From: Rubellimicrobium rubrum
Lineage (GTDB): Bacteria; Pseudomonadota; Alphaproteobacteria; Rhodobacterales; Rhodobacteraceae
NCBI RefSeq assembly: GCF_006152115.1
Contig: NZ_VDFU01000029.1
Location: forward strand, 1 to 43,949
Reading direction: 5' to 3'
DNA length: 43,949 nucleotides
The translations under genes and the position numbers were made by a program. The notes below the pieces were generated by a model that worked only from the letters and a program-made list of their open reading frames with translations, did no database searches and was not told the origin of the DNA. This document shows positions 1 to 43,949 of the stretch, in pieces; positions within the stretch are counted from its first letter, which is position 1; each line of letters starts with the position of its first letter.

Positions 1-799
1 CGCTCACCTCCGTCACAATGGCGCGAAGCTTCAGGATCATCTCATTCTGGCTGGTCAGGAGATCGGTGATCTCGTCATTGCCCCGCAGCGCCGCAGTCTC
101 GGTGAGATCGCCACCGGCCACACGCTGCGACAGCCCGATGGCTTGGGCCAGCCCGCGCGAGAGACCAATCAGGATCGTGACGCATAGGATGAGCGACAGC
201 ACAATGGTGCCGCCGACCGAGGCTATGACTGCATTGTAGGCCGTTGCGAAGGCACTCTCCATCGCTTCCGACCGTTCGGTCAGGAGCGCCTGTTCGATGC
301 CGATCATCTCGGCGGTCTTGGCCCTGATGCCGTCCATGGCCTGCTTCCCCGCGCCGGAGACCTCAAGATCGTGCCCTTCGGCCGAGCCGCGTCTGGTCAG
401 GCTGATGGCGCGTTCTGCGACGTCCCGCGTCCACTGGGTCTGAAGCGCTTCCAACTCCTCCAGATTTCCCTGCTGAATCGGGTTGTCGGAGGTCAGTTCC
501 GCAACCTCGGCAAGATGCTCGGCAAAGGTCTCTCTGCCTTGGGTATAAGGTTCCAGAAAGGATTCGTTCGGATTCCCAGTGGCTGACGAGAGCAGATACC
601 CGCGCAGCCCCGTCTCCTGATCCACCATGGACTGGACAAGGTTGCTGGCTTTCTCGATCACCGTAAGCGTGTGGGTGTTCCATTTCTGGGCTTGCTGGAT
701 CACTCCCACACTCTGGAAGATCGCGTAGCCTGAAATGGCTACAGTGATGATCACCGCGCCGAAAGAGAGCCCCAGTTTGGCCCTCAACGTCAGTCTCAT
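1..799 (-). CDS. Methyl-accepting chemotaxis protein, N-terminal part (runs off left edge)
   Basis: This is an open frame of about 266 codons that starts with ATG at 799 and is still open at the window edge, so only the sensory half is visible. Residues ~8-28 form a first membrane helix. The periplasmic stretch contains the MVDQETGLRGYLLS pattern typical of CHASE3 sensor domains. A second membrane helix lies at ~181-205 (GGTIVLSLILCVTILIGLS), followed by a HAMP-like segment (AQRVAGGDLTE-type, here LSQRVAGGDLTETAALRGNDE). This architecture belongs to methyl-accepting chemotaxis proteins, which pass ligand signals to CheA. The signalling domain would lie outside the window, so a histidine kinase or diguanylate cyclase output is not formally excluded. 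The ligand is unknown. Confidence 0.8.
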   Translation of the reverse strand, partial: MRLTLRAKLGLSFGAVIITVAISGYAIFQSVGVIQQAQKWNTHTLTVIEKASNLVQSMVDQETGLRGYLLSSATGNPNESFLEPYTQGRETFAEHLAEVAELTSDNPIQQGNLEELEALQTQWTRDVAERAISLTRRGSAEGHDLEVSGAGKQAMDGIRAKTAEMIGIEQALLTERSEAMESAFATAYNAVIASVGGTIVLSLILCVTILIGLSRGLAQAIGLSQRVAGGDLTETAALRGNDEITDLLTSQNEMILKLRAIVTEVS

Positions 800-1119
800 G
801 GGTTGGTCCTTTCGAGAGGAGTCGGGTTTACCCCCGATCCAGAAGTTCGTCGCATAGCGGGGACGACGATGAACTGCCCGTCGTGCCGTGCCGCGCCGCG
901 CAGGTGTTCCGGGCGACAATGCATGCCGACCTTGGGCGCCTCCTCCATGCCACCGAGATTATTGTCGGCGAGCTTGAGAATGAGGGTCAGGCGCATAAGG
1001 GGATCATCCAGGGCAGATGGTCTAGGCCCACAGGTGTTAAAGCCGATGCCGCAACCTCAAACACAAACCCATGAACATTTTCCTATCAGGCGGGAAAGAT
1101 CGTTGAATGGTGAATGAAG
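800..1119. other. Gene-free stretch upstream of the chemoreceptor
   Basis: I see no convincing gene here. The open frames on both strands have no recognisable protein pattern. The stretch separates the chemoreceptor start at 799 from the decayed tail of the EAL pseudogene and presumably holds the chemoreceptor promoter. I could not pick out a clear -35/-10 pair. Confidence 0.5.
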
Positions 1120-1945
1120 TCCTAGTACAATGCCTGGTCGCCAAGAGCCGACTACCTGCCCGGATCGGAGCGATCTGGTCTTCGGACCCCAAGGCCCAAT
1201 CCATTCGCGCGCAGAATGACCGCAGTGCCGGGGGTTCTCGGCGAGGTCTGCGACAAAGCTCCTGTCGATTTTGATGTTGCCCACGGGGCACCGCCGCAGG
1301 CAACCCAGCGAAGAATAGCCCGTGCCGAAGTCGTCGACGGACAGACGCGTCCCTGGCGCTCGTAACGCGTCCAAGGTCTGGCAGATGATCACCTCGTCCC
1401 GAAGGAACAGGAATTCGGTGATCTCCAGCCGAAGCCGGTGCGCTGGAAGTCCGCTCATCCGAAGCGTCTCTCTCACGCAATCGACAATTCCCCTTCCGCG
1501 GAACGACCGAGACCGCAGGTTCACCGAAACGGAGATCGGCCACGGTTATGCCATGGCTTGTCGGCACGCCTTCTGCAGAACCCATGTCCGAAGGGCCACA
1601 ATGGCGCAGGTGGACTCGGCCATGGGGATGAACTCGACCAGGCTGACCAGAGCCCCCTGCGAAGATGCTGCCAGCGCAGAAGCGCCCAAAAGGCCGACAC
1701 CAGGCCGGTGTCGAGCTGCACAACGGGTTGGTAGTGCAAGGTGAACTCGCCCCGCGAGAGCGCCTGATGCAGATCGACCCGGAGCGCTTGGCTTCCCTAG
1801 GCCGATTGCTCCATGCCAGACTCGAGTAAGCGAGACATGCCTCGCCCATCCGCCTAGGCAATGTGAAGCGCGATGTGGGCCTTCTCGATCAGGTCATCAG
1901 TATCGTGGCCAGGCCGGATCACCCGCTTGACGCTGATGCTGGCCC
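1120..1945 (-). pseudogene. GGDEF-EAL cyclic-di-GMP protein, broken remnant
   Basis: Read on the minus strand from about 1945 downward, the frame first gives the end of a GGDEF domain (DTDDLIEKAHIALHIA, then ADGRG after a stop). It continues into the start of an EAL domain (LHQALSRGEFTLHYQPVVQLDTG), then shifts frame to VEFIPMAEST and VLQKACRQAMA, meets another stop, and resumes with LEITEFLFLRDEV, LSVDDFGTGYSSL and IKIDRSFVADLAENP. The phosphodiesterase half is therefore recognisable but carries at least two in-frame stops in the linker, one frameshift, one further stop and a decayed C-terminus. The characteristic EAL motif of ALLRWQHP-type context has W where E is expected (AFWALLRW). The N-terminal part has been lost at the IS3 remnant. 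It cannot make a working c-di-GMP enzyme. Confidence 0.8.
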
Positions 1946-2508
1946 CCACCACGTCTGCTCAACGCGCTTCACGTTCACCGTCCAGCCGGCCTCTCGAAGG
2001 AGCGCGATGATGCCGGCGGTCAGCGCCTCCTCGTCGGACCGGCCCCGCGGCGCCTTGCGGCTCGTGTCGAGCGATGCTGCCCCAGAACACGACAGGCGAA
2101 GCGCTCCGAGACCTGGAACGTCTGCCTGACATGCTCGATGCAGCGACGACGGCGGGCGGGGCTCGAGACAGCTCCCCGAGGCGTTCGGCCGATGGGCCTC
2201 ACCCCGGAGGATCAGCCTCTCGAGCGTGAGGTCCGAGACCGCCTTCCGCAGCCGCGCGTTCTCCTCCAGCTCCCTGAGCCGCTTCACCTGGTCGGTCTTC
2301 AGGTCACCGAACTCCTTGCGCCAGCGTCAGTCAGGGGAACGGCGTCACGCCGATCGAGCGGATCGCCTCGGCCACCCACTGGCCCTACCACACCAGCACA
2401 TCGACCGGCCAGAGCTCCTCGGGCTTGTGCTTCTTGTGGGGCATTCCTTCGCCTCCATCCGGCCCGAAAGCCTACTTCAGGGAGGACCACTCTGCAGGGG
2501 GTAGGCCA
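1946..2508 (-). mobile_element. IS3-family insertion sequence remnant (decayed orfA/orfB)
   Basis: The terminus is near 2508 (reading TGGCCTACCCCCTGCAGAGTGG on the minus strand, given here up to its 22 bp end only as a candidate). OrfA begins at 2444 with MPHKKHKPEEL, passes a stop after VDVLVW, continues as VAEAIRSIGVT, then in another frame as WRKEFGDLKTDQVKRL and ENARLRKAVSDLTLERLIL. An OrfB start follows as RRRRCIEHVRQTFQVSERFACRVL, then APRGRSDEEALTA and LLREAGWTVNVKRVEQ, after which sequence jumps into the GGDEF-EAL pseudogene. These are helix-turn-helix, leucine-zipper and HTH_21-like parts of IS3/IS407-group transposases. The catalytic DDE core is missing, so it is immobile. Confidence 0.8.
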
Positions 2509-2539
2509 CAAATTGGGACGCGACATCTTGGACCTTAGC

Positions 2540-2615
2540 TGGTGACCCCGGATGGATTCGAACCATCGACCTGCCGCTTAGGAGGCGGCCGCTCTATCCC
2601 CTGAGCTACGGGGCC
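2540..2615 (-). tRNA. tRNA-Arg (anticodon CCU)
   Basis: A complete cloverleaf on the minus strand. The acceptor GGCCCCG pairs with CGGGGTC, with one G-U. The D arm is GCTC/GAGC, the anticodon stem GCCGC/GCGGC encloses loop CTCCTAA with anticodon CCT, and the T arm is GATGG/CCATC with TTCGAAT. The discriminator is A and CCA is encoded. It reads AGG codons. The 3' end lies 31 bp from the IS3 remnant. Confidence 0.95.
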
Positions 2616-2721
2616 CCGTGACCCCTCATGCCCGCGCGAGGGGCTCAGGTCAACGCCCGAGGCCGGGCTTGGCCATCACGGATCAGCGGGGCATAAGGAG
2701 AGCACAACCTTCGGCGGAGCC

Positions 2722-3756
2722 ATGCCTGTGACCAAGCTGCCCAAACGCCCGCTCACGCTGCGCGACGTATCCGAGGCGTCGGGCGTGTCCGAGATGACCG
2801 TGAGCCGGGTGTTGCGGGGCATGGGCGATGTGAGCGAAGCCACGCGCACCCGCGTGCGTGAGGCCGCAGCCCGCCTGGGCTATGTCCCTAATCGGATCGC
2901 GGGGGCCTTGGCGTCAAATCGCGTGAACCTCGTGGCCGTCGTGATCCCCAGCTTGGCCAACATGGTCTTTCCCGAGGTGCTGCGCGGCATCTCGGAAGAA
3001 TTGGGGCATACGGGGCTCCAGCCGGTCGTCGGAGTGACCGACTACCTGCCCGACACGGAGGAGAAGGTCCTCTTCGAGATGCTGTCCTGGCGGCCCTCCG
3101 GGGTGATCGTGGCGGGTCTGGAGCATTCGGCCGCGTCGCGCGCCATGCTGGAGCGGGCCGGCATTCCGGTCGTGGAGATCATGGACGTGGACGGCGAAGC
3201 CATCGACGCCGTCGTCGGCATCTCCCATGCCCGCGCCGGGCGCGAGATGGCCGAAGCCATCCTGGCCGCGGGCTATCGGCGGATCGGGTTCCTGGGAACC
3301 AAGATGCCGCTCGATTTCCGCGCCCGCAAACGGCTGGAGGGGTTCCGGGCCCGGCTGGCCGAGGCCGGGATCGCCCTGGCCGACCAGGAGTTCTACGACG
3401 GTGGGTCCGCGCTGCTCAAAGGTCGCGAGATGACGCAGGCGATGCTGGAGAGGAGCCCGGATCTCGACTTCCTTTACTACTCCAACGACATGATCGGCGC
3501 CGGGGGGCTCCTGTGGCTCCTGGACAAGGGTGTAGCCATCCCCGAAACGATCGGTCTGGCCGGGTTCAACCGGATCGAACTGCTGGACGGGCTACCCCGG
3601 CGCCTGGCCACCATGGACGCCTGCCGGCGCGAGATCGGCCGTCGCGCCGCCGCCATCGTCGCCGCCCGCCATGCCGACCCGGCCCTGCCAGGCGGCGAGC
3701 GGATCGAACTCACGCCGACCCTGGAAAGGGGCGACACCCTGCGCGGGCCGAGGTAG
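2722..3756 (+). CDS. LacI-family transcriptional regulator (GntR-like)
   Basis: 344 residues. An N-terminal LacI-type helix-turn-helix (LTLRDVSEASGVSEMTVSRVLRG at ~11-33, hinge GYVPNRIAGALAS at ~53-65) is followed by a periplasmic-binding-protein-like effector domain (VNLVAVVIPSLANMVFPEVLRGI, then AILAAGYRRIGFLG and DLDFLYYSNDMIGAGGL). The overall pattern is closest to gluconate-type LacI repressors, though the effector is not readable from sequence. It would bind an operator as a dimer and respond to a small sugar-related ligand. The gene stands alone between a tRNA and a convergent ABC-F gene, so its target is not obvious. The sugar ABC operon at 22728-26932 is one distant candidate. Confidence 0.88.
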   Translation: MPVTKLPKRPLTLRDVSEASGVSEMTVSRVLRGMGDVSEATRTRVREAAARLGYVPNRIAGALASNRVNLVAVVIPSLANMVFPEVLRGISEELGHTGLQPVVGVTDYLPDTEEKVLFEMLSWRPSGVIVAGLEHSAASRAMLERAGIPVVEIMDVDGEAIDAVVGISHARAGREMAEAILAAGYRRIGFLGTKMPLDFRARKRLEGFRARLAEAGIALADQEFYDGGSALLKGREMTQAMLERSPDLDFLYYSNDMIGAGGLLWLLDKGVAIPETIGLAGFNRIELLDGLPRRLATMDACRREIGRRAAAIVAARHADPALPGGERIELTPTLERGDTLRGPR

Positions 3757-3771
3757 CTCGTGCCTCGGCCC
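3745..3771. terminator. Hairpin between convergent lacI-type and ABC-F genes
   Basis: A perfect 9-bp stem, GGGCCGAGG pairing with CCTCGGCCC around a 9-nt loop, overlaps the stop codon of the LacI-type gene and lies just before the ABC-F stop codon. There is no T-tract, so it is at most a weak intrinsic terminator. Its position between two convergent genes suggests a shared 3' end structure. Confidence 0.5.
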
Positions 3772-3793
3772 TGGTCCGCCGCGCCGGAAGGGA

Positions 3794-5308
3794 TCAGCCG
3801 CGCAGCGCATCCCTGAAGAAAGCCTCGGGCCCGTCCACCTCCACCAGTCTCCGCCCCTGGATCTGCCAGAAGCGGGTTCCCACCCCACGCACGAAGGCAC
3901 GATCGTGCGACACGAGCAGGCCGCTCGCCTCGCGGGCGCAAAGCTCGGCTTCCAGCATCTCCTGTCCCTCGATGTCGAGATGGTTGGTGGGCTCATCAAG
4001 GAGGTAGAGGTTGGGTGCCGTCAGCCGCAACACCAGCATCGCGAGGCGTGACTTCTGCCCGCCCGAAAGCGCCGCCATCCGGGCTGACTGAAGATCGATC
4101 CCGATTCCCGCTCCGGCCAGCAGGGCCCGCGCCCTTTGGTCGCCCACGTCGAAGCGTTCGGTGACGGCGGCCCAGGGTGTCACAAACGCCTCGAGCTGGC
4201 CAAGGCCCTGGTCCGACCAGCCTTCGACCACCGTGGGCGCGACGGTGACGCCGGCGACGCTGCCTCCGACGGCGTGGTGGAGGAGTGACATGAGTTGGGT
4301 CTTGCCGCTGCCGTTTTGGCCAAGCAGCACGATCCGATCGCCCTTGTTGATCCAAAGGCGGCCCGTCCTGAAGAGCAGCCGTCCGTCCGGCGTGGTCACT
4401 GCCACGTCGTCCAACATCACGAGCGCCTTGGACGGGGTGCCACCGTTCACGAGCCGGATTGCCCCGGCCGACCGTTCCTGATGCGCGGGCCGCGCGGCTT
4501 CCTCCAACTTGTCGGCGCGGTCCTTGAGTTGCTTCGTCTTGACCACGAGAAGGTCAGAGCCCGAGTTGATGCCGATGTTCCGCAGCTTGGCCGCCTGCCG
4601 TCGCAACTGGGCGGCCTGCTTCATGTCGGTCTCGAACCGCCGTTCCTGCGCCTCGTCGGCTTCGGCCAAGGCGGCGCGGGCAGGACCGTAGGGGAGCCCG
4701 AACACCTGCGACCGTGCCTCGCGCAGGAACAGCGTCCGGTTGGTCACCGCGTCCAGGAAGGCGCGGTCGTGGCTCGCCACCACCACGGGCACGCCCTTCG
4801 CGACCGTCGAAAGCCAGGACTGGAGGTACCCGATCCGGCCCAGGTCGAGGTGGTTCGTAGGCTCGTCCATCAGCAGCGCGTCGGGTTCGGTCACCCACAC
4901 GCGCGCGAGGAGCGCCGTCCGCTGCCAGCCACCGCTGAGCGCGCCCAAGGGGCGGTCGCGCAGATCCTCGGGCACCTCTAGGTCGTCCAGCACGATGTCC
5001 ACGCGCCAGCCTTCGCTGTCCTGCTCGTCCGCCGACAGGGTGTCGAGCACGGCCTCACGCAGGGTCATGGTCAGGAGCGTCGCAGGCACGTCCTGCTCCA
5101 CATGGCCGACGCGAAGGCCGCGGGCGCGCGTCACCTCGCCCGTCGTGACCTCGTGAGTACCGGCCAGGCAGCGCAGCAGGGTAGACTTGCCACGCCCGTT
5201 CGCGGCCACGAGACCCAGGCGGTCGTTCTTGGCAATGGTGAGATTCAAGCCGGTGAAGAGAGGCGCACCCAGGGTGACGCCAAGGTCCTTGCAACTGATG
5301 AGGGTCAT
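3794..5308 (-). CDS. ABC-F family ATPase (duplicated ATP-binding cassette)
   Basis: 504 residues with two ABC cassettes and no membrane segments. Cassette 1 has Walker A at ~35-42 (AANGRGKS), signature LSGGWQRTALLAR and Walker B LLMDEPTNHLD. Cassette 2 has GQNGSGKT, LSGGQKSRLAM and LLDEPTNHLD. A charged linker around residues 225-290 (QERRFETDMKQAAQLRRQAAKL) joins them, as expected of the ABC-F interdomain linker. ABC-F proteins act on the ribosome in translation and sometimes antibiotic protection. Here the first Walker A has Ala where Gly is usual, but the essential GKS is intact. The start at 5308 gives a normal N-terminus (MTLISCKDLGV). The subtype (Uup, EttA, resistance type) cannot be assigned with confidence. 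Confidence 0.88.
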   Translation of the reverse strand: MTLISCKDLGVTLGAPLFTGLNLTIAKNDRLGLVAANGRGKSTLLRCLAGTHEVTTGEVTRARGLRVGHVEQDVPATLLTMTLREAVLDTLSADEQDSEGWRVDIVLDDLEVPEDLRDRPLGALSGGWQRTALLARVWVTEPDALLMDEPTNHLDLGRIGYLQSWLSTVAKGVPVVVASHDRAFLDAVTNRTLFLREARSQVFGLPYGPARAALAEADEAQERRFETDMKQAAQLRRQAAKLRNIGINSGSDLLVVKTKQLKDRADKLEEAARPAHQERSAGAIRLVNGGTPSKALVMLDDVAVTTPDGRLLFRTGRLWINKGDRIVLLGQNGSGKTQLMSLLHHAVGGSVAGVTVAPTVVEGWSDQGLGQLEAFVTPWAAVTERFDVGDQRARALLAGAGIGIDLQSARMAALSGGQKSRLAMLVLRLTAPNLYLLDEPTNHLDIEGQEMLEAELCAREASGLLVSHDRAFVRGVGTRFWQIQGRRLVEVDGPEAFFRDALRG

Positions 5309-5539
5309 GTTCGTCTCGGGATCGGAGCGTAATGGCCGCTGGCCAGAGGCCAGCCGCCGGAGCGGGCCGTCCGAGAGGAGATGCTAGGCGATGTCCCTCG
5401 GATCAGCCCTGCGAGCGGAGCCGCAGGGCAGGATCAGGTCCGGGATTGCGCTCGTGGAACGAGGTGGTGGGCACGACGGGCCTCTGCCGGAACGAAGAAC
5501 TTGCTCAGTATATCAAACCCGTCGGGGTCCGGGCAAGCC

Positions 5540-6202
5540 TCAGTCCTCGCTGTAGCGCTGCTCGCGCCAGGGGTCGCCGTACATGTGGTAGCCGTTCCGC
5601 TCCCAGAACCCCGCGCGGTCGGCCCCGATCAGCTCGATCCGGCCCAGCCACTTGGCGCTTTTCCAGAAGTAGAGGTGCGGAACCATCGCCCGCATCGGCC
5701 CGCCATGCGCTTGGGTCAGCGGCTGCCCCTGCCAGTGCGTGGCCAGCATCGCGTCGGGCGCGGCAAAGTCCGTCAGCGGCAGATTGGTCGTGTAGCCGTC
5801 ATAGGAATGGAGGAGGACGTGGGTCGCCTGCTCGACAGGATGCGCCACGTCGAGAAGTTCGCGCACGCGCACCCCTTTCCAGTCGTTGTCATAGCGCGAC
5901 CATGTGGTGACGCAGTGGATGTCGGTGCGAAGCTCCGTCTGCGGCAGGGCCTGGAACTGCTCCCAGTTCAAGGACAGCCGGTTCTCCACCAACCCGACCA
6001 CATCGAGCCGCCACGTAGAGAGCGGCAGGTCCGGGTGAATGCCCAGGTCCAGCACCGGCCAGTCGCGGACAAGGTGCTGGCCGGGAGGCAAGCGATCCTC
6101 CTCCGGGCGGCTCTGACGTCCTGTCAGGAACTTGCCTGCCTCGGCCCAAAGGCGCTTGGTGCGGGTCAGCTTGCTGTCGTCGGGGGTGTCGTCCATCGCC
6201 AC
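5540..6202 (-). CDS. Sulfite-oxidase-like molybdopterin oxidoreductase (cytosolic)
   Basis: 220 residues forming a single oxidoreductase molybdopterin-binding domain of the sulfite oxidase/MsrP fold. The molybdenum-ligating cysteine is Cys97 in DIHCVTTWSR, and the segments WKGVRVRELLD, HSYDGYTTNLPL and HGGPMRAMVPHLYFWKSAKWL are typical of the family. There is no Tat or Sec signal, no heme domain and no dimerisation domain, so it is a stand-alone cytoplasmic member. Members of this short subgroup are widespread and mostly of unknown substrate. It sits 3 nt downstream of nadE in the same direction and may share its transcript. Confidence 0.85.
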   Translation of the reverse strand: MAMDDTPDDSKLTRTKRLWAEAGKFLTGRQSRPEEDRLPPGQHLVRDWPVLDLGIHPDLPLSTWRLDVVGLVENRLSLNWEQFQALPQTELRTDIHCVTTWSRYDNDWKGVRVRELLDVAHPVEQATHVLLHSYDGYTTNLPLTDFAAPDAMLATHWQGQPLTQAHGGPMRAMVPHLYFWKSAKWLGRIELIGADRAGFWERNGYHMYGDPWREQRYSED

Positions 6203-6205
6203 CTC

Positions 6206-8236
6206 TTACGCTTCGGGAACGGACCGGCGCAGCTCCTCCAGCCAGACAGTCGCGACCGAATCCGACGGCGCGCGCCAGTCGCCGCGAGGGCTGAGCGACC
6301 CGCCCGCCGAGACCTTGGGCCCGTTGGGCAGCGCCGAGCGCTTGAACTGGCTGGTGGTGAAGAAGCGCCACAGGAACGACTCCATCCATTTGCGGATGGT
6401 GGCGAGGTCGTACTGCCTCTTGAGGCTGTCCGGAAACTCGTGCGGCCAAAGGCCGGCGCTCGCCTCCCGCCAAGCGTGCCAGGCCAGGAAGGCGACCTTG
6501 GACGGCGGCAGGCCGTAGCGCATGATGTGGAACAGGAAGAAGTCGTGCAGCTCGTAGGGACCGATCTTGTCCTCGGTGCTCTGCATCCCGGCCTCGTCGT
6601 CGGCCGGGATCAGCTCGGGCGAGATGGTGGTGCCCAGGATCGCCTCCAGCACGGCGTCGGTCTCCGGGTCGAACTGGTTCGACCGCACGGCCCAGCGAAT
6701 CAGATACTGGATCAACGTCTTGGGGACGCCCGAGTTTACGGCGTAGTGGCTCATCTGGTCGCCCACGCCATAGGTGCACCAGCCCAGCGCCATCTCGGAC
6801 AGGTCGCCCGTGCCGATGACGAAGCCGTTCCTCTGGTTGGCCAGTCGGAACAGGTAATCGGTCCGCAGCCCCGCCTGCACGTTCTCGAAGGTGATGTCGT
6901 ACTGCGGCGCGCCCGATGCGAAGGGGTGGCCCATGTCGGCCAGCATCTGCCGCGCGGCGGGGCGGATGTCGATCTCGGCCGCGGTGATGCCCAAGGCACG
7001 CATCAGCTTCCAGGCGTTGGACTTGGTCGTCTCGCCGGTCGCAAAGCCCGGCATGGTGAAGCCCAGGATCGTGGAGCGCGGGATGTTCAGCCGGTCACAG
7101 ACCTTGGCCGCGACGATCAGCGCGTGCGTCGAGTCGAGCCCGCCCGAGACGCCGATGACCATGGTGGTGCCGCTCGTCGCCTCGAAGCGGCGGCGCAGGC
7201 CCTCGACCTGAATGTTGAACGCCTCGTAGCAGTCGAGGTCGAGATGGCTCGCCCGGTTCGGCACATAAGGAAAGCGGCGGATCTTTCGGATCAGGCCCAC
7301 GTCGCGGAAATGTGGCTGGTGGTCGAAGGTCACGCGCCGGAACACCCCTCCACTGCGACGCGCATGCTCGGCCGCGTCGGCGAAGGTGCCGGTCCGAAGG
7401 CGTTCGTTGAGGATGCGCTGCGTGTCGATGTCGGCCATGCAGAGCACGGGCTCCAGCGAGAACCGCTCGGACTCCGCCATCAGGTCGCCCAACTCGTAGA
7501 TTGCCCCCTGCCCGTCCCAGGCGAGGTCGGTCGTGCTCTCCCCCGGTCCGGCGGCGGAATAGGCGTAGGCGGCGAAGGCCCGGGCCGACTGCGCGCGGCA
7601 AAGCATGTGCCGGTCGTCGGACTTGCCGATGACGATGTTGGAGGCCGACAGGTTGGTCAGGATCACCGCCCCGGCCAACGCCGCCTCGGAGGACGGCGGG
7701 ATCGTCGCCCAGTAGTCCTCGCAGATCTCCACATGGAAGACGAAGCCGGGGAGGTCCGCCGCTTCGAAGATCAGGTCGGACCCGAAGGGCGCGTCCCTTT
7801 CCGCGACCCGGATCGTCTGACTCCGGATGTTGCGACCATGCGCAAACCAGCGCTTCTCATAATATTCCCGGTAGTTGGGCAGGAAGGACTTGGGCACGAC
7901 GCCCAGGATCACGCCCCGCGCCACCACGACCGCGCAGTTGTAAAGCCGCCCCTCGTGCCGCAGCGGCGCGCCGATCAGGAGAACGGGCGAGAGGTTCCGG
8001 CTGGCCTCCACGATCGCTGCGATTGCGCCCTCGACCGCGTCGAGCAGCGCCGTCTGCATGTGCAGGTCGTCGATGGCGTAGGAAGACACGCAGAGCTCCG
8101 GGTAAACTACTAGATCCACGCCGACCTCATGCGCCCGCCGCGCTTCGGCCAGGATGGCATCGCAGTTGAACCCTACATCCGCCGGGCGGACACGCGGCGT
8201 GCTGGACGCGACCCGGACGAAGCCATGACGGTGCAT
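6206..8236 (-). CDS. nadE: Glutamine-dependent NAD+ synthetase
   Basis: 676 residues from the ATG at 8236. An upstream in-frame start at 8314 would add 26 residues with no family similarity, so I prefer 8236. The N-terminal nitrilase-type glutaminase domain has the Glu47 (YPELC), Lys116 (VPKSFLP) and Cys172 (VEICEDYW) triad. The C-terminal synthetase domain has the ATP-binding loop SGGLDST at 364-370. The enzyme takes ammonia from glutamine and converts deamido-NAD to NAD+ in the cytosol, the last step of NAD synthesis. The length matches the long glutamine-dependent form. The upstream neighbour pncC also acts on pyridine nucleotides, so the two genes form a small NAD unit. Confidence 0.95.
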   Translation of the reverse strand: MHRHGFVRVASSTPRVRPADVGFNCDAILAEARRAHEVGVDLVVYPELCVSSYAIDDLHMQTALLDAVEGAIAAIVEASRNLSPVLLIGAPLRHEGRLYNCAVVVARGVILGVVPKSFLPNYREYYEKRWFAHGRNIRSQTIRVAERDAPFGSDLIFEAADLPGFVFHVEICEDYWATIPPSSEAALAGAVILTNLSASNIVIGKSDDRHMLCRAQSARAFAAYAYSAAGPGESTTDLAWDGQGAIYELGDLMAESERFSLEPVLCMADIDTQRILNERLRTGTFADAAEHARRSGGVFRRVTFDHQPHFRDVGLIRKIRRFPYVPNRASHLDLDCYEAFNIQVEGLRRRFEATSGTTMVIGVSGGLDSTHALIVAAKVCDRLNIPRSTILGFTMPGFATGETTKSNAWKLMRALGITAAEIDIRPAARQMLADMGHPFASGAPQYDITFENVQAGLRTDYLFRLANQRNGFVIGTGDLSEMALGWCTYGVGDQMSHYAVNSGVPKTLIQYLIRWAVRSNQFDPETDAVLEAILGTTISPELIPADDEAGMQSTEDKIGPYELHDFFLFHIMRYGLPPSKVAFLAWHAWREASAGLWPHEFPDSLKRQYDLATIRKWMESFLWRFFTTSQFKRSALPNGPKVSAGGSLSPRGDWRAPSDSVATVWLEELRRSVPEA

Positions 8237-8268
8237 GGCGTGGAAGTGGTCGGGCCCCGTGCGATCCG

Positions 8269-8772
8269 TCAATCCAGCATCTCCTCGATCATCTTCGTCG
8301 CGGCCTTGAGGCATTCGAGCCGGACCCCGCCGCGTCCGATCGCACCATAATGCGCCTCGCGGTGGATGGTATCCCGTCCTCGCCGGGCGCAGGCGAAATG
8401 GACAAGCCCTTCCTCCTCATCCCCGGCTGGCCCGGCATAGCCGGTGATCGCGACGGCGATATCGGCTGGAGAACGGTCCAAGGCCCCCTCGGCCATGGCA
8501 CGCGCCACAGGCTCTGATACCGCCGTATGCTCCTCAAGGACGGCAGGAGAAACGCCCAGCATCTGGGTCTTCGCTTCCTCGGTGTAGACGACAAACCCGC
8601 GCTCGAACGCATGAGAGCATCCGGACACGTCGGTCAGCAGCGAAGCGAGGAGGCCGCCCGTGCAGCTTTCAGCCGTGGCGAGGCGGAGTTCCTTGGAGCA
8701 GGCCGTCTTCAGGACTCGGTCGATGGCAGCCTCAAGCGATGCAGGAAGGTCGCTCGACAATGTCTCGGTCAT
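8269..8772 (-). CDS. pncC: Nicotinamide-nucleotide amidohydrolase, CinA C-terminal domain family
   Basis: 167 residues from ATG 8772, preceded by GGAGAG at good spacing. A longer in-frame start at 8847 is less likely. The family signature ATAESCTGGLLA is near residues 30-40 and AITGYAGPAG lies further on. This is the stand-alone PncC/YgaD form, without the N-terminal competence-damage domain of full CinA. It deamidates nicotinamide mononucleotide to nicotinate mononucleotide, returning material to NAD synthesis. It lies 32 nt upstream of nadE on the same strand, which fits a joint role in the pyridine nucleotide cycle. Confidence 0.9.
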   Translation of the reverse strand: MTETLSSDLPASLEAAIDRVLKTACSKELRLATAESCTGGLLASLLTDVSGCSHAFERGFVVYTEEAKTQMLGVSPAVLEEHTAVSEPVARAMAEGALDRSPADIAVAITGYAGPAGDEEEGLVHFACARRGRDTIHREAHYGAIGRGGVRLECLKAATKMIEEMLD

Positions 8773-8865
8773 AATGGGCTCTCCTGACTGGGCCATCATC
8801 ATGACCATGCAGGCCGAACCAACGAACCCGGTTGGCGGCAGTTCCACGACAAAGCAGGAGGCTGG

Positions 8866-8941
8866 TGGTGAGCCGTGCAGGATTCGAACCTGCGACCAAC
8901 TGATTAAAAGTCAGTTGCTCTACCAACTGAGCTAACGGCCC
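8866..8941 (-). tRNA. tRNA-Lys (anticodon UUU)
   Basis: A complete cloverleaf on the minus strand: acceptor GGGCCGT with ACGGCTC, D arm GCTC/GAGC, anticodon stem ACTGA/TCAGT around CTTTTAA (anticodon TTT), T arm GCAGG/CCTGC, discriminator A and encoded CCA. Confidence 0.96.
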
Positions 8942-9008
8942 GCTCGGGCTGGGAACTAGGCGGCTCTGCGAGAGGCGTCAACCAGATAGTTTGGGCAGGT
9001 TGGGTGGG

Positions 9009-9084
9009 TGGTGAGCCGTGTAGGGTTCGAACCTACGACCAACTGATTAAGAGTCAGTTGCTCTACCAACTGAGCTAACGGCCC
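9009..9084 (-). tRNA. tRNA-Lys (anticodon CUU)
   Basis: A second lysine tRNA on the minus strand, nearly identical to its neighbour. It differs in the anticodon loop (CTCTTAA, anticodon CTT) and in the T stem (GTAGG/CCTAC). Acceptor and D arm are the same and CCA is encoded. It reads AAG, the common lysine codon in this GC-rich DNA. Confidence 0.96.
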
Positions 9085-9165
9085 CACGCCGGGCCACATA
9101 TGGCCCAGCGTTGGCAGGGTCAAGGGCCTCTGGAAAGCGTCGTGCATCGAGAGTATGTGAGCCCC

Positions 9166-10002
9166 ATGCGTGACATGACGGACACAGGCCTGCCCTTCGC
9201 CAAAATGCATGGGCTCGGCAACGACTTTCTGGTGATCGACGGGCGATCTGCGCCGGTGGACGTGACACCCGCGCTTGCGCGTGCCTTGGGCGACCGGCAT
9301 CGGGGGGTCGGCTTCGATCAGTTGGCCGTGATCGCGGCCTCCGAGCAGGCCGACCTTGCCCTGCGGTTCTGGAACGCGGACGGCTCGGAGTCGTCCACCT
9401 GCGGCAATGCGACCCGCTGCATCGCCCGCGCCGAACTCGATCGGACCGGGCGCAAGCATCTCACCATTGCAACCGAGCGTGGGATCCTGAACGCCCGGGA
9501 CGCGAGCGGCGGCCTCACATCGGTCAACTTGGGCGCACCCCGTCTGTTGTGGCACGAGATCCCGCTGGTCGGACCGATGGACACGCTGGAGCTTCCCATC
9601 GAAGGGCGGCCCACGGCGACATCCATGGGCAATCCGCACTGCACCTTCTTTGTCGAGGATGCGGAAGCGGTGGATCTTGGACGCTTCGGCCCTGTCCATG
9701 AGCATAATCCTCTCTTTCCCCAGCGCACCAACGTTCAGGTCGTGCAGGTCCTGTCGCGCGACCGCCTGCGGATGCGGGTCTGGGAGCGAGGGGCGGGATA
9801 CACGCTGGCTTCCGGTTCCTCCTCCTGCGCGGTGACCGTGGCAGCCGCCCGGCGGGGCCTGACGGAGCGGGAGGTGACGGTCGTTCTCGATGGCGGCGAG
9901 TTGCGCATTCGCTGGGCCGAGGATGGCGTCTGGATGACCGGTCCCACCGCACATGTCTTCTCCGGGGTCCTTACCCCCGCCTTCCTGGAAGCACTGGCAT
10001 GA
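9166..10002 (+). CDS. dapF: Diaminopimelate epimerase
   Basis: 278 residues from ATG 9166. ATG 9175 is an equally possible start. The more upstream ATG at 9100 gives an unrelated leader and lies within the upstream region of the tRNA. Family motifs are KMHGLGNDFLVID, STCGNATRC with catalytic Cys79, and WERGAGYTLASGSSSCA. The enzyme isomerises LL- to meso-diaminopimelate for peptidoglycan and lysine. In E. coli-type enzymes the second catalytic cysteine sits in an ACG(S/T)GAC motif. Here that residue is Ser216 (A-S-G), with a Cys five residues later at 221. The stop codon overlaps the start of mtaB (ATGA). Confidence 0.92.
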   Translation: MRDMTDTGLPFAKMHGLGNDFLVIDGRSAPVDVTPALARALGDRHRGVGFDQLAVIAASEQADLALRFWNADGSESSTCGNATRCIARAELDRTGRKHLTIATERGILNARDASGGLTSVNLGAPRLLWHEIPLVGPMDTLELPIEGRPTATSMGNPHCTFFVEDAEAVDLGRFGPVHEHNPLFPQRTNVQVVQVLSRDRLRMRVWERGAGYTLASGSSSCAVTVAAARRGLTEREVTVVLDGGELRIRWAEDGVWMTGPTAHVFSGVLTPAFLEALA

Positions 10003-11255
10003 CCAAGGCACCCGTCTTCGCCACGCTGGGCTGTCGCCTCAACGCCTGGGAAACCGAGGCGATGAAGACGCTTGCGGCCCAGGCAGGCGTATCCGACGCG
10101 GTGGTGGTGAACACCTGTGCCGTCACGCAGGAAGCCGTCCGCAAGGCCAAGCAGGAGATTCGGCGGCTCGCGCGCGAGAATCCGGGCGCCCGCATGGTCG
10201 TGACCGGCTGCGCCGCGCAAGTGGAGCCCGAAACCTTCGCCGCCATGCCCGAGGTTTCACTCGTTCTGGGCAACGCCGAGAAGATGGATCCGGGAGCCTG
10301 GGCCCGACTCGCCCCCGATTTCGTCGGCGAGACCGAGCGGGTGCTCGTGGACGACATCATGTCGGTGCACGAGACGGCCTCCCACCTGATCGACGGGTTC
10401 GGCACCCGGGCGCGGGCCTATGTGCAGGTCCAGAACGGCTGCGACCACCGTTGCACCTTCTGCATCATCCCGTTCGGTCGCGGAAACTCCCGCTCTGTCC
10501 CGGCCGGGGTCGTGGTGGACCAGATCGCCCGCCTCGTCGACAAGGGGTTTCTTGAGGTCGTGCTGACGGGTGTGGACCTCACCTCCTGGGGCGCGGACCT
10601 TCCGGGCACGCCACGGCTGGGCGATCTCGTGCTTCAGGTGCTGCGCCATGTTCCGGGCCTGAGCCGCCTGCGGATTTCCTCGATCGATTCGATCGAGGCG
10701 GACCCCCGCCTCATGGAAGCCCTGGCGACGGAGTCCCGGCTGATGCCGCACCTGCACCTGAGCCTTCAGGCCGGCCACGACCTGACACTCAAGCGCATGA
10801 AGCGGCGGCATCTTCGCGACGACGCTATCCGCTTCTGCGAGGAGGCGCGCGCCTTGCGGCCCGGCCTGACCTTTGGCGCCGACCTGATCGCGGGCTTCCC
10901 GACCGAGACCGAGGAGATGTTCGACGGCACGCTGCGCCTCGTGCAGGATTGCGGCCTCACCTGGCTCCATGTCTTCCCGTTCAGCCCCCGCAAGGGCACC
11001 CCGGCCGCGAAGATGCCCGCGGTGCCGGGCCCCGTGATCCGCGAACGAGCGGCGCGGCTCCGCATGGCCGGCGAGGAGGCGGCTCGCCGGCATCTTGATG
11101 CCCAGGTCGGGCGGCGACACCCCGTGCTGATGGAAAGCGCGACCCTGGGCCGGACCGAGCAGTTCGCCGAGGTCGTCTTCGGGGAAGATCGTCCCGTGGG
11201 CGCCATCGTGGACGCCACGATTCGGGGCGTAGCGGCCGGGCGGCTCGCGGCCTGA
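9999..11255 (+). CDS. mtaB: tRNA t6A37 methylthiotransferase (MiaB-like radical SAM)
   Basis: 418 residues. The N-terminal UPF0004 domain holds three cluster-binding cysteines (LGCRLNAWE, VVNTCAVT, VVTGCAAQ). The radical SAM core has the CxxxCxxC motif in NGCDHRCTFCIIPFGRG. Later segments LRISSIDSIEADPRL, HLSLQAGHD and GADLIAGFPTET are typical of MiaB/MtaB proteins. The protein adds a methylthio group to N6-threonylcarbamoyladenosine at position 37 of ANN-reading tRNAs. This assignment over MiaB or RimO rests on the short N-terminus and NTCAVT pattern and is good but not certain. It is coupled to dapF by a 4-nt overlap. Two lysine tRNAs, potential substrates, are encoded nearby. Confidence 0.88.
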   Translation: MTKAPVFATLGCRLNAWETEAMKTLAAQAGVSDAVVVNTCAVTQEAVRKAKQEIRRLARENPGARMVVTGCAAQVEPETFAAMPEVSLVLGNAEKMDPGAWARLAPDFVGETERVLVDDIMSVHETASHLIDGFGTRARAYVQVQNGCDHRCTFCIIPFGRGNSRSVPAGVVVDQIARLVDKGFLEVVLTGVDLTSWGADLPGTPRLGDLVLQVLRHVPGLSRLRISSIDSIEADPRLMEALATESRLMPHLHLSLQAGHDLTLKRMKRRHLRDDAIRFCEEARALRPGLTFGADLIAGFPTETEEMFDGTLRLVQDCGLTWLHVFPFSPRKGTPAAKMPAVPGPVIRERAARLRMAGEEAARRHLDAQVGRRHPVLMESATLGRTEQFAEVVFGEDRPVGAIVDATIRGVAAGRLAA

Positions 11256-11350
11256 CATCAAGGGGCACGGCGTGTCCGGGCCCATGCCGCCGGCGGGGGG
11301 GTTGAGCGGCCTGAACCGCCAGCCTACGGTCGGTCAGCCGGAGGGTCCCC

Positions 11351-11953
11351 ATGAAGCTTCTGACTTCGCCTGCATCGCCTTTTGTCCGCAAGGTCCGCGT
11401 CCTGATCCGCGAGGCTGGGCGCGAAGAAGCCGTCGAGGAGATTCCCGTCAGTACATCGGCCTTGGCCACCGACCCGCAGATCCTTTCGCACAACCCATTG
11501 GGCCGCATCCCCACGCTGATCCGCGACGATGGTCCGGCGATGGTGGACAGCCGGGTGATCTGCCGCTTTCTCGATGCGCAGTTCAAATTGGGCCTTTACC
11601 CTGAGGAGCACCTTTGGGACGTCCTCACGCTCGAGGCGCTGGCGGACGGCATGCTCGACTCGGCTGTCAGCATGGCCTACGAGGTGCGGCTGCGGCCCGA
11701 GGACAAGCGCTTTCCGGACTGGATCGAGGCCCAATGGGCCAAGATCGCGCGCGGGTTGGACAGCATCGAGGCGGACTGGTCCAGCCATCTGGCCCGCCTG
11801 ATCGATATGGGGCAACTCGCCCTGGCCTGTGCGCTGGGCTACCTGGATTTCCGGCATGCTGCGCGGAACTGGCGCGAGGGCCGGCCCAGCCTAGCGGCGT
11901 GGGACGCACGCATGGCGCAGCGCCCTAGCCTGCAAGCGACCCGCCCTCGGTGA
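11351..11953 (+). CDS. Glutathione S-transferase family protein
   Basis: 200 residues. The N-terminal thioredoxin-like domain begins KLLTSPASPFVRKVRV, with Ser of SPFVRK in the catalytic position, and contains NPLGRIPTLI and the glutathione-binding DSRVICRFLD. The C-terminal helical domain covers ~90-200. Cytosolic GSTs of this type conjugate or reduce electrophiles with glutathione; the substrate is unknown. The gene lies about 95 nt after mtaB and is convergent with the outer-membrane gene at 11958, leaving only 4 nt between the two stops. Confidence 0.88.
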   Translation: MKLLTSPASPFVRKVRVLIREAGREEAVEEIPVSTSALATDPQILSHNPLGRIPTLIRDDGPAMVDSRVICRFLDAQFKLGLYPEEHLWDVLTLEALADGMLDSAVSMAYEVRLRPEDKRFPDWIEAQWAKIARGLDSIEADWSSHLARLIDMGQLALACALGYLDFRHAARNWREGRPSLAAWDARMAQRPSLQATRPR

Positions 11954-11957
11954 CGGC

Positions 11958-12551
11958 TCAGAAGCTGAAGCTGACGCCCAGGTTGATGGAATTGGTCACG
12001 GTGTCGGCGTCCACCGTACCGGCTTCATCGAGATCCGCGTCTCCGGATGCATAGATGCCCTTGTATTCGCCAAAGACGGACCAGCTTTCGGAGATCGGCA
12101 AGGACGCACCGGCCATCCAGGAGACAGCGGGGCCGGTGACCTCGGCCTCCGAAGAGCCAACGCCTTCAGCGACCTCGATCTCGGACATGGCGACGCCCAG
12201 GCCGGCCCCGACATAGGGCGTGACACGACCGAACCCGTCATCCCAGCGCCGCATTCCGTTCACGGTCAGGACATCCAGCCCGCCAAAGGACAGATCGTCA
12301 CCGTCCCCTTCGTCGCCCCCGAACCGGGTGAAGTCCGCTCCGAGGCCGAAGCCGCCCTCGCCCCACCAGGTGGCCCTCACTCCATAAAGGCCCGAGCCAT
12401 CCAGACTTTCCTCCGTGGAGCCGTCGGTGGGATTGGAGAGAGTCACCTCGCCAGCCGACGCGCCCTGCCAGCCGCCATAAAAGCTCAGTTCCACGTCCGC
12501 CAGGGCGGGGGCAGCGGACACAAGGGCGAGGGACAGGAAAAGAAGGCGCAT
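11958..12551 (-). CDS. Outer-membrane beta-barrel protein (OmpA/opacity-like porin family)
   Basis: 197 residues with a Sec signal peptide (RLLFLSLALVSAAPALA, cleavage near 18). The mature protein alternates aromatic/hydrophobic strands and acidic glycine-rich loops (DFTRFGGDEGDGDDLSFGG, VTPYVGAGLGVAMSEIEVAEG) and ends in a C-terminal aromatic strand, LGVSFSF, the usual beta-barrel assembly signal. The size suggests an eight-stranded barrel similar to small outer-membrane proteins of Rhodobacterales. Specific function is unknown. A GGAG ribosome site precedes the ATG, with a plausible promoter upstream. Confidence 0.75.
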   Translation of the reverse strand: MRLLFLSLALVSAAPALADVELSFYGGWQGASAGEVTLSNPTDGSTEESLDGSGLYGVRATWWGEGGFGLGADFTRFGGDEGDGDDLSFGGLDVLTVNGMRRWDDGFGRVTPYVGAGLGVAMSEIEVAEGVGSSEAEVTGPAVSWMAGASLPISESWSVFGEYKGIYASGDADLDEAGTVDADTVTNSINLGVSFSF

Positions 12552-12578
12552 GGCAACTCCGGGGCGCTCGGCATGATC

Positions 12579-12607
12579 AGGATAGGGTGCATGGGTGCTG
12601 TCGACAA
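12579..12607 (-). promoter_or_regulatory. Candidate promoter of the outer-membrane protein gene
   Basis: On the minus strand TTGTCG (12607-12602) and TATCCT (12584-12579) are separated by 17 nt and lie about 30 nt upstream of the start codon. The match to sigma-70 boxes is partial. Confidence 0.35.
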
Positions 12608-12794
12608 GGATCGCCGAGCGGACGGGCCGTGCCCCACGCCCTTTGTGTTACTGCGATGCAGCATCCCCGTCGCGTGAGGTGACACGGAGCCCTGCACGGC
12701 TCACCCTGGGATGCGCCAGGGATGCATCGACCCTCGACCAATCGTGTTCGCTGCCCACCCCCTGCGCCCAAGTGTCCGCTGGACCGTACGGATT

Positions 12795-12821
12795 TTGGTG
12801 ATAAACAGCCGCGCATATAAG
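12795..12821 (+). promoter_or_regulatory. Candidate promoter of petABC
   Basis: In the 341-bp divergent gap between the outer-membrane gene and petA, TTGGTG (12795-12800) and TATAAG (12816-12821) occur with a short 15-nt spacer, about 70 nt before petA. TATAAG is the most AT-rich hexamer of the gap. This is suggestive only. Confidence 0.35.
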
Positions 12822-12892
12822 GGACGGGTGCGCCTGCGCGCGTCCCCACGCCTGTTGGCGGGCCACCCCGCCCCATCCCGAGAGAGGTCCCC

Positions 12893-13474
12893 TTGTCGCA
12901 CACCGAAGCACCCCAGGGCACCCGCCGCGACTTCATCTATTACGCGACGGCCGGCGCCGGCGCGGTGGTGACCGGCGCGGCTGTGTGGCCCCTCGTCAAC
13001 CAGATGAACCCCACGGCCGATGTCCAGGCTCTGGCCTCGATCCGCGTCGACGTCGCGGGCGTCCAGCCCGGCACGCAGATCACCGTGCTGTGGCAGGGCA
13101 AGCCCGTCTTCATCCGCGCCCGCACGGAAGAAGAGATCGCCGCCGCCCGCGAGGTCCCGCTCGACCAACTCGTGGACGCGCAGGCCAACAACGCCAACTT
13201 AGGCGCCGAAGCCCCGGCCACCGATGAGAACCGGACGCTCGCCGCCTTCGAAGGCTCTGAGGTGCCCGAGGGGACTTGGCTGGTCCAGATGGGCGTCTGC
13301 ACCCACCTGGGTTGCGTGCCGCTGGGCGATTCGGGCGACTTCGGCGGCTGGTTCTGCCCCTGCCACGGCTCGCACTACGACACGGCGGGTCGCATCCGCC
13401 GGGGTCCTGCGCCCCGCAATTTGCCCATTCCCGTCGCGTCCTTCGTGGACGCGGCCACCATCCAGCTCGGCTGA
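12893..13474 (+). CDS. petA: Ubiquinol-cytochrome c reductase, Rieske iron-sulfur subunit
   Basis: 193 residues starting with TTG at 12893, 6 nt after a GAGAGG ribosome site. The first residues ([20 protein letters not shown]) align with Rhodobacter Rieske proteins, which supports this unusual start. TRRDF plus a hydrophobic helix ([14 protein letters not shown]) is the Tat-type signal anchor. The [2Fe-2S] ligands and disulfide cysteines lie in [10 protein letters not shown] and CPCHGSHYD. In the cytochrome bc1 complex it carries electrons from ubiquinol at the Qo site to cytochrome c1 on the periplasmic side. It is the first gene of petABC. Confidence 0.97.
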
Positions 13475-13485
13475 GGAGCCTTCCT

Positions 13486-14832
13486 ATGTCCGGAGTCCTG
13501 CACGACGACTACGTACCGAAGACCCGCGGCGAGAAATGGGTCGAACGACGGCTGCCGATCATCTCGCTCCTGTACGGAACGCTGATGATCCGCACGCCCC
13601 GCAACCTGAACTGGATGTGGATCTGGGGCATCGTCCTGATGTTCGCCCTGATCGGTCAGATCGCGACGGGCGTGGTCCTGGCCATGCACTACACGCCGCA
13701 TGTCGACATGGCCTTCGCCTCGGTCGAGCATATCATGCGCGACGTGAACGGCGGCCACATGCTGCGCTACTTCCACGCCAACGGTGCGTCCTTGATGTTC
13801 GTGGCGGTCTACTTCCACATCTTCCGGAATCTCTACTACGGAAGCTACAAGACCCCGCGCGAGGTCACCTACATCATCGGCATCCTGATGTTCGTGCTGA
13901 TGATGGGCATCGCCTTCATGGGCTACGTGCTGCCCTGGGGCCAGATGTCCTTCCATGGAACCTCGGTGATCACCGGCCTGTTCGGCGCCATCCCCTTCGT
14001 GGGCGAGTCGATCCAGACCTGGCTCCTTGGCGCCTCGGCCGTGGGCCAGCCCGCGCTGAACCGCTTCTTCTCGCTGCACTTCCTGCTGCCGTTCGTCCTA
14101 CTGGGCCTGACTATGGTCCATGTCTGGGCCTTCCACACCACCGGCAACAACAACCCCACCGGGGTCGAGGTGCGCCGCTCCTCGGTTGAAGAAGCCAAAG
14201 CCGACACCGTTCCGTTCTGGCCCTACTTCATCCTGAAGGACTTCTATGCCCTGGCCATCGTGCTGGCGGTGTTCTTCGCGATCGTGGGCTTCATGCCGAA
14301 CTACCTCGGCCACCCGGACAACTACGTCCCGGCCAACCCGCTCGCCACGCCGTCGCACATCGTGCCGGAATGGTACTTCCTGCCCTTCTACGCGATTCTG
14401 CGCGCCTTCACCGGCGACGTCTGGGTGGTGATGTTCGCCGACTGGATCTCGTTCGGGATCATCGACGCCAAGTTCTTCGGCGTGCTCGCGATGTTCGGCG
14501 CCATCATCGTCATGGCGCTGGCCCCCTGGCTCGACACCTCGCTCGTCCGCTCGGGCCGCTACCGCCCGATGTTCAAGTGGTGGTACTGGCTGCTGGCCGT
14601 GGACTTCATCGTGCTGATGTGGGTGGGCGCCCAGCCGGCCGAAGGGATCTACCCCTACATCGCCCTGATCGGCGCGACCTACTGGTTCGCCTATTTCCTC
14701 GTGATCCTGCCGCTTCTGGGCGTCATCGAAAAGCCGGTCGCGCCGCCCGTCTCGATCGCGGCCGACTTCGCGGCTCATTACGACCCCCAGACCGGGGGCA
14801 CCAAGCAGTTCGCCGGCAGCCCCGCCGAGTGA
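13486..14832 (+). CDS. petB: Cytochrome b of the bc1 complex
   Basis: 448 residues from ATG 13486; the frame is open further upstream but runs through petA. It is a polytopic membrane protein with paired heme ligands 14 residues apart in helix B ([10 protein letters not shown] and VYFHIFRN) and helix D (SLHFLLPF and MVHVWAFH). The Qo-site PEWY motif is [16 protein letters not shown]. It holds both b-type hemes and the Qo and Qi quinone sites, and with PetA and PetC makes the proton-motive Q-cycle of the cytoplasmic membrane. It lies 11 nt after petA and 13 nt before petC. Confidence 0.97.
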
Positions 14833-14845
14833 GAGGACCACTTTG

Positions 14846-15718
14846 ATGTTCAAGACGCTCGCCCTCGGGGCCGCCCTCGCTCTCGCCGCTCCGGCCGCCT
14901 TCGCGGCCGGGGAAGGGGAGATCACCGACTACGCCTTTCCGTTCGAAGGGCCGTTCGGATCCTACGACACGTTCCAGCTCCAGCGCGGCCTGCAGGTCTA
15001 CACCGAGGTCTGCGCGTCCTGCCACGGGCTGAGCTACGTGGCGTTCCGCACCCTGTCCCAACCGGGCGGGCCGGAACTGCCCGAAGACCAGATGCGCGCT
15101 TATGCGGAGCAGTACGAGGTTTTCGACGAAACACTGGCCGACGGCGAGGGCGACTTCCGCCCGGCGACCCCGGCGGACCGTTTCCCGAACTCCTCCCTGG
15201 CGAACGCCCCGGACCTGAGCCTGATGGCCAAGGCCCGAGCCGGCTTCCACGGACCTTATGGCACGGGCCTGTCACAGCTGTTCAACGGCATGGGCGGGGC
15301 GGAGTACATCACGTCGCTCCTGGCCGGCTACCGTGATCCGCCGGAATGCGCCCCAGAGGACTTCGAGGGCTACTACAACATCGCCTTTGCCTCTGGCGGC
15401 TACCCCGAGGAGTGCAAGAACGAGGAAGGCCACCACGAGCATCCGGGCTCCTGGATCGCCATGCCCCCGCCGCTGTCGGATGGGCAGGTCGAATATGCAG
15501 ATGGCGCGCCCAACACCGTCGAGGCGCTGAGCCACGACGCCGCGGCCTTCCTGATGTGGTCGGCCGAGCCCAAGCTGAACACACGCAAGCAGGCCGGCCT
15601 GACCGGTGTGCTGTTCCTCGCCGTGCTGGCCACCCTGCTTTATCTGACCAACAAGCGGGTCTGGGCACCGGTGAAAGCGGGCGGCAAGCCGCTCGGGCGG
15701 GACCAGACGGGCGTCTGA
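14846..15718 (+). CDS. petC: Cytochrome c1
   Basis: 290 residues from ATG 14846; a TTG three nt earlier is also in frame. A signal peptide ([16 protein letters not shown]) exports the protein. The heme-binding motif is CASCH ([18 protein letters not shown]), and the likely Met axial ligand is in [12 protein letters not shown]. Two cysteines in PPECAPED and YPEECKNE could form the disulfide known from Rhodobacter c1. A C-terminal membrane anchor ([16 protein letters not shown]) ends in a basic tail. It passes electrons from the Rieske centre to soluble or membrane cytochrome c. Last gene of petABC, followed by a strong terminator. Confidence 0.97.
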
Positions 15719-15741
15719 GTCGCTGAACAAGATTACCGAGT

Positions 15742-15774
15742 AGGGGCGTCCGGACCACCGGGCGCCCCTTTTCC
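15742..15774 (+). terminator. Intrinsic terminator of petABC
   Basis: An 11-bp stem made of GGGGCG, a T-G pair and CCGG (pairing with CCGG and CGCCCC) around loop ACCA is followed by TTTTCCTTT. It begins about 25 nt after the petC stop, in the right place for a Rho-independent terminator. Confidence 0.85.
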
Positions 15775-15817
15775 TTTGGCACGTCCCACACTCACGGTTG
15801 AGGCAAAGGCGAGCTGA

Positions 15818-16519
15818 CTAGCCCCGCTCTCCAAGGTAGGCCCGCAGAGCCGGTGGCGGGTCGGCCAGCACGGCACCTGTGGGCCTGGGTGCCTCGGCCT
15901 GGCCCTCGGCCACGACGACCACCATCTCTGCCAAGGCAGCCGCGTCATCGGGATCATGCGTCACCATCAGGATGGTGGCGGCCCGTCGCACCAGAACCTC
16001 GCGCGTCAGGTCCAGCATCTCGGCCTTGAGAGCCGGTCCCAAGGCACCGAACGGTTCGTCCATGAGGACAAGAGGGCGCTCCTGGACCAGCACGCGCGCC
16101 AACGCGGCCCTTGCCTGCTGGCCCCCTGACAGTTGAGCGGGCCGTCGCTCCTCTAGGCCGGCGAGCCCAACGCGCGCCAGCGCGTCGGAGGCACGCGCGC
16201 GCTCCTCCTGCCGGGGGCGAAGGGTCGGCCGGAGGCCGAGCACGACGTTCTGGAGCGCCGACAGGTGCGGAAACAGGTTGTTGTCCTGAAACAGGACGCT
16301 GATCGGGCGCTGGCCCGGGGGCAACGGCCCGAGATCTCGTCCGTCCCAGAGCACCTGGCCCGACTGGGGCTTCAGAAACCCGGCAATCCCGGCGAGGAGC
16401 GTCGATTTTCCTCCGCCAGAGGGCCCGAGCAGGGCGACAGAGGTGCCGCCCGGGATCTCCAGGTCAGCCCGAAGCCGGAAGTCGCCTTGCGCCAGTTCCA
16501 GCCCGTCAAGGCGCAGCAT
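15818..16519 (-). CDS. thiQ: Thiamine ABC transporter, ATP-binding protein
   Basis: 233 residues from ATG 16519, preceded by GGAGG at 8 nt; the longer frame from 16615 lies inside thiP. A single ABC domain: Walker A LLGPSGGGKST (~32-42), Q-loop VLFQDNNLFPHLSALQNV, signature QLSGGQQARAALARVL, Walker B LVLMDEPFGALG and H-loop VTHDPDDAAAL. The NNLFPHL Q-loop is characteristic of ThiQ. It powers import of thiamine/TPP through ThiP. The start overlaps the end of thiP by 14 nt, and the gene is the last of thiBPQ under the TPP riboswitch. Confidence 0.92.
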   Translation of the reverse strand: MLRLDGLELAQGDFRLRADLEIPGGTSVALLGPSGGGKSTLLAGIAGFLKPQSGQVLWDGRDLGPLPPGQRPISVLFQDNNLFPHLSALQNVVLGLRPTLRPRQEERARASDALARVGLAGLEERRPAQLSGGQQARAALARVLVQERPLVLMDEPFGALGPALKAEMLDLTREVLVRRAATILMVTHDPDDAAALAEMVVVVAEGQAEAPRPTGAVLADPPPALRAYLGERG

Positions 16520-18032
16520 GGAGCCGCCCTCCGCGATCGAAGGCCCAGAACAACAGCAGCGCAAGCGCCAGAATGAGAAGCCCGACCCCAGCCGCCGCAT
16601 CCATCCTGTAGGCACCCATCAACAGCGCCATCAACAGCGGCAGGGTCTCCTGCCCTTCCCCGCCGAACAGAGCGATGACGCCGAGATTGCCCATGGACAG
16701 CGCGCTTCCCAGTCCGGCGGCAAAGCCCAGGACTGGCCGAAGCAGCGGCAGGACGACGATCCTGAGGCGGGACAAGCCCGTCAGTCCCAGCGCGTCCGCG
16801 AGCCGTCCGTGACGCGCTTCTACCTCCGCCAAGGCGGGCGACAGGGCACGAAGGGCAAAGGGCAGCGCCACCAGCGCATCGACCAGAGCCGTCACAGGCA
16901 AGGCTACGGAAGAAAGGGCCACGAAGGGCCGGACCACGAGGAGAAGCCCGGTGCCCAGCACCAAGCTGGAAGCGGCCAAAGGCAGCGCGCCCGCAAGCTG
17001 GGCCAGGGTTCCACCCTGGAACGCCAGCGCCAGCGCCAGGATCAGGGTCATGGCCGTCGCGCCCAGCGCCACAAGGATCGACCGCAGCGCCGCGCCGGCG
17101 ACCCCGTCCGGCAGATCCGCCAGGCCACCGAGCCCGTTGAGCACGGCGAGCCCCAGCGGCAATACCAGGAACAGACAGGCGAGGCCGATCCAAGCCATGT
17201 CTGCTATCCTCGCCATAAGCCCCTTCGCGTCCCACCGCTCCACGGCACGCCCCAGGCCCGCACCTCCCAAGGCTCTGGGCGAGAGCCAGAGGGCAAGACC
17301 CGCCGCGAGGCCGCAGATCGCATATTGCAGCAGCGCGAGTTGCGCCGCGCCCGAGAAATCCGCTTCGAATCGGATGGCCTGGTAGATGGCCAGTTCCACC
17401 GTCGTGGCGCGCGGCCCGCCCCCCAGGATCAGCGCGACGGAGAAGCTGGTGAGGCACAGCGCAAAGATGGCGGCGAAGGCTCCGGGCAGCACGCTGCGCA
17501 ACATGGGCTGTTCCAGCAGCGGCCCGATCGGCGCGTTCAGCGTGGCCGCTAGGCGGAACCGCTCGGCTGGGATGTCGAGCCAGCCCTGGAGGATCAGCCG
17601 GGTGGCAAGCGGCAGGTTCAGGAACAGATGCGCGATGACCACCCCGTGCAATCCGTAAATGGAAACTCGCGGCAGCCCCAGGGCCCCCAAGGCATCGTTG
17701 AGCAGCCCGCCGCGCCCGAACAGCGCCAGAAGGCCCATCACGGCAACGATCACAGGGAGGAGGAAGGGCGCGCCTAGCAGCGTAACCAGCAGCCGTCGTC
17801 CCGGAAACACCCGCCGCGCGAGCGCCCGGGCCACGGGCACCGCAAGGCCCACCGACAGGCCGGCGGACAGGAGAGCCTGGAGCACCGTGAAACGGAACGC
17901 AGCCCAGTCCGCCGTTGCAAGCCCGCCCTGACCGACCCGGAGAAGCGGCAGGAGGGTGCCCAGGCATAGGCCCGCCACGAGAACTGCGGCGACGAGCCCT
18001 GGCAGCTTGGGCAACCCGGAGCCTCGGGTCAT
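16506..18032 (-). CDS. thiP: Thiamine ABC transporter, permease
   Basis: 508 residues from ATG 18032. It is a fused double permease with about twelve membrane helices and two binding-protein-dependent transport signatures. The first half includes RRLLVTLLGAPFLLPVIVAVMG and LILGGGPRATTVELAIYQAI; the second includes LVLGTGLLLVVRPF and GLGSALSMGNLGVIALFG, the latter typical of ThiP. It forms the cytoplasmic-membrane channel for thiamine between ThiB and ThiQ. It sits 7 nt after thiB and overlaps thiQ by 14 nt, so the three are surely one transcript. Confidence 0.93.
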   Translation of the reverse strand: MTRGSGLPKLPGLVAAVLVAGLCLGTLLPLLRVGQGGLATADWAAFRFTVLQALLSAGLSVGLAVPVARALARRVFPGRRLLVTLLGAPFLLPVIVAVMGLLALFGRGGLLNDALGALGLPRVSIYGLHGVVIAHLFLNLPLATRLILQGWLDIPAERFRLAATLNAPIGPLLEQPMLRSVLPGAFAAIFALCLTSFSVALILGGGPRATTVELAIYQAIRFEADFSGAAQLALLQYAICGLAAGLALWLSPRALGGAGLGRAVERWDAKGLMARIADMAWIGLACLFLVLPLGLAVLNGLGGLADLPDGVAGAALRSILVALGATAMTLILALALAFQGGTLAQLAGALPLAASSLVLGTGLLLVVRPFVALSSVALPVTALVDALVALPFALRALSPALAEVEARHGRLADALGLTGLSRLRIVVLPLLRPVLGFAAGLGSALSMGNLGVIALFGGEGQETLPLLMALLMGAYRMDAAAGVGLLILALALLLFWAFDRGGRLHAAP

Positions 18033-18039
18033 GATGCGG

Positions 18040-19017
18040 CTACTGCGAGAGCGCCGTGCGCCACGCCTCAATGGAGGGCTCGCGCAGGGGAGCCACATCG
18101 TCCGGGGGCAGGTACAGGGTCGTTTCGGGCCGCATGCTTTCGAAACCCTCGGGCAGCCCGGAGGCGGGGGTGACGGCCGGGTACATCCAGTTGGTCGTCG
18201 GGATCACGCCCTGGAATCCGTCGCTCAGCATAAAGGTCAGGAACCGGTCGGCCAGTTCGGGCTGATCCGTGGATGCGACCGTTCCGGCCACCTCGACCTG
18301 AAGGTAATGCCCTTCGCCGAAGGGAAGGGCGACATAGCCTGCATCCTGCTCCGCGATCAGGTGGTAGGCCGGCGATGTCGTGTAGCTCAGGACGAGGTCG
18401 GCCTCGCCTTCGAGGAACAGGTTGTAGGCCTCGGTCCAGCCCGGCGTGACCGTGACGATGTTGTCGGCCAGCGCCGCCCAGATCGCCGGGGCCTCCTCGC
18501 CATAGGCCGCCTCCATCCAGAGCACGAGCCCGAGGCCCGGCGTGGAGGAGCGAGGGTCCTCGATCACGATGCTGGCGTCGCTTTCGGCCAGTTCACGAAA
18601 GCTCTTGGGGCTCGGGCCGTCCTTGCGACCCACCACCGAAAACCAGCCCCAGTCGAACGGCAGGAAGGTGTCGTCCGACCATTCGACCGGCAGATCGAGC
18701 GATGGCACCTGCCCATGGGCGGCGAAAAGACCCGTGTCCCGCGCGGCCGCGATCAGGTTGGCGTCAAGGCCCAGGACCACGTCCGCCTCGGTCGTCGCTC
18801 CTTCAAGCTGGAGCCGGGCGAGCAGCGCCGCGCCGTCCCCGGCCGCCACGAACCGCAGGTCGCAGCCGCACTCGGCCTCGAAGGCGGTCTCCACGGCAGG
18901 CCCGGGCCCCCATTCGCTGGTGAAGCTGTCATAGGTCAGCACCGTCAGGACGGGCTTGTCCTGCGCCAGCACCGGAGCGGCGGCGACAGCGAGGGTGGCG
19001 GCAAGGGTTCTCTTCAT
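18040..19017 (-). CDS. thiB: Thiamine-binding periplasmic protein
   Basis: 325 residues with a signal peptide (RTLAATLAVAAAPVLA). The mature part has ThiB hallmarks: VLTVLTYDSFTSEWGPGPAVE, VVLGLDANLIAAARDTGLF, PFDWGWFSVV, SFRELAESDASIVIEDPRSSTPGLG and LVLSYTTSPAYHLIAE. It captures thiamine (or its phosphates) in the periplasm and delivers it to ThiP. Its start codon lies just after a hairpin that holds the ribosome site and downstream of a TPP riboswitch, so synthesis should fall when TPP is abundant. Confidence 0.94.
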   Translation of the reverse strand: MKRTLAATLAVAAAPVLAQDKPVLTVLTYDSFTSEWGPGPAVETAFEAECGCDLRFVAAGDGAALLARLQLEGATTEADVVLGLDANLIAAARDTGLFAAHGQVPSLDLPVEWSDDTFLPFDWGWFSVVGRKDGPSPKSFRELAESDASIVIEDPRSSTPGLGLVLWMEAAYGEEAPAIWAALADNIVTVTPGWTEAYNLFLEGEADLVLSYTTSPAYHLIAEQDAGYVALPFGEGHYLQVEVAGTVASTDQPELADRFLTFMLSDGFQGVIPTTNWMYPAVTPASGLPEGFESMRPETTLYLPPDDVAPLREPSIEAWRTALSQ

Positions 19018-19019
19018 CT

Positions 19020-19046
19020 GTTCGTCCTTTGGGCAGGCGGACGAAC
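19020..19046 (-). promoter_or_regulatory. Ribosome-site-sequestering hairpin of the thiB leader
   Basis: On the minus strand GTTCGTCC pairs perfectly with GGACGAAC around an 11-nt loop. The ribosome binding site AAAGGA (19030-19025, 7 nt before the ATG) begins in the loop and enters the 3' arm. This is the likely switch between the TPP aptamer and translation of thiB. No T-tract follows, which favours translational over transcriptional control. Confidence 0.65.
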
Positions 19047-19060
19047 GGGCCCTGGTTGGG

Positions 19061-19146
19061 CCACCTTCCCTCCGCCGGTATTAGCCGGTTCAGGTTCGAC
19101 GGGTTCGCTTGTCAGCATCTCAGCCCGAAACGGGCACCCCGAGGTG
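19061..19146 (-). promoter_or_regulatory. TPP riboswitch (THI element) upstream of thiBPQ
   Basis: Read on the minus strand, the conserved blocks occur in order: CTCGGGGTGCCC, GGGCTGAGATG, then GAACCCGTCGAACCTGAACC, GGCTAATACCGGC and GGAGGGAAGGTGG. These are the CUGAGA and ACCUGA/GGAGGGAA cores of the TPP aptamer. It lies about 45 nt upstream of thiB, with the start-site hairpin in between. Confidence 0.93.
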
Positions 19147-19152
19147 TAGCGG

Positions 19153-19180
19153 AACATAAGGGCGTGCGCCGCCGCCGCAA
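19153..19180 (-). promoter_or_regulatory. Candidate promoter of thiBPQ
   Basis: On the minus strand TTGCGG (19180-19175) and TATGTT (19158-19153) are 16 nt apart. Transcription would start near 19146, just at the 5' end of the riboswitch aptamer. Confidence 0.45.
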
Positions 19181-19248
19181 GTGGCCTTTCCCGCCCAGGG
19201 GTCCGGCTTAGGTTCTGCGCCGCCAACATGCCACGAAAGGGACACCCC

Positions 19249-20241
19249 ATGGATTACCGCCGCCTCGGAAAGTCGGGCCTGCAGGTCAGCGCCCTGTCCT
19301 TCGGCTCCTGGGTGACCTTCGCCAAGCAGGTGGACACGCGTCTCGCCAAGGAACTCCTGACCGAAGCCTACGACGCGGGCGTCAACTTCTTCGACAACGC
19401 CGAAGGCTATGAAGCCGGGCAGTCCGAGGTCGTCATGGGGCAGGCCCTCAAGGAGTTGGGATGGCCGCGCGAGACGTGGATCGTGTCCTCCAAGGTTTTC
19501 TGGGGCGGCCAGAAGCCCACCCAGCGCGGGCTGTCCGCCAAACACGTGACCGAGGCCTGCCATGCTGCGCTGCGCCGCCTTCAGGTCGATCACCTCGACC
19601 TTTACTTCTGCCACCGCCCCGACATCGACACCCCCATCGAGGAAACGGTGCGCGCGATGCACAACCTGGTCCAGCAGGGCAAGGTGCTCTACTGGGGCAC
19701 CTCGGAATGGTCTGCCCAGCAGATCACCGAGGCGCATCAGGTCGCCCGCGAATGGCGCATGACCCCGCCCACCATGGAGCAGCCACAGTACAACCTTTTC
19801 GAGCGCCAAAAGGTCGAGGGCGACTACCTGCCGATCTACGACACCTACGGCCTTGGCACGACGATCTGGTCGCCTCTGGCCTCTGGGCTGCTCACGGGCA
19901 AGTACAACGACGGCATCCCGCAGGACAGCCGGATGGCCCTGCCCGGCTATGAATGGCTGCGCGAGCAGATGGAAAGCGAGAAGGGGCAGAAGCGGCTCCA
20001 GCAAATCCGCGAACTGCAAACGATTGCCGACGGAGCCGGCATCAGCCTCACCCACCTCGCGCTGGCTTGGTGTTTGCGGAACCCGCGCGTGTCCACGGTC
20101 ATCCTGGGGGCATCGCGGCTGTCGCAGCTTCAGGACAACCTCGCCGCGATGGACGCGGTGGAAAAGCTCACCCCCGATGTCATGGAGGCCATCGAAGGCG
20201 TGGTGCAGAACAAGCCGGCCGCGCCGCAACGCTTCGCCTGA
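19249..20241 (+). CDS. Aldo/keto reductase (voltage-gated K+ channel beta-subunit-like)
   Basis: 330 residues from ATG 19249, 7 nt after GAAAGGGA; ATG 19228 is possible but has no clear ribosome site. It has an AKR TIM-barrel: MDYRRLGKSGLQVSALSFGSW, catalytic Asp/Tyr in NFFDNAEGYEAGQSEVVMG, Lys in IVSSKVFW, His in DLYFCHRPD, and the cofactor loop STVILGASRLSQLQDNL. The length and sequence match the AKR6/YghZ group. It would reduce aldehydes or ketones with NADPH; the substrate is unknown. Its stop is followed immediately by the GTG start of the quinone-reductase-like gene. Confidence 0.9.
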   Translation: MDYRRLGKSGLQVSALSFGSWVTFAKQVDTRLAKELLTEAYDAGVNFFDNAEGYEAGQSEVVMGQALKELGWPRETWIVSSKVFWGGQKPTQRGLSAKHVTEACHAALRRLQVDHLDLYFCHRPDIDTPIEETVRAMHNLVQQGKVLYWGTSEWSAQQITEAHQVAREWRMTPPTMEQPQYNLFERQKVEGDYLPIYDTYGLGTTIWSPLASGLLTGKYNDGIPQDSRMALPGYEWLREQMESEKGQKRLQQIRELQTIADGAGISLTHLALAWCLRNPRVSTVILGASRLSQLQDNLAAMDAVEKLTPDVMEAIEGVVQNKPAAPQRFA

Positions 20242-21966
<1,725 letters not shown>

Positions 21967-22042
21967 CCTTGGCCTGCCTCCGCGTCATCCCGAACGCGCG
22001 AAGGAACAAGGGCGCAGCCTCCGCCTTCAACCACCCGTCCGA

Positions 22043-22702
22043 ATGTCCCTGAGTCCCATGCTGATCATTGAGCCCGACTTCGACCACCTGATCGATCTTC
22101 CTGGCGCCGGTCCGACGCCATGTCCCGTGGCTCTGGACTCGCGCGCGACGGGGTTCACCGACCTCGGCTCCCTGCAAGTGCATGAACTAGGGGACCGCGC
22201 GGCTATCGATGGCGAGACGGGAGAGGACGAGATGCTGATCGTTCTTCTCGCCGGGGCCATGACGGTCGCCGTTACCGGCCCACAGGAGGACGGGTTTCAG
22301 TTGGATGCCGATGGGGACTGGGCGATCTACCTGCCGCCTCACCACGTCTACCGGCTCGAGCCGCTGGTTCCCGCGACCGTGGCCCAGGCGCGCGCGCGGT
22401 CAAGCGCAGCGTCGTCCCCTCGAGCCTTTCGTCCTCTCAAGGGCCTGCTCCTTGTCGAAGAGCCCGCCGAACGCCTGCGCCTGAGGCTCCTGCCCCTGGA
22501 GGGAGAGACCGATGCCTCGGCCGGGCTGGACGAGACGACCGAACGTCTGGTCCACCTGACCGGCCCTGCAACGGTCCGCTCAAGGACGGTCACGCGGAAC
22601 CTGCCCCCAGGTCACACGCTGGCGCTGGCTCCGGGCGAGAGCGCGATGGTGACAGGCGAAGGCGAGATCCTGGTCGTGGCTGCGCTCGGACCGCCGCGCT
22701 GA
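22043..22702 (+). CDS. Unrecognised protein, possibly cupin-like
   Basis: 219 residues from ATG 22043 (ATG 22058 is an alternative), 76 nt after the ABC ATPase and in the same direction. I cannot assign a family firmly. The stretches DEMLIVLLAGAMTVAV and DGDWAIYLPPHHVYRLEPL, and later LPPGHTLALAPGESAMVTGEGEIL, look like repeated beta-strand modules of a two-part cupin, with HH in the first part. It is rich in Leu, Glu and Pro, with no signal peptide or membrane helix, so probably cytosolic. The position suggests a role linked to sugar uptake or metabolism, perhaps a sugar-binding or isomerase-like cupin. Confidence 0.6.
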   Translation: MSLSPMLIIEPDFDHLIDLPGAGPTPCPVALDSRATGFTDLGSLQVHELGDRAAIDGETGEDEMLIVLLAGAMTVAVTGPQEDGFQLDADGDWAIYLPPHHVYRLEPLVPATVAQARARSSAASSPRAFRPLKGLLLVEEPAERLRLRLLPLEGETDASAGLDETTERLVHLTGPATVRSRTVTRNLPPGHTLALAPGESAMVTGEGEILVVAALGPPR

Positions 22703-22727
22703 GGCTCACCTCAGTCTTGGCACTAGC

Positions 22728-23435
22728 TCAGGCCAGCCGTTGCACCTTGAAGTTCGAGAACAGGTAGCGGAAACCCGCTTCGCGCAGCATGGCGTCGGCG
22801 CGTGGGTTCACCCCCGCCTCCGCACCATGGAGCCAGCAGAAGATTTCGGCCGGCTGGCCAAGACCCGCTCGCATCTCGTTGGCGGCGGTGTGGATCTCGT
22901 CCCACAGGACATGATCGGGCGTCTCGGGGGTGAGCTCGAAGTGGCTCCGCGAATGGCAGGCGAACCCGTGACCGCGCGCGGCGATGGACCGGCCCTCGTC
23001 CCAGGTCATCACGACACGCTCGTCGGGGTATTCGTCCCGCTTGGGCAGATGCAATTTATGGGCCTTGGCGTAGCTGCGCTGGATAGCGGGCACTACCGCC
23101 GGAAAGGCCGAAGGCACGAAGAACCAGCCCTTGAACCCGAACTCCTCAAGGACAGGAAGCATCACGTCCACGTTGTCGCGGAAGCCTTCGAACAGCACCG
23201 GCATCAACCCTGGCCGCGGGTCGCTCCAGGTGCCGTCGAAGGCCGACGCGAAGTTGTCGGGGGTGATGGGCGTGAAGAGACCGGCATAAGCTGCGAACTG
23301 CTTACGGTACTCCTCCCGGCGGTAGCTGGGCGTCGCGTGAAAGTTCACGACGCGCAGCATGCGCCCGGCCGAGAGCCCCCGCACCAGCGCGGCCAAGGTC
23401 TCATCGAAGGAGCCGGGCAGCAGCAGTTCGCCCAT
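22728..23435 (-). CDS. Polysaccharide deacetylase-like (NodB-homology) protein, degenerate metal site
   Basis: 235 residues. The NodB/CE4 fold is visible in LMPVLFEGFRDNVDVMLPVLEEFGFKGWFFVPSAF, VVMTWDEGRSIAARGHGFACHSRSHFEL and IFCWLHGAEAGVNPRADAMLREAGFRYLF. The HSxxH zinc motif is present (CHSRSH). The first motif, normally TFDDG with the catalytic and metal Asp, reads LFEG, one residue shorter and without the Asp pair. The protein may therefore bind rather than deacetylate carbohydrate, or use altered chemistry. No signal peptide is seen. It overlaps the 115-residue gene upstream by one base and is the last gene of the sugar ABC operon. Confidence 0.72.
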   Translation of the reverse strand: MGELLLPGSFDETLAALVRGLSAGRMLRVVNFHATPSYRREEYRKQFAAYAGLFTPITPDNFASAFDGTWSDPRPGLMPVLFEGFRDNVDVMLPVLEEFGFKGWFFVPSAFPAVVPAIQRSYAKAHKLHLPKRDEYPDERVVMTWDEGRSIAARGHGFACHSRSHFELTPETPDHVLWDEIHTAANEMRAGLGQPAEIFCWLHGAEAGVNPRADAMLREAGFRYLFSNFKVQRLA

Positions 23436-23782
23436 CAGGCGGCCTCGACTGGGTGGAGATCGGCTGCGCGCGAGAAAGCGGGGGTGGCCAGCGACAGGAA
23501 GTGGCGGTCGGCCAGGGCTTCGATCAGGCGGGCGATGTCATCGGCCCCAAGATCGGGGCGGCGCAGGCGCAGTGCCTCGACCCCCTCGGCCAGCAGCATG
23601 GCAAGAATGCGGCCCGAGCCGTCGTGGATCACGGGCCGCGGCGACTGCCCGGTCAGATCCTCGGCCACGAGGAACATGGGCACGCCGATCTCGGCATAGT
23701 CGCGCGAGCCTAGCCGGTCCATGTCGGCCAGACGCGCATCCACCTCCTCCACAGGGAGAGGAGGCAGAGAGAAATTGATCAT
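23435..23782 (-). CDS. Hypothetical protein in sugar ABC operon (115 residues)
   Basis: I do not recognise a family. The protein is acidic to neutral and soluble-looking, without signal or membrane segments. Residues ~30-50 (AEIGVPMFLVAEDLTGQSPRPVIHDGSGR) look like a beta-rich core and ~60-90 like helices (ADDIARLIEALADRHFLSLA). It starts 3 nt after the permease gene and its stop overlaps the start of the NodB-like gene, so all are co-translated. This tight placement suggests a conserved pair with the NodB-like protein. Confidence 0.7.
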   Translation of the reverse strand: MINFSLPPLPVEEVDARLADMDRLGSRDYAEIGVPMFLVAEDLTGQSPRPVIHDGSGRILAMLLAEGVEALRLRRPDLGADDIARLIEALADRHFLSLATPAFSRAADLHPVEAA

Positions 23783-23784
23783 GA

Positions 23785-24747
23785 TCAGCCCTTGACGCTG
23801 CCCGAGGTCACGCTAGCGACGTAGTACCTTTGCAAAGCCAGGAACACAACTATCACGGGTATAACCGAAACGAAGATCGCAGCCTGTTGCAGCGATTTCG
23901 TCGCTTCCTGCTCGAAGGCGCCACGCAGAAGATAGATGCCCACCGGCACAGTCTGGAGGTCAGGTGCGGTGCGCGTGACCGTCATGGTCCAGAGCACCTC
24001 GTTCCAGTGATACAGGAACACGAAGATTCCCAGGGTGGCGAGCCCCGACCCCACCAAAGGCAGGGCGATTCGGAAGAAGATGAAGAACTCCCCCGCCCCA
24101 TCCATGCGGGCTGCATCCAGAAGCTCGTCGGGAATGGTCAGAAAGAACTGCCGCATCAGGAAGATGCCGTACCAGGTCACGGCAAAGGGCAGGACCAGCG
24201 CGGCATAGGAGTTCAGCAACCCCGCCCCCCCGGTTCCCGTCCAGTCGTTGCCACCGAGAAGGGGGACGTAGCGCAGGATGAAGAACCAGGGGATCAGGAA
24301 AATGAAGAAGGGGAACATCTGAGCGCCGACCACGAAGCGGAAGACGTTCAAACGGCCGCGAAACTGGAACTTGGCCAAGGCATAGCCCGCCATGGCCGAG
24401 GTCAGCATCTGCAAGAGCGTGATCGTTCCTGTCACGACTAGGCTGTTGGTCAGCCAGCGGAGCATCGGCAACTCGTCGAAGACCCGGACGAAATTCCCCC
24501 ATTGCGGGTCGCGTGGCCAATAGACCGGTGGCCGGGCCAGGCGCTCGGCCGGGGTGCGCAGGGCTCCGAGCAGCATGTCGAGGAAGGGCAGCAGCATCAG
24601 CGCCGCCCCAAGGATCAGGAGCGCGTATTTGGCGACGGACCAGATCCGTCGCGCCATCGGTCGTCCTCGCCGAGGTGGGGGGCTCAGGACGGCGGTCGTC
24701 CCGGCGACAACGGGCGAGGCGGCAGGAAAGGCGGCGTCGGCCGGCAT
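23785..24747 (-). CDS. Sugar ABC transporter permease (MalG type)
   Basis: 320 residues with about six membrane helices. The conserved inner-membrane signature is in LLDAARMDGAGEFFIFFRIALPLVGSGLA, the EAA loop of MalG-type permeases. The N-terminal ~30 residues (PADAAFPAASPVVAG) are Pro/Ala-rich and poorly conserved in appearance; the start at 24747 fits the 3-nt gap after the preceding gene, though a start at residue 31 is possible. It pairs with the MalF-type permease directly upstream to form the sugar channel. Confidence 0.9.
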   Translation of the reverse strand: MPADAAFPAASPVVAGTTAVLSPPPRRGRPMARRIWSVAKYALLILGAALMLLPFLDMLLGALRTPAERLARPPVYWPRDPQWGNFVRVFDELPMLRWLTNSLVVTGTITLLQMLTSAMAGYALAKFQFRGRLNVFRFVVGAQMFPFFIFLIPWFFILRYVPLLGGNDWTGTGGAGLLNSYAALVLPFAVTWYGIFLMRQFFLTIPDELLDAARMDGAGEFFIFFRIALPLVGSGLATLGIFVFLYHWNEVLWTMTVTRTAPDLQTVPVGIYLLRGAFEQEATKSLQQAAIFVSVIPVIVVFLALQRYYVASVTSGSVKG

Positions 24748-24750
24748 GGC

Positions 24751-25641
24751 TCAGTGCTCCTCCAACCCGCCCCGCCGCATCAGGCGCAGCTGGACCAGGG
24801 TTGCCACGAAGACCAGCGCGAACAGGACGTAGCTGACCGCCGAGGCGCGGCCCAGGCGGAGGTCCTCGAACGCCATCTGATACATGTATTGCCCGGTCGT
24901 GAGCGCCGCCCGGCTGGGCCCTCCCTGCGTGCCGGGGAACAGCACCAACATCAGGGTGAAGTAGCTCATGCCCGAGATGAAGTTGGTGATCACCACGAAC
25001 AGGATCGTGGGCTTCAGGAGCGGGATGGTGATGCGGCGAAACAGGCTCCATGCTCCGGCACCGTCCATCGACGCGGCCTCGTAGTAGCTCTGGTCGATGC
25101 TGTTCAGCCCCGCCGAGAACAGGAGCATGTTCCGCCCCAACTCCATCCACACGAAGACCAGGATCGCCGACAGCATGGCCAGGCTGGGGTCAGTGAGCCA
25201 GCCCGGCCCCGGCAGCCCGAGAAGATCGAGAAGACGGTTCAAAAGGCCATCCGTCGGGCGCAGCAGGAAAGTGAAGATGAAAGCTACGGCCACGATGTTG
25301 GTCACCATGGGCAGCGTGTAGACGACACGCCAGACGCCCTGCAGCCGCGCCCGGCTCAGCGCATAGGCCAAGACCAGCGCGAGCGGGACGCCGAGCACCA
25401 GCGTCCCCAGAGCGAAGTAGAGCGTCTGCCAGACCGTTTTCCAGAAGATGGGATCGGTGGCGAAAAGGTACTGGTAGTTCTTCAGCCCCATCCAGCGGGG
25501 CGGCGACAGCGAATCCCAGGTGGTCAGGCTGATATAGGCGGCAAAGACCACCGGCAGCACGAAGAAGACCGCGGCGAACAGGATCACCGGGCTGAGGAAC
25601 AGCCAGGGCGCCGCTTTCTTCGAACTGAGAAACTGCAGCAT
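24751..25641 (-). CDS. Sugar ABC transporter permease (MalF type)
   Basis: 296 residues from ATG 25641 (MLQFLSSKKAAPWLFLSP); the upstream start at 25707 adds 22 residues overlapping the binding-protein gene. Six membrane helices are visible (e.g. LFLSPVILFAAVFFVLPVVF, LYFALGTLVLGVPLALVLAYALS). The EAA loop is YYEAASMDGAGAWSLFRRITIPLLKPTILF. It lies 28 nt after the binding-protein gene and 3 nt before the second permease. The substrate is a carbohydrate, probably a mono- or oligosaccharide or polyol, not identifiable from sequence. Confidence 0.9.
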   Translation of the reverse strand: MLQFLSSKKAAPWLFLSPVILFAAVFFVLPVVFAAYISLTTWDSLSPPRWMGLKNYQYLFATDPIFWKTVWQTLYFALGTLVLGVPLALVLAYALSRARLQGVWRVVYTLPMVTNIVAVAFIFTFLLRPTDGLLNRLLDLLGLPGPGWLTDPSLAMLSAILVFVWMELGRNMLLFSAGLNSIDQSYYEAASMDGAGAWSLFRRITIPLLKPTILFVVITNFISGMSYFTLMLVLFPGTQGGPSRAALTTGQYMYQMAFEDLRLGRASAVSYVLFALVFVATLVQLRLMRRGGLEEH

Positions 25642-25669
25642 CGTCCCGAGGCTCAGGCGGCGGGGCGGG

Positions 25670-26932
25670 TCAGGGCTGTTCGTCCAGGATGGCCTGGATC
25701 TCGGCATCGGCGGCGGTCAGGGCTTCTTCGGCGGTCATGCTGCCCGACCAGGCCTGGTCAATGTAGCCGCGCAGGATGCGGTCCACCTCGGAGGCCTGCC
25801 AGATGTTGGGCTGCGTCACGGCCCGACCCGAGGTGACCTCCTCGACATAGGCGCGGTCGAAGTCGTCCGCACCCGCCGTCATCTGTTCGAGATCGGCGTT
25901 GTGACCCGAGAACGAGCCCATGCCCTGCATCATCTGCCCGGTGCAGGTCAGTCCGCCCTCCTGCGGCGTGTTGAGGAACCGGAGGAGGTCCCAGGCTTCG
26001 GGCTTGGCCTCCGAGGTGGCGTCCACCGCCCAAAGGAAGGAATAGAGCATCGTGCCGCCCGGCCCATCGGTCGGGATCGGGGCGATGCCGACGGTGTTGC
26101 CGAACTCCTCCCCGAAGGCCTCCTGCCAGCCGAACTTGTTCCAGTTGGCCGAGATCTGCATCCCCACGGCGTTCGAGGCGAAGTTGTCCACCACGATCTC
26201 GTTGGATGTGATCCCGTCCTGGAACAGCGCGGCCTGATCCGACAGGATGCGGATCGCCTCGGGCGAGGTCAGGTTGGTCGAGCGCCCGTCCTCCGCGAAG
26301 GGGGGCACGCCTGCCGCGAACATCTGGGCATAGAAGGGGTGCACGCCTTCGGCGACCGTGGTGCCATAGGCGTAGCCCCCGACGTCGATGTTCCCCTGAT
26401 CGTTGGTGGTCGTGATCGCCTGGGCGATCTCGCGCAATTCGGCCCAGGTCTTGGGCGGGGCATCGTAGCCCGCCTGCTGGAGGAGCGCCTTGTTGTAGAC
26501 CAGCGCGTAGATCGAGAGTTCGGTGGGAATGCCCCAAAGCTGGCCACCGATGGTTGCAGCCCCAACGGTTGCCGGCGAGTAGTTGGCGTTGATGAATTCG
26601 GCAATCTCGGCCGGGGGGGGCTCCAGCACGCCGGCTGCGGCGAGTTGCGGGACCCAGACGGAGTACACGTTGTATATGTCGGGCGCGGTTCCGCCCACAC
26701 GGCTCGTCAGGATGGTCTGGAGAAAGTCGCCATAGGCCGTCTGCTGATGCTCGATGGTGATGCCGGGATGCTCGGCCTCATAGGCGTCGAAGCACGCCTG
26801 AAGCGGGGCGGCTTGCTCCCCGGTGTAGTGCGTCGCCACCTGGATCGTCTTGGCGTCCTGGGCGGAGGCCGCCCCCGCCGCAAGCCCCAGGGAAGAACAG
26901 GCGGCCAGAAGTCCGGTTAGCCGTCGAGTCAT
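25670..26932 (-). CDS. Extracellular sugar-binding protein of ABC transporter
   Basis: 420 residues with a signal peptide (LTGLLAACSSLGLAAGAASA). The mature part is a family-1 solute-binding protein: IQVATHYTGEQAAPLQACFDAYEAEHPGITIEHQQ, GGTAPDIYNVYSVWVPQLAAAGVLEP, LWGIPTELSIYALVYNKALLQQAGYDAPPKTWAELREIAQAI. It captures the sugar in the periplasm for the two permeases that follow. GGGGAGA precedes the ATG. It is the first gene of the five-gene operon reaching 22728; the ATPase is supplied elsewhere, probably by the gene at 20905. Confidence 0.9.
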   Translation of the reverse strand: MTRRLTGLLAACSSLGLAAGAASAQDAKTIQVATHYTGEQAAPLQACFDAYEAEHPGITIEHQQTAYGDFLQTILTSRVGGTAPDIYNVYSVWVPQLAAAGVLEPPPAEIAEFINANYSPATVGAATIGGQLWGIPTELSIYALVYNKALLQQAGYDAPPKTWAELREIAQAITTTNDQGNIDVGGYAYGTTVAEGVHPFYAQMFAAGVPPFAEDGRSTNLTSPEAIRILSDQAALFQDGITSNEIVVDNFASNAVGMQISANWNKFGWQEAFGEEFGNTVGIAPIPTDGPGGTMLYSFLWAVDATSEAKPEAWDLLRFLNTPQEGGLTCTGQMMQGMGSFSGHNADLEQMTAGADDFDRAYVEEVTSGRAVTQPNIWQASEVDRILRGYIDQAWSGSMTAEEALTAADAEIQAILDEQP

Positions 26933-27421
26933 GCGTATCTCCCCATATGCGTCGGGACCGGCAGCATCGTGGCCCGCCGGCCCTCCCGAGACCTAGGAGC
27001 AGCATCGCGCTTGTCCAACGGCCCGCTGCTGTTCAGTCAGGAAGGAATAGGCCAGGTCTGGGACAGCTCCAGGGCAGTTCATGCCCAATCATTGATGCGG
27101 AGCCATCGAGCCACGGGGACATCATCTCGCCCAGGAACCGGGGGCAGGAGCATGTCCATAAGGCGCCGGGAAGCCCATCATCCGACACGCTGGCCTTCGC
27201 GCCGCGACGCCATAGACGTGACATGCCGGACCCCCTTTCAGGCTGCGCCGGGGCGAACGCCCGGCCTGTTCCGTTGCCTGGACTTGGTGCATGAGACTCC
27301 AAGCACCTAGGGCATCAAGGAAACGACCATTCGGCACGAGGCACGAGGCCGCCTGCGGCTTGACGCGACGTGCCCGAGGACCCTACAGGGCGCCGTCCTA
27401 GCCGATGAAAGGGTAGTGTGG
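26933..27421. other. Gene-free stretch of nearly 490 bp
   Basis: No gene is recognisable on either strand; the short open frames have no family pattern. It separates the divergent sugar-binding-protein gene and epimerase gene and must carry both promoters. A TTGACG at 27360-27365 is a good -35 hexamer for the epimerase, but the region 17 nt later (CTACAG) is a poor -10. CCTAGG occurs twice, near 26993 and 27306, without a clear operator arrangement. Confidence 0.4.
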
Positions 27422-28405
27422 ATGACCCATTGGCTGGTAACGGGTGGCGCAGGCTTCATTGGCAGCCATCTGGTGCGTAGGCTCGTGGCCCAGGGCGACG
27501 CGGTCACCGTCCTTGACGACCTGTCCACCGGCTTCGCCGAAAACCTGTCGCCCGCAGCCGGTCTCGTTGTCGGGGACATCCTGGATGCCCCCTTGGTGGA
27601 ACGGTGCATGGCCGGCGTGCAGGGCGTCTTCCACCTGGCAGCGAATGTTTCGGTACAGGACTGCGTGCACAACCTGCTCGCCGCCCATCGCGTCAACCTG
27701 ACCGGCACCTTGACCATCCTCGAGGCCGCTCGCCGCAGCGGCAATTGTCCGGTGGTCTTTGCCTCGTCCGCAGCCGTCTATGGCGACCAGGGCGACCGGC
27801 CCTGCTCCGAGGACATGGCGCCCGCCCCGATCTCGCCTTACGGGGCCGACAAGGCGGCCTGCGAGATGCACGCCCGGGCGCTGCATGGCATCCATGGACT
27901 GCCGACGGCGGCCCTTCGCTTCTTCAATGTGTACGGGCCGGGACAGGATTCCGGCTCTCCTTATGCCGGGGTGATCTCGCGGTTTCTCGACAATCTCCGG
28001 CAGGGGTGTGTGCACCGCGTTTTCGGCGATGGCGGGCAGACCCGCGACTTTGTCTGCGTGGACGACGTGGTGGCCGCGCTTATCGCGGCGCAGGATCTTC
28101 TCGCGCGGGAGCCACAGGCGCTCGTCGCGAACGTCTGCACAGGGCGTTCCATCTCCCTTCTGGAACTTGCTGCAGCGCTGGACCGGCTGGGATCGGGCCG
28201 CGCCACCCCCATCGAGCATGCCCCAGTCCGCGCCGGGGACATTCGTCATTCGCGCGGCGCACCCGACCGGATGGAGCGTGACCTGGGCCTGCGCGCCTCC
28301 ATTCCGCTGGATCGCGGGCTGGCGCGCCTTCTGACAACCGACCCCCATCCGGCGATCACCCGTTCGGTGGCTGGCACGGCGTTTGGGACGAATGTGTCGG
28401 AGTAG
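27422..28405 (+). CDS. NAD-dependent sugar epimerase/dehydratase (extended SDR)
   Basis: 327 residues from ATG 27422; a GTG two codons earlier is in frame. The NAD-binding motif VTGGAGFIGSHLVRRL opens the protein. The catalytic Ser and YxxxK are in VFASSAAVYGDQ and SPYGADKAACE, followed by LRFFNVYGPGQDSGSPYAGVIS and DGGQTRDFVCVDDVV. This pattern fits UDP-glucose 4-epimerase-like enzymes that act on nucleotide sugars for polysaccharide synthesis. The exact sugar is not assignable. Convergent with another epimerase of the same superfamily. Confidence 0.88.
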   Translation: MTHWLVTGGAGFIGSHLVRRLVAQGDAVTVLDDLSTGFAENLSPAAGLVVGDILDAPLVERCMAGVQGVFHLAANVSVQDCVHNLLAAHRVNLTGTLTILEAARRSGNCPVVFASSAAVYGDQGDRPCSEDMAPAPISPYGADKAACEMHARALHGIHGLPTAALRFFNVYGPGQDSGSPYAGVISRFLDNLRQGCVHRVFGDGGQTRDFVCVDDVVAALIAAQDLLAREPQALVANVCTGRSISLLELAAALDRLGSGRATPIEHAPVRAGDIRHSRGAPDRMERDLGLRASIPLDRGLARLLTTDPHPAITRSVAGTAFGTNVSE

Positions 28406-28424
28406 AGCGACACCAGGCCGCTCT
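28404..28424. terminator. Short hairpin between convergent epimerase genes
   Basis: AGAGCG pairs with CGCTCT around a 9-nt loop, overlapping the stop of the first epimerase gene and followed by GCCATTTTGG. It is a weak terminator candidate for the + strand transcript. Confidence 0.35.
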
Positions 28425-28482
28425 GCCATTTTGGACGAACCGACGGGCTCTGGCCGAAACGGTCCATTCCCTCGCGCTGGCG

Positions 28483-29460
28483 TCAGACCGCCCCGCGATA
28501 GCGCTTGAACCATTCGACAAAGCGAGGAATCCCCACCTCGATGGGAGTGGTGGGCGCGAAGCCGTGGTCGCGGCGGATCGCTGCGATGTCCGCATAGGTC
28601 GAAGGAATGTCGCCCGGCTGGAGCGGCTCCAGACGCCGCTCCGCCTTGCGGCCGATGGATTGTTCCAGCAGGTCGATCATCCGCATCAGCGGCTCGGGCC
28701 GGTTGTTGCCGATGTTGTAGATGCGGTGCGGAGGGGCCGTCCCGTCGTCCATGGGCGGCGCGTCGGCCACGGCCACGACCCCCGCCACGATGTCGTCGAT
28801 GTAGGTGAAGTCGCGCCACATGACGCCATGGTTGAAGACGGGGATCGGCTCGCCCGCCAAGATCGACTCGGTGAACAGCCAGACCGCCATGTCGGGCCGT
28901 CCCCAAGGCCCATAGACAGTGAAGAACCGGAGCCCCGTGAGGGGGATGCGGAACAGATGGGCGTACACGTTCCCCATCAGCTCGTCCGCCTTCTTGGTGG
29001 CGGCGTACAGCGAGACGGGATGATCCACCGGGTCGCTTTCGCTGAAGGGCAGCTTGGTGTTGCCGCCGTAAACCGAGCTCGAGGAGGCGTAGACCACCGA
29101 CTCCAGCCCGTCGAGCTGGCGGGCGTATTCCAGAAGGTTCACCTGACCCACGAGGTTCGCCTGGACATAGGCGCGCGGATTTTCCAGTGAATGCCGCACC
29201 CCGGCCTGCGCGGCGAGGTGGATGATGCGCCGCACCCTTGCCCCGGACAAGGCTGCGTCCAGCGCCGCGGCATCGGCCAGATCGACGTGGCAAAAGGTGA
29301 AGCCCGGCCCCTCGAGCGCGGCCAGCCGCTGCCGCTTCAGCTCGGGCGAATAATAGGGGTTCAGGTCGTCGAGGCCGATCACCCGCTCTCCCCGGTCGAG
29401 CAGGTGCCGCGCGACGTGGAATCCGATGAAGCCGGCCGCGCCGGTGACCAGGGTCGTCAT
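28483..29460 (-). CDS. UDP-glucuronate 4-epimerase-like NAD-dependent epimerase
   Basis: 325 residues from ATG 29460, preceded by GGAGGGG; the longer frame from 29631 has no similarity in its extra part. The NAD motif is VTGAAGFIGFHVARHLL, and the DDLNPYYSPELKRQRLAAL segment is characteristic of UDP-glucuronate epimerases. Catalytic Ser and YxxxK are in YASSSSVYGGNTKLPFSE and SLYAATKKADELM, and RFFTVYGPWGRPDMA also fits. It would convert UDP-glucuronate to UDP-galacturonate for surface polysaccharide. It is divergent from the molybdoenzyme gene at 29671 and convergent with the other epimerase. Confidence 0.9.
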   Translation of the reverse strand: MTTLVTGAAGFIGFHVARHLLDRGERVIGLDDLNPYYSPELKRQRLAALEGPGFTFCHVDLADAAALDAALSGARVRRIIHLAAQAGVRHSLENPRAYVQANLVGQVNLLEYARQLDGLESVVYASSSSVYGGNTKLPFSESDPVDHPVSLYAATKKADELMGNVYAHLFRIPLTGLRFFTVYGPWGRPDMAVWLFTESILAGEPIPVFNHGVMWRDFTYIDDIVAGVVAVADAPPMDDGTAPPHRIYNIGNNRPEPLMRMIDLLEQSIGRKAERRLEPLQPGDIPSTYADIAAIRRDHGFAPTTPIEVGIPRFVEWFKRYRGAV

Positions 29461-29670
29461 GCACCCCTCCGGGCTGCCGATCGGACCGGGCGGAAGGAAA
29501 CGAGGACGAGGATCGGCGTTCTCCCGAATGGGCTTGCGATGCCGCGCAGCCATCGCCCCACCGAGAGGTTCCGTCAAGGCTTGGTCCCTTGGCGGGCCGC
29601 TTATGCCGGCTTCTGTGCGGATGCGCGACACGCCTTATGTTCCCGTTGGGACCAGAAGGAGGCCGGCGCC

Positions 29671-31947
29671 ATGGCAGACGACCCGACGACCCAGCGTGAG
29701 GACACGCCCTACCACCGCGAAGGCGCGGGCGGTTGGGGCTCCGTGGAGGGCATGGCCAAGGTGATGGCCGAGATGAGGCCCACGCCCGCCGTGCTGGACA
29801 CCTTGCGGGTCCAGAACAAGCCGGGCGGCCACATGTGCACCTCCTGTGCTTGGACCAAGCCAAAGGATCCGCACCCCTTCGAGTTCTGCGAGAACGGCGC
29901 CAAGGCTACCATCTGGGACCTGACCTCGGCCCGATGCGGCCCCGATTTCTTTGCCCAGCACACGGTGACCGAACTTCTGGGCTGGACGGATCACGACCTC
30001 GAGGTGCAGGGCCGCCTGACACACCCGATGCGCTACGATCCCCAGTCGGACAAGTACGTGGAAACCACCTGGGAGCAGGCCTTTGCCGGCATCGGGGCGG
30101 AGTTGCGGGTGCTCGACCCCAAGTCGGTCGTCTTTTACACCTCGGGACGCGCCAGCCTGGAGACCTCCTATCTATGGCAGCTTTTCGCGAGGCTTTACGG
30201 GCACAACAACCTGCCCGACAGCTCCAACATGTGCCACGAGACGACAAGTGTAGGCCTGAAGAAGGTCATCGGGTCGTCCGTGGGAACCTGCGTGCTCGAG
30301 GACTTCGACCACTGCGACATGCTCCTGTTCTTTGGGCAGAACACCGGTACCAACAGTCCGCGTTTCCTCCATCCCTTGAAGGAGGCCGCCAAGCGGGGCT
30401 GCCACATCGTGACCTTCAACCCCGTCCGCGAGGCGGGGCTCGTCAAGTTCAGAAGCCCGCAAAGCCCGGCGCAGATGACCATCGGCAGCGCCACGACCAT
30501 CTCGGACACCTATCTCCAAGTTCGCCCCGGTGGGGACATCGCGGCGCTCCTGGGCCTCGTGAAGCGGGTGTTCGAGATCGAGGAGGCTCAGGGCGGCGTC
30601 ATCGACCATGCCTTCGTGGCCGAGCACACCCATGGCTTCGACGCGCTGCGATCCTTTGCCCATGCGACCAGCTGGGACGCCATAGAGGCCGCCGCGGGCC
30701 TGGAGCGCGGGCAACTTGTGGAGGTGGCCGAGATCTATGCCAAGTCCAAGGCGGTGATCGGCATCTACGGCATGGGCCTGACGCAGCATGTCCACGGCTC
30801 CGACAGCATCGCGATGCTGGTGAACCTCCTCCTCCTGCGTGGGAACATCGGCCGGCCGGGAACCGGCATCTCGCCCGTGCGCGGTCATTCCAACGTGCAG
30901 GGCCAGCGCACCGTTGGGATCACCGAAAAGCCCGAGCTTGCCCCCTTGGACAAACTTGGGGAGATGTTCGGCTTCGAGCCCCCGCGAGAGAAGGGGCACA
31001 CCACGGTCGAGGCGGTCGAAGGGCTGCTCGACGGCTCCGTGCGGGGCTTCCTGTCGCTGGGCGGCAACTTCGCCCATGCCATCTCGGACACCGGGCGCGT
31101 GCAGCCGGCGTGGCGCGACCTTGCCGTCAATGTCCAGATCGCGACCAAGCTCAACCGCTCGCATCTCTTGACCTGCCCCACGATGTGGCTGCTCCCCTGC
31201 CTCGTCCGGGCCGAGGAGGACGCGCAGGCCAGCGGCCCGCAGGCCGTCTCCATGGAAGACTCGCTCAGCCACATCCATGGCTCGATGGGCCGCCGCACGC
31301 CCGCCGCTGGCACCCTGCGGTCCGAGCCCGCCATCGTCGCGGGAATCGCCAAGGCGACGCTGCCCCCGAGCCCCAAGGTTCGGTGGGATGAGTGGGTGGG
31401 TGACTACGCCAAGGTCCGAGACCTGATCGCGCAGACCTGGCCCGACCAGTTCGGTGACTTCAACGGGCGGCTCTTCACGCCGGGCGGGTTCTACCGGGGC
31501 AACGCCGCCCGCGACCGCCAGTGGAAGACAGAGTCCGGCCGGGCCGAGTTCACGGTGCCTCCCTCCCTCCAGTCCCTGAAGCGCGAGTTGCGGGACGGGG
31601 AGTACACGCTAGTCACCCTGCGCTCGAACGACCAGTTCAACACGACGATCTACGGCTATTCCGACCGGCTGCGCGGCCTCGACACGGACCGCATGATCGT
31701 CCTGATGAACCCCGAGGAGATCGCCCGCGCGGGGCTGCACGAAGGACAGGCCGTTCGGCTCGTCTGTGCCTTGGACGACGGGCACCACCGAGAGGTGGGC
31801 GGGCTCAGGGTCACCCCCTACGACTTGCCCGACCGCTGCGTCGCGGCCTACTACCCCGAGGCCAATCCCCTTGTTCCGTTGTCCCTGCACGACGAGTTGT
31901 CCAAGACCCCCGCCTACAAGGGCACCCCGGTCCGCATCGAAGCGTAA
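29671..31947 (+). CDS. FdhF/YdeP-family molybdopterin oxidoreductase
   Basis: 758 residues from ATG 29671, preceded by AGAAGGAGG; upstream open frame (to 29191) is antisense to the epimerase and is rejected. The N-terminus (GAGGWGSVEGMAKVM) and cysteine set GGHMCTSCAWTKPKDPHPFEFCENG (Cys56, Cys59, Cys73) match the YdeP group, close to formate-dehydrogenase alpha subunits. Molybdopterin-binding segments include FYTSGRASLETSYLWQLFARLYG, SVGTCVLEDFDHCDMLLFFGQNTGTN and the C-terminal LVTLRSNDQFNTTIYGYSDRLRG. No Tat signal, so cytosolic. E. coli YdeP is linked to acid resistance, but the substrate of the family is not established. Confidence 0.88.
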   Translation: MADDPTTQREDTPYHREGAGGWGSVEGMAKVMAEMRPTPAVLDTLRVQNKPGGHMCTSCAWTKPKDPHPFEFCENGAKATIWDLTSARCGPDFFAQHTVTELLGWTDHDLEVQGRLTHPMRYDPQSDKYVETTWEQAFAGIGAELRVLDPKSVVFYTSGRASLETSYLWQLFARLYGHNNLPDSSNMCHETTSVGLKKVIGSSVGTCVLEDFDHCDMLLFFGQNTGTNSPRFLHPLKEAAKRGCHIVTFNPVREAGLVKFRSPQSPAQMTIGSATTISDTYLQVRPGGDIAALLGLVKRVFEIEEAQGGVIDHAFVAEHTHGFDALRSFAHATSWDAIEAAAGLERGQLVEVAEIYAKSKAVIGIYGMGLTQHVHGSDSIAMLVNLLLLRGNIGRPGTGISPVRGHSNVQGQRTVGITEKPELAPLDKLGEMFGFEPPREKGHTTVEAVEGLLDGSVRGFLSLGGNFAHAISDTGRVQPAWRDLAVNVQIATKLNRSHLLTCPTMWLLPCLVRAEEDAQASGPQAVSMEDSLSHIHGSMGRRTPAAGTLRSEPAIVAGIAKATLPPSPKVRWDEWVGDYAKVRDLIAQTWPDQFGDFNGRLFTPGGFYRGNAARDRQWKTESGRAEFTVPPSLQSLKRELRDGEYTLVTLRSNDQFNTTIYGYSDRLRGLDTDRMIVLMNPEEIARAGLHEGQAVRLVCALDDGHHREVGGLRVTPYDLPDRCVAAYYPEANPLVPLSLHDELSKTPAYKGTPVRIEA

Positions 31948-32056
31948 GGCTACCCACTTCGGACGTTATGAACGGCAGTCCGGCCTTGGGTTCCAGTCGG
32001 GATTTGGGCATATCCGTCGCTTTCGATGCCGACCGGCCGCAGGAGGAGACGCGCCC

Positions 32057-33139
32057 ATGACCACCGACGCCAGCCAGACCCTGCGCTCCGCGCGGGAGGT
32101 GGTCGAGGCCGGGCTTGCCCCTCGGGAGACGCTGTCAAGCCTGGACGCCGTGGCGGCCCGCTATGCGGTCGCCATCACCCCGGCCATGGCGGACCTGATC
32201 GAGCCCGGAGTGCCGGACGATCCCATCGCCCGGCAGTTCGTCCCCGACGAGGCCGAGTTGCGAGGCGCCCCCGAGGAGATCGCCGATCCCATCGGCGATG
32301 ACGCGCACAGCCCCGTGCCAGGCATCGTGCACCGCTATCCCGACCGCGTCCTGTTCAAGCCGCTCCATGTCTGCCCCGTCTACTGCCGCTTCTGTTTCCG
32401 GCGCGAGATGGTGGGCCCCACCGGCCAGGGTAGCCTGAGCGCAGAGGAGACCGAGGCCGCGTTGGGCTATATCCGTGGCACTCCGGCGATCTGGGAAGTG
32501 GTGATCACCGGGGGCGACCCGCTGATCCTGTCCCCGCGACGGCTGCGCGACATCACCGAGCGGCTTTGCGCGATCGACCATGTCCAGGTCGTCCGTTTCC
32601 ATAGCCGGGTGCCGGTGGTGGCCCCGGACCGCGTGACGGACGAATTGGTGGCGGCTCTACGGCCCGATCCCGGCAAGGCTGTCTATGTCGTGCTCCACGC
32701 CAATCACCCGCGCGAGTTGACGCCCGAGGCCCGCGCCGCCTGCGCCCGGCTGGTCGATGCGGGCGTCCCCATGCTCAGCCAGTCCGTGCTGCTCCGAGGC
32801 ATCAACGACCGCCCGGAGGTGCTGGAAGCGCTGATGCGCGGACTCGTGGAGACGCGGATCAAGCCCTACTACCTGCACCACCCGGACCTCGCGCCGGGCA
32901 CCGGCCATTTCCGCCTGCCGATCAGCGAAGGCCAGGCCCTTGTGCGGGCGCTCCGTGGCCGGGTTTCGGGCCTGTGCCAGCCTACCTATGTTCTTGATCT
33001 GCCCAACGGGCACGGAAAGTCGCCCATTGGTCCCGATTACGCGAAGCCCCTCCCGGGCGAGCCCGGCCGCTACAGGGTGGAGGATTATACCGGGCGCGTT
33101 CACGTCTATCCGCCTGGGGACGGACTTGCGCGGGACTGA
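32057..33139 (+). CDS. Lysine 2,3-aminomutase-like radical SAM protein (KamA/EpmB family)
   Basis: 360 residues from ATG 32057, preceded by GGAGGAG. The radical SAM motif is CPVYCRFCFRR (Cys106, Cys110, Cys113). VVITGGDPLILSPRRL and PYYLHHPDLAPGTGHFRLP are family segments, and the Lys in LPNGHGKSPIG is in the expected PLP-lysine position. Such proteins move an amino group between C2 and C3 of lysine. At 360 residues it is close to both short KamA and EpmB, which makes beta-lysine for elongation factor P. No epmA or efp is nearby, so the role remains open. It follows the YdeP-like gene by 109 bp. Confidence 0.85.
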   Translation: MTTDASQTLRSAREVVEAGLAPRETLSSLDAVAARYAVAITPAMADLIEPGVPDDPIARQFVPDEAELRGAPEEIADPIGDDAHSPVPGIVHRYPDRVLFKPLHVCPVYCRFCFRREMVGPTGQGSLSAEETEAALGYIRGTPAIWEVVITGGDPLILSPRRLRDITERLCAIDHVQVVRFHSRVPVVAPDRVTDELVAALRPDPGKAVYVVLHANHPRELTPEARAACARLVDAGVPMLSQSVLLRGINDRPEVLEALMRGLVETRIKPYYLHHPDLAPGTGHFRLPISEGQALVRALRGRVSGLCQPTYVLDLPNGHGKSPIGPDYAKPLPGEPGRYRVEDYTGRVHVYPPGDGLARD

Positions 33140-33254
33140 CCGTCTCACGCGGCGGCATGACGGCCCTCAACACAAAGTCGCATGTTCCCGACCCTGCCTC
33201 CCGCCCTAGACTCCAGACAAATGGGCGAGGCTCCGAGAAGTTCGCGCCCAAGGG

Positions 33255-34343
33255 ATGGGGAACAGAATGCGACATCGTCAGACCCCCTCGGCCGCGTCGC
33301 AGGACGAGGCCGAAAACGGGGGCTCGCTGCGGCTCGAGGCGCGCATCGGCGGCGAGATCACCATCCGCCGGCTCCAGATCTTCTGGGCCGTGGCCCACAC
33401 GACCTCGCTGACCAAGGCCGCCAAGCTGCTTGGCGTGACGCAGCCCTCGCTGTCCCAGCAACTGGCCAGCCTCGAGGCGACTATCGGAGCCAGGCTGTTC
33501 GACCGGGTGTCGAACGCGATGCTGCTGACCGAGACCGGAGCATCGATCCTTGGAAAGGCCGAGAACGTCCTGCGGAGCCTCCAGGAATTCGAGGACAGCC
33601 TGCCCGACGCGGGCGCCGGGGCGCACCAGACGATCCGGATCGCGGGCGTGGCTTCGGTGATGCGGACCATCCTGCCCGCAACCCTTCGCCCGCTGCGCGA
33701 GGCGCGGCCGCTCATCGACTTCGATCTCATCGAGGCGGCCCCGGCCGAGATCCTCGACCTGCTGCATGGCAGGCGGGTGAGCCTGGGCCTCCTGCCCTCC
33801 AACGCCGTGGCCGAAGCTGCCAGCGGGTTTCAGCAGCACCTCGTAGCCGAGGACCCCTATGTTCTCGTGGTGCCCGCCTCGCTCGACCTTGCGGGGGTGA
33901 GCGACCCGGAGAAGGATCTGTCGGCGGGCGACCGGAGCCTGCTTCACAGCACCGTCCAGTTCGTCTTCGGGAACCAGCATTCCCGGAGAATCCAGGACTG
34001 GTACGATCAGGTCCTTCCGGGCAACCGGCTGGCCGCGCAGGCGCGCAGCTTTGAGCTGGTCATCGAGATGGTGCGGAGCGGGTTGGGCGTCGGCGTCGTG
34101 CCCGCGCTCAGCGCCATGGCCGGACCGACGCCGATTGACGGCATCCGGCTGCACCGCATCGGCATAGAGCCGCGCCGGATCGTTGCGATGTTCCCGACGC
34201 ACTGCCGCAACCAGGAGCCTTACGCCACGCTCGTGGCCACTCTGCGCGAAGCGGGCACAGGTCTGCGCCTGCCCACCGTCGCCGCGATGCCGCCCTTCAT
34301 CGCCCAGCACGCCGGCGAGGAGGCCGATAGGTCCGGCTTATGA
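33255..34343 (+). CDS. LysR-family transcriptional regulator
   Basis: 362 residues from ATG 33255 (ATG 33267 also possible). The helix-turn-helix is ITIRRLQIFWAVAHTTSLTKAAKLLGVTQPSLSQQLASLEATIGARLF at ~30-77, later than usual because of a ~28-residue N-terminal extension. The effector domain (IRIAGVASVMRTILPATLRPL, VIEMVRSGLGVGVVPALSAMAG) follows. It sits in the same direction about 115 nt upstream of pqqA. LysR proteins often control neighbouring genes and this is the only regulator next to pqq, so regulation of PQQ synthesis is a reasonable inference, unproven. Confidence 0.88.
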   Translation: MGNRMRHRQTPSAASQDEAENGGSLRLEARIGGEITIRRLQIFWAVAHTTSLTKAAKLLGVTQPSLSQQLASLEATIGARLFDRVSNAMLLTETGASILGKAENVLRSLQEFEDSLPDAGAGAHQTIRIAGVASVMRTILPATLRPLREARPLIDFDLIEAAPAEILDLLHGRRVSLGLLPSNAVAEAASGFQQHLVAEDPYVLVVPASLDLAGVSDPEKDLSAGDRSLLHSTVQFVFGNQHSRRIQDWYDQVLPGNRLAAQARSFELVIEMVRSGLGVGVVPALSAMAGPTPIDGIRLHRIGIEPRRIVAMFPTHCRNQEPYATLVATLREAGTGLRLPTVAAMPPFIAQHAGEEADRSGL

Positions 34344-34416
34344 CAGCCATAGATTGCGCCTTGGCAGACACGCCCCCTAGCTTGGCATGGCAGGAACGTC
34401 ATCTGCGGAACCAGAC

Positions 34417-34435
34417 GGCCCCACCCGATGGGGCC
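34417..34435 (+). promoter_or_regulatory. Hairpin in the pqqA leader
   Basis: GGCCCCA pairs with TGGGGCC around loop CCCGA, 23 nt before the pqqA start. No T-tract follows, so it is not a typical terminator. It may stabilise the 5' end of the short pqqA message or act in regulation. Confidence 0.4.
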
Positions 34436-34458
34436 CGCAACTAGGGAAGAGACTCCAC

Positions 34459-34539
34459 ATGGCTTGGAATACCCCCACCGTCGTCGAAGTGCCGGTCGGC
34501 ATGGAAATCAACATGTACGCCTGCGCGAAGACCAAGTGA
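34459..34539 (+). CDS. pqqA: Coenzyme PQQ precursor peptide PqqA
   Basis: A 26-residue peptide, MAWNTPTVVEVPVGMEINMY followed by ACAKTK, too short for ordinary gene calling. Glu16 and Tyr20 in the EINMY motif are the two residues that are cross-linked by PqqE and become the PQQ skeleton. GGGAAGAG lies upstream at a plausible distance. PqqA is bound by PqqD, modified by PqqE, cut out by peptidase(s), and finished by PqqB and PqqC. It is the first gene of pqqABCDE, 34 nt before pqqB. Confidence 0.97.
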   Translation: MAWNTPTVVEVPVGMEINMYACAKTK

Positions 34540-34573
34540 TCTTGGGCCTGCCGCGACCGGAAAGGACGGGCCG

Positions 34574-35476
34574 ATGCTGACGGCCATCGTCCTGGGCGTC
34601 GCGGCAGGCGGCGGCGTACCGCAGTGGAACTGCAACTGCGGCATCTGCCAAGACGCCCGGCGCGACCCCGCCATGCAGAGCGGCCAGGCCTCCCTCGCGG
34701 TGAGCGCGGACGGGCGGAACTGGTTCCTCGTGAACGCCTCGCCCGACCTCAGGGCCCAGGTGATCGCCACGCCCGAGCTTCACCCCGACCCCGCACATCT
34801 GCGCCACACACCCATCGCCGGGGTGGTCCTGACCAATGGCGAGGTCGATGCCGTGGCGGGCCTGCTGTCCATGCGCGAGGGTTCGCCCTTCGGGCTCTGG
34901 GCTGCGCCCAAGGTGCTCGACACGCTGGCTGCGAACCCGATCTTCGGCGTCCTTCCCCCCGACCGCGTGCCCCGTCGCCCCCTGAACCTGAACGAGGCCG
35001 TGGATCTGCCGCTGCCTGACGGCTCCCCCTCCGGCCTGACGGTCGAGGCCTTCGACGTGCCGGGCAAGGTGGCCTGGTATCTCGAAGGGACGGCCCCGGC
35101 GAGCGGCGACACGATCGGCCTCACCTTCCGCGCCGGGGGGCAGACCATCCATGTCGTGACCGCCTGTGCGGGTGTCACCCCCGAACTTGCCGAGCGGCTG
35201 CGCGGCGCGGACACCGTCTTCTTCGACGGCACGCTCTGGACCGACGACGAGATGATCCGCGCGGGTCTGGGCCAGAAGACCGGGCAGCGGATGGGGCACC
35301 TGTCCATGTCGGGCCCGGACGGGTCGATGGCCGCGCTCGGGTCGCTGGGCATTCGGCGCAAGGTCTTCGTCCATGTGAACAATTCGAACCCCGTCCTCCG
35401 GCCGAACTCGCCCGAGCGTCAGGCCGTCGAGGCCGCCGGATGGATCATTCCCCAGCCAGGGAGCCGCTTCGCATGA
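34574..35476 (+). CDS. pqqB: PQQ biosynthesis protein PqqB
   Basis: 300 residues, metallo-beta-lactamase-like fold. The N-terminus LTAIVLGVAAGGGVPQWNCNCGICQDARR carries the CxCxxC structural zinc site of PqqB. LRHTPIAGVVLTNGEVDAVAGLLSMREG, GQTIHVVTACAGVTPEL and TVFFDGTLWTDDEM are conserved blocks. PqqB is thought to hydroxylate the tyrosine ring of the excised Glu-Tyr dipeptide. The stop overlaps the start of pqqC (ATGA), so the two are translationally coupled. Confidence 0.96.
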   Translation: MLTAIVLGVAAGGGVPQWNCNCGICQDARRDPAMQSGQASLAVSADGRNWFLVNASPDLRAQVIATPELHPDPAHLRHTPIAGVVLTNGEVDAVAGLLSMREGSPFGLWAAPKVLDTLAANPIFGVLPPDRVPRRPLNLNEAVDLPLPDGSPSGLTVEAFDVPGKVAWYLEGTAPASGDTIGLTFRAGGQTIHVVTACAGVTPELAERLRGADTVFFDGTLWTDDEMIRAGLGQKTGQRMGHLSMSGPDGSMAALGSLGIRRKVFVHVNNSNPVLRPNSPERQAVEAAGWIIPQPGSRFA

Positions 35477-36237
35477 CCCATCAATCGCCCGTCCTGGCCG
35501 AACCCCAGGAGCCGCTCGACAGCGCGGACGCCATGGAGCGGCGGCTGCGCTGGATCGGGGCCACGCGCTACCATTCGCTCCACCCGTTCCACCGGATGCT
35601 GCACGGGGGCAAGCTGAGCCAGGGTCAGGTGCAGGCCTGGGCGCTGAACCGCTACTACTACCAAAGTTCGATCCCGATAAAGGACGCGGTCGTCCTGTCG
35701 CGCTTCCGCGACCGCCAGCTCCGGCTCGAATGGCGTCACCGGATCGAGGATCACGACGGCTTCTTCGACACCGAGGGCGGGATTGAGCGCTGGCTCAAGC
35801 TGACGGATGGGTTGGGCCTCGACCGCGCCTATGTTGAGTCCACCCAAGGCATTCTCGCCGCCACGCGGTTCGCCGTGGATGCCTATGTCCACTTCGTCCG
35901 CGACCGCACGCCCCTGGAAGCCATCGCCTCCTCCCTGACCGAGCTTTTCGCGCCGAACCTCCACGAGGAGCGAATCTCGGGGATGCTGAAGCATTACGAC
36001 TTCATCAACCCTGCGGTGATGACCTACTTCCAGCGCCGCCTTGATCAGGCCCCGCGCGATGCGGACTTCGCCCTGCGCTACGTGCGCGAGAACGCCCGCA
36101 CCCCGGAGGAGCGTCAGGCCGTCTGCGACGCGCTCACCTTCAAGACGGACTGCCTTTGGGTGCAGCAGGACGCGCTCTACCACGCTTATGTGAACGGCAA
36201 CGTCCCGCCGGGCGCCTTCCGGCCGGAGGGGACGTGA
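35473..36237 (+). CDS. pqqC: Pyrroloquinoline-quinone synthase PqqC
   Basis: 254 residues from ATG 35473, which overlaps the pqqB stop; an earlier in-frame start at 35440 is inside pqqB. All-helical PqqC fold: RYHSLHPFHRMLHGGKLSQGQVQAWALNRYYYQSSIPIKDAVVLSR, WRHRIEDHDG, AVDAYVHFVRDRTPLEAIASSLTELFAPNLHEERI. It is the cofactor-free oxidase of the last step, ring closure and eight-electron oxidation to PQQ. The stop overlaps pqqD. Confidence 0.97.
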   Translation: MTHQSPVLAEPQEPLDSADAMERRLRWIGATRYHSLHPFHRMLHGGKLSQGQVQAWALNRYYYQSSIPIKDAVVLSRFRDRQLRLEWRHRIEDHDGFFDTEGGIERWLKLTDGLGLDRAYVESTQGILAATRFAVDAYVHFVRDRTPLEAIASSLTELFAPNLHEERISGMLKHYDFINPAVMTYFQRRLDQAPRDADFALRYVRENARTPEERQAVCDALTFKTDCLWVQQDALYHAYVNGNVPPGAFRPEGT

Positions 36238-36536
36238 TGCGCCCCGAGATCGCGGCCGGGAGCGTGCCGCGCCTGCCGCGCCATGTGAAGCTGCGCCATG
36301 ACAAGGCCCGCGACCGCTGGCTGATCCTCGTCCCCGAGCGAGTCTTGGTGCCCGACGACACGGCCGTGGCCGTGCTGTCCCGCGTGGACGGAACCCGCAG
36401 CGTGCAGGAGATCGCCGAGGATTTGGCGCAAACCTATCAAGCTCCGGTCGACGTGATCCTGAAGGACAGCGTGGCGCTTCTGCAGGATCTGGCCGACAAG
36501 GGCTTTCTGGCCGTGACGGAGGCGAACCATGCCTGA
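36237..36536 (+). CDS. pqqD: PQQ peptide chaperone PqqD
   Basis: 99 residues from ATG 36237, which shares one base with the pqqC stop. It is a RiPP recognition element: VPRLPRHVKLRHDKARDRWLILVPERVLVPD forms the beta sheet and VDGTRSVQEIAEDLAQTYQAP the helices. PqqD binds the PqqA peptide and presents it to PqqE. The gene is separate, not fused to pqqC or pqqE as in some bacteria, and overlaps pqqE by 8 nt. Confidence 0.96.
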   Translation: MRPEIAAGSVPRLPRHVKLRHDKARDRWLILVPERVLVPDDTAVAVLSRVDGTRSVQEIAEDLAQTYQAPVDVILKDSVALLQDLADKGFLAVTEANHA

Positions 36537-37698
36537 AGACCACGCCGATGACTTCCAGCTCGTCACCCGGACGGGCGAGGATGCGCGTGCCGCTTACGGC
36601 ATTCCGCTCGCCGTGCTGGCCGAGGTGACGCATCGCTGCCCGCTCCAGTGCCCCTACTGCTCGAACCCGCTTGCGATGGAGCCGGCGTCGAACGAGCTTT
36701 CGACGGAGGACTGGCTTCGGGTGATCAGCGAATTGGCGGATCTGGGCGTCCTCCAGATCCACTTCTCCGGCGGAGAGCCGACGGCACGCAAGGATCTGGG
36801 CCAGATGATCGCCCGGGCGACCGATGTTGGGCTCTACTCGAACCTCATCACATCGGCAGTCATGCTGAGCCGCGACAAGCTGGCCGCCCTGGTCGATGCA
36901 GGGCTATGCCACGTCCAGATCAGCGTGCAAGGAGCCGAGGCGGGGCTGGCGGACCGCGTCGGGGGTTACCGCGGCGGCCACGCCAAGAAGATCGAGGCGG
37001 CGCGCTGGACCCGCGAGTTGGACCTGCCGCTGACGGTGAATGCGGTGATGCACCGCCAGAACCTGCACCAGCTCCCAGCCATCATCGACATGGCGGTGGA
37101 GATGGGCGCATCCCGGCTCGAGGTCGCCAACGTCCAGTATTACGGCTGGGCGCTGAAGAACCGCCATGCGCTGATGCCGACCCCTGCGCAGGTCGAGGAC
37201 TGCACCGCCATCGTGGACGCGGCGCGGGTCCGTCTGCATGGCGTGATGGAGATCGACTACGTGATCCCCGACTACTACGCCCTGCGCCCCAAGCAGTGCA
37301 TGGGCGGCTGGGGACGGCAGTTCTTCAACATCTCGCCCGCAGGCAAGGTCCTGCCCTGCCATGCCGCCGAGACGATCACCGGGCTGCAGTTCGATACCGT
37401 TCGCGACCGCTCGCTCGCCTGGATCTGGGAGCATTCCGAGGTCCTGAACGCCTATCGCGGCACCGCCTGGATGCCCGAGCCTTGCAGGGGCTGCGAATGG
37501 AAGGAGGTCGATTTCGGCGGTTGCCGCTGTCAGGCCTTTGCCCTGACCGGATCGGCCGGCAACACGGACCCAGCCTGCGCCAAGTCGCCCCTGCATGACC
37601 GCATCTTCGCCCTGGCCGAAACCGAGGCGACCGAGGAGCGCAACCGCTTCATCTACCGCAACCTGTCGGGCGGGACCGAGGAGGCCGGGCCCGCCTGA
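36529..37698 (+). CDS. pqqE: PqqA peptide cyclase PqqE (radical SAM/SPASM)
   Basis: 389 residues. The radical SAM motif CPLQCPYC has Cys37, Cys41 and Cys44; HFSGGEPTARKDL follows. The C-terminal SPASM domain has cysteines in KQCMGGWGRQFFNISPAGKVLPCHAAE and CRGCEWKEVDFGGCRCQAFALTG for two auxiliary clusters. It forms the carbon-carbon bond between Glu16 and Tyr20 of PqqA. The stop overlaps the start of the S33 hydrolase gene, so that peptidase belongs to the pqq transcript. Confidence 0.97.
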   Translation: MPEDHADDFQLVTRTGEDARAAYGIPLAVLAEVTHRCPLQCPYCSNPLAMEPASNELSTEDWLRVISELADLGVLQIHFSGGEPTARKDLGQMIARATDVGLYSNLITSAVMLSRDKLAALVDAGLCHVQISVQGAEAGLADRVGGYRGGHAKKIEAARWTRELDLPLTVNAVMHRQNLHQLPAIIDMAVEMGASRLEVANVQYYGWALKNRHALMPTPAQVEDCTAIVDAARVRLHGVMEIDYVIPDYYALRPKQCMGGWGRQFFNISPAGKVLPCHAAETITGLQFDTVRDRSLAWIWEHSEVLNAYRGTAWMPEPCRGCEWKEVDFGGCRCQAFALTGSAGNTDPACAKSPLHDRIFALAETEATEERNRFIYRNLSGGTEEAGPA

Positions 37699-38615
37699 TG
37701 GAGGCTGGGGAGGGCTTCTACCTCGATGTGGGCGATGGGCACCGGATCTGGGTCCAGCCCTGGGGCAGCCTGTCCGGGACCCCGATCCTGTTCCTGCATG
37801 GCGGCCCCGGAAGCGGCTGCAACCCCGGGCAGCGGGTGCTGTTCGACTCCTCGCGTCACCGCGTCGTCTTCGTGGACCAGCGCGGGGCGGGACGGAGCCA
37901 GCCGCCCCGCGCGCGACACGCCAACACGACGGCGCACCTTGTCGATGACCTGGAACGGGTCCGAATCCATCAAGGGATCGAACGCTGGCTCGTCGTCGGC
38001 GGCTCTTGGGGAGCGACGCTGGCCCTAGCCTATGCACAGGCCTGTCCGGAGCGTGTCACCGGCCTCGTGCTGCGCGCCACGTTCCTGGGCATGCGGGCCG
38101 AACTCGACTGGGCCTTCGGCATGGGCCTCGCGACCTTCCACCCCCGTCTGCACGCGGGACTCAAGGCCCTTGTGCCGCCCGAAGAGCAGGCGGACCCGCT
38201 GCCGGCGCTCTGGCGGCGCATCCTCGACCCCGATCCGCAGGCGCATGTCCCGGCGGCGATGGCCTGGTTCCACACGGAGCGGGCTCTGTCCGAACTCGTT
38301 CCGCCGACATCCACCCTGCCTCCTGTCGGCAACGGCACGCTTCCGGCAACGCCTTTCATGGAGGCGCATTATTTCCTGCACGGCTGCTTCCTGCCGGAAG
38401 GCGCCCTCCTGGCCGGGGCCTACCGGTTGCATGGGCTGCCGGGAATCCTTGTGCAGGCGCGCTACGATCTTCTGTGCCCGCCCGTCACGGCGCATCGCCT
38501 GGCCGCGCGCTGGCCCGAGGCGCGCGTGGTCGAGGTCGAGGCCGCGGGCCACTCTCTCGGTCACCCGGCGGTCACGGCAGCAGTCCGCGAGGCCGTGGAC
38601 GCGCTCGCGTTCTAA
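37698..38615 (+). CDS. S33 proline-iminopeptidase-like alpha/beta hydrolase in the pqq operon
   Basis: 305 residues from ATG 37698, overlapping the pqqE stop by one base. It is an alpha/beta hydrolase with oxyanion motif FLHGGPGSGCNPGQ, FVDQRGAGRSQP, nucleophile Ser103 in GGSWGATLALAYA, Asp257 in ARYDLLCP and His285 in AAGHSLGHP, the layout of prolyl aminopeptidases (family S33). It removes N-terminal residues from peptides in that family. As the last gene of pqqABCDE it is a candidate for trimming peptide pieces after PqqE acts. No signal peptide, so cytosolic. Substrate specificity is inference. Confidence 0.85.
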   Translation: MEAGEGFYLDVGDGHRIWVQPWGSLSGTPILFLHGGPGSGCNPGQRVLFDSSRHRVVFVDQRGAGRSQPPRARHANTTAHLVDDLERVRIHQGIERWLVVGGSWGATLALAYAQACPERVTGLVLRATFLGMRAELDWAFGMGLATFHPRLHAGLKALVPPEEQADPLPALWRRILDPDPQAHVPAAMAWFHTERALSELVPPTSTLPPVGNGTLPATPFMEAHYFLHGCFLPEGALLAGAYRLHGLPGILVQARYDLLCPPVTAHRLAARWPEARVVEVEAAGHSLGHPAVTAAVREAVDALAF

Positions 38616-41521
38616 CGGTCCTCCTCGGCCAGAACGAAGGCGCCCGGCCGCTCCTCCAAGGCCGCTCGGAGAGCCACCTCGGGGCCCAGCACCACGACGG
38701 GGCCGGTCGGGATCGTCGCATCGAGGGCGTCCGCCAGACCGAGCAGATCGTCGGGCCGTGCTGCAAGCACCGCGTCAAGCTCTGCCTGCCGCAGGTCGTC
38801 GGTCAGACCGATCAGGTGGCGCTGCAGGAGGTCGAGCGCGAGGGTATCGGACGGCAGGGGGCGGTCCAGGGCGGCCACTGCGCCGACTACGGCGCGGTCC
38901 AGAAGCTCGGGACTCGCCATCCGGCGCAGCCATGCCCCGCTCTCCGCAAAGGCGTCCAGGGTCCGTAGAAGATGCGGGTCCCGAAACGACAGGAATGTCG
39001 CCACCCCGGTCTGGCTATCGAGTCGTGCTGTCACCCCGTACGCGCCGCCGGCCACCCGCACAGCGTCCCACAGCCAACCCGTCGCGATGGCGCAAAGGCC
39101 GATCCGTGCGCCCCCCACGGCAAGGCGCCCCGCATCGCCCAGCTCGGCCGCGAGACCCACGGCCTGGACGGGCAGCGCAACCTCATGGCCTTCATGGCGG
39201 CATCCAAGACCGGCGACCTGCGGCGGGCTGTCTGTTCCGGGGCCCCCCTGCTCTTCGGCAAGGGCGGCGAGCAACCGCTCGCCCGACGCGGCGGCGTCCA
39301 TCCCGGCCAACCCCAGTGTCAGCCGCGCCGGATCGAAAAAGCGGGACCGCAGATCCCGAAGATCGTCCATAACCTGGTCCGGCGCCACCTCAAGCCTCAG
39401 AGCAAGGTGCTGCAGAAAAACAAGCTGGCCAAGGCCGTCGAGCCGATCCGCCATGGCTCCTGCTAGCCCGGTCATCGCGCGAAGCCGCAGGTCCACCATC
39501 TGATGGCCAGCCAACCGAAGTCGCGCCTGCTGTCGGGCGATCCCTTCCTGGATGAAGGCCTCTACTGTGCGGGGCTCCGGCCTGAACGGCTCCGCGAGCG
39601 CTTGGCCCATCCGGTCGAGCAGATCGGCCCCTTGCTCGGCCAGGGCCTTGCCGCGCAACACTAGCCCGGCCCGGGCCCCCCGCGGTCCGGCCCGGCTCCA
39701 GACCTCCGGGACGAGCAGCCCGTTGGAACCAGCGGTCCCCTGTGTCAGGAGGCGTCCGAGAGTCGGGACCAGATCGAGAGCGGCCAGCGGCAGGCCCGTC
39801 AGATCGATGGCGAGATCGGCCCGGACGATGCCAGGTTCCCCTAGCTCCATCCGGAGAACCGATCCGGCCGTCCGGATCGGCACTCGGTCCAGATGTCGGG
39901 GCAGTTCGGCCCGGGACAGGACGGGCAGGCTCCGCCGGGCGGCTGCCGAGTCCTCAGGGCCCCTGCGCCGCGCCGCTGTCTTTCGCGCCAGGGTCCGACG
40001 CATGGCCGGGGTCAAGCCCTTCGCGATGACCGCGAGACGGTCCGCTTCCGGATCCGGCAGCACCCCAGTCGGTTCGGGCCAGAGGGTCACCCGGTGCGGG
40101 TTGTCCAGAAGCTCCGCCCGGATCGCCTCCCGGAGAGGCGCCCCCCCCTGCCCCGCGCTGGCCCGAAGATGAACCAAGGCCGGAGCATGATCCAGCAGGT
40201 CCAGAGGATCGACGCCATGCCGCCAGGGCCCAAGGATCCGGTCCAGGACCACGAGGCCGCGCGGACGCGGGCCAGACAGGTTTTCCCGCAGGCGCAGCTC
40301 GAACACGTCGAGGCACCGCTCCAGATGCCCGTCCTCGAAGCCGTGGCGGACCACCCGATCCAAGGCCGCGAATATCAGGCCCTGCGCATCGTCCGGCCGT
40401 TCGGCCCCGATCCCCTCGATCCCCAGGCTGAGCACGGGCCCGCGGAACGCATCCAGACGCGGCATGCTGGGCATGATCCGCCCCGTGCCGGCCGTCCGCA
40501 GCGCGACGGGCCAAGGGGCTGCGGCTCCGTCGGCCAGAGCGCGCGTCATGAAGGCGCGTCGATAGAACTCCGGGGCTCCTGTGGTTTCAGGGAGAACCCA
40601 GCCTAACGCCATAAGGCCCGACGCATTCCCTCCCTGCCCGGCCTTGGACGGCCGATCCGTTCGCGGGGGTCCGAGCGGCGTCGTGATCGAGACGGGATCC
40701 TGCGGCGCGAAGCCGCTGAAACAATGGTCGATCTGATCCAGCCGAGCGCTGATGTCGTGGTTTCCCCAAAGAAACAGGCGCGCATTGGAGGGATGGTAGT
40801 GGCGGCTGTGAAAGGCCACCAGATCTGCAAGGGTCAGATCGGGAATGCTGTCCGGCCTCCCGCCATAGGCATGTTCATAAACCGTGCCAGGCAAAAGGGC
40901 CCGTCGCAGGTCCTCCAGCAGGACGTTCGCTGGGGAAGCGAAGTGCCCCTTCATCTCGGACAGCACGATGCCCCCCAGGCGGGGCTTCGAAGACAGGCCG
41001 TCCAGCGCCAGGTGCCATCCTTCCTCATCGAAGTCGGCCTCCCGCAGAAGCGGTCGGAGGACGGCATCGAGCGTCACCGCGATCAGGTGATCCAAATCGG
41101 CGTGGTTCTGGCTGGCCAAGTGAAAGCTGGTCAGATCCGGTCCCGTGGTGGCGTTGAGAGCGGTGTGGAGCGACCCTTGCAGAAGTCCGGCGAAGGGGCG
41201 GCGCAGCGGATAGGCCTGCGATCCGCGGAACACCATGTGCTCAAGGACATGTGCCACGCCCGTATCGTTCACGGGCAGGGTGGCGAAGGTGATCGCAAAA
41301 AGCTTGTTGGCGTCGGGCGTTCGGACGACGACGACCTCGGCTCCGGTAATCCGATGCGTCAAGTGCCAGCCTTTGCCGTCGAGTTCGGGCAAAGGGCGCC
41401 ACGAGCGGATGAGGAAGGCGGGATGGTCGATCAACCGCTGACCTTTCCAATCCGTGGTGGGCCGCCGAGAACGAGCCGCGGCGCTTGCCTGGAGGCAAGG
41501 ATGCTCGATCTGACAGACCAT
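38612..41521 (-). CDS. M16C zinc metallopeptidase (PreP-like), beside the pqq operon
   Basis: 969 residues in one chain, as in presequence-protease-type M16C enzymes. The inverted zinc motif HxxEH is His91-Val-Leu-Glu94-His95 (GVAHVLEHMVFRGS) and the third ligand is Glu189 in VLSEMKGHFASP, spaced like the PreP site. LLQGSLHTALNATTGPDLTSFHLASQNHADLDHL is a typical substrate-cage segment. The C-terminal half is degenerate, as usual. Such enzymes degrade unfolded peptides of about 10-65 residues. The stop overlaps the S33 gene's stop on the other strand. Classic PqqF/PqqG are different M16 members; this one may supply that function. ATG 41521 gives a ~40-residue N-terminal extension, so a later start is possible. 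Confidence 0.85.
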   Translation of the reverse strand: MVCQIEHPCLQASAAARSRRPTTDWKGQRLIDHPAFLIRSWRPLPELDGKGWHLTHRITGAEVVVVRTPDANKLFAITFATLPVNDTGVAHVLEHMVFRGSQAYPLRRPFAGLLQGSLHTALNATTGPDLTSFHLASQNHADLDHLIAVTLDAVLRPLLREADFDEEGWHLALDGLSSKPRLGGIVLSEMKGHFASPANVLLEDLRRALLPGTVYEHAYGGRPDSIPDLTLADLVAFHSRHYHPSNARLFLWGNHDISARLDQIDHCFSGFAPQDPVSITTPLGPPRTDRPSKAGQGGNASGLMALGWVLPETTGAPEFYRRAFMTRALADGAAAPWPVALRTAGTGRIMPSMPRLDAFRGPVLSLGIEGIGAERPDDAQGLIFAALDRVVRHGFEDGHLERCLDVFELRLRENLSGPRPRGLVVLDRILGPWRHGVDPLDLLDHAPALVHLRASAGQGGAPLREAIRAELLDNPHRVTLWPEPTGVLPDPEADRLAVIAKGLTPAMRRTLARKTAARRRGPEDSAAARRSLPVLSRAELPRHLDRVPIRTAGSVLRMELGEPGIVRADLAIDLTGLPLAALDLVPTLGRLLTQGTAGSNGLLVPEVWSRAGPRGARAGLVLRGKALAEQGADLLDRMGQALAEPFRPEPRTVEAFIQEGIARQQARLRLAGHQMVDLRLRAMTGLAGAMADRLDGLGQLVFLQHLALRLEVAPDQVMDDLRDLRSRFFDPARLTLGLAGMDAAASGERLLAALAEEQGGPGTDSPPQVAGLGCRHEGHEVALPVQAVGLAAELGDAGRLAVGGARIGLCAIATGWLWDAVRVAGGAYGVTARLDSQTGVATFLSFRDPHLLRTLDAFAESGAWLRRMASPELLDRAVVGAVAALDRPLPSDTLALDLLQRHLIGLTDDLRQAELDAVLAARPDDLLGLADALDATIPTGPVVVLGPEVALRAALEERPGAFVLAEEDR

Positions 41522-41589
41522 GTCACGCCACGGCCTCTCCCCCTGCCGTCGATCCTCCGTGGCGCTGCACCCAAGGCGGGGATTCGCGT

Positions 41590-42801
41590 TCAGGTCGCCG
41601 AACCGCGGGGCGCTCCGATCGCCCGAGCGCCGTCATCCTGCCCATCGGGCCGCTGGCTGAGCGCGCCCGCAGCCAGGAAGCTCAGCGCCACGAAGGGCAG
41701 TCCCAGTCCGTAGACCCAGCGGATCCCCCAATGCTCGCCCACGAAACCAAGAAGCGGAGGACCGAGAAGGAAGGCGACAAACGCGATCTGCGCCAGCGCC
41801 GCGACGTTCACGGCCGCGGGCCGGTCGGTCCGCTGCGCCGCAGCCGACATCGCCAGCGGGAAAATGGCGCTCGTGCCGAACCCCAAAAGCGCAAAGCTCA
41901 GGAGAGACAGGACCGGACCGGGCGATGCGAGCAACAGGACAAGAGCCAGCGCCAGGAGGACAAGCTGCGTGCGGGCCACGACAGCCGGCGAATACCGCTC
42001 GACGAAGCCGTCGGAGAAGTAGCGCCCGACTGCCTGGGAGACCGCAACCAAAGCTACGGCGATTGCCGCGACCGAGGTTTCCGACCCGAACAGGTTCGTC
42101 ATGTAGATGGCCGACCAGTCGAGTCCCGCCCCCTCCATCAGTACCGCCGAGAGTGTCACGGCAACCAGCACGAGGATCGGCCAGGTGGGCCGGGCAACCC
42201 GATGGGCAGGCTCCTCGACCGCGCGGCTCGGCGCAGGTTCGAAGCGGCCCAGGGCCAGCATGACCGAGAGAAGGACCACAGGCACGACAAGAGCCAGATG
42301 CGCCTGAGGCGACATTCCGATTTCCGCCAGTCCCGCCCCAGCAAGGCCCGTCCCGAAGAAGCCCAGGCTCCAGAAGGCATGCGCCCGGTTCATGATGCGC
42401 CGCCCGATGAACCCTTCGATCCTGTCCGCCTCAAGGTTGAGGATGATCTCGGCGCAGCCGATCAGCAGGCCTGCCGGGATCAGGAGCAGGAAGAACATCA
42501 ATGGCTCGGTCGCCCGGACCGCCAGGGCATAGGCCAGCGCGACCAGGGGCATCGCCACGAGGAGCGTGAGCCGGTGGCCGATCCGTTCGAGAAGTGGTGC
42601 CGCAGTGGTAAGGGCGATGAGCGTGCCAACGGGTACGCCGATGAGGCTGAGGCCCAGCGTCCCCTCGCCCACGCCCATGCCGTCACGGATTTCGGGCAGA
42701 CGCGGAAACAGGCTGCCCATGGTCATGGCATGAACGGCAAAGCCCGCGAAGATCCGGTGCTCGGACCGGAGCCTAAGCCCGAAGCGCCACAAGGGATTCA
42801 T
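41590..42801 (-). CDS. Major facilitator superfamily transporter
   Basis: 403 residues from ATG 42801; the frame is open to 42939 without similarity. About twelve membrane helices with a central cytoplasmic loop (EPAPSRAVEEPAHRVARPTW). GTLIALTTAAPLLERIGHRLTLLVAMPLVALAY is the loop 2-3 MFS region, and SDGFVERYSPAVVAR its counterpart in the second half. The pattern resembles the YbjJ/fucose-permease-like MFS groups. Substrate unknown. It lies 68 nt from the M16 gene start, same strand, upstream of it. Confidence 0.85.
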   Translation of the reverse strand: MNPLWRFGLRLRSEHRIFAGFAVHAMTMGSLFPRLPEIRDGMGVGEGTLGLSLIGVPVGTLIALTTAAPLLERIGHRLTLLVAMPLVALAYALAVRATEPLMFFLLLIPAGLLIGCAEIILNLEADRIEGFIGRRIMNRAHAFWSLGFFGTGLAGAGLAEIGMSPQAHLALVVPVVLLSVMLALGRFEPAPSRAVEEPAHRVARPTWPILVLVAVTLSAVLMEGAGLDWSAIYMTNLFGSETSVAAIAVALVAVSQAVGRYFSDGFVERYSPAVVARTQLVLLALALVLLLASPGPVLSLLSFALLGFGTSAIFPLAMSAAAQRTDRPAAVNVAALAQIAFVAFLLGPPLLGFVGEHWGIRWVYGLGLPFVALSFLAAGALSQRPDGQDDGARAIGAPRGSAT

Positions 42802-43002
42802 GCTGACTCTCCATGAGGTCTGGCGATGCAGAGGGATGCCCTGGTTCACGAGCGCCGGAATGGCGGTCTTCGCACCCGCGGACCCTAGTGCCTGGACAGC
42901 GGGACGCAATGGTGTCCGCTCACGAATAGGCCCTTCCAAGCGGCCTGCTCGTGACGATGAGTTGGTGTGCCGAAGGCCCGTCCAGGTTCTCGAAGGGAGG
43001 TG
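42802..43002. other. Intergenic region before the MFS gene
   Basis: About 200 bp with no recognisable gene. It separates the truncated ABC ATPase and the MFS gene, both on the minus strand, and should hold the MFS promoter. I saw no clear hexamer pair. Confidence 0.4.
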
Positions 43003-43879
43003 TCAAGAAGGGACAGCGCCGGAAGCGGACAGAGCCGTTCTGGGAAAGTGGCAGGCGACGAGGCGTCCGTCAGTGAGCGGGCGCAACTCGGGACGCTGGG
43101 CGCGGCAGACATCCTGCGCATAGGGGCAGCGGGTCACGAACTTGCAACCCTTGGGCGGGTTGGCAGCGTTCGGGATCTCCCCCTTGAGGATTATTCGGCG
43201 GCGGCGCGCGGCGGGGTCGGCCACGGGCACCGGGATCGCGGACAGCAACGCCTCGGTATAAGGATGGGCAGGCGCATCGAAGATCGTATCGGTCTCGCCG
43301 GTCTCGATGATGGAGCCCAGGTACATGATTGCCACGCGGGTCGATACCTGCCGAACCACGCCCAGGTCGTGCGCGATGAACAGATAGGTGAGCGACAACC
43401 GCTCGCGCAGGTCTGCAAACAGGTTCACGATCTGGGCCTGCACGGAAACGTCGAGCGCCGACACGGGCTCGTCCGCGACGATCAGGCGTGGCTCCATGGC
43501 GAGCGCCCGGGCGATGCCGATGCGCTGGCGCTGCCCGCCCGAGAACTCGTGCGGGAAGCGATCGAGCGCGGTGACGGGCAGACCCACGAGGTCCATGAGT
43601 TCGCGCAGGCGTTTGGGGATCTCGGGCTGCGGACAGATGCCATGCACCGAGAACGGCTCGGACAGGATGTCGCCCACACGGCGCCGGGGGTTCAGCGAGG
43701 AGGATGGGTCCTGGAAGATCATCTGGACCGACCGCCGGAACGGCCGGAGTCCCCGAGTGCCCAGCCGTGTCACGTCCTGCCCGTCGTACACCACAGCGCC
43801 GTCCGTGGTCTCGATCAGGCGTGTGAGACAGCGGCCCAAGGTGGACTTGCCAGACCCGCTCTCCCCCACGAGGCCCAGC
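43003..43879 (-). pseudogene. Oligopeptide/dipeptide ABC ATPase (OppF/DppF type), 5' end lost to IS
   Basis: About 290 codons remain. The frame enters at LGLVGESGSGKST (Walker A) directly from the IS terminus; the usual ~45 residues before it (first strand, A-loop) are missing. The rest is intact: VQMIFQDPSSSLNPRRRVGD, EFSGGQRQRIGIARALAM, LIVADEPVSALDVSVQAQ, IAHDLGVVRQVS and the C-terminal oligopeptide motif GCKFVTRCPYAQDVCRAQRPEL. A GTG at 43869 could in principle start translation but lies inside Walker A. The protein is expected to be inactive, disabling a peptide importer unless another ATPase substitutes. Partner genes lie outside the window. Confidence 0.85.
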
Positions 43880-43949
43880 TGGTCTGCCCCCTGAAAAGTG
43901 GTCCTCCCTGAAGTAGGCTTTCGGGCCTGAGGAGGACGAAGGAATGCCC
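43880..43949 (+). mobile_element. IS3-family element, left end and orfA start (runs off right edge)
   Basis: The terminus begins near 43880 with TGGTCTGCCCCCTGAAAAGT and goes on with GTCCTCCCTGAAGTAGGC, then TTTCGGGCC. GGAGGACGAAGGA precedes ATG 43944, the start of orfA (M-P visible). The stretch is nearly identical to the end of the remnant at 2508, which has the same TGG...CCCCCTG...AGTGGTCCTCCCTGAAG order and an orfA beginning MPHKKHKP. The left IS arm interrupts the peptide-ABC ATPase gene. Confidence 0.8.

Follow-up and report, generated by a model that had tools for sequence, protein, structure and literature searches.

The processing of PqqA by M16 peptidases is a known step in PQQ synthesis. 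PqqF of Klebsiella, Serratia and Pseudomonas is, like one of the proteins considered here, an M16 zinc peptidase of one chain whose gene accompanies pqqABCDE, but it belongs to what we take to be class M16A, whereas ours is an M16C protein of 969 aa (the labels M16A, M16B and S9 are our assumption wherever no source is cited). For Methylorubrum extorquens, partial accounts describe PqqF and PqqG as peptidases that cut PqqA; they form a heterodimer of two chains with locus tags far from pqqBCDE, and pqqF is required for growth on methanol, whereas here a single fused chain is encoded at the pqq locus, a distinction drawn from their descriptions. The pqqG gene of Pseudomonas (also called pqqH or pqqM), as far as the available extracts tell, resembles our second peptidase gene in lying right behind pqqE at the operon end, but its product belongs to the prolyl oligopeptidase family, presumably S9, and not to S33. 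An extract on Pseudomonas putida describes the operon-end peptidase gene as deletable, with growth on volatile alcohols unimpaired (PMC12997753).

PreP and falcilysin (M16C) share domain content, catalytic residues and fold with our first peptidase, which is, however, bacterial and adjoins pqq, whereas organellar PreP degrades targeting peptides; the available part of a review has PreP enzymes degrading spent targeting peptides and gives chamber volumes of 10,000 cubic angstrom for Arabidopsis PreP and 9,400 for Serratia PqqF (PMC12731061). Prolyl aminopeptidase (S33, TIGR01249) has in common with our second peptidase its family, its triad and two glutamates that bind the substrate N-terminus, but the protein at this locus differs in an alanine at the Tyr149 position, a score below cut-off and its place in a pqq operon (roles of the N-terminus-binding glutamates and the proline pocket according to an excerpt of PMC9147577). 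TldD and TldE have been implicated in PQQ synthesis of Gluconobacter, as stated in part of PMC8602642. A search of the open-licence literature, combining PQQ with PreP, prolyl peptidases, S33 and the genus, found no work joining PreP or S33 with pqq. The cluster described here, from a window of 43,949 nucleotides of Rubellimicrobium rubrum (the whole stretch of DNA that was analysed), is rare, brings together two adjoining peptidases of types usually unconnected with PQQ and represents a novel form of the known step.

A complete pqq operon with two adjoining peptidase genes

The genes pqqA to pqqE lie in order, all five above the curated NCBIfam family cut-offs, and stand head to tail between the LysR and S33 genes, with the M16C reading frame converging on the latter (Table 1). 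An earlier note on this DNA had described pqqABCDE as complete and overlapping; completeness was confirmed, and so were the overlaps of pqqB/C (4 bases), pqqC/D (1 base) and pqqD/E (8 bases), while pqqA is separated from pqqB by a gap of 34 bases. Its further claims, that the S33 gene overlaps pqqE (by 1 base) and meets the M16C gene tail to tail, the two sharing the 4 bases 38612-38615, agree with the coordinates. PqqA ends in a short, basic tail, ACAKTK. The LysR gene holds the same position upstream of pqqA in most relatives with the present pqq type (adjoining it in L065/L110, L066, L089, L111, L113 and L251; not found at pqqA in L109 and L155). No promoter emerged from a scan, and sites resembling terminators were no more frequent than in shuffled sequence.

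Table 1. Features of the pqq locus (positions in the window).
Feature	Position	Strand	Remarks
LysR-type regulator	33255..34343	+	PF00126/PF03466; directly 5' of pqqA
pqqA	34459..34539	+	26 aa, Glu16 and Tyr20; TIGR02107 45.6 bits, cut-off 20
pqqB	34574..35476	+	TIGR02108 375.8 bits, cut-off 245
pqqC	35473..36237	+	alternative start 35440 gives longer frame; TIGR02111 355.4 bits, cut-off 240
pqqD	36237..36536	+	TIGR03859 71.6 bits, cut-off 46
pqqE, radical SAM/SPASM	36529..37698	+	TIGR02109 567.4 bits, cut-off 381.35
S33 aminopeptidase, prolyl aminopeptidase relative, altered proline pocket	37698..38615	+	A139 at the Serratia Tyr149 position
M16C PreP-type single-chain zinc peptidase, 969 aa	38612..41521	-	H91-x-x-E94-H95, E167, R822/Y828

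The earlier note had also taken the lack of a standard pqqF as a clue pointing to the M16C gene. We reject this argument, since such absence is the norm: no M16 gene was detected near pqq at the 41 remaining family loci (L066-L106) or at the 66 loci from the class, and the missing pqqF thus proves nothing about M16C. The test used a home-made profile that detects both M16 proteins of contig C7, that of contig C14 and 8/8 PreP controls, and compared one locus per genome, though some class genomes have 2-3 pqqE matches and several loci end at contig ends. An S33 gene lies nearby in just one of the same 107 loci, which either lack the pair or stand outside the genus set. Elsewhere in the genome a bona fide pqqF, which the note had named as a finding that would speak against its proposal, did not emerge, as all three further M16 proteins detected there stay below the PqqF cut-off (TIGR02110; 66.7 bits for the first of the C7 pair and 62.7 for the C14 protein against an equivalog cut-off of 320). 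The C7 pair has hydrophobic, signal-like N-termini, and the C14 protein, of 421 residues, has an N-terminus that is not strongly hydrophobic. The M16C protein itself gave no match to TIGR02110 at E<=0.01, a profile weakly matched by 9 of 20 aligned PreP proteins (best 2e-5).

The M16C and S33 proteins

The M16C protein contains PreP_C, M16C_assoc, M16 and M16_C domains (PF22516, 92 bits, cut-off 27; PF08367, 42.6 bits, cut-off 25.3) and matches Arabidopsis PreP across residues 46-962 (E=4e-117). Its AlphaFold model (pLDDT 87.1) is a single-chain PreP fold with a TM score of 0.88 to Arabidopsis PreP (2FGE), and neither the sequence nor the fold search listed Serratia PqqF among its best PDB matches. 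The residues named for it in Table 1 are all invariant in 20 aligned proteins. A hydrophobic stretch is absent from the N-terminal 60 residues, and the protein is probably cytosolic. The six full-length M16C proteins linked to pqq form one clade (support 100/99) and all keep the catalytic residues, although the present one is only 32-35% identical to those from other genera. Within the genus, M16C identity is 54-58% against 84-94% for pqqB-E, and rough dN/dS values are about 0.3 for M16C and 0.08-0.2 for the pqq genes; by these estimates M16C evolves much faster than its neighbours. A plasmid search with M16C returned 32 records, all at 60% identity or less, and the 20 matches listed had no link to pqq.

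The S33 protein matches prolyl aminopeptidase 1QTR with E=5e-66 and scores 243.3 bits for TIGR01249, short of its cut-off of 259.75, whereas a housekeeping copy on contig C11 of the same genome, to which it is 48% identical, reaches 388.8 bits; the operon S33 is thus an extra gene. Its triad is S103/D257/H285, following a triad numbering of prolyl aminopeptidase that we take to be the usual one, and its N-terminus binders are E194/E222. The Ser-Asp-His triad and the equivalents of Glu204/Glu232 are kept in all 37 aligned S33 rows. The aromatic proline pocket is incomplete, with Phe139 kept and the Tyr149 position changed; the latter is Ala in 8/8 pqq-linked Rhodobacterales rows and Phe in 12/12 housekeeping rows (L280, a fragment, was omitted from this alignment). 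In the S33 tree, operon and housekeeping kinds are separated with support of 99/100. The 12 Rhodobacterales housekeeping rows being set apart, we reject the notion that the operon S33 arose by recent local duplication of the housekeeping gene. The pqq-linked rows are on the f171 side of the tree; f171 is another alphaproteobacterial family, whose rows were chosen from matches at E<=1e-84 and are hence the most similar ones. All pqq-linked S33 together are not one clade, and the pqq-linked label takes six changes on the tree, so that linkage was gained or lost several times (L280, 15% filled, has a very long branch; L275, a copy of L255, was left out).

Linkage of the peptidases to pqq among relatives

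Co-occurrence and synteny of both peptidase genes with pqqA-E in Rhodobacterales, proposed as a check in the earlier note, are borne out: the PreP-type M16C genes found in pqqE genomes adjoin pqqE-S33 in seven of seven cases and five genera or lineages, namely the present genome (G000), G581, Rubellimicrobium roseum (G583), Roseitranquillus (G048), Pontibaca, the MAG HKST-UBA101 and Limimaricola, where M16C is interrupted by the contig end. The M16C gene is on the strand of pqqE-S33 in Pontibaca and Limimaricola and on the opposite strand in the other five. R. roseum, Pontibaca, HKST-UBA101 and Limimaricola were found with M16C as the query (at least 598 stretches; the best 80 of 290 relatives) and therefore give no rate of M16C-less clusters of this type. 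A long PreP match occurs in just 4 of 198 family genomes; both of those in pqqE genomes touch the pqq cluster, and the other two, in G033 (74% complete) and G172, which have no pqqE above cut-off, belong to a separate PreP clade. M16C and S33 occur with this type of pqq cluster, and with one another, more often than chance would give.

The linkage has exceptions and limits. Among 385 genomes surveyed across the class, 67 have pqqE, three have PreP, and the present genome alone has both. Four genomes in the family survey have the present pqq type, two of them with M16C; in two others of the same type, G091 and G051, both peptidase genes are missing near pqq, and among the best candidates of a first look that were scored no long PreP match turned up in the rest of the genome. 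In the genus survey, the four genomes of this type comprise three with intact M16C and one with a remnant, and no M16C was found in the one genome with the other pqq type or the three without pqqE. The genus-mate G585 (a draft assembly in 500 contigs, with 85% completeness and 6% contamination) retains pqqCDE-S33 and a PQQ dehydrogenase gene, its M16C being a C-terminal remnant with a frame change. In family f171, pqqE and S33 adjoin in 11 of 58 pqqE genomes, without M16C, and four f171 PqqE proteins join ten Rhodobacterales PqqE of the present type in a clade with support of 100/99 (in a tree of the 34 best-scoring of 65 class rows plus 8 Rhodobacterales rows of the other type, with bootstrap not fully settled).

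A possible role of the pair in PqqA maturation

That several relatives keep the pqq genes and both peptidases together suggests a role in cutting PQQ from its precursor. We lean, by a narrow measure, towards a dedicated PqqA-trimming pair, an M16C endopeptidase and an S33 aminopeptidase, that would aid processing and yet be dispensable. In this reading the pqqABCDE-S33 type occurs in two alphaproteobacterial families, and the PreP-class M16C was added to it in Rhodobacterales. PqqE with PqqD would crosslink Glu16 and Tyr20 of PqqA, such crosslinking being established for PqqE generally according to excerpts of the literature. The M16C enzyme, probably cytosolic, would then close round the 26-residue peptide and release short pieces, much as PqqF, alone or with PqqG, does in other bacteria. 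S33, its proline pocket opened by the loss of an aromatic residue, might next remove residues from the N-termini thus exposed, such as those ahead of Glu16, leaving a product on which PqqB and PqqC could act. Gene arrangement, recurring linkage, the single M16C clade, conserved catalytic residues and the pocket change are seen directly; from them we infer the substrate, cleavage sites, order of steps and location of the pair. The stronger proposal, in which the two enzymes would form a dedicated maturation system independent of PqqF and release the crosslinked Glu-Tyr unit, is tentative, and we would put it at somewhat less than an even chance. Linkage, the retained catalytic residues, the lack of a hydrophobic N-terminal stretch in M16C and the low PqqF scores of the other M16 proteins partly support the earlier idea of a PqqA-processing pair, but an obligatory role does not stand, in view of G091 and G051, which lack both genes, the remnant in G585 and the fast evolution of M16C; the pair is linked to PQQ synthesis and probably helpful to it. 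The chamber volumes given for Arabidopsis PreP and Serratia PqqF and the two PQQ alcohol dehydrogenase genes of the present genome also speak for the trimming pair; the deletable operon-end peptidase gene of P. putida, the sister-clade PreP of G607 away from pqq and the scattering of pqq-linked S33 in their tree speak against it.

The same exceptions and the same rapid evolution would also suit a pair that cleans up after PqqA has been opened by another protease, degrading leader and tail pieces. We regard this as unlikely, though a serious contender: PreP enzymes are known for such disposal of spent targeting peptides, and either another M16 gene, that on C14, or TldD/TldE, given their implication in Gluconobacter, could supply the first cut. 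With similarly limited likelihood, the pieces, which contain prolines, would be removed to keep PqqD and PqqE from clogging. Clean-up leaves unexplained, however, why an altered S33 stands directly behind pqqE in two families and why its proline pocket has changed. It is rather improbable that S33 alone is a true pathway enzyme and M16C a passenger, captured once by an operon that moved as pqqABCDE-S33. The 11 f171 genomes with pqqE-S33 alone, the intact S33 beside the remnant in G585 and the status of M16C as the fastest-evolving member favour such a history, but adjacency has outlasted inversion and deep divergence, every full-length copy keeps its catalytic residues and dN/dS is clearly below 1. 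Chance neighbourhood with no PQQ role is strongly disfavoured, for although both genes come from common peptidase families and S33 of the present kind is found at E<=1e-40 in 189 of 198 family genomes, co-occurrence and adjacency recur in five genera or lineages and the rare PreP genes of pqqE genomes in the family touch the cluster.

Returning to the trimming pair, the absence of an M16 gene at the 107 comparison loci means that those neighbourhoods offer no such candidate endopeptidase, whereas the present cluster type offers a candidate of each kind, endopeptidase and exopeptidase, within the locus itself. Named strains carry it (R. roseum, Roseitranquillus sediminis and Pontibaca salina), and natural variants that lack M16C or both genes allow comparison. 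If the pair acts on PqqA, PreP, known from organelles, would be tied to cofactor biosynthesis, with an M16C enzyme serving biosynthesis by acting on a ribosomal peptide. S33 could then be an exopeptidase for end trimming that has been missing from PQQ synthesis, and could play the same part in those f171 genomes with pqqE-S33.

In one f171 genome, G607, pqqE is present and a sister-clade PreP gene lies away from pqq, directly adjoining a PQQ alcohol dehydrogenase gene; with 30 such matches in that genome, this neighbourhood may be due to chance, and L159, the other sister-clade row, has no such gene in its locus. A PQQ alcohol dehydrogenase gene occurs in 12 of the 42 loci compared, which were pqq loci of the family or named relatives, including L065/L110 (Roseitranquillus) and L155 (Limimaricola), and the present genome has two above cut-off.

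The pqq locus and its two peptidase genes

In the window (contig C22 of a 4.6 Mb genome in 104 contigs), a LysR gene precedes pqqABCDE, behind which comes an S33 peptidase gene, and an M16C peptidase gene lies on the opposite strand, tail to tail with the S33 gene. The earlier note had described pqqABCDE as complete and overlapping; completeness stands, as all five genes pass curated family cut-offs in a profile search, while overlap holds only from pqqB onward (4, 1, 8 and 1 bases along pqqB/C, C/D, D/E and E/S33). The overlap that it claimed between the M16C and S33 reading frames was borne out. The window PqqA, MAWNTPTVVEVPVGMEINMYACAKTK, has Glu16 and Tyr20 in ExxxY spacing. LysR, the likely regulator of the pqq cluster, lies directly 5' of pqqA in seven of nine assessable loci of the window pqq type (the window, L065, L066, L089, L111, L113 and L251) and was not found there in L109 and L155. 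Elsewhere in the window, an FdhF/YdeP-like molybdopterin oxidoreductase frame and a radical SAM gene frame overlap, and their true starts probably lie further downstream.

Coordinates of the features discussed
Feature	Location	Strand
FdhF/YdeP-like frame	window 29191-31947	
Lysine-2,3-aminomutase-like radical SAM gene frame	window 31766-33139	
Stretch holding both frames	window 29191-33139	
LysR gene, directly upstream of pqqA	window 33255-34343	+
pqqA	window 34459-34539	+
S33 peptidase gene	window 37698-38615	+
Bases shared by S33 and M16C	window 38612-38615	
M16C peptidase gene	window 38612-41521	-
M16C remnant, G585	L254:3898-4403	
PreP and PQQ alcohol dehydrogenase genes, G607	L284:7281-12291	
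Two tandem pqqE matches, G322	contig C1:63461-65656	

Linkage of M16C and S33 to pqq

M16C and S33 are linked to pqq too strongly and too specifically for chance. Among 198 family genomes, drawn evenly at nearly one per genus, pqqE exceeded the cut-off in 43 and a long PreP match occurred in four. In two of these, R. rubrum itself and Roseitranquillus (G048), the pqq locus includes both M16C and S33; G033 and G172 carry a PreP from a different clade and no pqqE over the cut-off. Comparison of 42 further family pqq loci with the window revealed one pqq type, with LysR upstream and PqqE 71–74% identical to the window's, common to R. rubrum, Roseitranquillus, G091 and G051. Neither S33 nor M16C was present in the fetched stretch near pqq of G091 (whose contig ends 1.1 kb after pqqE) and G051, or in that of the remaining 39 loci (PqqE 50–59% identical).

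Of eight genomes in the genus, five have pqqE, and M16C occurs in exactly the four with the window pqq type, being absent from G584 (other pqq type) and from the three without pqqE. One of the four, G585, a draft assembly of 500 contigs with 6% contamination, retains M16C only as a remnant: ~170 residues of its C terminus, split over two frames, follow an intact S33 next to pqqCDE, and the contig begins within pqqB.

A wider scan of genome_contigs (described as 84,980 species) with the M16C alignment gave at least 290 confirmed loci; among the best 80, all five from Rhodobacterales (R. roseum, Roseitranquillus, Pontibaca, MAG HKST-UBA101 and Limimaricola, where a contig end cuts M16C) have pqqABCDE-S33-M16C. 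M16C lies on the operon strand in Pontibaca and Limimaricola and on the opposite strand in the others. The other 75 of these 80, a mix of additional PreP genes and lower-scoring M16 hits that in some cases lie on short contigs, showed no pqq gene.

Among 385 Alphaproteobacteria, 67 have pqqE and three have PreP, both only in R. rubrum; the 66 other pqq loci have no M16 gene nearby, and one has S33 nearby (G556, of a second alphaproteobacterial family, f171). The missing pqqF, previously taken as a clue to M16C, fails as an argument because its absence is the rule in the class as sampled. More than one pqqE match (two or three per genome) passes the cut-off in G322 (two in tandem), G213, G256, G472 and G549.

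Of 90 f171 genomes, 58 have pqqE and 20 have S33 at E<=1e-84, directly behind pqqE, as pqqABCDE-S33, in 11 (L255, L294, L295 and L296 among them) and elsewhere in nine, one of them without pqqE; all 11 lack M16C. PreP occurs in one of the 90 (G607), away from pqq. There its neighbour, transcribed divergently, is a PQQ alcohol dehydrogenase gene (465.5 bits against a TIGR03075 cut-off of 480); the pairing may be chance, since the genome has 30 such dehydrogenase matches.

The peptidases and their possible work on PqqA

All four M16C/PreP domains are present in the window M16C, whose match to Arabidopsis PreP spans almost the full protein. It keeps H91-x-x-E94-H95, E167 and R822/Y828, which are invariant in an alignment of 20 PreP proteins. 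Its AlphaFold model (pLDDT 87.1) has a TM score of 0.88 to Arabidopsis PreP and, among the rows listed, 0.65 or less to insulin-degrading enzyme and pitrilysin; the PqqF model gave no match at E<=0.01. A simple hydropathy count shows no hydrophobic stretch in its residues 1-60, whereas the two M16 proteins paired on contig C7 each have one; the window enzyme therefore probably resides in the cytosol, the compartment in which PqqA is synthesised. The six full-length pqq-linked M16C proteins group in a single clade (100/99), with the PreP proteins of G607 and an uncultured bacterium as its sister.

The top PDB match of the window S33 is Serratia prolyl aminopeptidase, and the triad, two substrate-binding glutamates and Phe139 are kept. 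The Tyr149 position, described as part of the proline pocket of that enzyme class (PMC9147577), is Ala in all eight aligned pqq-linked Rhodobacterales proteins, Ala, Gly or Val in 17/17 f171 proteins (nine pqq-linked, eight not) and Phe in 12/12 Rhodobacterales housekeeping copies. With eight non-linked proteins so altered, the changed pocket, as read from the alignment, is not confined to pqq-linked copies. R. rubrum carries both kinds, operon and housekeeping; the S33 tree separates pqq-cluster S33 from the 12 housekeeping proteins (99/100) and leaves its placement relative to linked and non-linked f171 S33 unsettled.

The most economical reading of these sequences is that the pair would act on PqqA as endopeptidase (M16C) and aminopeptidase (S33), with an excision step and clean-up both candidates for that work. 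That M16C loss is tolerated argues against an indispensable role for it. The quoted passage of the literature drawn on for PQQ and the peptidases (PMC12731061, PMC12997753, PMC2294125, PMC10531626, PMC9147577, PMC10906245, PMC8602642, PMC7391723) does not mention M16C/PreP or S33 by name.

History of the locus and PqqA tails

In the pqqE tree, ten Rhodobacterales rows of the window type and four f171 S33-type rows form a clade (100/99), and the common Rhodobacterales pqqE (eight rows) forms a separate one (100/100). As the simplest history, we infer that pqqABCDE-S33 moved between families, that M16C joined in Rhodobacterales and that some lineages then lost genes. Between the window and two genus-mates, protein identity is 84–94% for pqqB-E, 77–79% for S33 and 54–58% for M16C, and rough NG86 dN/dS is 0.08–0.2 for pqq genes, 0.2 for S33 and ~0.3 for M16C; purifying selection acts on M16C, but loosely.

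Two PqqA tail types occur in Rhodobacterales (the window and L065-L106); in the loci read they go with the two pqqE types, L093 excepted. A short basic tail (ACAK-K like) occurs in all eight other window-type loci read, six with the pair and two without; because loci lacking M16C and S33 share it, the tail alone is no predictor of the peptidases. In the common type, PqqA was readable by pattern search in 28 of 38 loci, and 27 of these, all except L093, have a longer acidic tail (YGP...DD...LF like).
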